Assembly (NCBI RefSeq): GCF_040112705.1
Contig: NZ_CP157804.1
Span: 3,466,001-3,530,000, forward strand
Origin: Flagellimonas sp. MMG031
Lineage (GTDB): Bacteria > Bacteroidota > Bacteroidia > Flavobacteriales > Flavobacteriaceae
Reading direction: 5' to 3'
Length of the DNA: 64,000 bases
Shown here piece by piece: positions 1 to 64,000 of the stretch. Numbering within the stretch: position 1 is the first letter of the stretch; the number at the start of each line of letters is the position of its first letter. The notes under the pieces were generated by a model. The model had not been told where the DNA came from, did not search any database, and was given only the letters and a program-made list of their open reading frames with translations. A program made the position numbers and the translations under genes.

Positions 1-47
1 AACACAACGCTTGGTTTTCCCAAGGAAGAAGTTCATCTAAAATGCTT

Positions 48-66
48 CATAAATCATCGATTTATG
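48..66. promoter_or_regulatory. 8-bp inverted repeat upstream of DUF4197 gene
   Basis: CATAAATC (48-55) and GATTTATG (59-66) form a perfect inverted repeat with a 3-nt spacer, 43 bp before the preferred start of the first gene. It could be an operator or part of a promoter-proximal structure. It covers the alternative in-frame ATG at 64, which argues against that start. No regulator is identified. Confidence 0.35.
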
Positions 67-108
67 GAGCATTACACCTATTTTCATATCAATTTTAAAC
101 ACAAAACC

Positions 109-813
109 ATGAAGAAAATAATCCTAAGTGCCGTTGTGCTGCTGCTAATGAGCTGCGCCGAACTGCAACAGGTCGTAAACCAATTGCCCCAAGGAACATC
201 GGGCATTGGCAACGAACAGATAGCCCAAGGTCTGCGGGAAGCCTTGAATATGGGCATTGACAAACAGGTCAATAAATTGGCGCTAGAAAACGGTTTTTTT
301 AAGAACGAGCTGGTAAAAATCTTGCTCCCCGAAGAATTGCAAAAGGTAGACAAAACGCTACGTGATATTGGATTGTCGAGTTTGGCCGACGAGGGGCTGC
401 GCATCATCAACAGGGCCGCAGAGGATGCCGTTGGGGAGGCGACCCCGATTTTTGTAGAGGCTGTGAAAGGCATCACGTTCAACGACGCCAGGCAAATTCT
501 ACTGGGGAACGATAATGCCGCCACCCAATATTTGCAGCAGGCCACTAAAACCCAGCTGTACAATAAATTCAATCCCATTATCAAGCAATCGTTCCAAAAA
601 GTAGGTGCAGACCAGATTTGGAGCAACATCATCACCAAATACAACAACCTACCCTTAACCAATGATGTAAACCCCGACCTAACGGACTACACCACCAATG
701 AAGCGCTGGAAGGTGTTTATGCTATGATAGCGGTGGAAGAAAAGGAAATTAGGACAAAAGTTTCGTCCAGAACAACAGATTTGTTAAAAAAAGTGTTCGC
801 TCTACAAGATTAA
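109..813 (+). CDS. DUF4197 family lipoprotein
   Basis: 234-aa protein of unknown molecular function. The sequence fits the DUF4197 family: an N-terminal GLREALNMGID segment, a central NRAAEDA helix and a YLQQATKTQLYNKFNPIIKQ stretch typical of that family. The first 16 residues form an SPII signal with lipobox LMSC, so Cys16 is the probable lipidated residue and the protein should sit on the periplasmic face of a membrane. The start at 109 puts MKK directly before the hydrophobic core; the upstream ATG at 64 would add 15 residues and spoil the signal peptide. It appears to be a single-gene unit followed by intergenic hairpins and a terminator at 984-1010. Confidence 0.8.
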   Translation: MKKIILSAVVLLLMSCAELQQVVNQLPQGTSGIGNEQIAQGLREALNMGIDKQVNKLALENGFFKNELVKILLPEELQKVDKTLRDIGLSSLADEGLRIINRAAEDAVGEATPIFVEAVKGITFNDARQILLGNDNAATQYLQQATKTQLYNKFNPIIKQSFQKVGADQIWSNIITKYNNLPLTNDVNPDLTDYTTNEALEGVYAMIAVEEKEIRTKVSSRTTDLLKKVFALQD

Positions 814-906
814 TCATAATTTTTTCAGAAAAATGTAATAACTTTAAAACTAAAGCGTTATAATTTCAAGATTCAAGAATAATTATAACAAAACCCTAAA
901 GTTAAA

Positions 907-948
907 TTAACCTTGAGCTGAAGGTTAAACTTGAATTTTGTACAAGTT
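907..948. promoter_or_regulatory. Two adjacent inverted repeats and a candidate promoter
   Basis: TTAACCTT (907-914) pairs with AAGGTTAA (921-928), and AACTTG (928-933) pairs with CAAGTT (943-948). Inside lies a promoter-like arrangement: TTG at 913-915, a 17-bp spacer and GAATTTTG at 933-940, which matches the Bacteroidota -7 box TAnnTTTG at all but its first base. If active, it would start a transcript near 946 that ends at the hairpin 984-1010, about 65-70 nt long and without an ORF. This is inference. Confidence 0.35.
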
Positions 949-1015
949 ATCTGAGTTAGCATTTTTTTGAGTTAGTTAGTTTAAAAACCGGTGTACCATC
1001 ACCGGTTTTTTGTTT
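946..1015 (+). ncRNA. Candidate short non-coding RNA
   Basis: The interval between the promoter-like site (913-940) and the strong hairpin/T-run at 984-1015 has no ORF but carries two GAGTTAG repeats (952-958 and 969-975). The arrangement of promoter, short unstructured body and intrinsic terminator is what a small RNA gene looks like. It could equally be only the 3' region of the upstream gene. No RNA family is recognised. Confidence 0.25.
984..1015. terminator. Bidirectional intrinsic terminator
   Basis: AAAACCGGTG (984-993) pairs with CACCGGTTTT (1000-1009) around a 6-nt loop, flanked by A- and T-runs so that it can work on both strands. The last codons and stop of the minus-strand gene 999-1523 lie inside the hairpin. 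Confidence 0.8.
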
Positions 1016-1523
1016 TCTGCATCGGACGATACAGGCCATCAAAAGCAACGGAGACCGCTCCTTTTTCGTCAAGTACCTCCCATAATTGCCTCACTGTTCC
1101 ATCCGGGTTGTTTATCCATGTAATTCTGTTGGTATAGGTTTTCCCGTCAGCTTTGGTAAACTCATCTGAGGACAAAATCATTTTATTTCCTTTTCGGTTT
1201 CCGCTTAATTTCAGCACTGCACCGGTATTATCTACCCACGTCTGTTCCCACGTATCCCTTTCAGCATTATAAAAATTGAGACTCGTTCCAGTATATCCAG
1301 CTTTAGCACTGGTCCAATGTTCACGGATAACACAACCGTTTTCTTCCTTTGAGATACGACTCGTTCCGGCTGGAGAACCATCTTTGGCGTTAACGACCTC
1401 CCATTCCCCTATCCAAAAATCAAAAGCCCTATGATTTTCAGTGCAACAGGGGCAACTATCCGAGTTTTGGGCAGTCATCAGTGTTGACAAAAACAACGCT
1501 AAAATGACCCATAATCTAAACAT
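999..1523 (-). CDS. Secreted DUF1579-like protein
   Basis: 174-aa exported protein. Residues 1-19 are a signal peptide ending in TAQ. The mature part starts with a cysteine-rich SCPCC segment followed by FDFWIGEWEV, the pattern seen at the start of DUF1579/lipocalin-like beta-barrel proteins; alternating strands (TSLNFYNAERDTWEQTWVD, NRITWINNPDGTVRQLWEV) continue to the C-terminus. Function is unknown; a small-ligand-binding barrel is possible by fold analogy only. It is transcribed alone, convergent to the DUF4197 gene, and its stop lies inside the shared terminator hairpin. Confidence 0.65.
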   Translation of the reverse strand: MFRLWVILALFLSTLMTAQNSDSCPCCTENHRAFDFWIGEWEVVNAKDGSPAGTSRISKEENGCVIREHWTSAKAGYTGTSLNFYNAERDTWEQTWVDNTGAVLKLSGNRKGNKMILSSDEFTKADGKTYTNRITWINNPDGTVRQLWEVLDEKGAVSVAFDGLYRPMQKTKNR

Positions 1524-1692
1524 AAGGATGCCTTAGTAATTATTCGACTCCTTTTAAAGGTACGTTAATTTTATCCTAACCCAATGTAATGCCTTCGATA
1601 GGATTAAGGCCGATTCGTTAAATTTTAGATAAATTACCTGATTTATAGCTGTATAGCGTCTTCACCCATAGTCCACAAGCCCGATTTGAACG

Positions 1693-1700
1693 TATCTTTG
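1693..1700 (+). promoter_or_regulatory. -7 box of the 63-aa protein gene
   Basis: TATCTTTG matches the Bacteroidota -7 consensus TAnnTTTG exactly, 23 bp before the ATG at 1723. No clear TTG is seen at the expected -33 distance. Confidence 0.5.
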
Positions 1701-1722
1701 GAAGTAACAAATCTTAAGAGCT

Positions 1723-1914
1723 ATGAATAATCAGTATTGTAAAGTGGGAACGGTAACGCCCATCACCGGTTTAAGTCATGCCACCTCCGTTTTGGAAGTG
1801 ATGCACAACAATTTTATGGAAAAGGCTGCGAGTGTTTCCGGTAAGGATTCCCAATTGGGCGAATTCTTTAAAAGAAAAGCGCAGGGCATTAAAAAAGTAT
1901 TGGAAAGTCTTTAG
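1723..1914 (+). CDS. Small conserved-looking protein of unknown function
   Basis: 63-aa soluble protein without signal peptide or membrane segment. It has a polar N-terminus with a single Cys (residue 6), then a helix-forming, Lys/Glu-rich C-terminal half (FMEKAASVSGKDSQLGEFFK onward). I do not recognise the family. A -7 box at 1693-1700 and an uninterrupted reading frame support expression. It runs convergently into pyrF, with 8 bp between the two stop codons. An overlapping ORF at 1832-2023 is a shadow. Confidence 0.55.
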   Translation: MNNQYCKVGTVTPITGLSHATSVLEVMHNNFMEKAASVSGKDSQLGEFFKRKAQGIKKVLESL

Positions 1915-1922
1915 TTTGAGGG

Positions 1923-2744
1923 CTATCCTAATTTATCCAGCTCAATTTCCATTTGCTGCTGAATTTCCTGTGCCTTTTTTGCAGCGATTTCCGCAAAGTC
2001 AGTCCCATTTGATGCATAGATAATTCCTCTGGAAGAATTCACCAATAAACCTACATTCTTGGTGATTCCATACTTGCATACCTCTTGTAAACTTCCGCCT
2101 TGCGCACCCACTCCGGGCACCAACAAAAAGCTTTCTGGAACAATTTTTCTGATATCCGCCAAATAATCGGCTTTGGTGGCCCCCACCACATACATTAATC
2201 GCTCAGCGCCTTTGTACGTTTTAGAGACAGACAATACTTCTTTGTAGAGTTCCTGTCCACCCACATTTTTGGTCTGAAAATCAAAAGCCCCCTGGTTAGA
2301 AGTCAATGCCAATAAAATGGTATGCCTATCCTCAAATGCTAGAAAAGGTTCTACCGAATCTTTGCCCATGTAAGGTGCAATGGTGATGGAATCAAAATCC
2401 ATGGTATCAAAAAATGCTTTGGCATAGCGGGTAGAGGTATTCCCGATATCCCCTCGTTTTGCATCGGCAATGGTAAAGATTTCCGGGTGGTTTAGATTGA
2501 TATACTCCATGGTCCGTTCCAAGGATTTCCATCCTTCCAACCCATAGGCTTCATAAAAAGCGATATTGGGCTTATAGGCCACACAGTACGGATGCGTAGC
2601 ATCAATAATGGCCTTATTGAACGCAAAAATGGGGTCTTCCTCCCCCAGCAAATGCTTCGGGGTTTTATCCAAGTCAGTATCAAGACCTACACAGAGAAAC
2701 GATTTTTTTTGACGTATTTGGGCAATTAAATCTGTTATCTTCAT
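1923..2744 (-). CDS. pyrF: Orotidine 5'-phosphate decarboxylase (type 2)
   Basis: 273 aa, the usual length for type 2 OMP decarboxylases. It converts OMP to UMP, the last step of de novo pyrimidine synthesis, in the cytosol. Visible family features are CVGLDTD near the N-terminus, the catalytic Lys/Asp motif in [12 protein letters not shown] near residue 93, and the phosphate-binding [10 protein letters not shown] loop near residue 207. It follows prfA on the same strand by 36 bp, so the two are probably co-transcribed. Confidence 0.95.
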
Positions 2745-2780
2745 TTTGGTGGTTTCTCGACCGTTCTTGGTTTTAATACA

Positions 2781-3857
2781 TTAGAATATCTCGGAAGCTT
2801 CCTTGAGTTTTTCGGTGTTCTCTACCAACATCAGCTCATCAATGATTTTTTGAATATCCCCATTGATGATATTCTGCAAATCATAAAGCGTAAGCCCGAT
2901 TCGGTGGTCGGTTACCCTACCCTGCGGATAATTGTAGGTGCGGATTTTGGCCGAACGGTCGCCACTGCTCACTTGGGAATTCCGTTTGGCTGCATCTTCG
3001 GCCTGCTTTTTGGCCAATTCCATATCGTACAAACGGGCACGAAGTACCTTAAAGGCTTTATCCTTGTTTTTGTGCTGTGATTTTTCATCCTGACATTGCG
3101 CAACAATCCCTGTTGGTTCGTGCGTCAATCGCACCGCCGAGTACGTAGTGTTCACCGACTGCCCACCCGGTCCGGACGAACAGAAATAATCAATCCGAAC
3201 ATCTTTGGGGTCTATTTGCACATCAAATTCTTCCGCTTCTGGAATTACCATTACGGTAGCGGCGCTGGTGTGCACCCTACCTTGGGTTTCGGTCTGTGGC
3301 ACGCGTTGCACACGGTGTACGCCCGCCTCAAACTTGAGGGTACCGTACACATCTTCCCCATTCACCTCGAAATGGATTTCCTTATAACCACCACTGGTTC
3401 CTTCGCTCAAATCGATTACATTGGTCTTCCACCCTTTGGATTCACAGTATTTGGTATACATGCGGAATAAGTCTCCGGCAAAAATACTGGCTTCGTCTCC
3501 ACCTGTACCTGCACGGATTTCCATAACCACGTTCTTGGCATCTTCAGGATCTTTGGGAATCAAAAGGAATTTGATTTCCTCCTCCAATTGGGGCAGGGCG
3601 CTTTTTGCCTCGTCCAATTGCATTTTGGCCATTTCCACCATTTCGGCATCGCTGCCATCGGCAATGATTTCTTCGGCCTCTTGAATATTATTGGTAAGGG
3701 TAATGTACTCATCCCGCTTTTCGCTGAGTACTTTAAGGTCCTTATATTCTTTGTTGAGTTTTACGTACCGTTTTTGGTCCGCAATAATATCGGGTTGTAT
3801 GATCAGGTCCGAAACCTCATCAAAACGTTGTTTTACAATGTTGAGTTTGTCTAGCAT
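2781..3857 (-). CDS. prfA: Peptide chain release factor 1
   Basis: 358 aa, standard RF1 length. It recognises UAA/UAG stop codons on the ribosome and triggers peptide release. The PxT stop-codon recognition tripeptide is PQT (in [10 protein letters not shown]) and the peptidyl-hydrolysis GGQ motif is in [12 protein letters not shown]; the preceding [14 protein letters not shown] segment is typical of class I factors. RF1 is distinguished from RF2 by PxT rather than SPF. It is followed on the same strand by pyrF. The upstream 70 bp before the redox operon are AT-rich with no obvious hairpin. Confidence 0.97.
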
Positions 3858-3926
3858 AAATCAATCCTCCTAATAGGAATGCGAATTTACGATTTTTTAG
3901 TTGGATTATTTTTTAAATCCTAGGTA

Positions 3927-5222
3927 TCAGTTACCAACAAAAGTAGTCCCCAAGGTAACGATAAAGGCATTGAGACCATCGCTACGGTCGTATTGACTAA
4001 AGCGCATGTTGATGGTCTTTAACCCAAAGCTGAGCACCCGGGTGCTGGTAAAAATGTCCTTGTACTGTACTCCCATTCCATATTGATGCGCATCATAGTT
4101 GGACAAATCGTAATCGGACGTATAAAACTCGAAGGTAGAGAAGGCCTCTTCTTTTGGATAGAAATAATCGGCAGCTGTTTGGGTATAGTATCGATAGGTG
4201 GGAAACAGCGTAAACTTATCCGTAAGCTTAATCGGCGCCTCCAAACTCGCTGTGTGCGACTGAACTCCCCAATCGTCCCAATAAAAACGGTAGTAGGAAC
4301 GCAGTATCACCAAATCGTTCAGATAATAGTTCAACCGCCCACCCACAGGTAGTTTGAAACGGCTTTCGGGCAATTGCTCCACATTGTCCGCCAATTGGAA
4401 CTCATCGATAAAAAAATCCTCAAAATCCGAAAAATAGACCCGCTGGAAGGGCGTGCTCAACAGACCATTCTGCGAAACTACATCCATAAATAGTGCTCCC
4501 TGCAATTTTGGCGTCAATATTTGGCTGAAACTCAACGAAAGTGAATAGGAGTTTCTGTTTTCATTTTCAAATTCCGAAAAAATGGGTTGATAGGTCCCAT
4601 TTCCAGTGATTCGATCATCAAAAAAACCGTTGCGCAGCTCTATGGGGTATTGCGAATTCCATTTGTCCAGAAACACACGACCGCTTAGGGTGATTTCCGT
4701 ATTCTTTTCATTGAACAATTTGGTAAAACTGCCACCAAATCCAATCGAAACATAATCGTACTCAGATGAAAAATAGCCATTGACGCTCCAAATGGTATTG
4801 CGGTCATCGGAACTGTGCTCGTAAGTTGGGTTGATATAAGCCAGCACATCCTTGCGCGATTCGCCCGAAGAGGCATCAAACGGGCTCACATCCACGCCGC
4901 CATCCAAAGGATTGACGTTACTGGAAGATGCTGAAGTATAGGCAGAAAGACCCACATCTACCGTTAAGATATCGTCTTCGTTCATAGGCATGCGAAGCAC
5001 GATGCTCGAAGTGGCATCCGTCAACTCCTCCGTGCCCTCACCGCCGGTAACGGCTGCATTTTGCCCATCCTGATTGTAATAACTGAACAACAAGTCAACT
5101 TCACTAGCTTCTAGAACTCTTCGTTTATAAGAGGTATTGCTCTGCTGTGACCAGCCCATACCTGCCTTCATCAAGAAGAAGAAAAGAAAAATGGTTTTTA
5201 TGGATTTGGATAATTCGGTCAT
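3927..5222 (-). CDS. DUF3570 outer-membrane-type protein
   Basis: 431 aa from the preferred start, which gives a normal signal peptide (MTELSKSIKTIFLFFF then a GWSQ cleavage region). An ATG at 5267 would overlap the end of the DUF4266 gene by 16 bp and place charged residues before the signal. The mature protein is rich in alternating aromatic strands (ILRSYYRFYWDDWGVQSH, FTLFPTYRYYTQ) and ends VTLGTTFVGN, consistent with an outer-membrane beta-barrel. It is the last gene of the Rieske-thioredoxin-ApbE-DUF4266-DUF3570 operon. DUF3570 has no established biochemical role; context suggests a part in an extracytoplasmic redox or metal-related process. Confidence 0.8.
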   Translation of the reverse strand: MTELSKSIKTIFLFFFLMKAGMGWSQQSNTSYKRRVLEASEVDLLFSYYNQDGQNAAVTGGEGTEELTDATSSIVLRMPMNEDDILTVDVGLSAYTSASSSNVNPLDGGVDVSPFDASSGESRKDVLAYINPTYEHSSDDRNTIWSVNGYFSSEYDYVSIGFGGSFTKLFNEKNTEITLSGRVFLDKWNSQYPIELRNGFFDDRITGNGTYQPIFSEFENENRNSYSLSLSFSQILTPKLQGALFMDVVSQNGLLSTPFQRVYFSDFEDFFIDEFQLADNVEQLPESRFKLPVGGRLNYYLNDLVILRSYYRFYWDDWGVQSHTASLEAPIKLTDKFTLFPTYRYYTQTAADYFYPKEEAFSTFEFYTSDYDLSNYDAHQYGMGVQYKDIFTSTRVLSFGLKTINMRFSQYDRSDGLNAFIVTLGTTFVGN

Positions 5223-5251
5223 TGGGCTGTTAGATCGATTGCTGCTTTGTA

Positions 5252-5461
5252 TTAATTGCATCCGCATCCCCCACCTGTTTTGCCTCCGTTGGCACCAGCG
5301 GATGCCTCCCTATAAATATGAAAATTGGTCTCGAACCGCTCGCACGGCCTTGCACTCAATTGCATCTCCTCATCGTTCACGTACACCTTGTCGTATTCCC
5401 GAACGACAACGCAGGAATTGAGACCAATCAGAAGTATGATAAACCAAAAGAGTTTTTGCAT
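5252..5461 (-). CDS. DUF4266 small lipoprotein
   Basis: 69 aa. The N-terminus is an SPII signal with Cys17 in LNSC. The body contains the DUF4266 hallmarks: a RPCERFE segment (the family usually shows a KPWER-like motif), HIYREASAGANGG, and a Gly/Cys tail ending GGGCGCN. The tail with two close cysteines could bind a metal or be modified, but this is inference. It lies 12 bp after apbE and just before DUF3570; this pairing is recurrent, from memory, in apbE neighbourhoods of Gram-negative bacteria. Function unknown. Confidence 0.8.
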   Translation of the reverse strand: MQKLFWFIILLIGLNSCVVVREYDKVYVNDEEMQLSARPCERFETNFHIYREASAGANGGKTGGGCGCN

Positions 5462-5473
5462 GAGCTAAATGTA

Positions 5474-6469
5474 CTAATTCGTATCGAACAGGATGCCCGA
5501 ACTTCGATGAACTTTATTTTCCGAATCCACAATGACGGCCTCTACCCCATCAATTTGATTGATCATATGCAGACCAACATCGCGGCCCATGGTAAAGACA
5601 GCGGTGGCCAAGGCATCGCACAGCTCGGCTTGCTTCGCAAAAATGGATACACTATTGATGCCCTTGGTGGGGTACCCCGTTCTTGGGTCGATAATATGGG
5701 AGTATTTTTCCCCGTCGATGATAATATACTTTTCATAATTCCCGGATGTGGCCACAGAGGACTCCACAACAGGCAGCCAACTGAACACTTTATCCTTACT
5801 GAGCGGATTGGCGATGCCCACCAACCATTTTTCGCCTGTGACTTTGGTTCCCCAAGTAGTAAGATCACCAGAAGCATTGATGATTCCTCCTTTGACCTCT
5901 TTGGAAACCAATAGATCTTTAGCCTTATCGGCGGCATAGCCTTTGCCGATGGCTCCAAATCCGATTTTCATGCCTTTTTCGGGAAGAAATACGGTTGCGT
6001 TTTCGACATCCAAAACCAGTTTTTGATACCCCACCTTCGCCACAGAGTTTTTGATTTCGTCAGCCGTGGGCTTTTTGTCCATGCTCCCATCAAACTTCCA
6101 GATTTGGTCCATGGAAGCATAGGTGATATCGAAGGCCCCATCGGTGATTTCTGATATTTTGATTGCCCGTTCTATCAAATTAAACAGTTCCCGACTCACC
6201 TTTACAGGTTTAATACCGGCATTTTTGTTGATCAAGGAGGTTTCTGATTTTTCATCCCATGATGAAATGACCCTTTCGATACGTTCAATTTCGGAAACAG
6301 CTTCGTCAATGTTGATGTACCCTATTTCCTCGTTGGGTGCCACGACGGTAATCTCAAACCGGGTCCCCATCAATTTCAAGGTCTTTTTTACCGTCACATC
6401 CGTTTGCCTCGACTGCCCGAACGACAGCAGGCAACACAGACTGCAGGTCAAGACAAGTAGGGTCTTCAT
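5474..6469 (-). CDS. apbE: FAD:protein FMN transferase (ApbE family)
   Basis: 331 aa with a Sec signal peptide (about residues 1-19, ending SFGQ). ApbE proteins transfer FMN from FAD onto Thr/Ser of extracytoplasmic target proteins, using Mg2+. Family features visible are LMGTRFEITVVA at the start of the domain, GFGAIGKGYAADKA (FAD site), INASGDLTTWG, SHIIDPRTGYP and the metal-site DALATAVFTMG. Its ATG overlaps the thioredoxin stop by 4 nt, so translation is probably coupled. No protein in the operon shows an obvious [S/T]GA[T/S] FMN-acceptor motif, so the substrate is unknown. Confidence 0.92.
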   Translation of the reverse strand: MKTLLVLTCSLCCLLSFGQSRQTDVTVKKTLKLMGTRFEITVVAPNEEIGYINIDEAVSEIERIERVISSWDEKSETSLINKNAGIKPVKVSRELFNLIERAIKISEITDGAFDITYASMDQIWKFDGSMDKKPTADEIKNSVAKVGYQKLVLDVENATVFLPEKGMKIGFGAIGKGYAADKAKDLLVSKEVKGGIINASGDLTTWGTKVTGEKWLVGIANPLSKDKVFSWLPVVESSVATSGNYEKYIIIDGEKYSHIIDPRTGYPTKGINSVSIFAKQAELCDALATAVFTMGRDVGLHMINQIDGVEAVIVDSENKVHRSSGILFDTN

Positions 6470-6903
6470 TGGATGAACTTGTTAAGGGTCTTGATATACT
6501 TTTCGGGACTGGTTCGGGCCACAAAGCCGGTGGTTCCCAAGACTTTCTGATTTTTGTCCATCACCACCACCAACGGAAAATAACCCTTTGGGTTATATTT
6601 TTCAGCTAGGGATTTGTTTACGTTCATCTTTTCCTCGGGCAGTTTGTTCTGCTTCTTCCGAGGGAAATCGGCATCGTACATCACATAATGTTCCGAAGCG
6701 TAGGCCTTAAACTCATCGCTGTCAAAAATATGTCGCTTTAAACGGATGCAAGGAGCACACCAATCCGAACCCGAAAACACAAGAACAATCGGTTTCTCTT
6801 CGGCCGACGCTTTGGCAAGGGCCGCATCAAAACTTTCTTCCCATTGTTGTGCTTGAAGCAGGCCGGAAAAGCAAAGTAGTAGTATATAGATGATATTTTT
6901 CAT
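6466..6903 (-). CDS. Secreted thioredoxin-like protein
   Basis: 145 aa. A signal peptide (LLLCFSGLLQAQ) precedes a thioredoxin fold with active site WCAPC (in SGSDWCAPCIRLKRHIF), and the cis-Pro region is GYFPLVVVMD. The ATG at 6903 is preferred over the TTG at 6921 because it puts MKN directly before the hydrophobic core and leaves a 20-bp gap after the Rieske gene. It probably acts in the periplasm as a thiol oxidoreductase, perhaps keeping cysteines of the DUF4266 tail or a partner reduced (inference from operon position). Overlaps apbE by 4 nt. Confidence 0.85.
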   Translation of the reverse strand: MKNIIYILLLCFSGLLQAQQWEESFDAALAKASAEEKPIVLVFSGSDWCAPCIRLKRHIFDSDEFKAYASEHYVMYDADFPRKKQNKLPEEKMNVNKSLAEKYNPKGYFPLVVVMDKNQKVLGTTGFVARTSPEKYIKTLNKFIQ

Positions 6904-6923
6904 TCGATTTGGGATTGGCAAAA

Positions 6924-7364
6924 CTACTCAAATACCCGTAATTCGGAACCGTTGAGTTCCGTATTGAAAACCTTCAAGGCTCTGGCAGGGTTTCCATCTA
7001 CCTGGTTGAGCGGTGTGCCGTCTTGGTCGAAACGAGACCCGTGGACATCACAATAAAATATACCACCGTTCTGGTTCACAAAACGTACCTGATCATAGGA
7101 TTCATGACTGCAAACTTGGCTTGCGGCCACATATTCGCCTTCCAAATTTCTAGCGACCACAACTAAATTTTTTAAGATAAACCCGCCATTCTGCGAAAGA
7201 TTTGCTGCTTCGTTCGAAGTCAGGTCGATGGTAAAGTCGACTCCAGTGGGTTCTTCCACCAAATTTCCATTCACTTCATCCTTGGAGCAACCGTGCAAAC
7301 AGGGAAATGTGAGGGCAAAGGCAGCACCTGCGCCCAAACTTCGTAGGAATTCCTTTCTTTCCAT
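6924..7364 (-). CDS. Rieske [2Fe-2S] lipoprotein
   Basis: 146 aa. The N-terminus carries RKEFLRSLG followed by a hydrophobic stretch and lipobox LHGC (Cys26), so it is likely exported and lipidated; a Tat-like character is possible but lacks a clear twin arginine. The cluster ligands are both present: CSH near residue 84 and CDVH 17 residues later, followed by GSRFD, the canonical CxH...CxxH layout. It is the first gene of a five-gene operon, so a single-electron carrier, a thiol reductase and a flavin transferase are encoded together, pointing to periplasmic electron transfer. Confidence 0.87.
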   Translation of the reverse strand: MERKEFLRSLGAGAAFALTFPCLHGCSKDEVNGNLVEEPTGVDFTIDLTSNEAANLSQNGGFILKNLVVVARNLEGEYVAASQVCSHESYDQVRFVNQNGGIFYCDVHGSRFDQDGTPLNQVDGNPARALKVFNTELNGSELRVFE

Positions 7365-7412
7365 AGCGTAGAGGTTTATAATGTAAAACGCTATTTCGAG
7401 AAAAATCGTATG

Positions 7413-8591
7413 CTAATAGGTAAACTTGCCGTAGGTACTCTGGATGGCCAATTTTTTGGTATCGGAGGGTTCCACTCGACCAATAATTTGGGCATCCACA
7501 TCAAAACTCTGCGAAATGGCGATAATCTCCTCCGCAACACTCTCATCCACATACAGTTCCATACGATGTCCGCAATTGAACACCTGGTACATTTCTTTCC
7601 AATCGGTATTGGATTGTTCCTGTATCAATTTGAACAATGGTGGAATGGGAAACATATTGTCCTTGATGATGTGAAGGTCCTCCACAAAGTGGAGAATTTT
7701 GGTCTGTGCACCACCGCTGCAATGCACCATACCGTGAATTTCTTTGGATGAATAGCGCTCCAACACCTTTTTGATGATGGGTGCGTAGGTCCGGGTGGGC
7801 GACAAAACCAGTTTTCCCGCATCAAGGGGTGAACCTGGCACCTTATCGGACAATTTTGCATTCCCCGAATACACCAATTCCTCTGGAACGGAGGCATCAA
7901 AACTTTCTGGGTATTTTTTGGCCAAATATTTGGAGAACACATCATGGCGCGCCGAGGTAAGTCCATTGCTCCCCATGCCGCCATTATACTCGGTTTCATA
8001 GCTCGCCTTTCCGAAGGAAGCCAAGCCTACGATCACATCACCTGCTTTGATATTGGCATTGTCGATAACATTTTTGCGTTCCATCCGGGCCGTTACCGTG
8101 GAATCCACGATTATGGTTCGCACCAAATCGCCCACATCGGCCGTTTCACCTCCTGTAGACCGAATGGTGATACCGTGTTTCTCCAAATCGGCAATCAATT
8201 CTTCGGTGCCATTGATGATAGCGGAAATCACCTCTCCGGGAATCAAGTTTTTGTTTCGCCCAATGGTGGAGGACAACATAATATTATCTGTTGCACCCAC
8301 ACAGATCAGATCGTCCACGTTCATGATTAAGGCATCTTGGGCAATTCCCTTCCACACGGAAATATCCCCCGTTTCCTTCCAATACATATAGGCCAAAGAG
8401 GACTTGGTACCAGCACCATCGGCATGCATTACCAAACAATGGTCCTCGCTACCCGTAAGGTAATCGGGTACAATTTTACAGAAAGCTTTGGGAAAAAGGC
8501 CTTTGTCGATATTTTTGATAGCGTTGTGCACATCTTCCTTGGAGGCGGAAACACCTCGTTGTGCATATCTCTTACTGGTATCGGATGACAT
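7413..8591 (-). CDS. purM: Phosphoribosylformylglycinamidine cyclo-ligase (AIR synthase)
   Basis: 392 aa, somewhat longer than the roughly 345-aa E. coli enzyme but normal, as I recall, for Bacteroidota. It uses ATP to close the imidazole ring of FGAM, giving AIR in purine synthesis. Recognisable parts are HADGAGTKSSLA, ICVGATDNIMLS, RSTGGETADVGDLVRT and the C-terminal MVHCSGGAQTK; the family belongs to the PurM/SelD/HypE fold. It is followed by the Rieske operon on the same strand after 48 bp, but the functions are unrelated. Confidence 0.93.
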   Translation of the reverse strand: MSSDTSKRYAQRGVSASKEDVHNAIKNIDKGLFPKAFCKIVPDYLTGSEDHCLVMHADGAGTKSSLAYMYWKETGDISVWKGIAQDALIMNVDDLICVGATDNIMLSSTIGRNKNLIPGEVISAIINGTEELIADLEKHGITIRSTGGETADVGDLVRTIIVDSTVTARMERKNVIDNANIKAGDVIVGLASFGKASYETEYNGGMGSNGLTSARHDVFSKYLAKKYPESFDASVPEELVYSGNAKLSDKVPGSPLDAGKLVLSPTRTYAPIIKKVLERYSSKEIHGMVHCSGGAQTKILHFVEDLHIIKDNMFPIPPLFKLIQEQSNTDWKEMYQVFNCGHRMELYVDESVAEEIIAISQSFDVDAQIIGRVEPSDTKKLAIQSTYGKFTY

Positions 8592-8671
8592 ATGAAAGGT
8601 TTGGGCAAAAATAACGGAAAGCCATCAAACTATTGATATGCTTTCCGTCTTTTACATTTTTAAGGCTCGTC

Positions 8672-10858
8672 CTATTTGGAGAACAGCATCTCGCGATATT
8701 TGGTAAAGGGCCAAAATTCATCGGCAACCAATTTCTCCAAGGTATCGGAGTGTTCCCGGATTTTATCAAAATAGGGTTTTACGTTGTTGCAATAGGCCTG
8801 GGCCTTTTTCTCCACGGCTGACATGCCATTGGCGCGCTTACGGGCATCAGCCATTTCATCCGTCAGCTTTTTGATTTCAACGATATGCTCCGCGATCTGC
8901 TCCAAAATGTTCAGCTGGACTTCTCCCATTTTCTTGTGGGCCGCGCCATATACTTCTTTCAACCCGTGAATGTTTTCCAAAAGGATATTTTGGTACTTTA
9001 CTGCTGCTGGAATAATATGGTTGTATACCATTTCGCCCAACACACGCCCTTCAATTTGAATATGAAAAATATAGGCTCCCAGCTCGACCTCTTTGTGGGC
9101 CTTGAGCTCCACTTCGTTCATTACGTCCATTTGCTTGAAAAGCTCCAGACTCTCCTTTGCCGTGATGACTTGTAGTGCCTCTGGGGTGTTTTTGTTGATG
9201 CTCAGCTTGCGTCTTCTTGCCTCTTCCTGCCATTCCATTCCATAGCCATCCCCTTCAAAACGAATACGCTTGGAGGTTTTGATATATTCCCGAAGCACAT
9301 TGAAAACCGCCTCGTCCTTTTTCAGGTTTTTCTTGTCGATAAGCGCATCGACCTCCTTTTTAAAGTCGGTCAACTGTTTGGCAACAATGGTATTGAGCAT
9401 GGTCATGGGCTTTGCACAATTCGTCTTGGCCCCTACCCCTCTCATTTCAAACTTATTTCCCGTAAACGCAAAAGGCGAGGTTCTGTTCCTATCCGTATTG
9501 TCGAGCAATATTTCGGGAATCTTTCCAACCACGTTCAATTTGAGCTCCGTTTTTTCTTGGGGTGATAATTTTCCTTTGGAAACCCCTTCGAGTTCATCCA
9601 GCACATCGCTCAACTGCTTTCCTATAAATATGGAAATGATGGGAGGGGGTGCCTCGTTGGCTCCCAATCGATGGTCGTTGCTGGCAGAGGCTATGGATGC
9701 CCTCAATAATTCCTCATAAGTGTCCACAGCTTTGATCGTATTCACAAAGAAGGTCAAAAACTGAAGATTTTTCATGGGTGTACTCCCCGGACTCAACAGG
9801 TTGACGCCTGTATCGGTAGCCAAAGACCAGTTGTTATGTTTTCCCGAACCATTGATTCCCGCAAAGGGCTTTTCGTGGAACAGCACCGAGAAGTTGTATT
9901 TATCGGCAATCTCCTCCATCACGTCCATCAACAATAAATTATGGTCTACGGAAAGATTGGCCTCTTCAAAAACTGGAGCAAGCTCAAACTGATTGGGCGC
10001 CACCTCGTTATGGCGTGTCTTCACTGGAATGCCCAATTTGGTACATTCTTTTTCCAGTTCGCTCATAAAGCCCAAGACCCTTGCTGGGATCACACCAAAA
10101 TAGTGATCGTCCAATTGTTGGCCTTTGGCCGAAAAACTGCCCACCAATGTCCGTCCCGTCACAGAGAGGTCCATTCGGGAATTGACCAATGCCTTATCTA
10201 TCAAAAAGTATTCTTGCTCCCAACCTAATGTGGCATAAACCTTCCGTACGTTTTTGTCAAAATACTGTGCCACTCCGGTCGCGGCTTGGTCCACCGCCTG
10301 TAGGGCCCGCAAAAGAGGCGCCTTGTTGTCCAAGGCTTCACCAGTATAGGCAACGAATATGGTTGGGATACAGAGTGTTGTCTTATAAATAAATGCCGGA
10401 GAGGTAGGGTCCCAAGCGGTATAGCCCCGGGCCTCGAAGGTATTACGGATTCCTCCGCTCGGAAAGCTGGATGCATCGGGTTCTTGCTGTACGAGTTGTG
10501 CCCCGCCAAACTTTTCCATGGCCTTGCCATTGGGCAGGATATCGAAAAAAGCATCGTGCTTTTCCGCAGTGGCACCGGTCAACGGTTGAAACCAATGTGT
10601 ATAATGGGTAGCTCCCATGGAAAGTGCCCAAGCTTTCATCCCCTCGGCCACTTGGTCGGCAATTTTTCGGTCTATTTTGGTTCCCTGAAAAATCGCAGAT
10701 TTTACCTTTTCAAATGCTTCGGCGGTAAGGAACTGGAGCATTTTTTCTTCATTGAAGACATTTTTCCCAAACAGCTCGGATCTTTTACCAGTTTCGTTTA
10801 TATCAGCATGTGTCCTATTTCGGCTTTCGGCCAAGGCATCAAATCTTGTTTTCGGCAT
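8672..10858 (-). CDS. glnN: Glutamine synthetase type III
   Basis: 728 aa, the length of GSIII, which is about 1.5 times GSI/GSII. It makes glutamine from glutamate, ammonia and ATP. GSIII-specific stretches are KTRHNEVAPNQFELAP, the catalytic-core EKPFAGINGSGKHNNWSL, and NEAPPPIISIFIG; the C-terminal extension is helical (KKAQAYCNNVKPYFDKIREH). It is divergent from the type II glutamine synthetase at 11070, separated by 211 bp, giving the cell two unrelated GS forms from one locus. Probably nitrogen regulated, although no operator is identified. Confidence 0.96.
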   Translation of the reverse strand: MPKTRFDALAESRNRTHADINETGKRSELFGKNVFNEEKMLQFLTAEAFEKVKSAIFQGTKIDRKIADQVAEGMKAWALSMGATHYTHWFQPLTGATAEKHDAFFDILPNGKAMEKFGGAQLVQQEPDASSFPSGGIRNTFEARGYTAWDPTSPAFIYKTTLCIPTIFVAYTGEALDNKAPLLRALQAVDQAATGVAQYFDKNVRKVYATLGWEQEYFLIDKALVNSRMDLSVTGRTLVGSFSAKGQQLDDHYFGVIPARVLGFMSELEKECTKLGIPVKTRHNEVAPNQFELAPVFEEANLSVDHNLLLMDVMEEIADKYNFSVLFHEKPFAGINGSGKHNNWSLATDTGVNLLSPGSTPMKNLQFLTFFVNTIKAVDTYEELLRASIASASNDHRLGANEAPPPIISIFIGKQLSDVLDELEGVSKGKLSPQEKTELKLNVVGKIPEILLDNTDRNRTSPFAFTGNKFEMRGVGAKTNCAKPMTMLNTIVAKQLTDFKKEVDALIDKKNLKKDEAVFNVLREYIKTSKRIRFEGDGYGMEWQEEARRRKLSINKNTPEALQVITAKESLELFKQMDVMNEVELKAHKEVELGAYIFHIQIEGRVLGEMVYNHIIPAAVKYQNILLENIHGLKEVYGAAHKKMGEVQLNILEQIAEHIVEIKKLTDEMADARKRANGMSAVEKKAQAYCNNVKPYFDKIREHSDTLEKLVADEFWPFTKYREMLFSK

Positions 10859-10878
10859 ATTCCATAATTTTTAAAATT

Positions 10879-10886
10879 CAAATCTA
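10879..10886 (-). promoter_or_regulatory. Possible -7 box of GSIII gene
   Basis: Read on the minus strand this is TAGATTTG, an exact TAnnTTTG match 20 bp before the GSIII start. No well-spaced -33 TTG is seen. Confidence 0.35.
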
Positions 10887-11003
10887 CAATTAAGAATTTA
10901 ATAATATATGCTTCAAAAATTACTTTTTTTTCATTCCACCCTCCTTTTGACAGGGGTAAAATAAATATTAAACGCAATTTTGTGATTTTAACCCTTTAAA
11001 ATA

Positions 11004-11032
11004 TTGATAATTAAATGAAAAAACTATTTTTG
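11004..11032 (+). promoter_or_regulatory. Promoter of GSII gene
   Basis: TTG at 11004-11006, an 18-bp spacer and TATTTTTG at 11025-11032 match the Bacteroidota housekeeping promoter (TTG then TAnnTTTG). The GSII start codon is 38 bp downstream. Confidence 0.65.
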
Positions 11033-11069
11033 TGCATCATAAAATTGAGAACAATTAACTACCAGCATT

Positions 11070-12080
11070 ATGAGCAAATCTAAATTAGAGTATCTATGGT
11101 TGGATGGGTATGAACCAACAGCCAATATTAGAAGTAAGACTAGAATTGAGGAAGATTTTAGCGGTAAATTGGAAGACTGCCCGATGTGGTCCTTCGACGG
11201 TTCTTCTACTAAACAAGCTGAAGGTGGTTCCTCTGACTGCCTATTGAAACCTGTTGCCATTTATCCCGACCCAGCTCGAAGAAATGGCTACTTGGTGATG
11301 ACCGAGGTATTGAACCCCGATGGAACTCCGCACGTGAGCAATTCCAGAGCCACTATTGATGATGACAATGATGATTTCTGGTTTGGATTTGAGCAGGAGT
11401 ACTTTATTATGGATACGGCCACCCAACTGCCGCTTGGCTTCCCTGTAGGTGGTTATCCTGGACCACAAGGTCTATATTATTGCTCTGTTGGTGGTAGAAA
11501 CACTTGGGGCAGAGACCTTGTTGAAGAGCATGCCGACCTATGTTTGGATGCAGGCCTTCAGTTTGAAGGAATCAATCAAGAGGTTGCTGCTGGACAGTGG
11601 GAATTCCAATTGTTCGCCAAAGGTGCCAAGAAAGCCGGTGATGAGATTTGGGTAGCACGATACTTGCTACAGCGATTGACCGAGAGCTATGGTTACTATA
11701 TTGAGTACCATCCAAAACCCATCAAAGGTGACTGGAACGGTTCCGGTATGCACGCCAACTTCTCGAACACCTTGTTGAGAACTTGTGGGTCGAAAGAAGT
11801 ATACGAAAAGGTATGTGAGGCTTTCCGTCCGGTAACCGCAGAGCACATTGCCGTTTATGGTGAGTACAACGATGAGCGATTGACCGGTAAGCACGAGACT
11901 GCCTCCATTAGCGATTTTAGCTATGGAGTTTCCGATAGAGGTGCTTCTATCCGAATTCCAATTTTGACCGTAGAGAAAGGATGGAAAGGATGGTTGGAAG
12001 ACCGAAGACCAGCTTCCAACGCTGACCCATACAAAGTAGCGGCCGTTATTGTGAAAACAGTAAAATCCGCCAACGTATAA
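11070..12080 (+). CDS. Glutamine synthetase, type II-like (beta-grasp + catalytic domain)
   Basis: 336 aa, the compact length of eukaryote-like GSII. The N-terminal beta-grasp region (about 1-90) contains WSFDGSSTKQAEGGSSDC; the catalytic region has GFEQEYFIMD, GINQEVAAGQWEFQ, the substrate-loop SGMHANFSN and TGKHETASISDFSYG with RGASIRIP. It makes glutamine from glutamate and ammonia. It is monocistronic, ended by a terminator shared with the antiporter gene. Its presence next to GSIII suggests the two are used under different nitrogen conditions (inference). Confidence 0.93.
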   Translation: MSKSKLEYLWLDGYEPTANIRSKTRIEEDFSGKLEDCPMWSFDGSSTKQAEGGSSDCLLKPVAIYPDPARRNGYLVMTEVLNPDGTPHVSNSRATIDDDNDDFWFGFEQEYFIMDTATQLPLGFPVGGYPGPQGLYYCSVGGRNTWGRDLVEEHADLCLDAGLQFEGINQEVAAGQWEFQLFAKGAKKAGDEIWVARYLLQRLTESYGYYIEYHPKPIKGDWNGSGMHANFSNTLLRTCGSKEVYEKVCEAFRPVTAEHIAVYGEYNDERLTGKHETASISDFSYGVSDRGASIRIPILTVEKGWKGWLEDRRPASNADPYKVAAVIVKTVKSANV

Positions 12081-12112
12081 ACGGATAATAGATTAGTTGT
12101 TGATTATAGGTG

Positions 12113-12145
12113 AAAACCGTCCCGAACTTTTTTGGGGCGGTTTTT
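12113..12145. terminator. Bidirectional terminator between GSII and antiporter genes
   Basis: AAAACCGTCCC (12113-12123) pairs with GGGGCGGTTTT (12134-12144), one G-T pair, with an A-run/T-run on either side. The antiporter stop codon (12144-12146) begins in the T-run. Confidence 0.85.
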
Positions 12146-13082
12146 ATGTTATGGTAAAGTATACAAATGCGGTATAAAAGGCCGCAAGGACCAGACCGTC
12201 CCTCCACCCCAATCGTAATCCTTTGGGGAAGAACACCAAGGGCAAAATAAGGAAGGATATGCCCAACATCCAAAATATGTCGTTGGACAACAATCCTTGG
12301 TCCACCACGGTTATAGGCGTGATGATAGAAGTGATTCCCAACACCGCCAACAGATTAAAGATATTGGAACCGATCAAGTTGCCAACAGAAATGGCCTTCT
12401 CCTTTTTGATAACCGCAATTACGGATGCCGCCAACTCTGGTATACTGGTCCCTACCGATACAACGGTTATCCCGATTACCCGGTCACTCACTCCAAAGGA
12501 CGAAGCCAGTCCAACAGCTCCATCGATAAGTAATTCGGAACCGCCCCAAAGGGCAGCACCGCCCAGTCCCAAGAACAAGACTGTTTTGTAGAGGGGCAGA
12601 GGTACATCGTCCTCGGGCGCATCATCCACCACGGCTGTTTTTTGAAAACGAAGCAGATACACTAAAAACACAAATAATGAGGACACCAGCACTATGCCCT
12701 CGGTTTGTCCCAATTGCCCATCAAAATAAATAAAACCAAAAAAGAGCAAGGAGGCCACCATCATCACCGGCCAGTCGGTGGTATAAAAACTTTTGCGCAC
12801 CTCAATATTGCGCAAGATTACCGTAACGGCCAACACCAGTCCCAAATTGGCAATGTTGGAACCCACCACATTGCCCAAGGCAATATCGGGAAAGCCATCC
12901 AATGCGGACTTTATACTTACAATAAGTTCTGGTGCCGAGGTTGCGAAAGAAACCACCGTCATCCCTATCACAATTTTAGGAATATTCAACTTAAGCGATA
13001 ATGCCACCGCTGACTTCAACAGCCAATTTCCTCCCGCAATCAAAAGGGCCAGACCCAAAAGTATAAACAACAGATTTCTCAA
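12144..13082 (-). CDS. Calcium/sodium antiporter (CaCA family, YrbG-like)
   Basis: 312-aa inner-membrane exchanger with about ten hydrophobic segments. The two inverted alpha-repeats of the CaCA family are present: VVSFATSAPELIVSIKSA near residue 40 and VVSVGTSIPELAASVIAVI near residue 210, each followed by a GNLIGSNIFN/GNVVGSNIAN motif. It probably expels Ca2+ using Na+. The start chosen is a TTG at 13082 (TTG AGA AAT, directly before the first transmembrane helix). The only ATG start further out, at 13169, lies inside the BlaI operator array and would add a spurious hydrophobic leader. Divergent from blaI. Confidence 0.87.
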   Translation of the reverse strand: MRNLLFILLGLALLIAGGNWLLKSAVALSLKLNIPKIVIGMTVVSFATSAPELIVSIKSALDGFPDIALGNVVGSNIANLGLVLAVTVILRNIEVRKSFYTTDWPVMMVASLLFFGFIYFDGQLGQTEGIVLVSSLFVFLVYLLRFQKTAVVDDAPEDDVPLPLYKTVLFLGLGGAALWGGSELLIDGAVGLASSFGVSDRVIGITVVSVGTSIPELAASVIAVIKKEKAISVGNLIGSNIFNLLAVLGITSIITPITVVDQGLLSNDIFWMLGISFLILPLVFFPKGLRLGWRDGLVLAAFYTAFVYFTIT

Positions 13083-13148
13083 AAGCCTAAATTTTAGAAC
13101 AAATATAAGCGTTGGGAAATTGATGCAGTACAGCAAGTTTATAAATAA

Positions 13149-13204
13149 AACTACAAAAATAGTTAACAAACTATAAAAATAGTTGTTTAACTATTTTATT
13201 AGTA
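13149..13204. promoter_or_regulatory. Three-site operator array for the BlaI-type repressor
   Basis: Three 16-bp sites of the form AACTA-N6-TAGTT occur at 13149-13164, 13169-13184 and 13189-13204 (the last ends TAGTA). Their centres are exactly 20 bp apart, so a repressor dimer could bind the same face of the helix three times, nearly two turns per step. The array lies 30 bp before the blaI ATG and between blaI and the antiporter gene. BlaI/MecI dimers are known to bind paired palindromic operators between divergent genes; assigning this array to the adjacent BlaI is inference. Confidence 0.6.
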
Positions 13205-13233
13205 TTATGTTTGGTGCAGTTAAAGATTAGATC

Positions 13234-13593
13234 ATGCAAAAATTGACCAATAAAGAAGAGGAAGTCATGAAAATCCTCTGGGAGCTCGAAAAGGCTTTTG
13301 TAAAGGAAATCCTGGAAAAAATCGAAGGGGAAAAGCCGCACTACAACACTTTATCCACCATAGTTCGGAATCTCCAGGAAAAAGGATATGTGGACCATGA
13401 AGCCTTTGGCAACACCCATCGCTATTTCCCCGTGATCAGCAAGGAACAGTACCGCAAAAAATTTGTGAATGCTGCCATTGCCGATTATTATAATGATTCC
13501 TTTAAAAGTTTGGTCTCACATTTTGCACAGGAAGAAAAAATATCCATTTCTGAACTCAAGGAAATTATCGAACTCATAGAAAGGAAGAAATAA
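13234..13593 (+). CDS. blaI: BlaI/MecI/CopY family transcriptional repressor
   Basis: 119 aa, normal length. The N-terminal winged helix starts with LTNKEEEVMKILWELEKAFVKEILEKI and has the recognition helix in HYNTLSTIVRNLQEKGYVDHE; the C-terminal helix (residues 75-119) is the dimerisation and cleavage region. These repressors are inactivated by their M56 sensor partner. Its stop codon overlaps the start of the M56 gene (TAATG), so the pair is translationally coupled. A phased palindrome array directly upstream suggests autoregulation. The signal sensed need not be a beta-lactam in Bacteroidota. Confidence 0.88.
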   Translation: MQKLTNKEEEVMKILWELEKAFVKEILEKIEGEKPHYNTLSTIVRNLQEKGYVDHEAFGNTHRYFPVISKEQYRKKFVNAAIADYYNDSFKSLVSHFAQEEKISISELKEIIELIERKK

Positions 13594-15365
13594 TGGAACC
13601 ACTATATATGTATATTTTACAGTCTGTCCTTATATCCGGAGGTTTTTTGGCGGTATACCATATCTTCTTAAAAAGGGACACCCTTTTTACCGAAAACAGA
13701 TTGTTTCTCTTATCTGGTCTGATTCTGGCCCTTGTGTTCCCGTTAATCAAGATAAAAAAGACCGTGGTCATTGCGAAACCTGCGCTGATTCAGGCAAGTG
13801 CGGCCAGTGGAGAGATGTCAACAACTCTTCAGGAAAATGGATTTTTTACGCTTCAAAATGGACTCGTTACCATCTACATAGCCGTGAGCGCTTTTTTATT
13901 GATACGGTTCATACTTAGATTGATTTCATTGAAAAATTTGGCCGAAAAAGCAGAGTGGAGAAAGGAAACCCCATTTTTGCACCTGGTCACGGAAAAGAAG
14001 ATTACCCCGTTTTCCTTTTTCAACTACATTTTTTATAATCCTCGACTTTTTGAACCCAACGAATTGCTTTCAGTCCTCGAACATGAAAAGGCGCATGCCC
14101 GGCAATGGCACACCTTGGACATCCTATTCTTGGAACTGCTGAAAATCGTGTTTTGGTTCAACCCGGTCTTATGGCTATACAAAAGTGCGGTAAAGGAAAA
14201 CCTCGAATACTTGGCGGACCATTTTGCCATAGCACGGGCTGCGGACAAAAAATCCTACCAATACCTGATGCTTAAACAGGCAGTTAATACACCAAAATAT
14301 GCCTTAACCAATTCATTTTATAATTCATTAATCAAAAAACGAATAGTCATGTTAAATCAAAATCAATCCAAAAAAATCAATGCCCTTAAAATTCTGGTGA
14401 TGCTACCCCTGTTGGGACTGTTCTTGGCAAGTTTCAGTATCAAGGAAACTTATATTTATAAGGAATCCGACAGTATAGAGGATGTAATGGTGGAAGAATC
14501 CCCCATTGATGACAAAACCGTGGAGCTTAGCATAAATAAAAACACCACGGATGCCGAATTGGACCAAATGAAGAAAGATTTGGCCGAAGATGATATCGAC
14601 TTCAGCTACACCACGGTTCGGAATGATGATAGGGAAATCATTGAAATTTCGCTACAACTGAGTGGCAAGAGTTCAGATGGTAAATCGTTCAGCGGTAATT
14701 ACAACAGCAATTCGGACGGTCCCATTGGTCCCATCACCGTGTTGTACGACGATACGAACAATGCGGTTTCCTTTTGGAATGCAGGCAAGGGCCAAAACGT
14801 CAAAATACATAAAATTAAAGGCAAAGGCTCTTGGACTACCGATGATGATACGGAAATCATCATAAAAGAAGGTGATGCAGAGAAAGAGGTCATCATTAAT
14901 GGAAAGCGATTGACGGAAGAAGAAATGGAGGAAATCGATTTAGATAACGTTGCTTCCATTTTTGTAACAAAGGACAAGGAAGATAAGGACGTCAACTATG
15001 TGACCATCAAAAAAGTGGGAGAAGAGAAACACAAGAATGTGGTGATGATCCGAACGGATGATGAAAAAAAGATCCATGTAAAAAGAGACAAAAATGTGGT
15101 GGTCATTAAAGATTCTGTGAGCGATGAAGAAAATGAGGTTATCATTGGCGATGAAGACTCCCGTTTCTTTTACATCAAAGATGATGGAAAAAGAAAACCT
15201 CTCTATTATATCGACGGTAAAAAGTCGGAATCAAAAGACTTTAAAAATATGTCCCCGGACGAGATTGAGAGCATTAGTGTGCTTAAAGGGGACACCGCGG
15301 TGGAGAAGTATGGAAAAAAGGCCAAAAATGGCGTTATCGAGGTAACTACCAAAAAAGGCAATTGA
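13593..15365 (+). CDS. M56 family metallopeptidase (BlaR1-like sensor) with TonB-plug-like tail
   Basis: 590 aa. Transmembrane segments lie near residues 5-25, 33-50, 90-112 and 262-282. The gluzincin site HEKAH, near residue 165, faces the cytoplasm in this family, with a downstream EYLAD glutamate. BlaR1 proteins cleave their BlaI partner on signal. Instead of a penicillin-binding sensor the C-terminal 300 residues are acidic, Lys/Asp-rich strands ending in a TonB-receptor plug-like segment: PLYYIDGKK, then DEIESISVLKGDTAVEKYG and NGVIEVTTKKG. So the periplasmic input is probably not a beta-lactam. Terminator at 15398-15427. Confidence 0.87.
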   Translation: MEPLYMYILQSVLISGGFLAVYHIFLKRDTLFTENRLFLLSGLILALVFPLIKIKKTVVIAKPALIQASAASGEMSTTLQENGFFTLQNGLVTIYIAVSAFLLIRFILRLISLKNLAEKAEWRKETPFLHLVTEKKITPFSFFNYIFYNPRLFEPNELLSVLEHEKAHARQWHTLDILFLELLKIVFWFNPVLWLYKSAVKENLEYLADHFAIARAADKKSYQYLMLKQAVNTPKYALTNSFYNSLIKKRIVMLNQNQSKKINALKILVMLPLLGLFLASFSIKETYIYKESDSIEDVMVEESPIDDKTVELSINKNTTDAELDQMKKDLAEDDIDFSYTTVRNDDREIIEISLQLSGKSSDGKSFSGNYNSNSDGPIGPITVLYDDTNNAVSFWNAGKGQNVKIHKIKGKGSWTTDDDTEIIIKEGDAEKEVIINGKRLTEEEMEEIDLDNVASIFVTKDKEDKDVNYVTIKKVGEEKHKNVVMIRTDDEKKIHVKRDKNVVVIKDSVSDEENEVIIGDEDSRFFYIKDDGKRKPLYYIDGKKSESKDFKNMSPDEIESISVLKGDTAVEKYGKKAKNGVIEVTTKKGN

Positions 15366-15397
15366 TCAAAAAACCAATGGTTTTTGAGTAGTCAGTG

Positions 15398-15427
15398 GAA
15401 CCGTCTTTCGAGGCGGTTCTTTTTTTG
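15398..15427 (+). terminator. Terminator of blaI-M56 operon
   Basis: GAACCGTC (15398-15405) pairs with GGCGGTTC (15412-15419) around TTTCGA, followed by eight T. Confidence 0.88.
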
Positions 15428-15576
15428 CCCCAAAACGAAAACCGAAAAAACAGCCCTTTTTTAAACGAAAGCTCCCTAGTTTTTTAATTTCACCCCAAAA
15501 AAGCCCCTACAATTCTAACATTTTTCATATCAAAATAATATTTATGATTACAAAATATAACTTTTTTCAAGGAAAC

Positions 15577-15693
15577 ATGTTTCACATGAAGGAGCAATGC
15601 GTTTTTAAAAATACAATCTCGTATGCAAATACATTGTTTTTAGGCCAAATGCTTGGAAGCATGACATTTATCATTATATATTCGGGGACATAA
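15577..15693 (+). CDS. Candidate small ORF (38 aa)
   Basis: An ATG preceded by AAGGA at about 5 nt opens a 38-aa frame, with polar residues first (MFHMKEQCVFKN) and a hydrophobic end (MTFIIIYSGT). No family is recognised and the AT-rich context makes chance likely. Listed because the ribosome-binding-like sequence is unusually clear for this genome. Confidence 0.2.
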   Translation: MFHMKEQCVFKNTISYANTLFLGQMLGSMTFIIIYSGT

Positions 15694-15736
15694 CAGAAAA
15701 ATAGTAGTTTTTTCAACCTTAAAAATCAATCAAAAA

Positions 15737-15802
15737 ATGATAGCAATTGTAAAAGTATTCATCACACTTCTTGTGCAACTCTTAACGGTTATCTTCATTT
15801 AA
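15737..15802 (+). CDS. Candidate hydrophobic micropeptide (21 aa)
   Basis: MIAIVKVFITLLVQLLTVIFI is a 21-codon frame that would form one transmembrane helix, so it resembles small membrane peptides or type I toxins in general character. A 7-bp inverted repeat spans its stop codon. No promoter or antisense RNA is identified, so this is only a candidate. Confidence 0.25.
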   Translation: MIAIVKVFITLLVQLLTVIFI

Positions 15803-15835
15803 CCGTTAGGGTTGCCACATTGCTATTGACCTCCA

Positions 15836-15864
15836 TTGCTTGTAATAGGCTTTGTGTATATTTG
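15836..15864 (+). promoter_or_regulatory. Promoter of the 49-aa protein gene
   Basis: TTG at 15836-15838, an 18-bp spacer and TATATTTG at 15857-15864 match the Bacteroidota promoter consensus. The start codon at 15884 follows 20 bp later. The longer reading frame that opens at 15836 would begin inside this promoter. Confidence 0.65.
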
Positions 15865-15883
15865 TACAGAGCAACACAACAAT

Positions 15884-16033
15884 ATGTTTTACAAGATTTT
15901 GGCAAAACTGAACAAGGCACTGTTGCCCTCTTATAGTAAAAGGGGGTTGGACTTGGTCAAAGCATCCAAATTACAGATGGCCATTATTGGTTGGAGATAC
16001 TATATCACCACCAGGGCACTCGATCAATACTGA
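15884..16033 (+). CDS. Small basic protein, conserved in Flavobacteriia
   Basis: 49 aa, starting MFYKILAKLNKALLPSYSKR and rich in Lys/Arg/Tyr with a GWRYYITTRAL tail. Closely similar short proteins occur widely in Flavobacteriia, from memory, often labelled SsrA-binding protein without justification; it lacks the SmpB domain. Function unknown; the basic surface could bind nucleic acid. The start is fixed by the well-formed promoter just upstream. It overlaps the 3' end of apt on the other strand by 10 bp. Confidence 0.65.
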   Translation: MFYKILAKLNKALLPSYSKRGLDLVKASKLQMAIIGWRYYITTRALDQY

Positions 16034-16536
16034 AGCAGGGCTGCTTTTTGATAATCCTTTATTTTTTCAAATCCGTTCAAAAAGGTAAGTTCAATTAAAA
16101 AATTGCATTGGACGACCTCTCCTCCCAGTTTTTCTACCAATCGGCAAACGGCCTGGGCCGTGCCTCCCGTAGCCAGAACATCGTCGTGTACCAGCACCTT
16201 ATCCCCTACCTCAATGGCATCGGAGTGGATTTCGAGGGTGCCTGTCCCATACTCCAATTCATAGGTCTCGGAGATGGTGGTATAGGGCAATTTGCCTGAT
16301 TTACGAACCGTAACAAAGCCCGCACCCAATTTTTCGGCCATCATGGGCGCAAATATGAATCCGCGGCTATCCACACCCACCACTTTATCAATTTTCATAT
16401 GGTTGGTAAAACCGACTAGGGCGTCGGCCGCTTTTTGCAGTGCTGTGGCATTTTTCAAAAGCGGAGTGATATCCTTAAAAACGACCCCGGGCTTGGGAAA
16501 ATCCTTGATATCACGAATGTAGGGTGCAAAATCCAT
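16024..16536 (-). CDS. apt: Adenine phosphoribosyltransferase
   Basis: 170 aa, standard length. It salvages adenine to AMP with PRPP in the cytosol. Family marks are the N-terminal IRDIKDFPKPGVVFKDITPLL and GVDSRGFIFAPMMA, and the PRPP-binding loop VLVHDDVLATGGTAQAV near residue 115. A single-gene unit, 62 bp from the divergent tRNA-Arg. Its stop overlaps the 49-aa protein gene tail to tail. Confidence 0.95.
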   Translation of the reverse strand: MDFAPYIRDIKDFPKPGVVFKDITPLLKNATALQKAADALVGFTNHMKIDKVVGVDSRGFIFAPMMAEKLGAGFVTVRKSGKLPYTTISETYELEYGTGTLEIHSDAIEVGDKVLVHDDVLATGGTAQAVCRLVEKLGGEVVQCNFLIELTFLNGFEKIKDYQKAALLQY

Positions 16537-16598
16537 TTTTTGTTCGCTAGGGTTTTGAGGTAAAGTTAAAAAGAAATATATTTGCAGCCCTTAAATAA

Positions 16599-16672
16599 GG
16601 CCGCGTGGCGCAACTGAATAGCGCATCTGATTACGGCTCAGAAGGTTGCAGGTTTGAATCCTGCCGCGGTCA
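16599..16672 (+). tRNA. tRNA-Arg (anticodon ACG)
   Basis: A full cloverleaf can be folded: acceptor GGCCGCG/CGCGGTC with one G-T pair, D stem GCGC/GCGC, anticodon stem TCTGA/TCAGA with loop TTACGGC (ACG at 16633-16635), and T stem GCAGG/CCTGC. CCA is not encoded. A hairpin terminator follows at 16684-16716. Its 3' end is copied three more times in the window, marking it as an integration site. Confidence 0.95.
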
Positions 16673-16681
16673 CGAATAAAT
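16657..16681. repeat. tRNA-Arg 3'-end repeat, copy 1 (in the gene)
   Basis: AATCCTGCCGCGGTCACGAA followed by TAAAT. The 25 nt cover the T-arm, acceptor strand and 9 nt beyond the gene, and are exactly repeated at 16766-16790. This is the normal attB position for tyrosine-recombinase islands. Confidence 0.9.
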
Positions 16682-16683
16682 CG

Positions 16684-16716
16684 AAAAGCAAGCAAAATCA
16701 TAAAGCTTGCTTTTTT
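16684..16716 (+). terminator. tRNA-Arg terminator
   Basis: AAAAGCAAGC (16684-16693) pairs with GCTTGCTTTT (16705-16714), followed by a T-run. Confidence 0.85.
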
Positions 16717-16748
16717 GATTTTGAGGGTTTTTGATTTTCAGCGCGTAG

Positions 16749-16790
16749 CGCTAAGGACGTGGAACAATCCTGCCGCGGTCACGAATAAAT
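16749..16790. repeat. tRNA-Arg 3'-end repeat, copy 2 (left att-like site)
   Basis: The 25-nt core at 16766-16790 is identical to the tRNA copy. The 17 nt before it (CGCTAAGGACGTGGAAC) are not tRNA but recur at the right end of the island. It is preceded by a small hairpin AGCGC-GTA-GCGCT at 16740-16752. Confidence 0.85.
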
Positions 16791-16802
16791 AGTCAAATAA
16801 GG

Positions 16803-16833
16803 AAAAACGCCAAGCTTGCTTGAGCGTTTTTTT
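16803..16833 (+). terminator. Second terminator hairpin behind copy 2
   Basis: AAAAACGC plus CAAGC (16803-16815) pairs with GCTTG and GCGTTTTT (16818-16831) with one bulged A, then more T. It repeats the tRNA-end-then-terminator order of the real gene, as expected if the segment was duplicated by successive insertions. Confidence 0.7.
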
Positions 16834-16879
16834 GTTTGGACTATTTTCAAAGCGGAGCTTTGTTAGGAAAGGCGAAGCA

Positions 16880-16896
16880 AATCCTGCCGCGGTCAC
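16880..16896. repeat. tRNA-Arg 3'-end repeat, copy 3
   Basis: AATCCTGCCGCGGTCAC is a 17-nt exact copy of the tRNA end. It is preceded by the hairpin CAAAGC-GGA-GCTTTG (16848-16862) but not followed by a terminator. Copies 1 to 3 are spaced 109 and 114 bp apart. Confidence 0.8.
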
Positions 16897-17345
16897 TGGG
16901 CAGCAATGCCAAAACAACGAAAGTTGCAAATCATAGGGGTACCCTCCAAAATATGGGAAATTGGACTTAATACTTTCTTTTATCTCATTGTAACTAAAAT
17001 TAGACTCTTCATCCTATTCCTTTACTTCAACTTAAATCTGTGCTCCAAAAAATTGAGAATTTATACTGACTAACAACTTTATAAGATCACTATTTATCCG
17101 TTAGGTCTACGCGGAAATCAAGCACAAACAAACCGATTTGGGCCATCAATATTTAAAAATGCCCATTTTAATACATGTATAACATTTTGCGGTAATACCA
17201 CTTAAAAAAATTGTAGATAGCCAATAATTAATGTGAAAATTAAAAACAATGTTTAACTTGCCCATCTGCCAAAGTTGGCAGATTATATAACCTGAAGGTT
17301 GGCGACAATTCGAGACCGCTTTAATCATCTCGGCGGTCCAAATTA
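16897..17345. other. Left end of the island, no complete gene
   Basis: AT-rich DNA without an ORF of convincing length. A 9-bp inverted repeat ATCTGCCAA/TTGGCAGAT (17264-17272 and 17275-17283) and a hairpin GACCGC/GCGGTC (17314-17319 and 17333-17338), ending 7 nt before the regulator start, could be regulatory. A short frame at 17138-17082 rightwards (LGHQYLKMPILIHV then stop, ending 17082 to 17182 region at 17182) is discussed under findings as a doubtful integrase remnant at 17105-17182. Confidence 0.5.
17264..17338 (+). promoter_or_regulatory. Inverted repeats in front of the island regulator
   Basis: ATCTGCCAA and TTGGCAGAT (17264-17283, 2-nt spacer) make a perfect 9-bp palindrome of operator type. 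GACCGC and GCGGTC (17314-17338) form a hairpin 7 nt before the ATG at 17346, placed where it could affect ribosome access. Autoregulation of the regulator is possible; inference only. Confidence 0.4.
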
Positions 17346-19121
17346 ATGAGCACTACACAGTCCATAGCAGTCCTGCCTTTTGTCAATATGAGCAATGATA
17401 TTGACAATGAGTACTTCTGCGATGGAATCACAGAGGAAATTATAAATGCACTGACAAAAATCGACCAGCTTAAAGTTATTGCAAGAACTTCTTCCTTTGC
17501 CTTTAAGGGAAAAAACATCGATGTTAGGGAAGTTGGCAAACAACTGGGCGTGCATACGATTCTTGAAGGAAGTATTAAAAAGTCCCAAGAAAGAGTCAGA
17601 ATCACGGCACAATTAATTGATGTAGCGGACGGAACGCATTATTGGTCGAAAAGGTTCGATAGGGAATTGATCGACATTTTCGAACTAGAAGATGAAATCA
17701 GTCTGGGCATTGCTGAAGAAGTCCGCAACAACTTTGGGCATTTTGAAATTCAGGAGCGGTTGATCCAAGAACCTACCAACAGCATTGATGCCTACCAACT
17801 GTTTTTAAAAGGCCGTTCCCTACAATTAAAATGGACACCTCAAAGTATCAACGAAGCGATATCTTATTACGACCAAGCCATTGCTTTGGATAAAAATTAC
17901 GCCAAGGCGTACTATGCAAACCTACAATGCTATGGCCTACTGGCCATGTGGGGTTATATTCCATATCAAAAAGGGATAGACCTGGCGATAAGCAATTTAT
18001 TGATAGCCAAGGAACTGGATGCCTCGTTACCTGAATATCCATTGTCATTTGTTGGCAAATTCTTTTGGGAAGAATGGGATTTTAAAAATGCCTATGTCCA
18101 TATCAATAAGGTACTGGAAATCAATCCGAATCATATCGATGGTTTGGAAGCCATGGCAGAACTGTTTATGGCACTTGGTTTTTTTGACCAAGCACTGGTA
18201 CACGCAAACAAGCTATTGGAAGTAGACCCCCTTTCGGCAAACAACCATTATACCTTGGCCCATATACACTATTACCAAAATGAATTTGAGAAGGCATTGG
18301 AAGTGGTCAATTACGCGCTTACCCTGAATCCCGAACTAGAATTAGCGCATCATTTAAAATGCTTTTGTCTCATATGGCTCAATAAAGGAGCCGAATTCCT
18401 CGAATTTACCCGAAATACATCATTAGTCGAAGAAAAAAAGCTTTTGTTTAAAATCATAAATGAAAAGCACACGGAAGTTCCCCATGAGATGATTGAACAA
18501 TGGGCACGACTTGGAAACGACCAAACGATGCTGGTTCCATATGATCTGTTTATTTTAAGCAGTTCAGACCTCAAAGAACAGGCCTTCCAACGCTTAAGGG
18601 AATTGATAGACCAAAGACGCGGCCAGGTCATTAATTATAGGCAAGAGCCATTTTTGCAACCATTGCAAAGAATAAGGGCTTTTAAAGACCTACATCATTC
18701 CAGTTTATGCCTTTCGGATATTAAACTCGAAAAGGATGAAGGAGAGAAATCAACTTCAGCGGTTTTGGATAATGGTCAAATAGCCTCCTTAAAAGAAGAA
18801 CTCCTTTCCTATTTTATCGAAGAAGAGCCCTATTTAAACCAAAATTTGAGTTTAAAATTTGTGGCGGAGGTCTTGGGATTAAACACCAATAAAATGTCCT
18901 TTCTGATCAACAAAGCCTTTGATACCAATTTTAATGACTTTGTGAATTCCTACCGCTTAAAGCATTTTAAAACCATAGCGCTGAATCCTAAAAATGCGCA
19001 CCTTACCATTCTTGGGTTGGCCTATGATAGTGGTTTTAATTCCAAGAGCGTGTTCAACACCTACTTTAAAAAAACAGAAGGAGCAACACCCAGAACTTGG
19101 ATGAAATCCAATCTATCCTAA
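17346..19121 (+). CDS. Island regulator: FlgO-like + TPR + AraC-type HTH
   Basis: 591 aa, soluble, without signal or membrane segment. Residues 1-125 are the FlgO/adenylate-cyclase-associated type (SIAVLPFVNMSNDIDNEYFC, GVHTILEGSIKKSQERVRIT, DGTHYWSKRFDRE). Residues about 135-370 are TPR-like helices (YYDQAIALDKNYAKAYY, INKVLEINPNHIDGLEAMAE, NYALTLNPELELAHHL). The C-terminal 100 residues are an AraC-type double HTH ending AYDSGFNSKSVFNTYFKKTE then GATPRTW. It is a probable DNA-binding regulator sensing through the TPR part. It is the first gene of the island, and I infer it controls the two downstream operons that share a 26-bp element. Confidence 0.85.
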   Translation: MSTTQSIAVLPFVNMSNDIDNEYFCDGITEEIINALTKIDQLKVIARTSSFAFKGKNIDVREVGKQLGVHTILEGSIKKSQERVRITAQLIDVADGTHYWSKRFDRELIDIFELEDEISLGIAEEVRNNFGHFEIQERLIQEPTNSIDAYQLFLKGRSLQLKWTPQSINEAISYYDQAIALDKNYAKAYYANLQCYGLLAMWGYIPYQKGIDLAISNLLIAKELDASLPEYPLSFVGKFFWEEWDFKNAYVHINKVLEINPNHIDGLEAMAELFMALGFFDQALVHANKLLEVDPLSANNHYTLAHIHYYQNEFEKALEVVNYALTLNPELELAHHLKCFCLIWLNKGAEFLEFTRNTSLVEEKKLLFKIINEKHTEVPHEMIEQWARLGNDQTMLVPYDLFILSSSDLKEQAFQRLRELIDQRRGQVINYRQEPFLQPLQRIRAFKDLHHSSLCLSDIKLEKDEGEKSTSAVLDNGQIASLKEELLSYFIEEEPYLNQNLSLKFVAEVLGLNTNKMSFLINKAFDTNFNDFVNSYRLKHFKTIALNPKNAHLTILGLAYDSGFNSKSVFNTYFKKTEGATPRTWMKSNLS

Positions 19122-19134
19122 ACTCCCTTAGTTC

Positions 19135-19185
19135 GTTTCAGATTATAATTTAGAACGATTGACTAATCAATCCGGTTAATCTTTG
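19135..19185 (+). promoter_or_regulatory. Shared island element A and promoter of operon 1
   Basis: The 26 bp at 19135-19160 (starting GTTTCAGATTATAATT) match 22363-22388 at 20 of 26 positions, five of the six differences being transitions. In both places the element starts exactly 47 bp before the TTTG of the -7 box (here 19182-19185), and both boxes continue TTTGCA. TCGTT (19133-19137) and AACGA (19154-19158) form an inverted repeat. The position, overlapping -33, suits an AraC-type activator. Confidence 0.6.
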
Positions 19186-19201
19186 CACCAAAATCAATAA
19201 T

Positions 19202-19217
19202 CAAAAAACGAACAGTC
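19202..19217 (+). promoter_or_regulatory. Common leader motif of operon 1
   Basis: CAAAAAACGAACAGTC lies directly before the ATG at 19218. The same motif (CAAAAAACGAACAATC, one change) is found at 22441-22456 in the leader of operon 2. It may be a translation-enhancing or regulatory leader shared by the two island transcripts. Confidence 0.45.
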
Positions 19218-20321
19218 ATGAACGCATCAATCAAACAACGTTACAATTCAATCTCAAAACTCCCATTACTGCTATTGCTTACCATAGCTATGCTAGTATC
19301 GTCCTGTTCCAATGATGATGATACAAGTTTACCTTCTACAGACTACAAAAGCGTTAAAAACTTATTGACCGAAGGCGATTTTCAAGGGTATGCCATTGTT
19401 ACGAAAAACGGAAATGACTTGGTGCGCCAAGGTTTTGGCTTGGCAAATCAAAGTACGGACCTACCACAAAACCAAGAGCTCGCCTATCGCATCGGTTCGG
19501 TCAGCAAGACATTGACCGCAGCGGCCATAGTGGGATTAAAGCGGGATGGTCTTATTACTGGTTTTGACCAGACCTTGGACGAGTTTGACCCTGAATTTCC
19601 AAACGGGGACCAGATTACCATTGGGCACCTATTATCGCACCAATCCGGGATTCCTGAGTACCAATTAGTGGCGGAACAAGCTTTTGAAGAAGGTTTGGTT
19701 TTGGATCGAATGAATATCTATGCTCTCATTAAGGAACTCATTTTAGTAAACGGACTCAGCTTTACACCAGGCTCAAATAAGCACTATTGCAATTCCAACT
19801 ATCTTATTGCCGCTCTTTTGGTGGAGCAATTGTCCGGCATTTCGTACCATCAATACATCCAGCAGCATATTTTTAATCCGTTAGGCATTGCAAATTCATA
19901 CAAAGGCACCGATGAAATTGATACCAACACCCACGCACAAGGGTATCTAAATGGAAGTCACAACAGCACATATCCAATGGCCCTTGCATTTGGCGCCGGT
20001 GATTTTAGCAGTACACCAAAGGATATGGAAACCTGGACCAAAGCAGTAAAAAAAGATTGGTTTACCGAAGCTGAAAAAGCAGAAATATTTGCCCAAGATG
20101 TACCGAGTGGCTATGTAGATTTTGGTATGGGATGGTTTACGACCCAAGCGGGAAACACAACAATGTACTGGCATGGTGGTGATATTAACGGCTATTGGAG
20201 TATGATCGGTTTTATACCGGCATACGATGCAACCATTGTACTCTTGAGCAATCAGCAAGATGATACAGGAGAACAACGCAATACCATTATCCAACACTTG
20301 TTAGCCAACGAGTTTAATTGA
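19218..20321 (+). CDS. Serine hydrolase lipoprotein (beta-lactamase/DD-peptidase fold)
   Basis: 367 aa with an SPII signal ending in lipobox VSSC near residue 30, followed by an acidic NDDDT linker. The class C-like catalytic motifs are present: SVSK (SxxK, in YRIGSVSKTLTAAA), YCN (YxN) and HGG (in YWHGGDINGYW). It could hydrolyse peptides, esters or beta-lactams in the periplasm; the family is too broad to say. First gene of a four-gene operon: 23 bp to the NAD(P)-binding gene, then 12 bp, then an overlap. Preceded by the shared island element. Confidence 0.87.
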   Translation: MNASIKQRYNSISKLPLLLLLTIAMLVSSCSNDDDTSLPSTDYKSVKNLLTEGDFQGYAIVTKNGNDLVRQGFGLANQSTDLPQNQELAYRIGSVSKTLTAAAIVGLKRDGLITGFDQTLDEFDPEFPNGDQITIGHLLSHQSGIPEYQLVAEQAFEEGLVLDRMNIYALIKELILVNGLSFTPGSNKHYCNSNYLIAALLVEQLSGISYHQYIQQHIFNPLGIANSYKGTDEIDTNTHAQGYLNGSHNSTYPMALAFGAGDFSSTPKDMETWTKAVKKDWFTEAEKAEIFAQDVPSGYVDFGMGWFTTQAGNTTMYWHGGDINGYWSMIGFIPAYDATIVLLSNQQDDTGEQRNTIIQHLLANEFN

Positions 20322-20344
20322 AATAACTTAAAAACGAATTGGCT

Positions 20345-21211
20345 ATGAAACATACCAATGTATTACTTGCGGGTGCAACGGGTTATTTGGGCAGATATTT
20401 GTTGGAGGTTTTGATCGAAAAAGAAAATCAGGTCGTTGCCATTGCGCGCAATCCGGAAAAAATAAAAGCCTTCAATGAAAACTATTTAGAAATCAAACAG
20501 GCCGAGGTGACAAATCCGAAAAGCTTGCGGGACATATGTAAAGGAATCGATACCGTTATATCCACGGTTGGCATAACTCGACAGAAAGATGGACTCACTT
20601 ATATGGATGTGGATTATCAGGCGAATATGAATCTACTTGAAGAAGCCAAAAAAGCTGGGGTCAATCACTTTGTTTATGTTTCTGCGGTCGATGGCGACAC
20701 ATACAGAAATTTGAAGATCTTTGAGGCCAAAGAGAAGTTTGTTGATGCTTTACGTTCCTCCGGAATAAACTACACGATTGTTAGGCCCAATGGTTTTTTC
20801 TCGGATATGAAGGACTTTTTACAAATGGCCAAATCGGGTCGTGTGTATGTGTTCGGTTCCGGCCATCAAAGATTCAACCCTATTCATGGTGAAGATCTAG
20901 CCAGAGCCATTGTTGATACTTTAACTGATTATAATAAAGAAATGACCCTTGGAGGCCCTGATGTGCTGAGTCTCAACGAAATTGGAAAACTTGCATTCAC
21001 CGCTTTGAACAAACCTATAAGAATTGTTCATTTACCTGATTGGTCCCGAAAACTGACCCTATGGGTATTCAGAACATTCACCAGCGTCAAAACCTATGGC
21101 CCCATCGAGTTCTTTTTAACTTTAATGGCAAAGGACCATATCACACCAACTTATGGGGAAAATCGCTTAAAAGAGTATTACATAATAGAAGCTAAAAAAC
21201 TGCAAACTTAA
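20345..21211 (+). CDS. NAD(P)-binding atypical SDR (NmrA-like)
   Basis: 288 aa. The N-terminal Rossmann motif is GATGYLG, followed by VVAIARNPEK, and INYTIVRPNGFFSDM lies near the centre, as in NmrA/HSCARG-type atypical short-chain dehydrogenases. The C-terminal half (VKTYGPIEFFLTLMAKDHIT) resembles proteins that act on small membrane-associated or isoprenoid substrates, but the substrate is unknown. The ATG at 20345 is preferred over TTG at 20339. Second gene of operon 1. Confidence 0.85.
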   Translation: MKHTNVLLAGATGYLGRYLLEVLIEKENQVVAIARNPEKIKAFNENYLEIKQAEVTNPKSLRDICKGIDTVISTVGITRQKDGLTYMDVDYQANMNLLEEAKKAGVNHFVYVSAVDGDTYRNLKIFEAKEKFVDALRSSGINYTIVRPNGFFSDMKDFLQMAKSGRVYVFGSGHQRFNPIHGEDLARAIVDTLTDYNKEMTLGGPDVLSLNEIGKLAFTALNKPIRIVHLPDWSRKLTLWVFRTFTSVKTYGPIEFFLTLMAKDHITPTYGENRLKEYYIIEAKKLQT

Positions 21212-21223
21212 CTAAGAACGACC

Positions 21224-21604
21224 ATGAGAACTTGGGAAAAAGGGATGTTAATTATTGTATTGGGTTACTGCGTTATGCATTTATCCATTCTTCTGCAAAT
21301 AGTACCTCATGATATTGTATGGGGCGGTAAAATCGATTCCATCGAAAAACTTTACCTATTGGAAGGAATTGCATTGGTTACAATGCTATTTCTAGGGATG
21401 GTCCTAGCTATGAAAATCAAGATTATAAAACCTATTTTTACAGCTATGGCGATAAAAAGGATATTCATGGTATTTGCGGTCTTTTTTGCCTTGAATACCC
21501 TTGGCAACCTTCTAGCAGAAACCATGATAGAGAAGTCTCAGGCGATAATCACCTTGTTTTTTGCTATTACACTATTTAAATCATCACAACAAATCAAATC
21601 CTAA
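21224..21604 (+). CDS. Four-TM membrane protein of unknown function
   Basis: 126 aa with four hydrophobic segments: about residues 8-27, 44-62, 74-96 and 105-119. The topology and size resemble DoxX/DUF4345-like small membrane proteins, but no family motif is certain. It sits 12 bp after the SDR gene and its stop overlaps the start of the acetyltransferase gene (TAATG), so it is co-translated with it. It might be a membrane partner of the SDR. Confidence 0.6.
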   Translation: MRTWEKGMLIIVLGYCVMHLSILLQIVPHDIVWGGKIDSIEKLYLLEGIALVTMLFLGMVLAMKIKIIKPIFTAMAIKRIFMVFAVFFALNTLGNLLAETMIEKSQAIITLFFAITLFKSSQQIKS

Positions 21605-22221
21605 TGAACATTCCAGATCCAAATACCGTTTTTCCGTTGTCCAATTACAAAAACCTTTGCTTTCTAAAAAACCTGGTCAACAATCCCAACATTATTGTAG
21701 GGGACTATACTTATTATGATGATTTTGATGATGTTTCCAACTTTGAGAAAAACGTGAAGTACCATTTTGATTTTATTGGGGACAAGTTGATTATCGGCAA
21801 GTTCTGCATGATTGCATCGGGCGCCACTTTCATAATGAACGGTGGAAACCATTTAACAGAAGCAACATCAGCATATCCGTTTGCCATTTTTGGAGGGGCC
21901 TGGCAAGATGCCATGAAAGGGAAAAGCTACCCGACCAAAGGTGACACGGTCATCGGGAATGACGTATGGATAGGTCATGACGCAACCATAATGCCAGGGG
22001 TTCAGATAGGTCATGGGGCCATCATTGCCACCAAGGCGGTGGTGACCAAGAATGTGGAACCCTATACCATAGTTGGTGGAAATCCAGCGAAAGAAATAAA
22101 AAAGCGTTTTTCCGAGGATAGCATTGCAAGATTATTGGAAATGAAATGGTGGGATTGGGACTTGGAAAAAATCACCCAGAATGTAGCTAAGCTGACCTCC
22201 AATCCAGAAGAGTTGTTTTAG
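21604..22221 (+). CDS. Vat/CatB-type xenobiotic acetyltransferase
   Basis: 205 aa, typical for hexapeptide-repeat xenobiotic O-acetyltransferases. The protein reads like streptogramin A acetyltransferases: VGDYTYYDDF near the start, DKLIIGKFCMIASGATFIMN with NGGNH (the catalytic His region), GDTVIGNDVWIGHDATIMPG, IATKAVVTKNVEPYTIVGGN and MKWWDWDLEKI. It would acetylate a hydroxyl of a small antibiotic-like molecule using acetyl-CoA. Whether it gives streptogramin resistance cannot be told. Last gene of operon 1, followed by the terminator at 22261-22295. Confidence 0.88.
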   Translation: MNIPDPNTVFPLSNYKNLCFLKNLVNNPNIIVGDYTYYDDFDDVSNFEKNVKYHFDFIGDKLIIGKFCMIASGATFIMNGGNHLTEATSAYPFAIFGGAWQDAMKGKSYPTKGDTVIGNDVWIGHDATIMPGVQIGHGAIIATKAVVTKNVEPYTIVGGNPAKEIKKRFSEDSIARLLEMKWWDWDLEKITQNVAKLTSNPEELF

Positions 22222-22260
22222 GGATAAAAATCGGTTGGAAAAATAGCTTACTACTCCGGA

Positions 22261-22295
22261 AAAGGCTTAACGTTAAAATGTTGAGCCTTTTTTAT
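22261..22295 (+). terminator. Terminator of island operon 1
   Basis: AAAGGCTTAAC (22261-22271) pairs with GTTGAGCCTTT (22280-22290) with one G-T pair, followed by more T. Confidence 0.8.
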
Positions 22296-22362
22296 TTCCC
22301 ATTCATTGGCTCTGTGAGATCAAAAAGAAATAAGGCGCTCCCCTAGCCTAAAGAACAAAAAG

Positions 22363-22413
22363 GTTTCAAATCATAATTCAGTACGACCAGCCTTTCCTTT
22401 CCACATTTCTTTG
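22363..22413 (+). promoter_or_regulatory. Shared island element B and promoter of operon 2
   Basis: The 26 bp at 22363-22388 (starting GTTTCAAATCATAATT) are the counterpart of 19135-19160. The -7 box TTTCTTTG ends at 22413 and its TTTG begins 47 bp after the element starts, as in operon 1. No -33 TTG is present here, so the promoter probably needs an activator. Confidence 0.55.
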
Positions 22414-22440
22414 CATCATCAAATTAAGTTATTCATACAT

Positions 22441-22456
22441 CAAAAAACGAACAATC
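22441..22456 (+). promoter_or_regulatory. Common leader motif of operon 2
   Basis: CAAAAAACGAACAATC differs at one base from the operon 1 leader. Here it is followed by a further 15 nt (containing CTATCAAAA) before the ATG at 22472. Confidence 0.4.
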
Positions 22457-22471
22457 AAACAACTATCAAAA

Positions 22472-23116
22472 ATGAAAAAACTAGCAATCATCGGATTAAC
22501 ACTTTGTACCCTTGCCTCTTTCGCACAGGACAACAATGATTCATTGACAAACAATGGCTCAAAATTCAAGTATCGGATCAGTTTCCCCGCCATTATTTTG
22601 GCCAATATTGGTGAAGGAGGCGAACGGACGAATACACAGCACATTGAGCTCCATGTAAAGCAAGAATTGGATTCCAAGAATATAATAGGTGTGAAATTTG
22701 CAACCTGGAGACTATTTCAACCCATGGGTATCCAATGGTGGGATGGCCTTTTGGACAAAATAGATTCTGAAACGGAGTTCTATCCCGGTTATCTTAGGGA
22801 AACAGGAATTGGCGTATCTTACCAACGTATGCTTTGGAAAGGATTGTTTGCCTCCGTGGAGGTCTTGCCACAATACAAAACGTATTTGGACTTGGACAAC
22901 AAAAAAATAGCAAATGGATTTAAGCTCTATACCTCCTATCATCTTGGATATCACTTTGCCTTTGGGAAAAAGAAACGAATCTTTGTTGAACCACAAATTC
23001 ATTGTCAAAATTGGATGATCGACACCAATACCCCTGATGAATTCAAACGGTTGGACAACAAATGGAAAAACTATTTCCTTTTTGAACCCAACCTATATGT
23101 GGGCATTAAATTTTAA
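22472..23116 (+). CDS. Secreted, probable outer-membrane protein of unknown function
   Basis: 214 aa. Residues 1-19 are a signal peptide ending SFAQ. The mature chain alternates aromatic and polar residues in strands (FKLYTSYHLGYHFAFGKKKR, FLFEPNLYVGIKF) and ends in Phe, as outer-membrane beta-barrels do; about eight to ten strands would fit. No family recognised. It is the first gene of island operon 2, with 27 bp to the serine hydrolase gene. Confidence 0.65.
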   Translation: MKKLAIIGLTLCTLASFAQDNNDSLTNNGSKFKYRISFPAIILANIGEGGERTNTQHIELHVKQELDSKNIIGVKFATWRLFQPMGIQWWDGLLDKIDSETEFYPGYLRETGIGVSYQRMLWKGLFASVEVLPQYKTYLDLDNKKIANGFKLYTSYHLGYHFAFGKKKRIFVEPQIHCQNWMIDTNTPDEFKRLDNKWKNYFLFEPNLYVGIKF

Positions 23117-23143
23117 AATCACCCTACGTTATAAAACCATATC

Positions 23144-24280
23144 ATGAGAGATTGTTTACACTTTCTAACTGTTATTTTTATCGCAGTAAACGGCTATGGA
23201 CAACAACATTTGGATACGGTCATCAAACGATTGTTTGATGACCAAATGGAAAAAACGGAAGTCAAAAATGCTTTCTTGCAGGTGTACTCCAAATCTAAAG
23301 GTATCAATATTCAATTTGCCGATAGCGATGATTGTACGGAAGATGCTCCAACGATGGAAAATCCCATTTATACAGCCAGTATCACCAAGATGTTTACGGC
23401 CACTGCCATAGGCATCCTAAAGGATAACGGGAAATTAAATTTTGAGGACCAGATATACCAGCACCTTCCAGAGCAATTGATGAAGAACCTGCATGTGCTA
23501 GAAGGCGAAGAATATTCCAAGGACATTACCATTTCCCATTTATTACAGCACACTTCAGGCTTGCCAGACTATTTTACGGGTACCACCGTTGATGGTAGTC
23601 CAAATATAATCAATCAGCTACTGGTGGATACGGACAAATCTTGGTCCCCTCAAGAAATGATTGCCTTTAGCAAAGAGAAAATGGAGCCCCATTTTGTACC
23701 GGGTCAAGGGTACCACTATACCGATACGGAGTATGTGCTTTTGGCCTTGATCATTGAAAATGTGAGCGGCACCACTTTAGATCAGTTCTTTCAACAGTAC
23801 ATTTTTGAACCTTTGGGTATGGATGCGTCCTATATCAATTTAAAATCGACCCCAATAAAAAAGCAATTACCAATGGCCAAGTTTTATGCTGGTGATATTG
23901 CGTTATCGTCCATCCAAAGTCTGAGTGCCGACTGGGGCGGTGGTGGTTTGGTATCCACAACACAAGATCTTGTGCAATTTCTAGTAGCCTTCCAAGAAGA
24001 TAAAATCGTAAAAAAAGAAACCCGTTTGACAATGCAACATTGGACGCATGAAACCAAAGGAATGGAATATGGTTTTGGGATACGAAAAGTATCTTTTAAT
24101 AATCTTTTTGATACGGATACACACCTAGAGGTTATCGGGCACACCGGCAGTACAGCATCCTTTTTATGGTACTGTTCACAATTGGATACGTATATTGCAG
24201 GTACTTTAAATCAATTGGAAGCTTCCAAAAGCACATTGAACTGGGTATATGAGATTCTTTCATTGATCGATCAACACTAA
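23144..24280 (+). CDS. Secreted serine hydrolase (beta-lactamase/DD-peptidase fold)
   Basis: 378 aa with signal peptide ending GYGQ near residue 20. Motifs are SITK (SxxK, in YTASITKMFTATAIG), YTD in place of YxN (YHYTDTEYVLLAL) and HTG (IGHTGSTASFLWY). The Asp in the second motif occurs in esterase-like members of the family. It is the second serine hydrolase on the island and only distantly similar to the first. It is followed by the S41 protease gene after 4 bp, so the two are translated together. Confidence 0.85.
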   Translation: MRDCLHFLTVIFIAVNGYGQQHLDTVIKRLFDDQMEKTEVKNAFLQVYSKSKGINIQFADSDDCTEDAPTMENPIYTASITKMFTATAIGILKDNGKLNFEDQIYQHLPEQLMKNLHVLEGEEYSKDITISHLLQHTSGLPDYFTGTTVDGSPNIINQLLVDTDKSWSPQEMIAFSKEKMEPHFVPGQGYHYTDTEYVLLALIIENVSGTTLDQFFQQYIFEPLGMDASYINLKSTPIKKQLPMAKFYAGDIALSSIQSLSADWGGGGLVSTTQDLVQFLVAFQEDKIVKKETRLTMQHWTHETKGMEYGFGIRKVSFNNLFDTDTHLEVIGHTGSTASFLWYCSQLDTYIAGTLNQLEASKSTLNWVYEILSLIDQH

Positions 24281-24284
24281 TCAG

Positions 24285-25535
24285 ATGAATGTCGCCCAAA
24301 AAGTACTGATCTATTTTTTTATGTATGTCCTGGCATCGCTGTCCAATACATTATTTGCCCAATCAAAGGTAGATATTGACTGGAAAAAGGACCTTTCAAT
24401 ATATAAGTCTTCGTTGGAAGAAAGACATATTAACCTGTACCATTCGATTACGGAAGAAGAATTCGCAAAGGATTGGAACCGTATATATGATAGTGTAGCA
24501 GTCTTGAATGATTTCGATATCACGGTAAGATTGATGCGTTTAACACGTCGTATAAATGATGGCCATACGGCTGTATCCTCAAGGAATGTCCCCTTACATC
24601 GATTTCCTTTCGAAGCGGAATATATTGACAATCATTGGAGGGTGGTCAAAGCCAGTAAAGCGCATGAGGACCTATTGAAGTTTACCTTGGCAGGGATTGA
24701 TGGTGTTCCCATAGAAAAGATTGCGAGCAAAGTCGCCAAGACAGCACAATTTGTGGAAAACGAATACTCACAAGTCATAAGAACAGGAAGTTATATGAAT
24801 ATCAGTGAGTTGCTCTTCGCACTTGGCATTATCCAAAACCAGCAAAAGGCAGTCTTCACATTTGTAGACCCAAATAATAAGGAAGTAAAATTAACCTTGG
24901 AAGCTTTAGATGAAGCGGTTTACAACAAAACAACGGATTTTGTTCATGTAAGCGGTGGAGTGCCAGAAATCACAAAACCAAAAAACGCCAAATTTCCCTA
25001 TTTATGGTACGTGCCCATTGAAGGCACCAAGGCGGTCTATATCAATTTTGAAAGCTATCCAACCTTTGAGGAAATGCAAGGCTTTGGGGAAGAACTGGTG
25101 GGCTATATTTCGGCGAACCAGATAAAACAAGTGGTGATAGATATGCGCCACAATGGTGGCGGCGACCTGTATGTCGGGGTGGTTTTGGCCTATGCCCTGA
25201 ACCTCGCGGATTCCATAGACTGGGAAAACGGGGTGTTTGTATTGACAAGTAACCGAACTTTTTCTGCAGGAACGAGCAATGCGGCTCTGTTCAAACAATT
25301 ATTGAATGCAAAAATTGTGGGCCAGCCTACAGGTTCCAATCCAAATGGATACCAAGACATGGACAGTTTTATGCTTCCTGGCTCCAAATTGACCATCACC
25401 TATTCGAAAAGGCTTTTTCGTTTATCAAATCAAGAAAACACCGCTCTACAACCAGATATAATTATCAATCAACAAGAGCAACATTTCTTGGAGGGAACCG
25501 ATACGGTTTTAAAACAATTGATTGAACGGTTGTAA
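24285..25535 (+). CDS. S41 family (C-terminal processing protease-like) peptidase
   Basis: 416 aa with a signal peptide ending LFAQ. Residues about 75-85 hold RRINDGHT as in S41 tricorn/CTP-like enzymes. The catalytic core has VVIDMRHNGGGD, the nucleophile in RTFSAGTSNA, and GQPTGSNPNGY. There is no clear PDZ domain, so it belongs to the shorter S41 group. It is probably periplasmic and cuts peptides or lipoproteins; combined with the preceding serine hydrolase it suggests a cell-envelope or antibiotic-peptide task. Last gene of the island; no clear terminator was seen. Confidence 0.85.
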   Translation: MNVAQKVLIYFFMYVLASLSNTLFAQSKVDIDWKKDLSIYKSSLEERHINLYHSITEEEFAKDWNRIYDSVAVLNDFDITVRLMRLTRRINDGHTAVSSRNVPLHRFPFEAEYIDNHWRVVKASKAHEDLLKFTLAGIDGVPIEKIASKVAKTAQFVENEYSQVIRTGSYMNISELLFALGIIQNQQKAVFTFVDPNNKEVKLTLEALDEAVYNKTTDFVHVSGGVPEITKPKNAKFPYLWYVPIEGTKAVYINFESYPTFEEMQGFGEELVGYISANQIKQVVIDMRHNGGGDLYVGVVLAYALNLADSIDWENGVFVLTSNRTFSAGTSNAALFKQLLNAKIVGQPTGSNPNGYQDMDSFMLPGSKLTITYSKRLFRLSNQENTALQPDIIINQQEQHFLEGTDTVLKQLIERL

Positions 25536-25735
25536 CGGCATGGCAAACGGTATTTGCACCAAGTGAAACCATCATACAACCGATCTTGGTCAACTGCTTT
25601 TTTCTTCAAACATCAGGTCATTTGCATTTTGTAATAAAGATTATTTCTTTAAATTCAATGAATCCGAATATGGAAGTCATTGATTTATAAAGAATCACAT
25701 CATCAAATTCTCAAGAATATATCCAGGTATATTGA

Positions 25736-25774
25736 CGCTAAGGACGTGGAACCATCCTGCCGCGGTCACGAATA
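25736..25774. repeat. tRNA-Arg 3'-end repeat, copy 4 (right att-like site)
   Basis: Matches 16749-16787 at 38 of 39 positions (A to C at 25753). The tRNA-derived core is 25754-25774, ATCCTGCCGCGGTCACGAAT then A. It lies 200 bp after the last island gene and 19 bp before the stop of the next, minus-strand operon, marking the right boundary of the island. Confidence 0.85.
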
Positions 25775-25792
25775 TAGGTTCAGTCCCATCTG

Positions 25793-26233
25793 CTAATAGG
25801 TCAGCGTATTATACCCTCTTGCCTGCAACTGTAACATTCGAATGGAAGCTGTTTCCACGGGAATCAGGCCCGGAATAAGTTCGTCCGCGCTAACACCCAA
25901 TTTCGACATAGCGACGCTACATACGCTTACCCGCACCTTATCCTTATACTTTTGATACAAGGACTCCAGTTCAGAACCTTTCTTCAGCTGCAAGACGACC
26001 TTGCCCTTTACAACAATTTCATATTCGGTAATGGTCACACCGTTTGCTTTCAATGTATCGTACATAGACAAAACACCCCTAAAATGTCGCTCTTCGCTTA
26101 AAACAAAAGCATATTGGGTTGTTTTTTGAAGGTCGGATACCACCTCGGCACTCAATTGTTGCTGACCGGACACTTGATTCGTGGAAAAAACCAACATCAA
26201 AAGGAAAAATGAACAATGGCGTAAGTACTTCAT
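25793..26233 (-). CDS. Secreted DsrE-like protein
   Basis: 146 aa with signal peptide (residues 1-23, ending VSGQ). The C-terminal half (VSVCSVAMSKLGVSADELIP, VETASIRMLQLQARGYNTLTY) has the pattern of DsrE/DsrF-like sulfur-relay proteins, including one cysteine at the usual site (in VCSVAM). Its job in the periplasm is unknown. It is the last gene of the TonB receptor operon (TonB receptor, two DUF4249, 589-aa protein, this gene), 21 bp after its neighbour. Confidence 0.6.
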   Translation of the reverse strand: MKYLRHCSFFLLMLVFSTNQVSGQQQLSAEVVSDLQKTTQYAFVLSEERHFRGVLSMYDTLKANGVTITEYEIVVKGKVVLQLKKGSELESLYQKYKDKVRVSVCSVAMSKLGVSADELIPGLIPVETASIRMLQLQARGYNTLTY

Positions 26234-26254
26234 CGGATGATATATGAATTTAGG

Positions 26255-28024
26255 TTATTGGCTGTCATCTTGCACCAGAATGGTCTCATACACCGAAATC
26301 GGCTTTCCGTAGCTGGTGAATCCATCCAAAACTACGTCAAATTCCCCAGAAAGGTCCGAAGTGTAGAACTCAAACTGTACATCTGCATCAGTAAGCTCTA
26401 CCTGCGGCTCCCATAAGAGAATCCGTCTGTAGTCGGGGATATGATTTTGGTCGCTTCCTTCGACGCCGTAGCGTTGTTCAAAATAATTTTTTTGCGGCCG
26501 GGCCTTTTTTATGGGCACATTGATCCCATATTCTGGGGTGTACTCTTCAAAATAATTGCCCGCGATGGTCTTGACCGACATAATCCCTTGGTAATCCTTG
26601 CCCGCCATCACAAACTGATCGGGAACGGTACTGATGGATTCAATTTTACGGGCATCAAAGTTCTTTATCTTTTCATGGTCGGGAATATATACCCCATCGA
26701 TCAGCACAATGGCCGGGTAACTATTGGCCTCCTCGGTATACTTCTCAAAATCCTGTGCAATCCGGATATAATCACTGCCACTACTACTGTTCCTGTAGCC
26801 TGCTAAATTAAAGACTTCCACCAAGGTTTCCTGAAAGGTGGGGAAACGCGTGTAATCGTCCAAATAAATGGTATTGGGTATTCCCCCATCAAAAGGGTCT
26901 ACAGGGTCTCCCAAAAGAACGGAATCCGGTTTTGCAGAAAAGAACTGGTTTTCCAGTTGATTGTAAATACTGCGCTTTTTTATCGCTTCAATAGCACTGG
27001 ATGGTAAGCGAAAATCACCAAATACAAGTCCCGAAGCATCCAGATTCGGCAAGGTACCGAAGGATACCCGAACATCCTGCGTATGATCGGTGGGCTGGAT
27101 AATGGCCCTATCTTGCTTATAGTCCTTTCTCAGATAGGTGTAAAAGTTCCCCTGTGCATCGGTGGTGGCGAATTTGAGCAAGAAACCCTCACCCGGCACG
27201 GAAACCACTATTTTGGTATCGGGCAATGGGTTCCCCTGTGGGTCGGTCACCTTGCCGAACAAGAGTTCCCCGCGCTGCTCGGGCAGAAAAAGGCTGTCAC
27301 CCACCTTCTTGTCCAGCTCGCCCTTCACATCAAAATAGGAACGGGCATAGGAAATGGCGTTTTCGGCAGGTTTTGTTTTGATTTCGTCCTTTTTTTGGAT
27401 CTTTAAGGTATACGTTCCATGACCCAGCTTGGCCTTGTAGTTCACCAACTGTAAACTGACCTTTGTTCGGGTGCCCACCCTTTTTTCTGACAGTTTTATC
27501 TGCACCATGGAGGAATCCACAGGTCGTGTTGTTTCAATAACCCCCCTTTCCTCTTCCAAGGAAGTGGACATCAGTTGTGACTGGTCCTGTTGGTAGGGGT
27601 TGATGATGACCAGATCATCCTTGAAGACCTGTTCCAATCCGTTGTTCTTCATCCATTGGGTATACCCTAACAGTTTATAGTTTCCCGAAGGAACGTCGGT
27701 GTTGACAAAAAAGTCGCCGTGGGACAGGCCATTCTGCAACCGCACCTTTTGTTCCAGCACGTATTCCCCCTGCTGGTTGACCAAGGCCACGTAGCCTGTA
27801 AAGCTGATATCACTGGCCCGGTTGTTCTGCGCATTAAAACAATAAAAGGCATAATGTACATACTCTCCCGTAAACACGATGGGGCCCGTATGGTGCAGAT
27901 AGACCTTTTCCTGCGGCAGACTTTTGAGATTCTTTAATTCTTCCACACTGCCTATTACATATTGTGCCTTGACTTGAAAGGCCAAGGATGCGATAACCCA
28001 AAAAAGTATCCATTGTGTTTTCAT
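26255..28024 (-). CDS. Secreted MG2/carboxypeptidase-regulatory-like protein with plug-like segment
   Basis: 589 aa with signal peptide ending VKAQ. Residues about 35-140 (LPQEKVYLHHTGPIVFTGE, VPSGNYKLLGYTQWM) resemble MG2-type beta-sandwiches; residues 255-300 (LFGKVTDPQGNPLPDTKIVV) are a carboxypeptidase-D regulatory-like domain; residues 430-490 (YPAIVLIDGVYIPDHEKIKN, ARKIESISTVPDQFV) resemble a TonB plug segment. Such proteins accompany DUF4249/TonB-receptor loci in Bacteroidota. Probable role: outer-membrane accessory protein of the import complex. It starts 10 bp after the second DUF4249 gene ends. Confidence 0.7.
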   Translation of the reverse strand: MKTQWILFWVIASLAFQVKAQYVIGSVEELKNLKSLPQEKVYLHHTGPIVFTGEYVHYAFYCFNAQNNRASDISFTGYVALVNQQGEYVLEQKVRLQNGLSHGDFFVNTDVPSGNYKLLGYTQWMKNNGLEQVFKDDLVIINPYQQDQSQLMSTSLEEERGVIETTRPVDSSMVQIKLSEKRVGTRTKVSLQLVNYKAKLGHGTYTLKIQKKDEIKTKPAENAISYARSYFDVKGELDKKVGDSLFLPEQRGELLFGKVTDPQGNPLPDTKIVVSVPGEGFLLKFATTDAQGNFYTYLRKDYKQDRAIIQPTDHTQDVRVSFGTLPNLDASGLVFGDFRLPSSAIEAIKKRSIYNQLENQFFSAKPDSVLLGDPVDPFDGGIPNTIYLDDYTRFPTFQETLVEVFNLAGYRNSSSGSDYIRIAQDFEKYTEEANSYPAIVLIDGVYIPDHEKIKNFDARKIESISTVPDQFVMAGKDYQGIMSVKTIAGNYFEEYTPEYGINVPIKKARPQKNYFEQRYGVEGSDQNHIPDYRRILLWEPQVELTDADVQFEFYTSDLSGEFDVVLDGFTSYGKPISVYETILVQDDSQ

Positions 28025-28034
28025 AAACTGCTTT

Positions 28035-29393
28035 TTAATCCACCCAGAAATCGGGTTTTACATTGGATCCCACCACATTGCAATCCCCGCATATGGTTGG
28101 AACCACCAAATATGGACCTTCGCATTCACCTGGAGGGTTGCTATTTGCTTCATAATACTCTACCAGACCAAGTTGAACACCTTCAATCAATGGTCTCGCA
28201 CAACCTCCAAATGGTGGTGGTGGTCCGTCCCTTTCAGGGTTACCAAGAATTGGGGCAACCGAATTTTCACAATTGATATCACCGAAATACGGGGGAAGTG
28301 GTTCATCTGGAAACAAATCTTCAAAGTTGAAATATAGCCGTTGACTTACCGCTGTGCTAACTTCAAAAAAACCAATAACCTCTGTATCACCATTGGCACT
28401 ATACACATTTCCTTCCAAACTACCTGGCTGTACCTGACTAAAAAGGGATTCACTTTGTGAAAATGCAACTAACCTCTCATAAAAATCAAAAGCTTGTCTG
28501 GAAACTCCCCTTTGTTTGACAAGAATACTATATCGATGGGATATGATTGGATTGTCAACACCAATAAAGCGGACCATGGTCCTTTCCGCTCTATTTCCAT
28601 TGAACCTATTGGCGTTCAGCAAAACCTCTCCAGCCGAGAGATCGGTCCTGTAACACACTTGCTCTTCCCGAGCACGGGGCACCAATCGCACGTCAGGATA
28701 TAAAATCTCTTGTACATTACCGTCATCATCAAAAATAAACTCCGTTTCATCCCTAATAATCTCAAATTCGAATGGTGTCCAATAAGGCGCTATAATCTTA
28801 TAGGTTTCTTCGTAGGCAAAGCGGAACAGCTTGTCGCTATCGGAAGGGAAATTAGAATCCACAAAAATACCGACGCCTTCGAGTCCAGAGTCGCTGACCA
28901 TTCGCTCGGCATACAAGTTTTCTATTGTAGATGTCCTAGGAAGTACCACAGCATCGGACACGTATTCTTCCCCGTTAGAAGTGGACACGAACAATTGGTA
29001 GGAAACATTGGGCATTGCCGCGAACGACACCAAGGATTCGTAGGTGCCGTCTTCGGTTTCTTCAAAGCCGTAAACCGCACCATTGCCTGCACGAATTTCA
29101 ACGGTAGCATTACTTTCAAATTCAGGACCAAGACCGCGCGGTATTATAATTGGCGCGTTTACGTTAAAAAGTCGTTCTTCTTCCACATTAACCGTACTAT
29201 CGCTTATCACTCGTTGCATCCGGCTCAAGAAAATCCGTTGTGTTCCTTCTATGTCAGTAATGTTGGCTTCCACCACTAATGCACCAAATAAACTCGTATC
29301 GGAACGAATTTCAGAAGCTACATCAAAAGGTTCCACGCAAGCAACCACCAAAGAACTTAAAGCAACAGCAAATATGTGAGCCTTATTGTTCAT
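28035..29393 (-). CDS. DUF4249 lipoprotein (second copy)
   Basis: 452 aa. SPII signal with Cys19 in VVAC. DUF4249 features: FGALVVEANITDIEGTQRIF with RMQRV, GNGAVYGFEETEDGTYES, and the conserved end CGDCNVVGSNVKPDFWVD. DUF4249 proteins are encoded next to TonB-dependent receptors and are thought of as surface-lipoprotein partners; their ligand is unknown. It overlaps the preceding DUF4249 gene by 4 nt (ATGA) and is a diverged duplicate of it. Confidence 0.87.
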   Translation of the reverse strand: MNNKAHIFAVALSSLVVACVEPFDVASEIRSDTSLFGALVVEANITDIEGTQRIFLSRMQRVISDSTVNVEEERLFNVNAPIIIPRGLGPEFESNATVEIRAGNGAVYGFEETEDGTYESLVSFAAMPNVSYQLFVSTSNGEEYVSDAVVLPRTSTIENLYAERMVSDSGLEGVGIFVDSNFPSDSDKLFRFAYEETYKIIAPYWTPFEFEIIRDETEFIFDDDGNVQEILYPDVRLVPRAREEQVCYRTDLSAGEVLLNANRFNGNRAERTMVRFIGVDNPIISHRYSILVKQRGVSRQAFDFYERLVAFSQSESLFSQVQPGSLEGNVYSANGDTEVIGFFEVSTAVSQRLYFNFEDLFPDEPLPPYFGDINCENSVAPILGNPERDGPPPPFGGCARPLIEGVQLGLVEYYEANSNPPGECEGPYLVVPTICGDCNVVGSNVKPDFWVD

Positions 29394-30724
29394 CCTTCAA
29401 TCCAAAAATCGGGTTCAACATTACTGCCCAACAGTGTGCAGTCACCGCATATCCTTGGCACCACTACATAATCGCTGGGACAGGACGCTAGGGGCACTAA
29501 GGCTTGATCATAGGTTGAAAAATAACTAATGGTTCCCAAATCCACTCTTTCTATAATGGAAAGCGGACATGGATTGGGCCCTGGATTTTGGCTACAATAG
29601 GAAGGATGTGACTCCGGTGGGGATTGATAAACACAATTGAACGGAAATTCCGGAAGCTCATCGTTTGGGAAAAAATCTTCAAAATTAAAGAACAACCGCT
29701 GGTTCGATACCCCAACGGCACTTACATAGCCCAAGACATTCTCGGTGGTCCCGTCCTTTCGGAACACATTGGCATAAATGGCCCCGGGCTGTACCTGGGA
29801 AAATATATTTTCCGATTGTGAAAAATTGTTCAGATTGGAGTATAAGGAAAAGGCATCGGCAGATTGTACCTGCTGCTGCACCAGAATACTGTAACGTTCC
29901 GAAATAATGAAATTATCCTTCCCGATAAAACGGACCATATGTTTGGATATATCACCTCCTGGATTGCCAGCAGTACTCAACTGTATAATGGTATTGGACG
30001 CAACGGTATTGTAGCACACCCTATTTTCCACTTCTTTGGGTACGACGGACAGATTATAAGTGGGACTCGGCAATGCACACGGGTCATAATCCGTCAACCT
30101 GAACTCGTTAGCCGACCAAAGTGGTGATACGATTTTATAGGTTTCCTCATAAGCGTACCTGTAAAACTGGGTATCGCCTTCTCGGGGTTCACTGTCCACA
30201 TAAATGGCAATGCCCTCTTCCCCGTTGTCATTGGTGGCCCTTTCCGCATATAGATTGGTCAATTCTGACCTCCCTGGAACCGTAATAGGGTCCGATGCAT
30301 ACTCGTTTCCATTTCGGGTTATAATTTCTAAGGTATAATTGGTCCCCAATTGCAGCGCAAAAGCTTGGTCGGACTGGTACAGGCCCGCTTCACTCTCAAA
30401 AAAATCATATTCCGTTCCATCATCGCCGAAAAGGCGTACCGTGGCCCCGCTTTCCGCATCCACAGAATCTCTGGGGCCCCTGCCAAGAGGAACATTCGGG
30501 TTGTAAATCGTATCCGTCTCCAAATCCAAGCGTTGGCTGCTCCTGCTCAGAAATACTTTTTGGTTGATGACCTCATCGGTAAGAACAGCCTCTATAACCA
30601 GAGGAGGTGCCTCCTCATCATTGCCCAAGGACTCGATCTCCAATTCGTCCACACAGGCACCCAAAAGCAGCAAAGGAACCCAGCTCAACATGATTCGATA
30701 TATGATCTTAGCGCGATTCATCAA
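29390..30724 (-). CDS. DUF4249 lipoprotein (first copy)
   Basis: 444 aa. SPII signal with Cys24 in LGAC. It shares with the next gene the order PPLVIEAVLTDEVINQKVFL, SGATVRLFGDDGTEYDFFES, the NLYAERA/NDNGEEGIAIYVDS region and the terminal CGDCTLLGSNVEPDFWIEG. It overlaps the TonB receptor gene by 4 nt and the second DUF4249 gene by 4 nt, so all three are translationally coupled. Likely a surface lipoprotein of the same receptor complex. The duplication suggests a heteromeric or a two-ligand arrangement. Confidence 0.87.
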   Translation of the reverse strand: MMNRAKIIYRIMLSWVPLLLLGACVDELEIESLGNDEEAPPLVIEAVLTDEVINQKVFLSRSSQRLDLETDTIYNPNVPLGRGPRDSVDAESGATVRLFGDDGTEYDFFESEAGLYQSDQAFALQLGTNYTLEIITRNGNEYASDPITVPGRSELTNLYAERATNDNGEEGIAIYVDSEPREGDTQFYRYAYEETYKIVSPLWSANEFRLTDYDPCALPSPTYNLSVVPKEVENRVCYNTVASNTIIQLSTAGNPGGDISKHMVRFIGKDNFIISERYSILVQQQVQSADAFSLYSNLNNFSQSENIFSQVQPGAIYANVFRKDGTTENVLGYVSAVGVSNQRLFFNFEDFFPNDELPEFPFNCVYQSPPESHPSYCSQNPGPNPCPLSIIERVDLGTISYFSTYDQALVPLASCPSDYVVVPRICGDCTLLGSNVEPDFWIEG

Positions 30725-33513
30725 AACTTGAAATTATAGGTTATGGAGGGAATGGGCATTGCAAAAATGGAGCTTTGCAGGGCCTTTACCTCCCCGTTTT
30801 CGGTCACAAAGAATACCGAATACGGATTGTTCCGGCCCAAAACGTTGTATACCTGTATGGTGATGAAACTGTGGGCCAGCTTGTTCTTTTTATGGTTGCC
30901 CTCTATATTGATGCCCAGGTCCAAACGGTAGTAATCGGGTATCCTGAAGGCATTCCGATCGCTGAAAGCCACAAAGTCCGCATTGTTGAACCTAAAGGTT
31001 CCCACCGGAAAGGTCACCGGACGCCCGGTCTGATAGGCAAAGTTCATCGAAACGCTGTACCTCCGGGTAAACTTATAGTTGGCGATGACGCTCAGGTCGT
31101 GGGGCTTGTCAAAATTGGACGGGAAAAACTCCCCATCATTGATGCGCTCCTCCGGGGTACTGCCATCGAACCGATATTTGGAACGGGAGTAGGTATAGCT
31201 GAGCCACCCATTGAAATCACCTCGGTTCTTCCGCAACAGGAATTCTACACCGTAGGCTTTCCCCTGGCCTTGGAGCACCTCGGTCTCCACATTCTCGTTC
31301 AGCAAAAGGTCGGCTCCCGTTTTAAAGTCCAGCACATCCTCCATACGCTTGTAGTATCCCTCCAAGCTGAGTTCGTACATATTGTCGTTGAAGTTCTTGA
31401 AGAATCCCAAGGTGGCCTGATATCCCCTTTGGGGCGCTATGTTCAGGTCCGATAGTTTCCAGGTATCGATGGGCGAAACCGTGGTATTGTTGGAGAGCGT
31501 GTGTATAAACTGATAGGAATTGTTGAAACTCGTCTTCACCGAAAAATCGTCGGTGATCAAATACCGTGCGGAAAACCGTGCCTCTGGGCCGCCATAGGTT
31601 TCGATAAATTCTCCGGAGCCATAGGATATGGTGTCCTGTACGGTCGACCGGTTTCTTGGGGCGCCATCCTGATAGGTGTTTTGCGTTCCTTCGCCCAGTG
31701 CGGCGTAAAAGGCATAGCGTACCCCGACGTTGAACAGCAACCTTTCCGATGCCCGGAACTCGTCCCCAATAAAGAGTGCGCCCTCCAAGGCCTGCTCTCT
31801 GTCTATGGAAACAGGGGCGATATTGGAATTCTCCCCTGTTGGCCTTACATCGCCCGGCAGTGAGGAATAAAATTTTGCTGAAAGGCCGTAATCCAAGGTA
31901 TGGGCATTGTTCAATCGGGTGTTCAGTTTGTACTTGAGCTCGGATTCGTTGATGGTATAGTCCAGCTCAAAGTTGCCGTTCCCTTCGCCTTCGTAGTCGA
32001 TCCCAAAATTATAGCTGCTAAAGCTTCCCGTCAGCACCCCGGTGGTGTTCTGGTTGAGCTTGTGCGCCCAGCGGAGCGAGCCCAATCGGTTACTATAATT
32101 GTACAGGGAATCGGAAGTGATGCTGAAATTGTCCCGGCTGTAGTAGGCTGTCCCCCTGATCTCGCTGTTCTCGTTAAACTTATGGTGGTATTTAACGATA
32201 CCGTCAAAGAACGAAGCTTCGCTGTTACTCAGGGACTCTTCGTCCAAGGACCTCAATATCCAATCGGCATACACGCCCCTGCCTCCTATCACGAGGGAAG
32301 AGACGTCCTTTTTTAATGGGATTTCCAGGGCCAGGTTTCCGGTCACGGGCCCAATGGAGCCCTCCCCTGATATTTTTTCGGTGTTCCCGTTCTTGGTCTC
32401 GATGTCCAGCACGGAGGAAAGCCTTCCCCCGAACTCCATGGGCGCGGCGCCCTTGTAGATGTTCACCTTTTCGGTGGTGAACGGATTGAGTGCCTGGAAA
32501 ATGCCAAAAAAATGGGTGGGATTGTACAGCACCGCATCGTCCAGCAGCACCAGGTTCTGATCGGTCTTGCCCCCTCTTACGTTCAGGCCCGTGGCCCCCT
32601 CGCCGGCCGATGATATGCCGGGAAGTGCCTTGGCCACTTCCAGAATGTTTCTTTCCCCGAGCACCAAAGGAATGTCCTTGGCTTCTTCGGAGTTGATTTC
32701 CTCGCTGCCCGAAATGGCATCCTCCACGTTGCTCACCGCATCGGCCTCTACCACCACCTCTTCCAACTGTTCCAAACTTTCCTGTAGCACAAAATCCAAG
32801 GTGCCATCGTTGTACATGATCACCTCGCGCTCCGAATCCTGGATTCCCATGGCACTGGTAGAGACCAAATTGTATCCTGCGGGAAGTTCCAGTTCATAGG
32901 CCCCACGTTCATCGGTCACGGCCACACGTCCGCCGCTCCTTATGGCAAGGTCCGGAATGGGCGCACCATTTTCCGCATTGAGCACACGGCCCGATAAGCT
33001 GTAGCTCGACCTCAGGTCCTGTTCGTCAGCACGTCCCACACGGGCAACGGGCAATTGTTGTTGCCGTTGTACAACTTCATCCTGAAAAAAGGTCGGGGGC
33101 GGAAGGTTGCCCCGGGTCTCGGCGGTCTGGGACTGTAAAATGGTATCGCTCTGTTGATAGAAACTAATGGGCAGTTCATCATAAATGATGGTATTTTGCA
33201 ACAGGAACACCCGTTTTTCTTCTTCCAAGATGTAATAGTTCAATGAGGTATCGGATAAAAGGGTGTCCAAAATCTCGGATAGGGAAGCGTTGGGTATATT
33301 TTCCGGCAGTTCCAACCCATCGATCCAATCTTGGAGATAGAAAAAGGTATATCCTGATTTTTCCTGTAATTCTTGGAAGAACTCCTGAGGGTTTTGGGTT
33401 TCCTGCGAAACACTGATCTCCGTGTTTTGGGAAAACATCAATTGTGCCATCAAGAAAATGGCAAACCAACTTCCCTTTTTAAAAAAAGAGTACAATTTGA
33501 TACGAAGTCCCAA
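30721..33513 (-). CDS. TonB-dependent receptor with STN and CPD-like domains
   Basis: 930 aa. A signal peptide (to MFSQ, about residue 29) precedes a secretin/TonB N-terminal (STN) domain at roughly 35-110, a carboxypeptidase-D-like beta-sandwich at about 170-250 (YSLSGRVLNAENGAPIPDLA), a plug (NILEVAKALPGISSAGEGAT, then LNVRGG and NLVLLDDAVLYNPTHFFGIF) and a 22-strand-type barrel ending SITYNFKF. It imports an unknown ligand at the outer membrane using TonB energy. An STN domain usually signals to a FecR anti-sigma factor, yet no fecR or ECF sigma gene is next to it. First gene of a five-gene operon. Confidence 0.9.
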   Translation of the reverse strand: MGLRIKLYSFFKKGSWFAIFLMAQLMFSQNTEISVSQETQNPQEFFQELQEKSGYTFFYLQDWIDGLELPENIPNASLSEILDTLLSDTSLNYYILEEEKRVFLLQNTIIYDELPISFYQQSDTILQSQTAETRGNLPPPTFFQDEVVQRQQQLPVARVGRADEQDLRSSYSLSGRVLNAENGAPIPDLAIRSGGRVAVTDERGAYELELPAGYNLVSTSAMGIQDSEREVIMYNDGTLDFVLQESLEQLEEVVVEADAVSNVEDAISGSEEINSEEAKDIPLVLGERNILEVAKALPGISSAGEGATGLNVRGGKTDQNLVLLDDAVLYNPTHFFGIFQALNPFTTEKVNIYKGAAPMEFGGRLSSVLDIETKNGNTEKISGEGSIGPVTGNLALEIPLKKDVSSLVIGGRGVYADWILRSLDEESLSNSEASFFDGIVKYHHKFNENSEIRGTAYYSRDNFSITSDSLYNYSNRLGSLRWAHKLNQNTTGVLTGSFSSYNFGIDYEGEGNGNFELDYTINESELKYKLNTRLNNAHTLDYGLSAKFYSSLPGDVRPTGENSNIAPVSIDREQALEGALFIGDEFRASERLLFNVGVRYAFYAALGEGTQNTYQDGAPRNRSTVQDTISYGSGEFIETYGGPEARFSARYLITDDFSVKTSFNNSYQFIHTLSNNTTVSPIDTWKLSDLNIAPQRGYQATLGFFKNFNDNMYELSLEGYYKRMEDVLDFKTGADLLLNENVETEVLQGQGKAYGVEFLLRKNRGDFNGWLSYTYSRSKYRFDGSTPEERINDGEFFPSNFDKPHDLSVIANYKFTRRYSVSMNFAYQTGRPVTFPVGTFRFNNADFVAFSDRNAFRIPDYYRLDLGINIEGNHKKNKLAHSFITIQVYNVLGRNNPYSVFFVTENGEVKALQSSIFAMPIPSITYNFKF

Positions 33514-33686
33514 AGAATTATCGAATTAGCTTTGATGAATTTAAAAATAAATCAATAAGTTGTTTAATTTAGTTTAGAAAAAATCGAGGATTTCTTTAAA
33601 AAATTGAATTTACACACCTTTTAGACCAAATAATTTAGAATTTTATCAAATAGCGCTACTACATATAGCACCAATCAACCCAACCT

Positions 33687-35294
33687 ATGAAAACAATTCA
33701 ACTACACTCCCTTTTATGTATCTGCCTTTTACTTGGGCTCCATTCCTATTCACAAATTGAGAAAGCACCTCCAAGAGCGGAAGGAGAAGGACCTTGGTCG
33801 CAACTCATTATTCGCGGCGTTACGGTAATTGATGGTACCCTATCCCCGCCTATTGGTCCTGTGGATATTGTAGTGGAGAACAACCGCATTGCTTCTGTTA
33901 AGGTTGTCGGTTTTCCCGGAATGGCGATTGACCCAAAGGGCAGGCCCAAACTGAAAGAGGGCGGCAAGGAGCTGAATGCCGAAGGCATGTACCTACTACC
34001 GGGGTTTGTGGACACCCACGCCCATATTGGGGGGAGTTCGCAAGGTACCCCCGCTGAATATGTTTTTAAACTATGGATGGGCCACGGTATCACGACCATT
34101 TGTGATCCTGGTTCCGGAAATGGCATTGATTGGGTGCTGGACCAAAAAGAAAAAAGCAATAAAAATGAAATCACAGCGCCGCGGATTGAGGCGTATACTT
34201 GGTTCGGTAGCAGCTTGACCGGTGAACGCTCCAGAGATGATATTACAACCCCCGAAGCTGCCCGGGAATGGGTGCGCGCCAATGCCAAAAAAGGTGCCGA
34301 TGGCATCAAGTTTGGAGGAGGACTGCCCGAGGTAATGACCGCAGCGTTGGATGAAAACAAAAAATTGGGCCTACGTTCCAAAACACACCATGCCCAACTG
34401 TATGTGGGCCGTTGGAACGTGCTGAACAGTGCCCGGGCTGGACTTACCTCCATGGAGCACTGGTACGGATTGCCCGAAGCTTTGTTCGACGACAGGACGG
34501 TACAAGATTATTCCCTGGATTACAACTACCAAAACGAGCAAGATCGTTTTGGGGAGGCAGGACAACTATGGGCACAGGCGGCCCAACCGTATTCTGACAA
34601 ATGGAATGCCGTAATGGACGAGTTGATTTCGTTGGATTTCTCCATCTCCCCCACCATGGTGATCTACGAAGCCAATCGCGACCTGCAAAGGGCAAGGCGG
34701 GCAGAGTGGCATGAGGAATACACCCTTCCCTCCCTTTGGGAGTTCTATGCCCCAAGCCGACAGTCCCATGGTTCTTACTGGCACTATTGGGGCACGGAGC
34801 AGGAAATGGACTGGAAAGAAAATTACAGGCTTTGGATGACGTTTTTAAACGAATACAAAAATCGGGGCGGACGCATTACCGTAGGCACCGATGCCGGTTT
34901 TATCTACCAATTGTATGGGTTTGCCTACCCACGGGAAATGGAACTTTTGCGCGAAGCTGGTTTTCATCCGCTGGAAGTAATCAAGGCCGCTACCCTGAAC
35001 GGTGCCGAAGCACTTGGACTGGAAGATGAAATTGGAACCATTAAAGTAGGGAAACTGGCAGATTTTGTGATTGTTGAGGAGAATCCGTTGGTCAACCTAA
35101 AGGCACTTTATGGTACAGGTGCCATCCAACTGCAAGAAGACAACACGGTGAAAAGGGTTGGTGGGGTAAAATATACCATTAAAGATGGCATTATTTACGA
35201 TGCCAAAAAACTATTGGAAGATGTGAAAAAAATCGTGGAAAAGGCGAAGACCGAATCCAATTATGAAATAGTACAGCCGGGAATGAAGCCCTAA
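33687..35294 (+). CDS. Secreted amidohydrolase
   Basis: 535 aa with signal peptide ending HSYSQ near residue 22. The metal-dependent hydrolase fold is shown by the first strand motif VDTHAHIGG (HxH), the distal GTDAGF aspartate and the composite-domain end LGLEDEIGTIKVGKLADFVIVEENP. Middle region SKTHHAQL and SMEHWYG supply further His. It probably cleaves a cyclic amide or dipeptide in the periplasm; the substrate is unknown. Divergent from the TonB receptor operon with a 173-bp gap, so it may act on what that receptor imports (inference). Confidence 0.85.
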   Translation: MKTIQLHSLLCICLLLGLHSYSQIEKAPPRAEGEGPWSQLIIRGVTVIDGTLSPPIGPVDIVVENNRIASVKVVGFPGMAIDPKGRPKLKEGGKELNAEGMYLLPGFVDTHAHIGGSSQGTPAEYVFKLWMGHGITTICDPGSGNGIDWVLDQKEKSNKNEITAPRIEAYTWFGSSLTGERSRDDITTPEAAREWVRANAKKGADGIKFGGGLPEVMTAALDENKKLGLRSKTHHAQLYVGRWNVLNSARAGLTSMEHWYGLPEALFDDRTVQDYSLDYNYQNEQDRFGEAGQLWAQAAQPYSDKWNAVMDELISLDFSISPTMVIYEANRDLQRARRAEWHEEYTLPSLWEFYAPSRQSHGSYWHYWGTEQEMDWKENYRLWMTFLNEYKNRGGRITVGTDAGFIYQLYGFAYPREMELLREAGFHPLEVIKAATLNGAEALGLEDEIGTIKVGKLADFVIVEENPLVNLKALYGTGAIQLQEDNTVKRVGGVKYTIKDGIIYDAKKLLEDVKKIVEKAKTESNYEIVQPGMKP

Positions 35295-35317
35295 GGCAAC
35301 ATGCACCTAAAAAAATA

Positions 35318-35347
35318 GGCCGTGGACTTTCCCCACGGTCTTTTTTT
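35318..35347. terminator. Terminator between amidohydrolase and 200-aa protein
   Basis: GGCCGTGG (35318-35325) pairs with CCACGGTC (35333-35340) with one G-T pair, followed by seven T; an A-run upstream makes it potentially bidirectional. Confidence 0.85.
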
Positions 35348-35350
35348 ATC

Positions 35351-35953
35351 CTATTTTTCCAACGAGTCCAACACTCGCTGGGCCTCCCTAAGCTCCAACT
35401 TAAGGCGTTCGTTTTCCAGGATGTACTGCTCTTGCAATTGGTTCATTTTTCGTTGAAACTCGTCCGCAGGAACGTATTCCGGTTTTAACAAGGTCTCGTT
35501 GAAAATACTTATCAGGGTAAACAAAAAACTGATGGCCACGGCACCAATTAGACCAAAAAGCATGAACTTTTCCCTTTTAAGTTGAGGATTATTTTGTTTG
35601 AGGAGCTTTTTTTCTGATTTGGTCAATTTGGGCGTACTGGATAAGTGTTCCAAAAACGTATCCCACTTTTCTTCTTCCTTTACATAAAGATGCATAAAGC
35701 CCCCCTCCTCCAAAAAGTCCTGGGTGGTTGCCGTGGAAGCCAGCATAAAAATATCCGAACCATTGCCCCCCATTACATCCAGTAGGCTCTCATCGTACTC
35801 TTGTATTTCCTTGACCAATTTCTGCACATAGTCTAGACTGTAATTGGGACGCAAAAATTCATCATAGAGGGTCTGGACTTCAAAATAATCATTACGGTCC
35901 AGAGCATATTCCAAAAAACGGTCTTTGAGTTCAGCCTTAAAAAATTCACTCAT
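35351..35953 (-). CDS. Membrane-anchored protein with C-terminal coiled coil, unknown function
   Basis: 200 aa. Residues 1-125 form a soluble, acidic helical domain (FLEYALDRNDYFEVQTLYDE, NGSDIFMLASTATTQDFLEE). One membrane segment lies at about 132-150 (FMLFGLIGAVAISFLFTLIS) and residues 162-200 form a Glu/Leu coiled coil (RKMNQLQEQYILENERLKLE). No signal peptide, so the N-terminal domain is probably cytosolic. Family not recognised. Transcribed alone, 397 bp from clpS stop to start region. Confidence 0.55.
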   Translation of the reverse strand: MSEFFKAELKDRFLEYALDRNDYFEVQTLYDEFLRPNYSLDYVQKLVKEIQEYDESLLDVMGGNGSDIFMLASTATTQDFLEEGGFMHLYVKEEEKWDTFLEHLSSTPKLTKSEKKLLKQNNPQLKREKFMLFGLIGAVAISFLFTLISIFNETLLKPEYVPADEFQRKMNQLQEQYILENERLKLELREAQRVLDSLEK

Positions 35954-36104
35954 CTTGCAGAATGGGTGGTTATCGGGTTGGTTTTTGATTGTTTAGGCTA
36001 AATGTAAAGACTGGGACGGCAAGATAATTCAATTCAAGCTAAAGAATACATGAATTTTTGGTTTGCAGTATTAATTTATGGAAAAGCTACAACTTAAAAA
36101 TGTA

Positions 36105-36380
36105 TTACACGATTTCTGCACTCAACCCTGCCTGTAACAACTTACTGCACTTGGGTTTCAGGAATGAGTATTCGCCGGTCTTTACCGTGCATTTTCCATT
36201 GTAATGCACAATCAACGAGCATTGCTCTGCCTGTTCGGGCGTGTGCTCGCACACATTGATAAGGGTTTCTATAACGTGGTCAAAAGTGTTGACGTCATCG
36301 TTAAAAAGTACTATTTCGTGCTCTTTAGTGATTTCTTCTTCCAGAAGAACATCTTCCAACTCTTTTTCTCTAGTGCCCAT
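36105..36380 (-). CDS. clpS: ATP-dependent Clp protease adaptor ClpS
   Basis: 91 aa. ClpS delivers N-degron substrates to ClpAP. Diagnostic parts are VLFNDDVNTFDHVIETLINV (the residue group that binds the N-terminal amine), HTPEQAEQCSLIVHYNGKC and VKTGEYSFLKPKCSKL. It lies 23 bp after prmA in the tpiA-prmA-clpS operon, a common Bacteroidota order, from memory. Confidence 0.92.
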   Translation of the reverse strand: MGTREKELEDVLLEEEITKEHEIVLFNDDVNTFDHVIETLINVCEHTPEQAEQCSLIVHYNGKCTVKTGEYSFLKPKCSKLLQAGLSAEIV

Positions 36381-36403
36381 AATCTATTGCAGTTTATGTC
36401 TTT

Positions 36404-37231
36404 CTAATTTACATATTTTGCCGCAACCCAGTTGTTCTTCTCCAGATTTTTTTCAAATTCCAAACCATATGCAGCACATTTTGAGGAAATTGCATCCAAA
36501 TCCGCCAAATAAAAGCCACTCAAAAATAAGGTTCCGCCGTTTTTGAGGCAATCAGCATAAATAGGAATATCCTCCAAAAGAATATTCCGGTTGATATTGG
36601 CCAGGATGATGTCGTACTTTTTGCCCTTAAGCAAACCACTATCCCCTTGAAATGCCTTGATATCCGAACAATCATTGCGCTCCACGTTTTCTTGGGTATT
36701 CAAAAAGCACCATTCATCAATATCGATGGCCTCTACGTCCGTTGCTCCCCGTTTTTTGGCCAAAATGGCCAGCACTCCGGTGCCGCAGCCCATGTCCAAT
36801 ACAGTTTTTCCTTCAAAATCATTGTCCAATATATGCTGAAGCATCATGTGGGTGGTTTCGTGATGCCCTGTACCAAAGCTCATTTTTGGTTCAATAACAA
36901 TATCGTAATCCACTTCCATGGGTTGATGAAACGGTGCGCGCACCATACAGCGGTCCCCCACGAGAATGGGATGGAAATTCTTCTCCCACTCCGCATTCCA
37001 GTTTTGCTGCTCAATTTCCTTTCGGGTCCAGCTAATCTTTACTTCTGGGATTTGGAATGCAAAAAGGTCTTCCAAGCTGTGGTCCTGCCATTCAGATTTG
37101 AGGATATAGGCCAACAGCCCTGTTTCCGTTTCCACAAAACTCTCAAAGCCCAACTCCCCCAACTCCGCAATGAGCATATCTGTTGCGGGTTGGAGCGGAC
37201 TGACATTAAAATCGTATTCGAGATAGACCAA
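36404..37231 (-). CDS. prmA: Ribosomal protein L11 methyltransferase
   Basis: 275 aa, within the normal range. It trimethylates L11 using S-adenosylmethionine. Family features are MSFGTGHHETTHMMLQ, the SAM loop VLDMGCGTGVLAILAKKRGA with VEAIDIDEW, and DIILANINRNILL (the NIxxxxL substrate motif). It is 10 bp after tpiA and 23 bp before clpS, so it is co-transcribed. Confidence 0.95.
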   Translation of the reverse strand: MVYLEYDFNVSPLQPATDMLIAELGELGFESFVETETGLLAYILKSEWQDHSLEDLFAFQIPEVKISWTRKEIEQQNWNAEWEKNFHPILVGDRCMVRAPFHQPMEVDYDIVIEPKMSFGTGHHETTHMMLQHILDNDFEGKTVLDMGCGTGVLAILAKKRGATDVEAIDIDEWCFLNTQENVERNDCSDIKAFQGDSGLLKGKKYDIILANINRNILLEDIPIYADCLKNGGTLFLSGFYLADLDAISSKCAAYGLEFEKNLEKNNWVAAKYVN

Positions 37232-37241
37232 TGTTTAGGTA

Positions 37242-37991
37242 TTAAATGGCCTTGATAATATCCGTAAAGTCTTTGGCAACCAATGAAGCACCTCCAATGA
37301 GTCCGCCATCGACATCGGGTTTGGAAAATATTTCCTTCGCATTGCCTGGTTTCACACTACCACCATATAAAATGGAAACATCCTCGGCAATAGACGAATT
37401 GAACCCATCGGCAATGGTTTTTCTAATAAAAGCGTGCATCTCTTGCGCTTGCTCGGGACTTGCGGTCTCTCCCGTACCAATGGCCCAAACGGGCTCGTAG
37501 GCAAGTACAATTTTGCTCCATGCGCTGGCTTTAAGTTCGAACAATGCATTTTTTAATTGGCTTTCCACTACGGAAAAATGATTACCGGATTTCCTGTCGT
37601 CCAATTCCTCCCCGAAGCAAAAAATCACCTTAAGTCCTTTTTCTATAGCCGTTTTCACTTTTTTGGCCAAAAAAGCATCATCCTCGCCAAAATAGGCGCG
37701 CCTTTCGGAGTGCCCAAGAATGACGATATCCACATCCAAGCCCAACAACATATCGGCGGAGATTTCACCGGTGTACGCACCACTTTCAGCAAAGTGCATG
37801 TTTTGTGCCGCCACCTGAATCTTTGAATCTTGTAAGGCCTGCTTTGCAGCTTGAAGATTCACAAAGGTCGGTGCCACAATTACGTCAGCATCGGTATCGG
37901 GTAGTTTGGCGGAGAGCTCGGCCAGCAGTTCCTCAGTTTGCTGAAGGTTCTTATTCATTTTCCAGTTTCCTGCCACAATCTTTGTTCTCAT
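37242..37991 (-). CDS. tpiA: Triose-phosphate isomerase
   Basis: 249 aa, standard. It interconverts dihydroxyacetone phosphate and glyceraldehyde 3-phosphate. Catalytic pieces are AGNWKMN (Lys12 type), ILGHSERR (His95 type), AYEPVWAIGTG (Glu165 type and flexible loop) and LYGGSVKPGN. It lies 36 bp after the DoxX-like gene and 10 bp before prmA. Confidence 0.97.
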   Translation of the reverse strand: MRTKIVAGNWKMNKNLQQTEELLAELSAKLPDTDADVIVAPTFVNLQAAKQALQDSKIQVAAQNMHFAESGAYTGEISADMLLGLDVDIVILGHSERRAYFGEDDAFLAKKVKTAIEKGLKVIFCFGEELDDRKSGNHFSVVESQLKNALFELKASAWSKIVLAYEPVWAIGTGETASPEQAQEMHAFIRKTIADGFNSSIAEDVSILYGGSVKPGNAKEIFSKPDVDGGLIGGASLVAKDFTDIIKAI

Positions 37992-38027
37992 GATATCTGT
38001 TATTATGTTTTTCGTTTTGTCGTTTGA

Positions 38028-39122
38028 TTAAAACTTAAGCTCGTCAAAATCGTTATAATGTACTTTTTGCTTAATGGTTCCTTTGTGGAGCACCAGAATG
38101 GCCGGATTGGATCGCACAATCGTCTTCAAGGTGGTCTCATCGGTGAAAAAGAACTTGAAGTCCAGTCCGTAGGTATCCACAACCCGATTGGCCATATCAC
38201 TGCTTGAAGCGGACATACCAATGACCTTATATCCATTTTGTTTGGCTTCTGAAGTTACTTTGGCCACCTCTTCAAAAGCATCCCAATTGCTCTTGGCCAA
38301 ATCGTAAGCGATGACCATTACCAATTTTTCCACTTCCAAAACCCGCGAGGCATAATCCTGTCCTTCTTGCTCAATCGTAAAATCGTGAATGGGGGGCTCA
38401 TACCCTTTTTGTATTTCGGTGGTTTCCACATCAATAAATTCTCCATCCACAGAAGGGTAATCCCCTTGGGTAATGTAAATCTGTTCCTCTCCGTTCACCT
38501 TAAATCGCCAGGCATATTCGTACACCGGTTGGGGTGCATCTTCGGGAACAGACATTCCTTCTTGGATATTGGCCCCAATTTTATAGGGTCTAAAGTCTAC
38601 AACAGGCAAATGGGCCAATACATGGTTGGCGAACAATATACAAGCCAATAAAGCCACGCCTCCAATGGACCAGTTGATTTTTGGGCCGAAAAGGGGCGTG
38701 ATGTACTTTCTACCGTAAAACAATATCAGAATAAACACCAGCAATATGACATCTTTGGTGAAGGATTCCCATGGCGTTAGTTTGATGGCATCCCCAAAAC
38801 ACCCACAATCCGTCACTTTATTGAAATAGGCGGAATAGAAGGTGAGGAAGGTGAAGAAAACAATCATCAACAACAGACTCCAAACGGTAAACTTTGGTTT
38901 GAACCCAATCAAGAGCAAAACACCCAAAATAACCTCAACAATGACCACAAAGATGGAAATCCCCAAGGCCAAGGGCGTTAAAAATGGCAAATCCAGCACG
39001 CTGGGGCTAAAGTATTCTTCCAGTTTGAATGAAAACCCCATAGGGTCGTTCAACTTGATGAGACCGCTGATAATAAACAGCACACCTACAATAATCCTTG
39101 ATATCCAGACCAAATATTTCAT
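38028..39122 (-). CDS. DoxX/MauE-like membrane protein with thioredoxin-like tail (BT_3928 type)
   Basis: 364 aa. Four transmembrane helices lie near residues 5-20, 48-72, 75-95 and 118-136 in a DoxX/MauE arrangement (GVLFIISGLIKLNDPMG), plus one at about 150-170. The C-terminal 190 residues include a soluble thioredoxin-like fold (KLVMVIAYDLAKSNWDAFEE, YKVIGMSASSSDMANRVV, NPAILVLHKGTI) without a CxxC. A cysteine pair in the loop TDCGCFGD resembles that of vitamin K epoxide reductase/MauE-type proteins. Probable membrane redox protein of unknown substrate; upstream of tpiA by 36 bp. Confidence 0.8.
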   Translation of the reverse strand: MKYLVWISRIIVGVLFIISGLIKLNDPMGFSFKLEEYFSPSVLDLPFLTPLALGISIFVVIVEVILGVLLLIGFKPKFTVWSLLLMIVFFTFLTFYSAYFNKVTDCGCFGDAIKLTPWESFTKDVILLVFILILFYGRKYITPLFGPKINWSIGGVALLACILFANHVLAHLPVVDFRPYKIGANIQEGMSVPEDAPQPVYEYAWRFKVNGEEQIYITQGDYPSVDGEFIDVETTEIQKGYEPPIHDFTIEQEGQDYASRVLEVEKLVMVIAYDLAKSNWDAFEEVAKVTSEAKQNGYKVIGMSASSSDMANRVVDTYGLDFKFFFTDETTLKTIVRSNPAILVLHKGTIKQKVHYNDFDELKF

Positions 39123-39174
39123 ATTTTTTCAAAATAAATCTCCAATTCCAAATAAACAAAATCCAATTTCCCTA

Positions 39175-39519
39175 TCATTGGGTTTTCTTCAAAATAGATG
39201 ATAAAATCTTTCTCAATTCCAATGATTCATCTATTAAACTCTGCACCATCTCTTCATTGGGATTAGCTTCTTTTAATAAACGTAACCAATAACCAGACTC
39301 CTTTGCCTCTTTTTTGGCAATTTTAATTCTGAACTGAAAATCTCTACTCCCAAGTTTTTCATTTGCTTCAATATAATTTGCTCCCACAGAGCCCGAGGAT
39401 CTTATCAACTGCCTTCCGTCTTCAATATTTGCAATAGTGGTACTTAGTGATTTTACGTACAATCTACAGTTCTTTGCAAAATTGAATGTTCTCTCCTCTA
39501 AATCGTATTTCCTTTCCAA
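39175..39519 (-). CDS. Four-helix-bundle protein (S23/IVP family)
   Basis: 114 aa, all helical. The family signature is clear: YDLEERTFNFAKNCRLYVKS, RQLIRSSGSVGANYIEANE and RIKIAKKEAKESGYWLRLL. Members were first seen in 23S rRNA intervening sequences; this one is not in an rRNA. The start is a TTG at 39519. The gene sits between DUF1599 and the DoxX-like gene, and short direct repeats (AATTTGGGATTT at 39534-39545 and 39548-39559) lie just upstream, reaching into the DUF1599 stop. That suggests the gene arrived as a small inserted cassette. Confidence 0.82.
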   Translation of the reverse strand: MERKYDLEERTFNFAKNCRLYVKSLSTTIANIEDGRQLIRSSGSVGANYIEANEKLGSRDFQFRIKIAKKEAKESGYWLRLLKEANPNEEMVQSLIDESLELRKILSSILKKTQ

Positions 39520-39533
39520 GTCAAAGCTGTTGT

Positions 39534-39559
39534 AATTTGGGATTTACAATTTGGGATTT
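39534..39559. repeat. Short tandem direct repeat beside four-helix-bundle gene
   Basis: AATTTGGGATTT occurs twice with a 14-bp period (39534-39545 and 39548-39559). The second copy covers the last codons and stop of the DUF1599 gene. Related TTGGA-rich text (minus strand) is also found on the other side of the gene, at about 39135-39175. Confidence 0.6.
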
Positions 39560-40092
39560 GCACCTAAATGTATGAGTGCAAAAACCGCATAGTTGACCAT
39601 ATCCTGATAATTGGCATCCACGCCCTCGCTTACCAAGGTGGCGCCCTTATTATTTTCAATCTGTTTTACACGGAGCAATTTTTGCAGAATCAAATCCGTG
39701 AGTGAGCTGACCCGCATGTCGCGCCACGCCTCCCCGTAATCGTGATTTTTGTCCTCCATCAACTTTTTGGTGATGGCCACCTGTTCATCGTACAAGGTAA
39801 TGGCCTCTTCTGCCGTTAGGTCTGGCTGCTCCACCACTCCTTTTTGTATTTGAATCAAAGCCATAATGGCGTAATTGATGATTCCGATAAACTCGGAACG
39901 TTCATCTTCGTCCACCTTGCGTACATCATTCTGCTGAAGACCTCGAATCCGTTGTGCCTTAATAAAAATCTGATCTGTTAGCGAGGGTAACCTTAGGATG
40001 CGCCATGCGGTGCCATAATCCTTTGCCTTTTTTGAAAACAATTCCCGGCAGGCTTGAATCACCGCGTCATATTGTTGGGAAGTCTGCTGCAT
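39544..40092 (-). CDS. DUF1599 protein
   Basis: 182 aa, soluble. Two internal repeats are visible: YDAVIQACRELFSKKAKDYG with AWRILRLPSLTDQIFIKAQR, and ITLYDEQVAITKKLMEDKNH with AWRDMRVSSLTDLILQKLLR, the twin-motif layout of DUF1599 (a nucleotide pyrophosphohydrolase-like all-helical fold is likely). The C-terminus reads GANPKL and ends inside the direct repeat. It is divergent from folP, with 95 bp between the genes, and transcribed towards the four-helix-bundle gene. Function unknown; a role in nucleotide housecleaning is inference. Confidence 0.82.
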   Translation of the reverse strand: MQQTSQQYDAVIQACRELFSKKAKDYGTAWRILRLPSLTDQIFIKAQRIRGLQQNDVRKVDEDERSEFIGIINYAIMALIQIQKGVVEQPDLTAEEAITLYDEQVAITKKLMEDKNHDYGEAWRDMRVSSLTDLILQKLLRVKQIENNKGATLVSEGVDANYQDMVNYAVFALIHLGANPKL

Positions 40093-40125
40093 GTATTGTT
40101 ACTAATTTGCGTAAATTTCGTCCAA

Positions 40126-40159
40126 CTTGGCCATCGCCAAGCGCATTTTGCCAAAGATA
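40126..40159. promoter_or_regulatory. Inverted repeat and -7 box between DUF1599 and folP
   Basis: CTTGGC (40126-40131) and GCCAAG (40136-40141) pair around CATC. On the minus strand 40152-40159 reads TATCTTTG, an exact -7 box. The palindrome lies between it and the DUF1599 start (at 40092), i.e. in that gene's 5' leader. Confidence 0.35.
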
Positions 40160-40187
40160 ATGAAACCCAACAAAGCAGATATTTTTT

Positions 40188-41021
40188 ATGACCATAAACT
40201 GCAAAGGCGAACTGGTAGATCTTACAAGACCTAAAGTGATGGGCATCCTCAACCTTACGCCCGATTCTTTTTTTGATGGAGGCAAGTATAAGGACGAAAC
40301 TTCCATCCTCCAGCAAGTGGAATACATGCTGAATCACGGTGCCACCTTTATTGATATGGGCGCTTACAGTTCGCGCCCAGGGGCCGAACATGTTCCAGAA
40401 TATGAAGAATTGCAACGGATGCTTCCCGTGATCGACCTTATCTTAACTAAATTTCCGGACACTTTGATTTCTGTGGACACCTTCCGAAGCAAGGTAGCTG
40501 CGGAGAGCATTGAACACGGCGCTGCCCTCATCAACGATATTTCGGCAGGGAATTTGGACACTGCCATGTTTGATACGGTAGCCGATTATCAAGTGCCCTA
40601 CATTATGATGCACATGAAGGGTACCCCACAGTCCATGCAAAAACAGGCGACCTATTCGGACGTGATCAAGGATTTGAGAAGCTATTTTTCCGAGAAAATA
40701 CGGGAAACCACCTCTAAAAAAATCAACGACATCATTATTGACCCTGGGTTTGGTTTTGCCAAGACCACCGAACAGAACTACACCTTGCTGAACCATCTGG
40801 ACCTGTTCCAAACCTTTGGTTTGCCCATTTTAATTGGCCTGAGCCGGAAATCCATGATCTATAAGGTTTTGGAATCGTCTCCACAGGAAGCGCTTAATGG
40901 CACCACGGCACTGCACACCATAGCCCTATTGAAAGGTGCGAACATAATTAGGGCACACGATGTAAAAGAAGCCATGGAATGTGTTAAACTTGTGGAGGTC
41001 TTAAAAGAGAATGCGCTCTAA
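40188..41021 (+). CDS. folP: Dihydropteroate synthase
   Basis: 277 aa, standard. It joins p-aminobenzoate to dihydropterin pyrophosphate in folate synthesis; it is the target of sulfonamides. Motifs are GILNLTPDSFFDGGKY, DMGAYSSRPGAE, SVDTFRSKVA, IIDPGFGFAKTTEQNY and GLSRKSMIYK. The diadenylate cyclase gene follows after 44 bp with its own -7 box, so it may be expressed separately as well as by read-through. Confidence 0.96.
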   Translation: MTINCKGELVDLTRPKVMGILNLTPDSFFDGGKYKDETSILQQVEYMLNHGATFIDMGAYSSRPGAEHVPEYEELQRMLPVIDLILTKFPDTLISVDTFRSKVAAESIEHGAALINDISAGNLDTAMFDTVADYQVPYIMMHMKGTPQSMQKQATYSDVIKDLRSYFSEKIRETTSKKINDIIIDPGFGFAKTTEQNYTLLNHLDLFQTFGLPILIGLSRKSMIYKVLESSPQEALNGTTALHTIALLKGANIIRAHDVKEAMECVKLVEVLKENAL

Positions 41022-41034
41022 TTTGAGGTTCTGC

Positions 41035-41042
41035 TATTTTTG
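41035..41042 (+). promoter_or_regulatory. -7 box of diadenylate cyclase gene
   Basis: TATTTTTG matches TAnnTTTG exactly, 23 bp before the TTG start at 41066. No clear -33 TTG at proper distance. Confidence 0.4.
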
Positions 41043-41065
41043 CTAATTTTACAAAAACGCTGCCA

Positions 41066-41854
41066 TTGGATTTTCTAAATTTTCTCGAGTTCAAGATTAC
41101 GGATATCATCGATATTGTCCTCGTGGCCGCACTCCTCTATTACATCTACAAACTGGTCAAGGGCACGGTTGCCATCAATATTTTTATAGGGATCGTGATT
41201 GTTTGGGCGCTTTGGAAACTTACCGAGCTGCTCCAAATGAAAATGATCAGTAGCATGGTAGGCGGGTTTATGAATATTGGTTTGATTGCCCTCATCATCG
41301 TTTTCCAGCAAGAGATACGCAAGTTTTTATTGATGATCGGCTCCACCAACTTTGCCTCGAAACGGAATATTTTCAAGCACTTTAAATTCCTCAAGCAGGA
41401 GGCCATTTCCACCAACACCGATGTGGAGGCCATTATCGGAGCCTGTGAACGTATGGCCACCTCCAAAACAGGTGCGCTCATTGTAATCGAGCGCAACAAT
41501 TCCATGGACTTTGTAAAATCCACTGGGGATGCGATGGACATTAAAGTGACCCAGCCCATTCTTGAAAGCATTTTCTTTAAAAATAGTCCCTTGCACGACG
41601 GTGCCATTGTGATTCAGGATAACTCGATAACCGCGACTCGGGTGATATTGCCCGTGTCCAACGACCGGAACATTCCCCTACGCTTTGGTCTACGACACCG
41701 GGCGGCCGTGGGCATCACCGAAAAAACGGATGCCCTCTGCCTAGTAGTGAGCGAGGAAACAGGGTCGATATCCTACATTAAAAATGGAGATTTTGTACCC
41801 TTTAAGGGAAGGGAAGAATTAATCAAACGCATTAAAAAGGATTTGGAGCAATGA
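41066..41854 (+). CDS. cdaA: Diadenylate cyclase (CdaA-type)
   Basis: 262 aa. Makes the second messenger c-di-AMP from two ATP. Three N-terminal membrane helices (about residues 10-27, 35-55 and 62-80) precede the DAC domain, with the catalytic DGA motif (NSPLHDGAIVI) and RHR (GLRHRAAVGITE). The start is a TTG; no in-frame ATG lies further upstream. Its stop overlaps the DUF3667 gene (ATGA), so the pair is translationally coupled. Folate gene folP precedes it. Confidence 0.93.
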   Translation: MDFLNFLEFKITDIIDIVLVAALLYYIYKLVKGTVAINIFIGIVIVWALWKLTELLQMKMISSMVGGFMNIGLIALIIVFQQEIRKFLLMIGSTNFASKRNIFKHFKFLKQEAISTNTDVEAIIGACERMATSKTGALIVIERNNSMDFVKSTGDAMDIKVTQPILESIFFKNSPLHDGAIVIQDNSITATRVILPVSNDRNIPLRFGLRHRAAVGITEKTDALCLVVSEETGSISYIKNGDFVPFKGREELIKRIKKDLEQ

Positions 41855-42633
41855 CCTGCAAAAATTGTGACGCAAGATTGCGAACGGATTATTTGTATTG
41901 TCCCGCTTGTGGCGCAAAAGTGATACGCAACCGAATCACCATAAAAAATCTTTGGACAGACTTTTTAGAGCGATATTTCAATTTAGATAATACGTTTATC
42001 AGGACCGTAGTACATTTAACTACTACACCAGAGGTGGTCATTGAGGGGTATCTTCAAGGAATTCGCAGGAAATACCTTAACCCGATAAGTTATATGGGGA
42101 TTGCGATAACACTTTCGGGGCTTATCGTTTTTTTGATGGTCAAATCGGGTGATGCCATGAATTTCGATATGCTAAACAATAATGTGAGTACGAGGTATCA
42201 GGAAAAATTGATGGATTTTATCCTAGACTACCAAGCACTTATTTTTTTATTGTTTGTTCCCATGATGACCATTGCTGGTTGGCTATGTTTTGACCAAAAA
42301 AGGTATAATTTCGCCGAACGTACCATCATTTTTATGTACGCCCTTGCTCATTATAGCTTGGTCATCTTTCTTCCATCTATTATTGTCCTGTTCTTTATTC
42401 CAGAACAGTATTTCATTTTCTCATTTATTGGTATTCTTTTCATGGTGGTTTATACCACATACGTCATTATTCGCATTTCGAAATCAAGGGGAGTAAAACT
42501 GATTGTAAGACTATTACTTTTTTATTTTATTCTGCTTATTCTTTATTTCGCCTTTTCCATTGCCCTTCCACTATTCCTGCTTTTGATCGGCGAGCTAAAA
42601 GTTGAAGATTTCTTGCCTCCGCAGGAAAGTTAA
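41851..42633 (+). CDS. DUF3667 membrane protein with N-terminal zinc ribbon
   Basis: 260 aa. The first 30 residues hold a double-CxxC zinc ribbon (CKNCDARLRTDYLYCPACGAK). TTPEVVIEGYLQGIRRKYLN is the DUF3667 signature. Four or five membrane helices follow (about 80-98, 125-143, 158-180, 185-205 and 220-245). No enzymatic motif. It overlaps cdaA by 4 nt, which suggests a link to c-di-AMP signalling or to the same membrane site, but the family has no known function. Confidence 0.8.
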   Translation: MTCKNCDARLRTDYLYCPACGAKVIRNRITIKNLWTDFLERYFNLDNTFIRTVVHLTTTPEVVIEGYLQGIRRKYLNPISYMGIAITLSGLIVFLMVKSGDAMNFDMLNNNVSTRYQEKLMDFILDYQALIFLLFVPMMTIAGWLCFDQKRYNFAERTIIFMYALAHYSLVIFLPSIIVLFFIPEQYFIFSFIGILFMVVYTTYVIIRISKSRGVKLIVRLLLFYFILLILYFAFSIALPLFLLLIGELKVEDFLPPQES

Positions 42634-44405
42634 GCCACTTCCTCCGCCAAGAACTGTGCATTGTAAAGGTCGTTGTAGTAACCGCCCTTGTCCAACAATT
42701 CCTTGTGGGTGCCCGTCTCAATGATTTTACCCGCGTCCATCACTATGATTTTATCTGCCTTTTTGATGGTCGCCAAACGGTGCGCTATAATAATAGAGGT
42801 CCTACCTTCGGTTATCTTATCGGTAGCTTGTTGGATCAATTGTTCGGAATAGGTATCTACTGATGATGTAGCCTCATCCAAAATCAAGATACTAGGGTTG
42901 CTCACGTAGGCACGTAAAAAGGCAATCAATTGGCGTTGGCCACTGGAGAGCATGGTGCCCCGTTCCTTCACGTTGTATTGGTAGCCCCCTGGAAGACTCG
43001 AAATAAACTCGTGCACGCCAATCTGTTTGGCCGCTGCCTCTATTTGTTCGGTTGTCACCTTCTCGTCACGGAGCGAAATATTATTGGCAATGGTATCGGC
43101 AAATAGGAAAACGTCCTGCAACACTATCGCAATATGGGAACGCAAGGATTTTAAGGTATAATCCTCCAAGCTTACATCATCCACCAAGATTTTCCCGGAA
43201 TTGATTTCATAGAATCGGTTGAGCAGATTGATGATCGTGGATTTCCCCGCACCCGTGGCACCAACAATGGCAACAGTCTCCCCTGCCTTCACCTTAAAGG
43301 AAATCCCGTGCAGTACTTCCTCATCGGGCACATAGCCAAAATGGACATCCCTAAACTCGATATCACCTTTCACATCTTTCTTCTCCACGGTTCCATTATC
43401 GTCAATATGGCTATCGGTATCCAAAATCTTGAACACACGGTTGGCCGCTACCATTCCCATCTGCAGCGTATTGAACTTATCCGCGATCTGGCGCAATGGC
43501 CGGAACAAGAGATCCATCAAGAAAAAGAAGGCGACAATAGCTCCTTTGTTGTCCATTCCCACATTCTGGATGTTTTGGATGACGCCAAAATAGACCACCA
43601 AGCCAATCCCAATAGAGTTGGATATTTCCGCTACGGGAAAAAATATAGAGTTGTACCAAACGGTCTTCAACCAGGCATTTTGATGCTTTTCGTTGATAAC
43701 ACGAAACTTTTCCTTTTCAATTTCCTCGCGGTTAAAGAGCTGCACGATTTTCATCCCTGCAATACGCTCCTGCACAAAGGAATTTAAGTTGGACACTTGG
43801 GCCCTCACCTCGATGAATGCAACTTTCATCGCTTGTTGAAAAAGACGCGTTGCTATCAAAATTACGGGGAGAATAGCGAACACGATCAACGCCAATTTCC
43901 AGTTGATCACTACCATGATGATGGCGGCAGATAACATCTTCAGGACATCGGCAACAATCATAAAGAATCCTTGGCTAAAGATTTCACCGATACGCTGCAT
44001 ATCGGCGACCGCTCTCGTAACCAATACGCCGATAGAAGAATTATCGAAATAGGTCATTTTAAAGCTGGTCATCTTCTCAAATAGGTTGATTCGAATATCT
44101 CGTATGACCGATTCGCCCAAAAGGTTGGCATAATAGTTAAATAACAACTGCGTGACTACCTGCCCCAACAGAAAGGCCAACATGTAAAGTACATTGGTGA
44201 GCAATTGCCCGCCATCCTTACTTTCCAACGATTGGTTGATAATGGTTTTTACCAACAAGGGTATCCCAATGGCAAATGCGGCGGAGAGGATAGCCACGAT
44301 GGCCACCAACCAAAAAATGCCCCGATAGGGCCTGGTCCGTGAAAAAACCCGTTTAAAAAGGCGAAAATCAAACGCCTTGCCTGCATCATCCTTTTTGCTC
44401 ATCAA
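42630..44405 (-). CDS. ABC transporter, fused permease/ATPase (MsbA-like)
   Basis: 591 aa. A six-helix exporter membrane domain (about residues 20-310) is followed by an ATPase with Walker A GATGAGKST, Q-loop ALVLQD-like IVLQDVFLF, signature LSSGQRQ, Walker B LILDEATSSVD and H-loop IIAHRLAT. Such half-transporters form homodimers and export lipids or drugs. The start overlaps the end of truA by 20 nt, so the genes are co-transcribed. The stop overlaps the DUF3667 gene end on the other strand by 4 nt. Confidence 0.93.
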   Translation of the reverse strand: MMSKKDDAGKAFDFRLFKRVFSRTRPYRGIFWLVAIVAILSAAFAIGIPLLVKTIINQSLESKDGGQLLTNVLYMLAFLLGQVVTQLLFNYYANLLGESVIRDIRINLFEKMTSFKMTYFDNSSIGVLVTRAVADMQRIGEIFSQGFFMIVADVLKMLSAAIIMVVINWKLALIVFAILPVILIATRLFQQAMKVAFIEVRAQVSNLNSFVQERIAGMKIVQLFNREEIEKEKFRVINEKHQNAWLKTVWYNSIFFPVAEISNSIGIGLVVYFGVIQNIQNVGMDNKGAIVAFFFLMDLLFRPLRQIADKFNTLQMGMVAANRVFKILDTDSHIDDNGTVEKKDVKGDIEFRDVHFGYVPDEEVLHGISFKVKAGETVAIVGATGAGKSTIINLLNRFYEINSGKILVDDVSLEDYTLKSLRSHIAIVLQDVFLFADTIANNISLRDEKVTTEQIEAAAKQIGVHEFISSLPGGYQYNVKERGTMLSSGQRQLIAFLRAYVSNPSILILDEATSSVDTYSEQLIQQATDKITEGRTSIIIAHRLATIKKADKIIVMDAGKIIETGTHKELLDKGGYYNDLYNAQFLAEEVA

Positions 44406-45141
44406 AAATTTCTTTTGTGTAGCTAACCTTGGTCAAATATAATCCTTTTGCGGGGACGGAGACGCCTGCCTCTCCCCTATCTTTACTTGCAATTACGTTG
44501 TGGATGTCTTGGGGCGACATTTTCCCCGTGCCAACATCCAACAGTGTACCCACAACTGCACGAACCATATTCCGTAGAAATCTATCTGCCGTGATTGTGA
44601 ACACCCATTTTTCAGAATCGACTTTCCAGTAGGCTTCCCTAACATCACAGTTAAAGGTTTTCACATCGGTATTGGATTTGGAAAAACATTCAAAATCGGT
44701 ATGGTCCAATAGGATTTTGGCTGCTTTGTTCATCGCATCCATATCCAAAGGATACTTTACCCAGTGGGCGTGGTCCCACAAAAAAGGATGTTTCTCCTTC
44801 ACCACCCAATATTCGTAAGTCCGTTCCACAGCATCAAAACGGGCATGGGCATCCTCTGGAACCTGCCGTAGGTGCTGCACCGCAATATCATCGGGCAAAA
44901 AGGCATTCAAACGGTACACCAGCTCTTCCACATCCGAAATACGTTCTACATCAAAATGTGCGAACATCTGCTTGGCATGGACCCCGGCATCAGTCCTTCC
45001 GGCCCCCACCACCTCGATAGTTTCACGGAGCAAGGTGGAAAGGGCCTTTTCCAGTACCTCTTGCACCGTAATGGCATTGGGTTGGTTCTGCCAGCCGTGG
45101 TACGCCTTTCCGAAATAAGAAAATTGGATAAAATATCTCAA
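44386..45141 (-). CDS. truA: tRNA pseudouridine synthase A
   Basis: 251 aa, standard. Modifies uridines 38-40 in tRNA anticodon arms. The catalytic aspartate lies in GAGRTDAGVHAKQ near residue 50, with further blocks FDAVERTYEYWV and FLRNMVRAVVGTLLDVGTG. It is upstream of, and overlaps, the ABC exporter gene; the mpe gene starts divergently 89 bp away. Confidence 0.96.
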   Translation of the reverse strand: MRYFIQFSYFGKAYHGWQNQPNAITVQEVLEKALSTLLRETIEVVGAGRTDAGVHAKQMFAHFDVERISDVEELVYRLNAFLPDDIAVQHLRQVPEDAHARFDAVERTYEYWVVKEKHPFLWDHAHWVKYPLDMDAMNKAAKILLDHTDFECFSKSNTDVKTFNCDVREAYWKVDSEKWVFTITADRFLRNMVRAVVGTLLDVGTGKMSPQDIHNVIASKDRGEAGVSVPAKGLYLTKVSYTKEIFDEQKG

Positions 45142-45229
45142 TGGGATCCCTTACTTTTAAGCCTGTAAAGATAATTGAATCCTTTCCAAACCGAATCCGA
45201 CCTTGGGTTTTTAGCATATTTTTAGCGAA

Positions 45230-45724
45230 ATGACAAAGATTTTATTGCTTTCCGATACGCATGGACATATGGATGAGACCATTCTGAAATATGCCGCCCA
45301 GGCCGACGAAGTTTGGCACGCCGGCGATATTGGGAACCTTTCTGTAACCGATAGATTGAAAGAGTTAAAACCTGTTCGGGGAGTGTTCGGAAACATTGAC
45401 GACCATGTGATTCAAAAAGAGTTTCCGGAAAACAATCGATTTATGTGCGAAGGGGTCGATGTATGGATCACGCACATTGGCGGATACCCCAATCGATACA
45501 ACGTTCGTGTGCTGGACGAAATTAGGAGCAATCCGCCAAAACTTTTTATTTGCGGTCATTCCCATATTCTAAAGGTGATGCATGATAAAAAATTGGGGCT
45601 TTTGCACATGAACCCTGGAGCTTGCGGAAAGCATGGTTTCCATCAAGTGCGAACCATGTTGCGGTTTGTAATCGATGGGGAAAAAATAAGCGATTTGGAG
45701 GTGGTTGAACTTGGAAAAAGATGA
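45230..45724 (+). CDS. YfcE/MJ0936-type metallophosphoesterase
   Basis: 164 aa, normal length for the compact family. Metal ligands are visible in order: LSDTHGHMD (DxH), HAGDIG (GD), FGNIDDH (GNxD/H), GHSHILKV (GHSH). It hydrolyses phosphodiesters with two metal ions; the substrate is unknown. The stop overlaps the PqqB-like gene by 4 nt (ATGA). Confidence 0.92.
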   Translation: MTKILLLSDTHGHMDETILKYAAQADEVWHAGDIGNLSVTDRLKELKPVRGVFGNIDDHVIQKEFPENNRFMCEGVDVWITHIGGYPNRYNVRVLDEIRSNPPKLFICGHSHILKVMHDKKLGLLHMNPGACGKHGFHQVRTMLRFVIDGEKISDLEVVELGKR

Positions 45725-46674
45725 AAATGAAATACCTGATAATTCTTTTTTTTGGTATTTGGGTCAGTTGCAATAGTGTAAATGCCCAAAAGGACTCCCA
45801 TGGTCATTCCAAACATCCATCGCTTTATGTTTTGGGAACGGTTCAGGATGGAGGAAGCCCTCATATTGGGTGTCAAAAATCGTGCTGCGAAGGGCTGTTT
45901 AAAAATCCTGACCCTACACGTAAAGTAGTATCCTTGGGTGTGGTAGACCATCTAAACCAAAAAAGCTATCTTTTTGAAGCTACCCCAGATTTACCCTCCC
46001 AATTAAAATTGTTGAAAGAGAGAAACAACCTCAACCAAGAGGTTCCTGATGGCATTTTTATTACCCATGCCCACATTGGCCACTATACCGGCTTAATGTA
46101 CTTGGGCCGAGAGTCCCTTGGCAGCAAGAGAGTTCCCGTGTATGCAATGCCCAAAATGAAACGGTTCCTGGAAACCAATGGACCATGGAGTCAGCTTGTA
46201 AAATTGAACAATATTTCCATTCAGTCCATTCAGAATGAAAAAACAATCCAACTTACCCAAGATTTAAGTGTGATTCCATTTACGGTTCCGCATAGGGATG
46301 AATATTCGGAAACGGTGGGCTTTAAAATCATCGGCCCCAACAAATCTGTCTTGTTTATTCCCGATATTGACAAGTGGTCCAAATGGGAAAAGGACATATT
46401 GAATGAAATCAAAGCTGTAGATCTGGCATTTCTGGATGCTACCTTTTTTGATGGCCCAGAAATCAATTCGAGAAACATTGCAGAAATCCCGCATCCCTTT
46501 GTCGTGGAAAGTATGGAATTGCTAAAGGATTTGCCCCAAGTGGAGAAATCCAAGGTATACTTTATACATTTTAACCATACCAACGCACTTTTGGACACCA
46601 CTAGTCCAGCTTATAAAAAAGTAATTGACTCTGGTTTCAACATGGCCACTTTTGGCTCAAGATTTAAACTGTAA
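45721..46674 (+). CDS. Secreted PqqB-like MBL-fold hydrolase
   Basis: 317 aa with a signal peptide; the N-terminus has WVSCNSVNAQ, so lipidation at Cys16 or cleavage after NAQ are both possible. The mature part starts like PqqB: LYVLGTVQDGGSPHIGC with a CxxxCC-like cysteine cluster, then THAHIGHYTGLMYLGRE (the PqqB form of the HxHxDH metal site), VPHRDE, and FIPDIDKW. PqqB works in pyrroloquinoline quinone biosynthesis, but no other pqq gene is in the window, so another exported hydrolase function is likely. Overlaps the phosphoesterase gene by 4 nt. Confidence 0.85.
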   Translation: MKMKYLIILFFGIWVSCNSVNAQKDSHGHSKHPSLYVLGTVQDGGSPHIGCQKSCCEGLFKNPDPTRKVVSLGVVDHLNQKSYLFEATPDLPSQLKLLKERNNLNQEVPDGIFITHAHIGHYTGLMYLGRESLGSKRVPVYAMPKMKRFLETNGPWSQLVKLNNISIQSIQNEKTIQLTQDLSVIPFTVPHRDEYSETVGFKIIGPNKSVLFIPDIDKWSKWEKDILNEIKAVDLAFLDATFFDGPEINSRNIAEIPHPFVVESMELLKDLPQVEKSKVYFIHFNHTNALLDTTSPAYKKVIDSGFNMATFGSRFKL

Positions 46675-46686
46675 CCCAACAACATA

Positions 46687-46714
46687 AAAACCCCGGCCAA
46701 GGCCAGGGTTTTTT
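46687..46714. terminator. Terminator between PqqB-like and DUF4293 genes
   Basis: AAAACCC (46687-46693) and GGCC (46695-46698) pair with GGCC (46701-46704) and GGGTTTT (46706-46712), one C/A mismatch, followed by T; probably bidirectional. Confidence 0.75.
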
Positions 46715-46741
46715 CGCACTAATACTACTAAGATGTTAGGT

Positions 46742-47152
46742 TCAACGTAAGCGATCCACAGATTTTACAAGATCTTCATCCTTTTTGATAGCCCTGTTGG
46801 CCAGGACCAGAAAAACGATAGAAAATACAGGAATCAGCATCCCAATACCCTTCTCAGAAACCACAGTTTCTCCGGATAAGCTTAGCGATCGATAAACGAA
46901 AAATCCTAGTAAAAAAAGGTTCAATATCATATTCAATCTGTTTACCACAAATTGATTTTGTCTTTTCTTGTACATCACAATCGACACAACGGCCAAAACG
47001 GTCACTATGTAAAAAACAAGGCTCACCAGCACTTCGTCTTGGGCAAACACCTCTTTTCCGCCAACTTCCACCCATAAATTCAAAAAGAACGGCAGTATGC
47101 CCGAAACAAGGCCTACTATGAGCAAATATAACGTCTGGATTCGTTGAATCAT
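46742..47152 (-). CDS. DUF4293 membrane protein
   Basis: 136 aa with four membrane helices at about residues 6-25, 42-60, 70-88 and 102-118. The start MIQRIQTLYLLI and the loop KKRQNQFVVNRLN match the DUF4293 family found in Bacteroidota. Function unknown. It is divergent from rho, with 191 bp between the starts, a spacing often seen for this pair in Flavobacteriia (from memory). Confidence 0.78.
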   Translation of the reverse strand: MIQRIQTLYLLIVGLVSGILPFFLNLWVEVGGKEVFAQDEVLVSLVFYIVTVLAVVSIVMYKKRQNQFVVNRLNMILNLFLLGFFVYRSLSLSGETVVSEKGIGMLIPVFSIVFLVLANRAIKKDEDLVKSVDRLR

Positions 47153-47343
47153 TGCAAAATTTGATTTCCAATGGCAAAAATAGGCGTCTTTTTGAGAAAT
47201 GAGGGCTTATTCTTGAAAAATAATTTGTATTATTGTGCAGTTATTAGCAAGCACCTACCAAGAAATTCTTTTCTCCAGTAGCATCCAAAATAACCCTTAC
47301 TTCATATTAAGAATCACACAAGTTTAACTTATTTCTTTACTTA

Positions 47344-48957
47344 ATGTTCGAGATTTCAGATCTAAAAGCTAAAAAGCTTCCTGAGTTGCAAGAGATTGCA
47401 AAAGAACTCAATGTTCCCAAATTCAAAACCTTGAAAAAACTGGACCTGGTATACCAAATATTGGATGTGCAGGCCTCCAACCCAAAAGCCGTGGCAGAAA
47501 CCGTAGCCACAACAACTGCGGACGACAAACCAGAGCCAAAACAAAAAAGAGCCAGGACCCCTCGTCCGAAAAAGACCGAGGCAAATGACAACAAAGGGGA
47601 TGCGCCCGAAAAAGCTCCACAGAAAAGAGAGCCTCGAAACAAAAAGGATGATTCCAAAGGGCAAAGTCCGCAACAAAAAAAGGACAACAAACCCCAGAAC
47701 AACAATAATAACAACTCCCAGAAGAACCAAAGCAACAGGAGAAGCAACAATAACAACCAACAAAATAAGGGCCACCACGACAAAAAGAACAGCAATTTTG
47801 ACAAGGACCTGAAAAATAGGTATAAAGAGCCTGAGTTCGAATTTGACAGCATTATCGAAAGTGAAGGTGTACTGGACATTATGCAGGATGGGTACGGATT
47901 CCTAAGGTCTTCCGATTACAATTACCTTTCTTCTCCCGACGATATTTACGTTTCCCAATCACAAATACGATTGTTCGGACTAAAATCCGGCGACACCATT
48001 TTGGGGAACATCCGCCCTCCCAAGGAAGGGGAAAAATATTTTCCATTGATCAAGGTGAACAAAATCAATGGCCTAGATCCCCAAGTAGTGAGGGACAGGG
48101 TAGCATTTGAGCACCTTACGCCATTGTTTCCTAAGGAAAAGTTCAAATTGGCGGAAAAACAGAGTACGATTTCAACCAGAATCATGGATTTGTTCTCCCC
48201 TATTGGAAAAGGACAAAGGGGAATGATCGTTTCCCAGCCCAAAACGGGTAAGACCATGTTGTTGAAGGATATTGCCAACGCTATTGCCGCTAACCATCCA
48301 GAGGTATATCAAATCATCCTATTGATTGATGAACGCCCAGAAGAGGTTACCGATATGCAACGTAACGTGCGTGGCGAGGTGGTAGCTTCTACTTTTGACA
48401 AAGAGGCCACCGAACACGTTAGGGTTGCCAACATTGTTTTGGACAAAGCGAAAAGATTGGTGGAATGCGGTCACGATGTAGTAATCCTTTTGGATTCCAT
48501 CACCCGTTTGGCGAGAGCCTACAACACCGTGCAGCCAGCTTCTGGTAAGGTTTTGAGTGGTGGTGTGGATGCCAATGCACTGCATAAACCCAAACGTTTC
48601 TTTGGAGCTGCCCGTAATATCGAAAATGGAGGTTCACTATCCATTATTGCTACGGCATTGACAGAGACCGGTTCCAAAATGGACGAAGTTATTTTTGAAG
48701 AATTCAAGGGTACAGGTAATATGGAACTTCAATTGGATAGAAGAATTTCCAACCGAAGGATTTTCCCTGCCATCGACCTTATTTCTTCATCAACACGAAG
48801 GGACGACCTTCTGTTGGACGAAAATACGATTCAACGTATGTGGATCTTGCGCAAGTATCTTGCCGACATGAACCCAATTGAAGCCATGGAGTTTATGGAG
48901 CAGCGCATAAAGCAAACCAAGAACAACGAGGAGTTTTTGCTCACCATGAACGAGTAA
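47344..48957 (+). CDS. rho: Transcription termination factor Rho with Asn/Gln-rich insert
   Basis: 537 aa, over 100 residues longer than E. coli Rho. Residues 1-45 are the Rho-N domain ([18 protein letters not shown]), then 46-160 is a low-complexity, basic insert with a polyasparagine tract around 118-145, then the RNA-binding fold ([36 protein letters not shown]), and the ATPase with Walker [14 protein letters not shown] and Walker [17 protein letters not shown]. The insert is a known feature of Bacteroidota Rho. A terminator hairpin lies at 48988-49016. Confidence 0.96.
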
Positions 48958-48987
48958 AAATCGTTCCATAACAACTAAAAATCATAG

Positions 48988-49016
48988 ACCCTTCAATTTG
49001 CTTTGAAGGGTTTTTT
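48988..49016 (+). terminator. Terminator of rho
   Basis: ACCCTTCAA (48988-48996) pairs with TTGAAGGGT (49003-49011), followed by a T-run. Confidence 0.8.
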
Positions 49017-49087
49017 GTTGAGTCAATTTATAGAAAAGGCATATCTTTATTTCGGTTTCCTCAAAACTGAACTTAAAACACTTTACT

Positions 49088-49735
49088 ATGAATCACAACA
49101 AAAAGGCCTTGCTCGCTATTTTTGGCGCATCATTGCTATTCATCGGGTCCTGTCAACAAGGTCCAAAAAAGGATGAGCCTACCGAACCGACACCTGAAAA
49201 AGTATCGCCTCCAGAGGGCATCATATCCCTGGAAGAATCCAAATCCCTTTACGACAATTATACCCGGAACAGGGTGGCTATGATCGAACAATTTGAAACG
49301 GAGCAAAATCCGGACGAAAAGTTTATTCCCGCCCGTTTCACCGCTTTCACCTATGCCGACATGAAACAATACATGGCCTATGTGGAGCAGGAAGCTGAAG
49401 CTGCCGGCGTTGAAGTAGCTTCGCTACGCTTGTATTTTGCCAATTATCCCAACAAGCCCGATTTTCCCGATGGAAAAAAGGTCGTACATCCGAGACAAAA
49501 TTCCATTTTTATAGTACCTACCACTATGATGGATGGCAAGGAATATGGCTTTTACATTGCTGCGGATGGAAAGGCAAAACCCATTAAAGATGTGGTGGGA
49601 AGCCCAGAAGATGGCGGAATGCAAGAAGCCAACACTTCCAAGGCAAGTATGGTGCCCGCTCTTTTTCAAAATGGTGACCGAAGCTTGAACCTTAACCATG
49701 GAGGTTCTGGACCGCCCCCATACACCGATTTTTAA
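49088..49735 (+). CDS. Lipoprotein of unknown function
   Basis: 215 aa. SPII signal with lipobox IGSC near residue 22, followed by a Glu/Pro/Thr linker (GPKKDEPTEPTPEKVSPPEG). The folded part (LRLYFANYPNKPDFPDGKKV, NSIFIVPTTMMDGKEYGFYI) is a small alpha/beta domain; the C-terminus NHGGSGPPPYTDF is unusual. No family named with confidence. It is upstream of the two paralogous membrane protein genes by 10 bp and may form an operon with the first. Confidence 0.6.
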   Translation: MNHNKKALLAIFGASLLFIGSCQQGPKKDEPTEPTPEKVSPPEGIISLEESKSLYDNYTRNRVAMIEQFETEQNPDEKFIPARFTAFTYADMKQYMAYVEQEAEAAGVEVASLRLYFANYPNKPDFPDGKKVVHPRQNSIFIVPTTMMDGKEYGFYIAADGKAKPIKDVVGSPEDGGMQEANTSKASMVPALFQNGDRSLNLNHGGSGPPPYTDF

Positions 49736-49745
49736 ATAAGGGAAC

Positions 49746-50435
49746 ATGCCAACAGAGCTCCTGGATTATCTGACCGAGCACTTCTATGTGCCGCTATACC
49801 TCGTAACATGGATAGCGGCCATTGTACGGTACCGAAGGTATTTCGACACCCCGTTGAAATACTTCCCGATGATTATCATTTACACTTTTTTTACAGAGCT
49901 CTTAGGCGTGCTCATCAAGTACAACAACAATTTCCAATTTTTCTCAGATGGAAGGTATGCTTGGCACAATGTCATTATTTACAATGTGTACCAGCTTGTC
50001 TTCTTTATCTTCTTTTTTGGGGTTTATCAAAAGGTACTTCATAACCAAGGTCTAAAAAAACAGATCGGATATTTAATGGGAATCTGTGGATTGTCATACC
50101 TTGTAAATGCCATAGCCTACAATCCATTGCACAATCAAATGACCTATGCACATATCATCGGCTCGGTGATGATGGTCTACATCGTACTTTCCTACTTCAG
50201 GGAAAAGCAGTTGGAGCAGTTGCCTCAGCCCTTAAAATATAATTTAATGTTTTGGGTCAGCACAGGTATTCTCGTTTTTTATTCACTTTTCCCGATCATT
50301 TCCACTATTTATCTTTTGGACCTCAACATTGGGGTTCAGGTATACTTTAGACCCTTGTTACTTACCGCCATAGCCCTAATGTACCTAATTATCATATTTG
50401 GGCTAATGATAGGCAAAAGAAAGGCTTTTCGATAA
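49746..50435 (+). CDS. Seven-helix membrane protein, paralog A
   Basis: 229 aa with about seven hydrophobic segments (near 14-30, 38-58, 78-97, 105-125, 135-152, 165-185, 200-220). Conserved with the next gene are FDTPxKYxPM, YTFxTELLG, YNVIIYNxY-like NVIIYNVYQ, QPLKYNLMFWxS and a KRKAFR end. There is no cytoplasmic enzyme domain. It resembles the membrane-sensor half of histidine kinases in layout, but function is unknown. It lies 10 bp after the lipoprotein gene, and a terminator follows. Confidence 0.6.
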   Translation: MPTELLDYLTEHFYVPLYLVTWIAAIVRYRRYFDTPLKYFPMIIIYTFFTELLGVLIKYNNNFQFFSDGRYAWHNVIIYNVYQLVFFIFFFGVYQKVLHNQGLKKQIGYLMGICGLSYLVNAIAYNPLHNQMTYAHIIGSVMMVYIVLSYFREKQLEQLPQPLKYNLMFWVSTGILVFYSLFPIISTIYLLDLNIGVQVYFRPLLLTAIALMYLIIIFGLMIGKRKAFR

Positions 50436-50460
50436 GCATAATGATACAAGTTCCAAAAGA

Positions 50461-50484
50461 AAGCCTCCCTCGTGGAGGCTTTTT
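50461..50484 (+). terminator. Terminator between the two paralogs
   Basis: AAGCCTCC (50461-50468) pairs with GGAGGCTT (50474-50481), followed by T. The two paralogs are therefore separate transcription units despite being adjacent. Confidence 0.8.
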
Positions 50485-50539
50485 ATGTATTTTTACGAAC
50501 ACAGAAAACTACTGACAGCCAATCAGGTAGCCCATACCC

Positions 50540-51226
50540 ATGGAGGAACTATTTAAATTTCTTAGCGAGCAGTACATCATTCCCTTCTACCTGATTGTGT
50601 GGCTTGTGGCCATGTCCCGTTACCACACGTATTTTGACACCCCCATGAAGTATTACCCCATGTACCTCATGTACACGTTTTTAACAGAATTGTTGGGATA
50701 TTTCATCAAATTCCATGATGAGTTTCAAGTGGTGAGCGACAGTAATTACGATTGGTACAACGTAATCATCTACAATATTTATTCCGTGATTTCATTTGCG
50801 TTTTTCTATTACCTCTATTGGCGCTTGGTAAAGACGGACAAATACAAAAAATGGATCATTGTAGGTGCCGTGACGAGCCTTGGTTCCTACGGACTAAGCC
50901 TTTTCTTTCAAGATCCGTTTTATTCCAACCTCTATTACGCAGATCTCGTGGCGTCCATGATACTTTTATTTGTGATTTGGCTCTATTTTAAAGAAAAAAG
51001 GAACGAGACCCATCCTCAACCTATGAAGTATAACCTAATGTTCTGGACCAGTTTGGGACTGGTGGTTTTCCATGTCTTCTTTCCCTATCTCATCCTGATT
51101 GGTTACGAGGCACCAAAAATATGGGTACAATATCGTTTACGAAGCATACTATGGGTATTGATACTGTTTATGTACGGCTCCTTTCTAATCGGGGTACTCA
51201 CTCATAAAAGGAGGGCATTTAGATAA
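50540..51226 (+). CDS. Seven-helix membrane protein, paralog B
   Basis: 228 aa, collinear with the previous gene: YFDTPMKYYPMYLMYTFLTE, NVIIYNIYSVISF, HPQPMKYNLMFWTSLG and the end KRRAFR. Seven hydrophobic segments at equivalent places. It is a tandem duplicate that has diverged mostly in helices 3 to 5. Function unknown. It is convergent with rpsT; the terminator at 51236-51265 lies between. Confidence 0.6.
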   Translation: MEELFKFLSEQYIIPFYLIVWLVAMSRYHTYFDTPMKYYPMYLMYTFLTELLGYFIKFHDEFQVVSDSNYDWYNVIIYNIYSVISFAFFYYLYWRLVKTDKYKKWIIVGAVTSLGSYGLSLFFQDPFYSNLYYADLVASMILLFVIWLYFKEKRNETHPQPMKYNLMFWTSLGLVVFHVFFPYLILIGYEAPKIWVQYRLRSILWVLILFMYGSFLIGVLTHKRRAFR

Positions 51227-51235
51227 TATCACAAC

Positions 51236-51265
51236 AAAAAAAGCGTCCCCATTATGGAGACGCTT
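51236..51265 (-). terminator. Terminator of rpsT
   Basis: On the minus strand AAGCGTC (51259-51265 complement) pairs with GACGCTT (51241-51247 complement) and is followed by a T-run (A-run 51234-51240 on the plus strand). Confidence 0.75.
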
Positions 51266-51291
51266 GATGCTATTTAAAAAATGATTCAAGA

Positions 51292-51543
51292 TTACATTCC
51301 TGCAACCTGGGTCATTAATTTGCTCTTAAGGTTGGCCGCCTTGTTGCTGTGGATGATATTTTTCTTGGCCAATTTATCGATCATGCCAACAACAGTAGGC
51401 AACAAAGCTTCAGCAGCTTTCTTGTCTTCTTCGTTACGCAATTTTTTGATGGCATTACGCACGGTTTTGTGCTGATACCTGTTACGCAAACGTACTGCTT
51501 CGTTTCTTCTGATTCTCTTTAATGCTGACTTATGGTTTGCCAT
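51292..51543 (-). CDS. rpsT: 30S ribosomal protein S20
   Basis: 83 aa, very basic and helical: [34 protein letters not shown] and the end [10 protein letters not shown]. It binds the 16S rRNA 5' domain at the bottom of the 30S subunit. It directly follows the two tRNA-Glu genes on the minus strand (36 bp). Confidence 0.95.
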
Positions 51544-51578
51544 TGCTTACAATTAATTCTTTCTAAAAACTTTCTTTG

Positions 51579-51650
51579 TAGCCCGTAGGGGAATCGAACC
51601 CCTGTTACCAGGATGAAAACCTGGCGTCCTAACCCCTAGACGAACGGGCC
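51579..51650 (-). tRNA. tRNA-Glu (anticodon TTC), copy 1
   Basis: 72 nt; acceptor GGCCCGT/ACGGGCT, anticodon stem CCAGG/CCTGG with loop TTTTCAT (TTC), T stem CAGGG-type CAGGGG. CCA not encoded. Identical in sequence to the copy at 51718-51789. Confidence 0.95.
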
Positions 51651-51717
51651 ATTATGTCAATATAAGGTTTGAACGTTAAGGCTCAAAATAAGCAAATTTC
51701 GCTTAAACCTTCTTTTG

Positions 51718-51789
51718 TAGCCCGTAGGGGAATCGAACCCCTGTTACCAGGATGAAAACCTGGCGTCCTAACCCCTAGACGAACGGGCC
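51718..51789 (-). tRNA. tRNA-Glu (anticodon TTC), copy 2
   Basis: Identical to the first copy across all 72 nt, separated by 67 bp of AT-rich spacer. The identity extends only a few bases beyond the gene on the 5' side (CATAAT on the minus strand), so it is a gene-scale duplication maintained by conversion or selection. Confidence 0.95.
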
Positions 51790-51870
51790 ATTATGCTTGC
51801 ATAATTGCGGATGCAAAAATACAACTATTTTTAAGTCTTGCAACAGTATTTTTTATTTTTTGCAAGCTGC

Positions 51871-53346
51871 TTAATAGGCTTTGGCAAACAATACCCTCCG
51901 AACCGATGGCTTTCCTGTTACCATACACTTGCCTGCATCCTCCGATGCATCCAAGGGAATGCAACGAATCGTAGCTTTGGTGTCCTCCTTAATTTTATCT
52001 TCCGTTTCGGCGGTACCGTCCCAATGCGCGGAAACAAATCCACCTTTCTCCTCGATTACCTTTTTGAATTCTTCATAGGAATCCACTTCGGTAATATGTT
52101 CTTGTCTGTAGTCCAATGCCTTTTTAAAGATGTTCTCTTGGATTTCATCCATTAAGGCCACAACTTTGTCCACCACCTCATCGGCTTTCACGATCTCCTT
52201 GGTCAAAGTGTCCCTTCGTGCCACCTCAAATGTTCCGTTGGCCAAATCGCGCTGACCCACTGCCAATCGGACGGGAACCCCTTTTAATTCGTACTCGTTG
52301 AATTTAAAGCCCGGTTTGTGGGTATCGCGAGTATCGTACTTCACCGTAATTCCTCTACTACGAAGTTCCTTTACCAAGGGCTCCACTTTTTCGGAAATCG
52401 CGTCCAATTGATCTAGTCCTTTATAAATGGGGACGATCACCACCTGTATCGGCGCCAACTTGGGAGGAAGCACCAAACCATTATCGTCGCTATGGGTCAT
52501 GACCAAGGCGCCCATCAATCGGGTGGAAACACCCCAAGAAGTGGCCCAAACATAATCTTGGGAACCTTCCTTATTGGCAAATTTCACATCGAATGCCTTG
52601 GCAAAGTTCTGCCCCAAAAAGTGGGAAGTACCCGCCTGCAATGCTTTACCGTCCTGCATAAGGGCTTCGATACAATAGGTTTCCTCTGCTCCGGCAAAAC
52701 GTTCACTTTCGGTTTTGGTTCCCTTGATCACGGGCACGCCCATGTAGTTTTCAACAAACTCGGCATACACGTTCATCATCAATTCAGCTTCTTCCAAAGC
52801 TTCCTCACGTGTGGCATGGGCCGTGTGGCCTTCCTGCCATAAAAACTCTGCCGTCCTCAAGAAAAGACGGGTCCGCATTTCCCAACGCACCACATTGGCC
52901 CATTGGTTGATTTTCAAGGGTAGATCCCGATAGGATTGAATCCATTTTCGATACGTATCCCAGATAATCGTTTCGGAGGTGGGTCGAACAATAAGCTCCT
53001 CTTCCAATTTGGCATCCTCATCCACGACAATACCACTGCCATCTTCCGCATTTTTTAAACGGTAATGGGTAACCACGGCACACTCCTTGGCAAATCCTTC
53101 CACATGGCTGGCCTCCTTGCTCAAATAGGATTTAGGTATGAACAGTGGAAAATAGGCGTTCTCGTGGCCCGTTTCCTTGAACATCCTATCCAATTGTCCC
53201 TGCATCTTTTCCCAAATGGCATATCCGTAGGGTTTGATAACCATACAACCCCTGACCCCCGAGTTTTCGGCCAAATCCGACTTTACCACCAGTTCGTTAT
53301 ACCATTTGGAATAATCCTCCGCTCTGCTCGTTAAATTTTTACCCAT
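51871..53346 (-). CDS. proS: Prolyl-tRNA synthetase (eukaryote/archaeal-like type)
   Basis: 491 aa, the shorter type without the bacterial INS editing domain. It charges tRNA-Pro. Class II motifs are seen in [39 protein letters not shown] with the motif 2 arginine in [20 protein letters not shown], and [19 protein letters not shown]. The anticodon-binding domain follows ([12 protein letters not shown]) and the protein ends in a zinc-binding-like fold ([16 protein letters not shown]). Divergent from the Trp/Gly-repeat gene. Confidence 0.95.
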
Positions 53347-53440
53347 TAATTGAAGTTTGGCACAAAACTTGTGTCTTTAATAGTGAAATGATTGGGTAAA
53401 ACTAATTATTTTTAGTATGTTCAACAATAAAAATTGCACC

Positions 53441-54760
53441 ATGTTACAGTCTTTACTTCACAATAAATTACGAACCCCCGCCATATTGATGGTTGCCGCC
53501 CTTTTTATGGCCTCCTGTGGTTCATATCAGCAGGCTTCCTATTATGATGATGGCATATACACTCCCAATAATCGTGTAGTGAGCGTAGAAAAGAGAAATG
53601 CACAAGCCGAAAGGGTGGAGCAGCAGGAAAATAATATCTACGGGGATTATTTTGGTGATAAAGCAAATGAATACGGTGAAATTTTGGACAGTGAGGTTTT
53701 TACCGATGTTGACAGTTACTCCAGTCAAACACAAAATGATACCATTCCCTATGGTGAGCAAACCGATTATTTTGCCTACAACAATAACTATAATGGTAAT
53801 CCCGGTTGGGGGGACAATCCTTCCAATATTTCCATAAATGTTTATGACAACAGCTGGGGCTGGGGTTGGAACGACCCTTGGCTATGGAACGCCGGTTGGG
53901 GCTGGAACGCTGGCTGGGGCTGGAACAACCCATGGAGATGGAACCGCTGGGGCTGGGGAGGTCTTGGTTGGGGCTGGAATGCCGGCTGGGGCTGGAACGA
54001 CCCTTGGTTATGGAACGGCGGCTGGGGCTGGAACGCTGGCTGGGGCTGGGGAGGCCTTGGTTGGGGCTGGAATGCCGGCTGGGGCTGGGGCGGATATTGG
54101 AACCGTCCGTTCGTTGGAAGAGGATATTACGGCAGAAATTACGCTCGCATCTCGGGCAGACGCGGGTATTCCTATCTACCTGGAACTACCATCGCTTCGC
54201 GCACCAACAGAAGATATGCTGATGGATTTAGATATAATAGTGGCCGTTCCAACAGAACCGTTGGACGAAGCAATAACCTGGCAAGTCGCAGTGCCCGTGG
54301 CTACAGTAATCGCTCCAATGTGCGGAGAACGGTAAGTGCCGATGCCTTGGCCAGAAACCGCAATTACAGAACCAGTAGAAGTACACGAACATCGCCCGGC
54401 TACAATAGAAGTTCAAGATCATATAATAATAGGTACGGAACATCGCCTTCCACTAGAAGCAACCGAAGCTATAATGGCAGTAATGCGACCCGAAGCTATA
54501 ACAGAAGTTCCGGAACACGGTCTTCAAGAGGCTACTCGCCCAGCAGAAGCTACAATCGTTCTTCGAGCGGTGCGAGCTCCCGAAGCTATCGTAGCAGTGG
54601 ATACTCTAGGAGCAGTAGGTCTAGCGGAAGCTACCGCAGCTCTGGAAGCAGCTCTAGAAGTTCCGGCGTTAGCAGATCATCGGGAGGTTCACGTTCCTCT
54701 GGAGGAGCCTCACGTTCTTCTGGCGGTAGTAGAGGCGGACGCGGTGGCGGAAGACCATAA
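53441..54760 (+). CDS. Trp/Gly-repeat lipoprotein with Ser/Arg-rich tail
   Basis: 439 aa from the ATG at 53441 (MLQSLLHNK), which gives a good SPII signal with lipobox MASC near residue 26; the ATG at 53417 would add a Cys/Asn-rich leader. Residues about 120-210 are repeats of GWGWN with DPWLW, NAGWGW, GGLGWGW. The last 180 residues are Ser/Arg/Tyr/Gly low complexity (RSYNRSSGTRSS, SGGSRSSGGASRS). It has no enzyme motif. It may be an adhesive or surface-exposed protein; a mislabel as prolyl-tRNA synthetase associated is common in annotation because of its neighbour (from memory). The FadL-like gene follows after 39 bp. Confidence 0.75.
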   Translation: MLQSLLHNKLRTPAILMVAALFMASCGSYQQASYYDDGIYTPNNRVVSVEKRNAQAERVEQQENNIYGDYFGDKANEYGEILDSEVFTDVDSYSSQTQNDTIPYGEQTDYFAYNNNYNGNPGWGDNPSNISINVYDNSWGWGWNDPWLWNAGWGWNAGWGWNNPWRWNRWGWGGLGWGWNAGWGWNDPWLWNGGWGWNAGWGWGGLGWGWNAGWGWGGYWNRPFVGRGYYGRNYARISGRRGYSYLPGTTIASRTNRRYADGFRYNSGRSNRTVGRSNNLASRSARGYSNRSNVRRTVSADALARNRNYRTSRSTRTSPGYNRSSRSYNNRYGTSPSTRSNRSYNGSNATRSYNRSSGTRSSRGYSPSRSYNRSSSGASSRSYRSSGYSRSSRSSGSYRSSGSSSRSSGVSRSSGGSRSSGGASRSSGGSRGGRGGGRP

Positions 54761-54799
54761 TCATTCCATAAATTTATCGATTAATCTAAATCACAAGAA

Positions 54800-56302
54800 A
54801 TGAAAAGAATCTCAACTTTCATCATGGTATTGGCATGCACTTTTGCAAGCGCACAAACCATTGATGACGTGGTACGCTATAGCACCGAGAACCTACAGGG
54901 AACCGCAAGGTTTCAGGCTATGGGCGGGGCGTTTGGAGCCTTAGGTGGCGATTTGTCCGCCCTTAACGTGAACCCAGCAGGTTCAGCCGTGTTCAACTTT
55001 AGTGAAATCAGTATTACAGGTTCCAACTATCATAGGAACAACGATGCCCTGTATGGTGGTACGCTAACCAACACCACGGATAATTCCTTGGAATTTAATC
55101 AGGTTGGGGGTGTACTTGTATTTAATTCGTCCAACGATAGCCCTTGGAAAAAAATAGCATTGGCCTTTAATTATGATTTGGCCCGAAATTTTGACAACAC
55201 CTATTTTGCATCGGGCAGTACCGCTGTCGGTGTCGATAATTACTTTCTCAACTTTGCACAAGGCGAACCATTGGGTCCCTTGCGCACACAGGAAGGTGAA
55301 TTTGTGGAAGATGCTTATCTGGATATCGGAGCCAATTTAGGGTACTCCGCCCAGCAGGCTTTCTTGGGCTTCCAAGCGGGTATCATAGAACCCGTAGATG
55401 ATGTCGACCAAAACACAGACTATTTCTCCAATGCCCAATACGGCACGGTTAATCAGCGGTATCAACAGAGCACTTCTGGATTCAACAGTAAATTCACGGC
55501 CAATTTTGCCACTCAATATGAAGACAATTTGTACTTGGGAGCCTCATTAAATTTCCACAATGTACTCTATGAAAGAGTTAGCCTTTTGGACGAACAAGGT
55601 TACGATGCAGATTCGCCTATACAGACCATTGCGTTTGACAACCTCCTACGTACAGAGGGAAATGGATTCTCTTTTAGCCTGGGCGCGATTGCAAAATTGA
55701 ATCAAACCGTACGAGTGGGTGCCAGTTATCAATCCCCTACTTGGTATAGGCTTGCAGACGATACCTCGCAGCGCATCAATTCCAATTTAGCGGTCCCCGA
55801 CATCGACTTTATAAATTTCAATATTGTGAATTTGTATGAAGAATATCGCATAAAGACTCCTGAAAAATACACCGGAAGTTTGGCTTTGGTATTTGGTCAG
55901 GATGGATTGATAAGCTTTGACTACTCCTATCAAGATATGTCCAAAGCTGAACTGCGACCTACTTCCGACCCAAGCTTTGCCGATGAAAACGAATTTATAG
56001 GAAACACCTTGGGAGCAGTGAATGCATTCCGTTTGGGCGGGGAATACCGAATTGAGCAAGTAAGTCTAAGAGCTGGTTACCGGTATGAGCAAAGTCCTTA
56101 TGAGGATACTAATTTTGTGGGCGACCTTAACGGATTTTCAGCAGGTATTGGTTATACCTTTGGTGCCAACCGTTTGGATTTGGCCTATAGCCGCACTGAG
56201 CAGGATACCAATTCCTTCTTTTTTGATGGTGGTGTGGACAGTGCCGCCCTCATTAATCGTGTAAACACAAATATTGCCTTGGGCTATACCTTTAAATTCT
56301 AG
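54800..56302 (+). CDS. OmpP1/FadL-type outer-membrane protein
   Basis: 500 aa with signal peptide ending FASAQ. The N-terminal hatch region has the family marks ENLQGTARFQAMGGAFGALG and LSALNVNPAGSAVF; the rest is a beta-barrel with strand ends such as LGYTFKF. FadL-like porins import hydrophobic compounds. It follows the Trp/Gly-repeat gene by 39 bp and is closed by a terminator at 56324-56352. Confidence 0.88.
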   Translation: MKRISTFIMVLACTFASAQTIDDVVRYSTENLQGTARFQAMGGAFGALGGDLSALNVNPAGSAVFNFSEISITGSNYHRNNDALYGGTLTNTTDNSLEFNQVGGVLVFNSSNDSPWKKIALAFNYDLARNFDNTYFASGSTAVGVDNYFLNFAQGEPLGPLRTQEGEFVEDAYLDIGANLGYSAQQAFLGFQAGIIEPVDDVDQNTDYFSNAQYGTVNQRYQQSTSGFNSKFTANFATQYEDNLYLGASLNFHNVLYERVSLLDEQGYDADSPIQTIAFDNLLRTEGNGFSFSLGAIAKLNQTVRVGASYQSPTWYRLADDTSQRINSNLAVPDIDFINFNIVNLYEEYRIKTPEKYTGSLALVFGQDGLISFDYSYQDMSKAELRPTSDPSFADENEFIGNTLGAVNAFRLGGEYRIEQVSLRAGYRYEQSPYEDTNFVGDLNGFSAGIGYTFGANRLDLAYSRTEQDTNSFFFDGGVDSAALINRVNTNIALGYTFKF

Positions 56303-56323
56303 AAAAAGAAAATATAATGCGAT

Positions 56324-56352
56324 AAGGTCGGAAGAAATTCCGGCCTTTTTTT
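56324..56352. terminator. Terminator with GAAA tetraloop
   Basis: AAGGTCGGAA (56324-56333) pairs with TTCCGGCCTT (56338-56347) with one G-T pair, closing a GAAA tetraloop, followed by a T-run. It lies between convergent genes. Confidence 0.85.
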
Positions 56353-56354
56353 AT

Positions 56355-57797
56355 CTATCGTACCAGCGAAAAATGTCTTCGCACGGACCTGGCAACAATA
56401 ACATTTTCATCGTTGCGCTCATATTCCAGTCGGAACCAATAGTCGGATGAAGGCATATCCCTTCCATTAAACGTACCGTCCCAACCGACGTTTACATCAA
56501 CCTGCTTTAGTAACTTTCCGTAACGGTCGAAAATATACACCACAGGATTCCCCAACTCCTCTACCCCGTACACGGTCCAATTATCGTGGGCACCATCACT
56601 ATTGGGCGTAAAAAATTTGGGATAGCCCACGACCAAAAATTCGATAGGTTCAGTGGTCCCACAGCCATTCTTATCGTTGATGACCACGGTGTTTATTCCA
56701 GGGGGCACATCCAAAAACACAGGGTCGTCCTGATATTCCCCTCCGTTGATGGCATATTCATAATTTCCGTCTCCTACGGGAACAATTTCAATATTATAGG
56801 GGTCCGTCTGGTCGCTGTTGACCAAATCGTCGATGACCCGAACCTCATCCAATTCAGGAGTGCCGTAAAAGGTAATCAATACATCATCCGTTATAATGGT
56901 CGCCTGATTGGTTTCAATGGAAACAAAATAACGTCCGGAATTAGGACTTGAAACGGTCAACTCGGTCTCCGTAGCTCCATTCGCCAAAATTTGGTCGATA
57001 ACACCGTCATCATCAAAATCAACACTCCACGTAACATTGGCGATATTGGGACCTGCAGGTGAATTAAGGGCAGATAAAACAATATCCGGGTCGCCTTCGC
57101 AGGCAACGATATCAAAGCCTAAAAATTCATCGCGCAAACTGCAGTCCAATGCCGTATTTTGGTCTTCATCTACAGAAGATCCCGTGAAAGTGAGGATAAA
57201 GTCCTCTGGTTCATCATCAAAATTGGTGTTGTAATTGTTGATGTAGAGGTAGTATATTTCACCTTGTCTTACATTTAACCATTCATCATAGGTGTTTTGA
57301 CTCCCTTTTACGAACGGGGCTCCTTCCCTGCCATTTACGGGATTGACCCCAATCCCCGTGAACCCTGTTTCGTTGTATTCGTAATTGCAGCGAATGGGCT
57401 GGGCAGTCCCATCCCCAACTATGGTGCAAAAATTCTCATTGGAAGTTTCATCAAAAGGACCGTATAACGCAAAATCCCATTCGGCGGTAATTGGACTTCC
57501 CGGGGTAACCGGAAGGGCCTCAATATCAAAACCGATTTGTCCGTCGGTACCCGCCCTAAACACATACCAAGCGGTGTTGTTTTCGATATTGGCCGAACTT
57601 ACACTTCCCTTTTCCAAGCATCCGGTTTGGGTGATGACCTCAGGGTCGAAATCGTCAATGTCCCCACCTCCGTCCGTGGTTCCCAAAATGGGAGCATCGG
57701 CACAAACAGGAATCGCTGTTCTACAATCTGGGGAGTTTTGCGCGCTGACCAACTGGCATACAAGAAAAAAACAGATAGCGCTGAATAGAGCTCTCAT
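56355..57797 (-). CDS. T9SS type B cargo protein (gliding-motility C-terminal domain), 480 aa
   Basis: 480 aa with signal peptide ending VSAQ. The N-terminal half (DCRTAIPVCADAPILGTTDG) is a beta-sandwich domain often seen in such cargo; the middle has Ig-like strands. The C-terminus is the type B sorting domain: YPKFFTPNSDGAHDNWTVYG, IFDRYGKLLKQV, DMPSSDYWFRLEY. It is exported by the type IX system and either released or attached to the surface. A paralog lies directly downstream in coordinate (upstream in transcription). Confidence 0.9.
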   Translation of the reverse strand: MRALFSAICFFLVCQLVSAQNSPDCRTAIPVCADAPILGTTDGGGDIDDFDPEVITQTGCLEKGSVSSANIENNTAWYVFRAGTDGQIGFDIEALPVTPGSPITAEWDFALYGPFDETSNENFCTIVGDGTAQPIRCNYEYNETGFTGIGVNPVNGREGAPFVKGSQNTYDEWLNVRQGEIYYLYINNYNTNFDDEPEDFILTFTGSSVDEDQNTALDCSLRDEFLGFDIVACEGDPDIVLSALNSPAGPNIANVTWSVDFDDDGVIDQILANGATETELTVSSPNSGRYFVSIETNQATIITDDVLITFYGTPELDEVRVIDDLVNSDQTDPYNIEIVPVGDGNYEYAINGGEYQDDPVFLDVPPGINTVVINDKNGCGTTEPIEFLVVGYPKFFTPNSDGAHDNWTVYGVEELGNPVVYIFDRYGKLLKQVDVNVGWDGTFNGRDMPSSDYWFRLEYERNDENVIVARSVRRHFSLVR

Positions 57798-57912
57798 AGA
57801 ATTTTGGGGCTATTGATTATGCTGCTTATTAGCAGTATAACTCGCTAACCTACGGTTTTAGTATACGGTCATCGAAGAAATTTACCGTTAATCGACAAAC
57901 GGCAACACTTAG

Positions 57913-59715
57913 CTATCGCCTTAAGGAAAAATGGCTTTGCAAATATTTGGCAACGGTACGGTTACCATCTGCATCAATGTAGGACAATTTGAACCAATAA
58001 TCGGTTGATGGCAGCGGCTTTCCTTGAAAATTGCCATCCCAACCTGCGTCAAACTCGTTCATCTGTTTGATGAGTTTACCATAGCGGTCATAAATGGTAA
58101 CAATAGGAGAGTTTAAAGTAGAAAGTCCCTCAATCTGCCAAGTCTCATTGAGCACATCGCCATTGGGCGAAAAAGCGGAAAGATAGCCCACTACCACAAT
58201 TTCTTCTTCTACCTCACCACAGCCATACAGGTCTCGCATGCGTACCATATGCAAACCGGGAGGAACACCTTGGAACACATTGCTGCTTTGAAAATCTGTA
58301 CCATCCAGACTAAATTCATACGTTCCACCACTCTCCGTATTGATGGTAACCGAATTATTGACGCTCATATCGGCTATATCGATACTGGAGATTTGGGGCA
58401 TAGTCGATATCTCGACCACCACCGTTCTGGTAGCCTCACAAACAATTCCATTGGATTGATGGGTTGCCGTTAAGACATATTCTCCGGCTTCGGATACCAA
58501 AATGGACGGGGTTTGCTCTCCCGAACTCCATTGGTAAGTGTAATCAGGATTGGGCTGCGTTTCCCCGATTTCCAGAGTTCCGACGGCTTCACAGATGACA
58601 ACCTGCTCATCAAAAGTTAAAACTGGAGTAGTTATGGCGTTGATGGCAAAGCTTTGGGAGGCATCGTAGCAATCTGGGTTTGCCAATGAGGTTGTCCTTA
58701 CGTAAATGGTTTCCGAGCCAGCGGACAGCAAATGATTCCGATCTAGAGGGGCTACGCCAGCATTCGCATCGGCCTGGGTACCATGATAACTCACGATAAC
58801 AGCATCAGCATCCATTCCCCCAAGGGCTTCTGTATTTTTGACATTTAAATCAAAGATCATATCCGGTTCAAAACAGAGGGTCTCATTTGTCAACATCCCC
58901 GTAACCGGTACTTCATTAAATCCGACTTGGACATCACTTACTATATTTTCTGCTGAAGTAAGGACCACAACGCGGTACGTGCCCGAATCCGGAACGGTAT
59001 ACGTAGCACCAGCAGCACCTGATATCAACTGAAAGCCAGTCCCACCATCACGATACCACTCGTAACCCGAAGCTCCAGAAGTTGTGGCATCCAAGACTAC
59101 GGTTTCACCTTCGCAAACGGTAATGGGCGGACCCAACAAATTGCTGACAATGGAACAATCCAAAGCACTGTTGGGATAATCTACCCATACATTTCCGGTG
59201 AACTGAATGGAAAAACCAGAATTGATATTGCTAAAATTATTGATGAAGAGATAATAATCCTCCCCAGCCTCTACCTGTAGCCAGTCTTCATAGTGTACGG
59301 AATCTTCATCGCCCGTAGGGTCCTCTCCCACCCCAATAAAACTGGTATTCTCGCTGTTGTCGAAAAAATTACATCGAACGGGGTCGCCCAAATTGTTGCA
59401 ATCGGTAGCACGATAGAGCGCAAAATCCCAATCCTCGTTGCTATTATGCCCAATATTAAAGCCCAATTGACCAGCTTCGGCCGTTCTAAAACGGTACCAA
59501 GCCGAATTGGATTCTATGGCTCCTGTGGTGGTCTGCTCCAAGCAACCGCTGGAGGAGGCGCCATTGAAGTCATCGGCACCAAAACCATTGGTTCCGCCAT
59601 TAATTGGGGTATTGCTGCAAATGGGAATGGCCTGGGAGCAATCTTGGGCCACCTGCCCTTGTGCAGTTTGCCAGAACAGTAAAAACAATAAGGTCCTTAA
59701 AATAGGTTTCCACAT
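57913..59715 (-). CDS. T9SS type B cargo protein, 600 aa paralog
   Basis: 600 aa with signal peptide ending QGQ near residue 21. The same N-terminal domain as the previous gene (DCSQAIPICSNTPINGGTNG), two Ig-like/PKD-like beta domains (GYEWYRDGGTGFQLISGAAG, YTYQWSSGEQTPSILVSEAG), and the type B sorting end SAFSPNGDVLNETWQIEGLS, IYDRYGKLIKQM, PLPSTDYWFKLSY. It is upstream of the 480-aa paralog in transcription, separated by 115 bp, and probably produced by duplication. Surface or secreted protein of unknown ligand. Confidence 0.9.
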   Translation of the reverse strand: MWKPILRTLLFLLFWQTAQGQVAQDCSQAIPICSNTPINGGTNGFGADDFNGASSSGCLEQTTTGAIESNSAWYRFRTAEAGQLGFNIGHNSNEDWDFALYRATDCNNLGDPVRCNFFDNSENTSFIGVGEDPTGDEDSVHYEDWLQVEAGEDYYLFINNFSNINSGFSIQFTGNVWVDYPNSALDCSIVSNLLGPPITVCEGETVVLDATTSGASGYEWYRDGGTGFQLISGAAGATYTVPDSGTYRVVVLTSAENIVSDVQVGFNEVPVTGMLTNETLCFEPDMIFDLNVKNTEALGGMDADAVIVSYHGTQADANAGVAPLDRNHLLSAGSETIYVRTTSLANPDCYDASQSFAINAITTPVLTFDEQVVICEAVGTLEIGETQPNPDYTYQWSSGEQTPSILVSEAGEYVLTATHQSNGIVCEATRTVVVEISTMPQISSIDIADMSVNNSVTINTESGGTYEFSLDGTDFQSSNVFQGVPPGLHMVRMRDLYGCGEVEEEIVVVGYLSAFSPNGDVLNETWQIEGLSTLNSPIVTIYDRYGKLIKQMNEFDAGWDGNFQGKPLPSTDYWFKLSYIDADGNRTVAKYLQSHFSLRR

Positions 59716-59821
59716 AAAAGACTGTAGGTTTGGGCATTATAAAAGTACCGCACGCCTTGCCTTAACAATAATTTATGTTGTCAAACCCCAGATACCAGAT
59801 GTTAAATCGTTCATTAATGTA

Positions 59822-59829
59822 TATCTTTG
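59822..59829 (+). promoter_or_regulatory. -7 box of folE
   Basis: TATCTTTG matches TAnnTTTG exactly, 19 bp before the folE ATG at 59849. This supports that start against the long upstream frame beginning at 59507. Confidence 0.55.
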
Positions 59830-59848
59830 CCCTCCACAAGCAGTACCT

Positions 59849-60529
59849 ATGAAATTAGAGCAGGCATTGGAAGAACAATATGAAGAAAGAGGGAACGACC
59901 ACGTAGGTTCCTCATCGGATACCCCTTTACGAGAGGATGCTTTTGTATTGAGCGACGAAGAAAAAATCGAAAGAATACAAAAAAGCGTCAGGGAAATTAT
60001 GCTTACGCTGGGTCTTGACCTAGATGATGACAGTTTGAAAGGTACCCCAAAAAGGGTGGCCAAAATGTACGTACAGGAAATTTTTGGAGGATTGCATCCG
60101 GACAGAAAACCCAAATCGTCCACTTTTGACAATAAGTACAAGTACGGCGAAATGTTGGTCGAAAAAAATATCGTAGTGTATTCCACCTGCGAACACCACT
60201 TGTTGCCCATTGTTGGGCGGGCGCATATTGCCTATATCTCCAACGGGACCGTTGTTGGACTTTCCAAAATGAACCGAATTGTGGATTATTTTGCAAAGCG
60301 TCCACAGGTGCAAGAGCGAATGAACATCCAAATCGTCAAGGAGCTTCAAAAAGTGTTGGGCACAGAAGACGTGGCCTGCGTTATCGATGCAAAACACCTT
60401 TGTGTCAATTCCAGGGGCATCCGCGATATCGATAGTAGCACCGTAACCGCAGAGTATGGCGGTAAATTCAAGGAAGAGGCCACAAGAAGGGAATTTTTGG
60501 ACTACATCAATCTGGATACCGAATTTTAA
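59849..60529 (+). CDS. folE: GTP cyclohydrolase I
   Basis: 226 aa from the chosen start (MKLEQALEEQYEERGNDHVG); the frame is open to 59507 but those codons are the opposite strand of a T9SS gene. It makes 7,8-dihydroneopterin triphosphate for folate. Zinc ligands are in STCEHHLLPI and CVIDAKHLCVNSRG; the GTP-binding region is GLSKMNRIVDYFAKRPQVQE. cysS follows after 15 bp and is probably co-transcribed. Confidence 0.95.
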   Translation: MKLEQALEEQYEERGNDHVGSSSDTPLREDAFVLSDEEKIERIQKSVREIMLTLGLDLDDDSLKGTPKRVAKMYVQEIFGGLHPDRKPKSSTFDNKYKYGEMLVEKNIVVYSTCEHHLLPIVGRAHIAYISNGTVVGLSKMNRIVDYFAKRPQVQERMNIQIVKELQKVLGTEDVACVIDAKHLCVNSRGIRDIDSSTVTAEYGGKFKEEATRREFLDYINLDTEF

Positions 60530-60544
60530 ACACCAACCGTTTAA

Positions 60545-62026
60545 ATGCAATTGTATAAAGACCAAACCTTACGCATCCATAACTCGCTTACCGGAAAAAA
60601 AGACGTGTTCCAGCCCATAAACGAAGGCCACGTAGGCATGTATGTTTGTGGTCCAACGGTATACAGCAATGTGCACTTGGGGAACTGTCGCACCTTCATG
60701 TCCTTCGACATGATTTTTCGGTATTTCAAACACTTGGGATACAAAGTCCGTTATGTTCGGAACATCACCGATGCCGGACATTTGGAAAACGATGCGGATG
60801 AGGGTGAGGACAAAATTGCAAAAAAGGCCAAATTGGAGCAGATTGAACCCATGGAGGTAGTGCAACGCTACACGGTGGATTTTCACAACACCTTGCAGTT
60901 GTTCAACCTGTTGCCACCAAGTATTGAGCCTACCGCTACGGGACATATCATAGAGCAGATAGAAATTATCAAGGATATTCTTGAAAAAGGCTATGCCTAC
61001 GAAGCCAACGGTTCGGTCTATTTTGATGTGATCAAGTTCAACAAAGATCACGATTACGGAAAATTAAGCGGCAGAAAGTTGGAAGATATGATCACCAACA
61101 CCCGCGAGCTAACGGCCCAGGACGAAAAAAGAAACCCACAGGATTTTGCGCTTTGGAAAAAAGCCGAGCCACAGCACATCATGCGCTGGCCGTCCCCTTG
61201 GGGCGATGGTTTTCCCGGTTGGCACTTGGAATGCACAGCCATGAGTACCAAATATCTGGGCGAAACCTTTGATATCCATGGCGGCGGGATGGACCTTAAG
61301 TTTCCGCATCATGAATGCGAAATAGCCCAGGCAGAGGCCAGCACTGGCAAATCGCCCGTCAACTATTGGATGCACGCCAATATGCTGACCTTGAACGGTA
61401 AAAAAATGTCCAAATCCACGGACAACAATATTTATCCTGCGGAAATCTTCAGCGGTGACAACAACATTTTAAGCAAGCCCTACACCCCTGCAGTGGTCCG
61501 CTTTTTTATGATGCAGGCCCATTATACCAGTATTTTAGATCTTAGTGATGAAGCCTTGCAAGCTTCGGAAAAGGGCTATAACCGCTTGATGGATGCCTTG
61601 GACAGTATCGATACTTTAAAAACAGGGGCGAAATCGGATTTTGATGTAACCGCATGGAAGCAGAAGTGCTATGATGCCATGAATGACGATTTTAATACCC
61701 CGATACTAATCGCTCATTTGTTCGAGGCCGTGAAGCACATCAACCTTATCAAAGAGGACAAGGAAACCCTTTCTGCCGAAGACAAGGAGGAATTGAAGAA
61801 AACATTGGAGGCCTTTGTTTACGACGTACTGGGCATAGAAAATCAATCCATGGCGAAAGATGACTCCAATACCTTGAACGGTGTCATGGAATTGTTGATT
61901 GATATCAGGAACGAAGCTCGTGCGAAAAAGGATTTTGCCACCTCCGATAAAATTCGAGATCAACTAGTCGCCTTGGGAATTCAGATTAAGGATGGCAAGG
62001 ACGGGACGACCTTCAGCGTTAATTAG
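60545..62026 (+). CDS. cysS: Cysteinyl-tRNA synthetase
   Basis: 493 aa, standard. The HIGH motif is VHLGN (in [13 protein letters not shown]) and the KMSKS loop is [13 protein letters not shown]. The zinc site includes Cys in [11 protein letters not shown] and [11 protein letters not shown]. Charges tRNA-Cys. The stop overlaps that of the convergent AraC-family gene by 4 nt. Confidence 0.97.
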
Positions 62027-62934
62027 GCATTTTTCATAAATTTTGACTGGTACTCTCCGGGCGAAACATGGATTTTTCGTTTGAACAACCGGTTGAAATA
62101 GGAACGGTTCTCGAAACCGCATTCCAGATAGATCTCCTTTATTTTTTTATCCGGGTCCTTCAATAACTTGATGGCCATTTTAATGCGCTCACTATTGATG
62201 TAGTCAATAGGTGTAATTCCCAACTCCTCCTTAAAGGTTTTATGAAAATGAGATTCGCTCATGCAGGCTCTTTTGCTCAGATCACTTACGGATATCGGTT
62301 CGTGCAAATGATTGGCAATATACTCCACCACATAGGCCAAGCGATTGTTGGAGCTCAACTTGGATGCATTTTGGGTATAGTTTTCACGTCGGTTGCCCTG
62401 CAAAATGCGGATGATCAACTCTTGGAGCATGTTATCCACGAAAAAGTCCTTGGAAGGGTGGTTTTCGGTAAATAAGTACAAAAGCCGCTGAATGATTCCA
62501 TAAATGCTGGTATCGTTGGTAAAGTGGTAGTTGTAATCCATCAAGGCCCATTCGGAGCCATCATGCTTTGGCATGGATTCATTCATTAAATTGATGACCT
62601 TATTGATTTTTTCATCAGAAATCGCCATGGCGAGACAACGGGTCGGATTCTCTTGGTTGGCTTCGGGGAAATCGATACACATTACTTCGTTTGAGGGCAA
62701 GATCAGGGATTCACCTGGCAAAAAATCAAAAGAATTCTTGTCGCGTAAGTGCATCACCTTTTTTCCGATCAACATGGAAGCCAACACGGGTTGGTCAAAT
62801 TGCAGCAATACCTTTTCTGCCTGCAAATGCGTTTCAAAAACATGCATCGCAGCATTGTTCAGCGTGTAGGACGTTTGGTTTTCTACCAAATGCTCCAATT
62901 TTCTTTCCTTAAAAAATCGTTCGGGCAACTGCAT
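62023..62934 (-). CDS. AraC family transcriptional regulator
   Basis: 303 aa. The N-terminal AraC-type ligand-binding part (residues 1-190) includes [20 protein letters not shown] and ends before the double [23 protein letters not shown] and [20 protein letters not shown] with [15 protein letters not shown] [11 protein letters not shown]. It lies divergent to the aldehyde dehydrogenase gene (210 bp between starts), so it very likely regulates it in response to an aldehyde or alcohol. This pair is common. Confidence 0.9.
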
Positions 62935-63078
62935 ACTCAGTGTTTACTCCTTAATATTTTAAAAAAAAACTTATTAAATATAAAAAATACAATGGTGTTT
63001 TTTGTTAAAAATACAAATTCAAAGAGGATTGGTCATGTCATTAATAGAATACGTCAGATATACGGCGCTCAAAATCAA

Positions 63079-63108
63079 TACTTTTAGAATCAGTCACTTA
63101 AAAAGTGA
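63079..63108 (+). promoter_or_regulatory. -7-like box and hairpin before the aldehyde dehydrogenase gene
   Basis: TACTTTTA (63079-63086) is a 7-of-8 match to TAnnTTTG. TCACTT (63094-63099) and AAGTGA (63103-63108) form a palindrome just after the predicted transcript start, a possible operator or 5' stem. No recognised AraC site. Confidence 0.35.
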
Positions 63109-63144
63109 TGGTGCACATAACAATTAACTAAAACAACGTGTATT

Positions 63145-64000
63145 ATGAGCAATGTACAAACTACGGAACGAAACGTTCTGGAAAAACCTAAGTTTAAGGA
63201 CCAATATGAAAATTACATTGGTGGCAAATGGACCCCTCCTACCAAAGGAGAATATTTTGACAACGTATCCCCTGTAGACGGAAATGCGTTCACCAAGATA
63301 GCAAGATCTACCTCAGAAGATGTGGACAAGGCAATTGATGCCGCCTGGGCAGCAGCTCCAGAATGGAACAATTCCTCCGCCACTTACCGTAGCAATCTGT
63401 TATTGAAGATTGCCGATGTGATGGAAAACAATTTGGAAGTTTTGGCCCGGGCCGAAACTTGGGACAATGGTAAGGCCCTCCGCGAAACCCGTGCGGCCGA
63501 CATGCCCTTGGCCATTGACCACTTTAGATATTTTGCAGGGGTTATCCGTGCCGAAGAAGGCTCCGTAAGCGAATTGGATGCCAACACGGTTTCGATGAAT
63601 ATATTGGAACCACTGGGGGTCGTGGGACAAATCATTCCTTGGAACTTCCCAATTTTAATGGCCGCTTGGAAAATAGCACCGGCCTTGGCAGCAGGCAACT
63701 GTGTTGTTCTAAAACCTGCCGAGCAAACACCTGTAGGAATTTTGATTTTAATGGAACTGATTGAGGACATTCTTCCAGCTGGGGTGCTCAATATCGTCAA
63801 CGGATTTGGTTTGGAAGCAGGAAAGCCCTTGGCGTCCAGTCCAAGAATCAACAAAATTGCGTTTACCGGGGAGACTACTACCGGACAATTGATCATGCAA
63901 TACGCATCCAAAAATATTATTCCCGTCACCTTGGAATTGGGAGGAAAATCCCCAAATGTATTCTTTGAGAGCATTATGGAGGCCGATGACGAATTCTTTG
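63145..64000 (+). CDS. Aldehyde dehydrogenase (partial, cut by window end)
   Basis: 285 residues visible of a protein that is usually about 510 aa. It oxidises aldehydes to acids with NAD(P)+. The N-terminal part [20 protein letters not shown] and the NAD-binding core [60 protein letters not shown] and [12 protein letters not shown] are all clear; the catalytic Cys lies beyond the window. It resembles acetaldehyde/AldB-ExaC type enzymes. Divergent from an AraC regulator that probably controls it. Confidence 0.95.

Follow-up and report, generated by a model that had tools for sequence, protein, structure and literature searches.

AraC-family regulators and Bacteroidetes promoters

Proteins of the AraC family are mostly activators of transcription. 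AraC, RhaS and MelR are class II activators of the AraC/XylS family. In Zobellia, the accessible text of PMC5698469 describes the AraC-family protein CgrA (ZGAL_3159) as a positive regulator of the carrageenan regulon. Promoters of Flavobacterium and Bacteroides consist of a -7 and a -33 motif, of which the latter is dispensable yet required for full activity, as stated in the part of PMC2483708 consulted. For regulators that combine a FlgO-like domain, TPR repeats and an AraC domain, no described binding site was found in a literature search.

A regulator of this kind is encoded in the window (the whole stretch of 64,000 nucleotides from Flagellimonas sp. MMG031 that was analysed), within a cassette bracketed by a direct repeat (Table 1). 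The first-pass annotation had proposed that two operons of the cassette form a regulon read by this adjacent protein. Comparative analysis supports that proposal at the level of sequence, through the shared element, its phase, its co-occurrence with the regulator, its two exact copies and a divergence that parallels that of the AraC domain.

Table 1. Features of the cassette (positions in the window)
Feature	Position	Strand	Basis or remark
Direct repeat bracketing the cassette, left copy	16749..16787	+	Right copy 25736-25774, one mismatch
Regulator, 591 aa: FlgO/TolB_N-like N-terminal domain, TPR repeats, C-terminal AraC-type HTH_18	17346..19121	+	Pfam; orthologues in many genera
Operator 1 (putative), near-palindrome, axis between 19145 and 19146	19133..19160	+	26-mer 19135-19160; symmetric stretch 19133-19158
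TTTG of promoter 1 -7 box, 47 bp after element start	19182..19185	+	TTG at 19159-19161 overlaps element end
Leader motif TCAAAAAACGAACA, operon 1	19201..19214	+	Present at other genes too
Serine hydrolase PF00144, S12/DD-peptidase-like (operon 1)	19218..20321	+	Family match; lipoprotein-like signal by eye
NAD(P)-binding SDR/NmrA-like protein (operon 1)	20345..21211	+	Family match
126-aa protein, hydrophobic by eye (operon 1)	21224..21604	+	No Pfam/NCBIfam match
Hexapeptide acetyltransferase near Vat family (operon 1)	21604..22221	+	NCBIfam, PDB
Hairpin with terminal T run, intrinsic-terminator-like, between operon 1 and operator 2	22258..22293	+	RNA fold
Operator 2 (putative), axis between 22373 and 22374	22363..22388	+	26-mer comparison, dyad
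TTTG of promoter 2 -7 box	22410..22413	+	-33 region without TTG
Leader motif TCAAAAAACGAACA, operon 2	22440..22453	+	Genome motif search
214-aa protein, export signal by eye (operon 2)	22472..23116	+	No known family
Second PF00144 serine hydrolase (operon 2)	23144..24280	+	Family match
S41-family peptidase (operon 2)	24285..25535	+	Family match

The regulator and its putative target operons

The C-terminal part of the regulator passes the curated Pfam cut-off for the AraC-type helix-turn-helix domain (HTH_18: 46.4 bits, cut-off 33.6, E 4.8e-12, residues 507-587), and its TPR repeats match TPR_2 with an E-value of 1.7e-14. The N-terminal domain is FlgO/TolB-like only: it stays below both family cut-offs (FlgO, PF17680: 22.0 versus 22.6 bits; TolB_N, PF04052: 21.0 versus 22.4 bits), and a PDB search with this domain returned no match. 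With the HilA/EilA model (NCBIfam NF009037), residues 3-320 score 40.9 bits, the cut-off being 589 bits. The regulator matches 227 plasmid records; of the 20 matches listed, one, in Aureibacter at 27.5% identity, covers 80% or more of the query, and the other 19 cover the N-terminal/TPR part only, in cyclase-type proteins. Further AraC-type domains are encoded elsewhere in the genome.

The acetyltransferase of operon 1 finds Vat chains in the PDB with an E-value of about 5e-66 and scores 292.1 bits with Vat_ABCDEFH (NCBIfam NF000311), below the cut-off of 300. Judged by its sequence, it is a close relative of the Vat streptogramin A acetyltransferases. Both PF00144 proteins have D-peptidase and PBP-related PF00144 proteins as best PDB matches, and with 60.5 and 49 bits they stay below the class C beta-lactamase cut-off (NCBIfam NF033085, 415 bits). 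The gene for the 214-aa protein directly follows the second element in many cassettes; of the three matches that a PDB profile search with its product returned, none is convincing (lowest E-value 0.57). The two transcription units are separated by the terminator-like hairpin, whose predicted fold (-18.5 kcal/mol, z -5.6) was equalled by none of 200 shuffles. It is absent from the hits of a consensus promoter/terminator scan, which is built for sigma-70 and gave no excess over chance.

A near-palindromic element at a fixed phase

The element had first been described as a 26-mer common to both promoters. Direct comparison of GTTTCAGATTATAATTTAGAACGATT (19135-19160) with GTTTCAAATCATAATTCAGTACGACC (22363-22388) bears this out: 20 of the 26 positions are identical and, among the six mismatches (G/A, T/C, T/C, A/T, T/C, T/C), five are transitions. 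The claimed spacing is likewise correct, as each element starts exactly 47 bp before its TTTG and both boxes read TTTGCA. When 200 pairs of upstream regions were simulated with a first-order Markov model, the best ungapped 26-mer match reached at least 20 in one pair; the shared 47-bp phase adds to this improbability. In the real pair, the top 26-mer match (21) falls in the leader and not in the element.

The conserved unit is a near-palindromic dyad, which refines the 26-mer description. Its core measures 22 bp (19135-19156 and 22363-22384), and in operator 1 the symmetry extends two bases beyond the core on each side. Complementarity is 65% about the axis between core positions 11 and 12, versus at most 39% at 13 other axes tried. 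Perfect 11+11 dyads at phase 47 are found in two loci, namely L188 and L054. The 21-bp spacer is constant in length and mostly poorly conserved in sequence. One AraC domain spans about 17-20 bp, so that a palindrome of 22-26 bp offers little room for a pair of complete AraC domains.

Occurrence of the element

The exact element pattern has two matches in the 3.76-Mb genome. Two more places match the spaced pattern at one mismatch; their 26-mer scores are 14.5 and their dyads 6/11 and 5/11, and they are most likely chance matches. In looser searches, the initial genome pattern (one mismatch off site 1) gave 31 places at up to three mismatches versus 21 for the control, and the spaced pattern gave 60 matches versus 52. 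Therefore only the two sites stand out.

Of 299 genomes of the family, 11 contain the exact element, and all 11 are among the 38 that carry the regulator (a co-occurrence of probability 3.4e-11 if genomes were independent). All 261 family genomes that lack the regulator also lack the exact pattern, as do 27 of the 38 that carry it. Within the genus, 4 of 71 genomes have two element copies, all among the five whose regulator is at least 71% identical; the fifth contains a divergent dyad. In one genome (G001) the element lies at the end of a contig, which truncates the regulator.

A scan with the 26-mer only returned 76 sites scoring at least 18.5 in 41 loci. TTTG follows at exactly +47 in 67 of them, its background frequency being 0.0087 per position. 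The other nine are reverse-strand readings of the dyad: six repeat forward sites of the table on the opposite strand, and three also have TTTG at +47 when read forward. When 32 of the loci were replaced by a single copy simulated with an order-2 Markov model (528,067 bp, scanned on both strands), the yield at this score was zero sites. The site table comprises the window, L008-L039, L121-L124, L129 and L131-L133, leaving out L040, L125-L128 and L130; its loci are partly the same or nearly so, and the non-redundant sites number 41. Outside the table, L125 has one site (19.5) with TTTG at +49 and no cassette gene beside it.

Across many genera, the upstream regions of homologous operons keep both the element and the 47-bp phase, which is the comparison that the first-pass annotation had proposed as a check. 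Within 950 bp downstream of the regulator, a site of at least 16 at phase 47 is present for 40 of 47 regulators versus 0 of 94 control stretches; sites and controls both had to have TTTG at +47, so that the phase itself is not tested again by this comparison. The seven regulators with no downstream site of at least 16 are all distant. Where a site is present, it starts 10-45 bp past the regulator stop codon in 32 of 40 cases. This set, also used for covariation, holds 47 of 63 loci (left out: L016, L030, L040-L043, L053, L055-L057, L059, L061, L063, L064, L066, L068); the element is present in the left-out loci L016, L030, L041-L043, L055 and L056.

Upstream of the regulator itself, no site of at least 18.5 that would allow autoregulation through the element was found in 41 loci, and by eye the upstream sequences are mutually dissimilar. 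Two distant regulators of the genus (L190 and L192) do have a phase-47 site upstream, facing a divergent gene, with scores of 18.5 and 16.0. Inspection of ten loci by eye revealed no conserved small peptide gene beside the regulator.

Promoters and leader

Promoter 2 indeed lacks a -33 TTG, as noted earlier, but this is not peculiar to it: the TTG is kept in 34 of the 67 sites and missing in 33, including some first-operon promoters. The common leader is present in both transcripts, but it is not private to the regulon: TCAAAAAACGAACA has 25 matches genome-wide at up to one mismatch versus 4 for the reversed pattern, and several lie immediately before start codons of other genes. The leader is therefore ruled out as a mark of the regulon. 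A looser form is kept in 47 of the 67 cassette promoters, and a role in aiding translation is therefore probable. Two leader matches (L156 and L170) look coding by eye, in M56-type genes.

Covariation and apparent exchange of the sensor

Element divergence tracks the AraC domain of the regulator rather than its TPR region. In the set drawn from the 47 loci, element distance correlates with AraC-domain distance at r 0.77, with partial correlations of 0.57 given the TPR region and 0.38 given the N-terminal domain, each matched in none of 2000 permutations. Given the AraC domain, the partial correlation is -0.16 for the TPR region and 0.37 for the N-terminal domain. As N-domain distance also tracks the element, common descent accounts for part of the covariation.

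Three sensor types occur among the loci. Between L036 and L038/L039 the target proteins are 90-95% identical (91-95% for L036 versus L039), and the TPR regions of the regulators 18%. The second operator is identical in L036 and L039, which are type 1 and type 2 cassettes. The sensor thus appears to have been swapped while operator and targets were kept. Tentatively, and with some doubt, recombination may be replacing the TPR sensor, mostly together with the AraC domain, while operator and targets stay; related bacteria might then induce the same genes by different signals.

Proposed mechanism and alternatives

The preferred reading, to which a probability of roughly 0.8 is assigned, is that the AraC-type regulator acts as an activator via the dyad over the -33 region, switching on both operons. 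In the inferred scheme, which extends from the signal and its sensor to binding, activation and the start sites, the signal-bound regulator would bind the dyad via its C-terminal AraC domain, the TPR region being taken as the sensor. The site would lie about 32-57 bp upstream of the predicted start and cover the -33 region, and the regulator would therefore assist RNA polymerase, in a class II-like manner, at TTTG -7 promoters whose -33 box is weak or absent. Overlap with the -33 region at one fixed phase, as in class II, is seen at the 67 sites with TTTG at +47, the starts themselves being predicted. The cassette would come on as two transcripts, the first encoding the serine hydrolase, the SDR, the 126-aa protein and the Vat-like acetyltransferase, the second the 214-aa protein, the other serine hydrolase and the S41 peptidase.

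A site over the -33 region would also obstruct polymerase, and a regulator that represses from the dyad until released by a signal would be compatible with the TTG retained in about half of the sites (34/67). Such repression is nevertheless unlikely in a family composed mostly of activators, and a phase that does not vary points to contact with the polymerase. Moreover, the promoters at the 33 sites without TTG would be weak unaided, the -33 motif being needed for full activity according to the part of PMC2483708 consulted.

The further AraC-type domains of the genome raise the question of whether a different, chromosomally encoded regulator reads the element, the cassette regulator being assigned as its reader by sequence. 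This is very improbable: among the 299 family genomes the exact pattern is confined to those with the cassette regulator (0/261 without it), the site mostly lies just past that regulator's stop codon (32/40), and the element covaries with that regulator's AraC domain. Hardly any weight is left for promoters that are alike merely through duplication, with no regulator involved. Agreement in element, phase and leader, and a PF00144 gene in each operon, would fit a duplication, but an alignment of the two serine hydrolases over 218 residues shows only 27% identity, and both elements keep their phase across genera while the spacer mostly changes. This cross-genus conservation already contradicts it.

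Comparison with described systems

The dyad provides a comparatively supported putative operator for the flavobacterial FlgO-like/TPR/AraC class, with which the regulons of such proteins can be sought in individual genomes. It also suggests a way of activating Bacteroidetes-type promoters that have a weak -33 box or none. That the sensor appears to be exchanged while the operator stays constant offers a directly testable case of a mobile cassette changing its response, and a cassette with exchangeable regulators can be likened to signal-polymorphic (pherotype-like) systems.

Class II activators of the AraC/XylS family likewise have an AraC-type C-terminal domain, a site by or over the upstream box and an adjacent target operon. 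They differ in having a small sugar-binding domain, whereas here a FlgO/TolB_N-like domain is combined with TPR repeats, and the predicted site, at a TTTG-type promoter of Bacteroidetes, is a dyad that measures only 22-26 bp. HilA/EilA-type regulators (NF009037) match the N-terminal and TPR part, far below the cut-off; the DNA-binding domain here is instead the C-terminal AraC domain. CgrA, by its description, is also an AraC-family protein of a flavobacterial gene cluster, but it serves sugar catabolism, and the accessible text of PMC5698469 gives no operator motif. With the Flavobacterium and Bacteroides promoters, as presented in the consulted part of PMC2483708, the TTTG -7 box is held in common, whereas here the putative operator dyad overlaps or replaces the -33 box.

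The element pair and its leader

The first-pass annotation had described two related 26-bp elements ahead of the cassette operons. When the sequence was re-read, the elements were found at these positions with 20 of 26 identical bases and five differences being transitions. In both, the TTTG of the -7 box begins 47 bp after the element start (phase 47) and continues as TTTGCA. Promoter 2 indeed has no TTG at -33. The common leader TCAAAAAACGAACA is likewise present in both transcripts, but it was rejected as a mark of the regulon because it also precedes other genes of this genome: it is enriched genome-wide (25 matches versus 4 in the control), often just before a start codon. A looser form occurs in 47 of 67 cassette promoters. 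Taken alone, the element pair is suggestive: when upstream regions were simulated as 200 pairs, the best 26-mer match reached at least 20 in one of them. The case for the element rests on the comparison among relatives.

Features of the cassette region and of compared loci (window positions unless a locus is named)
Feature	Position	Remark
Regulator gene	17346-19121	591 aa; FlgO/TolB_N-like N-domain, TPR region (taken as sensor), AraC domain
Operator 1	19135-19160	putative regulator site
Operator 2	22363-22388	putative regulator site
Leader TCAAAAAACGAACA	19201 and 22440	enriched motif in this genome
Acetyltransferase gene	21604-22221	Vat-like
Strong hairpin	22258-22293
214-aa protein gene	22472-23116
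39-bp direct repeat	16749-16787 and 25736-25774	brackets the cassette
Repeat core TCCTGCCGCGGTCACG	16657; 16880	recurrence; partial at 16880
Four shared upstream genes	11070-15365; L026:446-4613	one penicillinase-repressor-like
Glutamine synthetase, exchanger, BlaR1-like gene		the three other shared upstream genes; named by eye
Prokaryotic Argonaute (pAgo)	L015:5924-7987; L032:5899-7986; L025:6816-8000	L025 ORF covers the C-terminal part of the model only
Type IIG restriction-modification gene	L032:1415-4729

Relatives of the cassette

Regulator relatives were collected from 33 loci, one of which matched over 60 residues only. Orthologues with 68-98% identity occur in Muricauda, Maribacter, Pseudozobellia, Kordia, Tenacibaculum, Winogradskyella, Arenibacter, Yeosuana, Flavobacterium, Algibacter, Lutibacter and Flammeovirga. 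Others are more distantly related (35-60% identity). No description of this kind of regulator or of the cassette was found among the open-access journal papers listed. Many loci keep the order regulator, element, serine hydrolase, SDR, 126-aa protein, acetyltransferase, element, 214-aa protein, serine hydrolase and S41 peptidase, with losses and additions among them. In L015, L019, L024, L026 and L032 an extra element, which also has its TTTG at +47, precedes a gene for a 324-326-aa protein; the L015 gene encodes an alpha/beta-hydrolase. Additional elements precede a 200-217-aa gene in L010, L014 and L020.

The 214-aa protein matches no known family and is 76-90% identical across genera. At 78% identity or more it is found in 11 of the 299 family genomes, every one of which carries a regulator. 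Relatives of 31-32% occur in three other genomes. Beside the distant relatives (about 30%) in L125-L128 the element was not found; L125 has one site scoring 19.5, away from that gene and with TTTG at +49. The acetyltransferase is chromosomal, falls just under the Vat-family cut-off and shares its operon with a PF00144 serine hydrolase.

Architecture of the element

Sites were picked in 41 loci by the 26-mer alone, TTTG not being required, and 67 of the 76 have TTTG at exactly +47. The nine others lie on the opposite strand: six of them mirror a site already counted, and three, read forward, likewise have TTTG at +47. The spacer is mostly variable in sequence and constant in length, and TTG is present in the -33 region of 34 of the 67 sites and absent from 33. 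The majority sequence of the 41 non-redundant sites is GTTTCAAATTATAATTCAGAACGATT. In this set, 13-bp arms around an axis between positions 11 and 12 are 65% complementary, as against at most 39% for 13 other axes. The dyad is perfect over 11+11 positions in L188 and L054. In genome G173, two paralogous regulators (L130, L131) each adjoin their own dyad variant, GTTTCAGATTATAATTTAGAAC and GTCCGAGATTATAATTTCGGAC.

Co-occurrence with the regulator

The whole genome holds two exact matches to the element. With up to three mismatches, the counts are close to the controls (31 versus 21 for the first pattern, 60 versus 52 for the spaced pattern). The regulator was found in 38 of the 299 family genomes and the exact pattern in 11 (18 sites; control 0), all of them regulator-bearing; in the 27 other regulator-bearing genomes, mostly with distant regulators, it was not found. 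G001, which belongs to these 11, carries the element at the edge of a contig, where the regulator is truncated; the last bases before the element resemble the regulator C-terminus, and the regulator match is on another contig.

Within the genus, 10 of 71 genomes carry a regulator, five of them at 71% identity or more. Four of these five (two being one species) contain the spaced pattern twice; in the fifth, G315, the phase-47 site is a perfect dyad of diverged sequence. Two further genomes, G338 and G343, have one spaced-pattern match each (control one). The regulators of the five remaining genomes are more distant (37-41%). Of these, L189 and L191 have weak downstream phase-47 sites (scores 16.0 and 15.0), and L190 and L192 (38-39%) have such a site upstream, facing a divergent gene (18.5 and 16.0). 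Nothing resembling a phase-47 site was found in L193.

The probable reader of the element

A site scoring at least 16 at phase 47 lies within 950 bp past the stop codon of 40 of 47 regulators, versus 0 of 94 control stretches, the best of which scored 14. In 32 of the 40 the site starts 10-45 bp past the stop, counted from its first base. Among 34 non-redundant regulators with elements, element distance correlates with AraC-domain distance (r 0.77), and the partial correlation is 0.57 given the TPR region and 0.38 given the N-domain; each of these values was reached in 0 of 2000 permutations. The TPR region contributes nothing (partial -0.16). Since the N-domain retains a partial correlation of 0.37, part of the covariation of element and AraC domain is due to common descent.

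Apparent exchange of the sensor

Regulators were sorted by sensor into types 1-3 and compared in identity tables of 11-16 chosen loci, the window regulator being the reference for types 2 and 3. In type 2 regulators (L037-L039, L124), residues 1-125 are 76-86% identical to the reference, the TPR region is 19-21% identical and the AraC domain 60-61%; for type 3 (L033, L123) the values are 70-71%, 26-28% and 58-65%. Between L036 (type 1) and L038/L039 (type 2), identity is high in the target proteins (214-aa protein 90-95%, SDR 91-94%, acetyltransferase 92-93%) but only 18% in the TPR region and 60% in the AraC domain of the regulators. Operator 2 is the same over 26 bases in L036 and L039. The L124 regulator reads as a mosaic: its N-domain is window-like (86%, versus 75% to L038), and its TPR region and AraC domain are L038-like (72% and 93%). 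From these comparisons, it appears that the operator and the operons stayed in place when the regulator, or its sensor and reader together, was exchanged.

Neighbourhood

The GC content of the cassette (1-kb bins, 17-24 kb) is 38-42%, against 42-55% in the flanking bins (8-34 kb). Three flanking bins at 13-15 kb also have 36-40%, so that GC is weak evidence for an island. The cassette is sporadic within the genus. Homology with L008, a 98% relative, breaks at 16767, and that with [Muricauda] yonaguniensis starts at 17341, five bases ahead of the regulator start codon. The Lutibacter MAG L026 has the same four upstream genes as the window, which counts against a simple recent insertion. The end of a pAgo gene (PADLOC, E down to 4e-276) immediately precedes the regulator gene in three genera. 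The type IIG gene of L032 is another neighbour of this pAgo gene and of the cassette.

Proposed mechanism

We infer that the regulator binds the element and activates both operons from start sites placed by the -7 box. The terminator-like hairpin would end operon 1 ahead of operator 2. A response to envelope or xenobiotic stress would be suggested by the gene content (serine hydrolases, S41 peptidase, Vat-like acetyltransferase). With the -7 TTTG read as usual, the putative site would span about -57 to -32, which is where a class II activator would sit. According to PMC2483708, the flavobacterial -33 motif is dispensable, yet required for full activity, which would fit a promoter that is weak without an activator.
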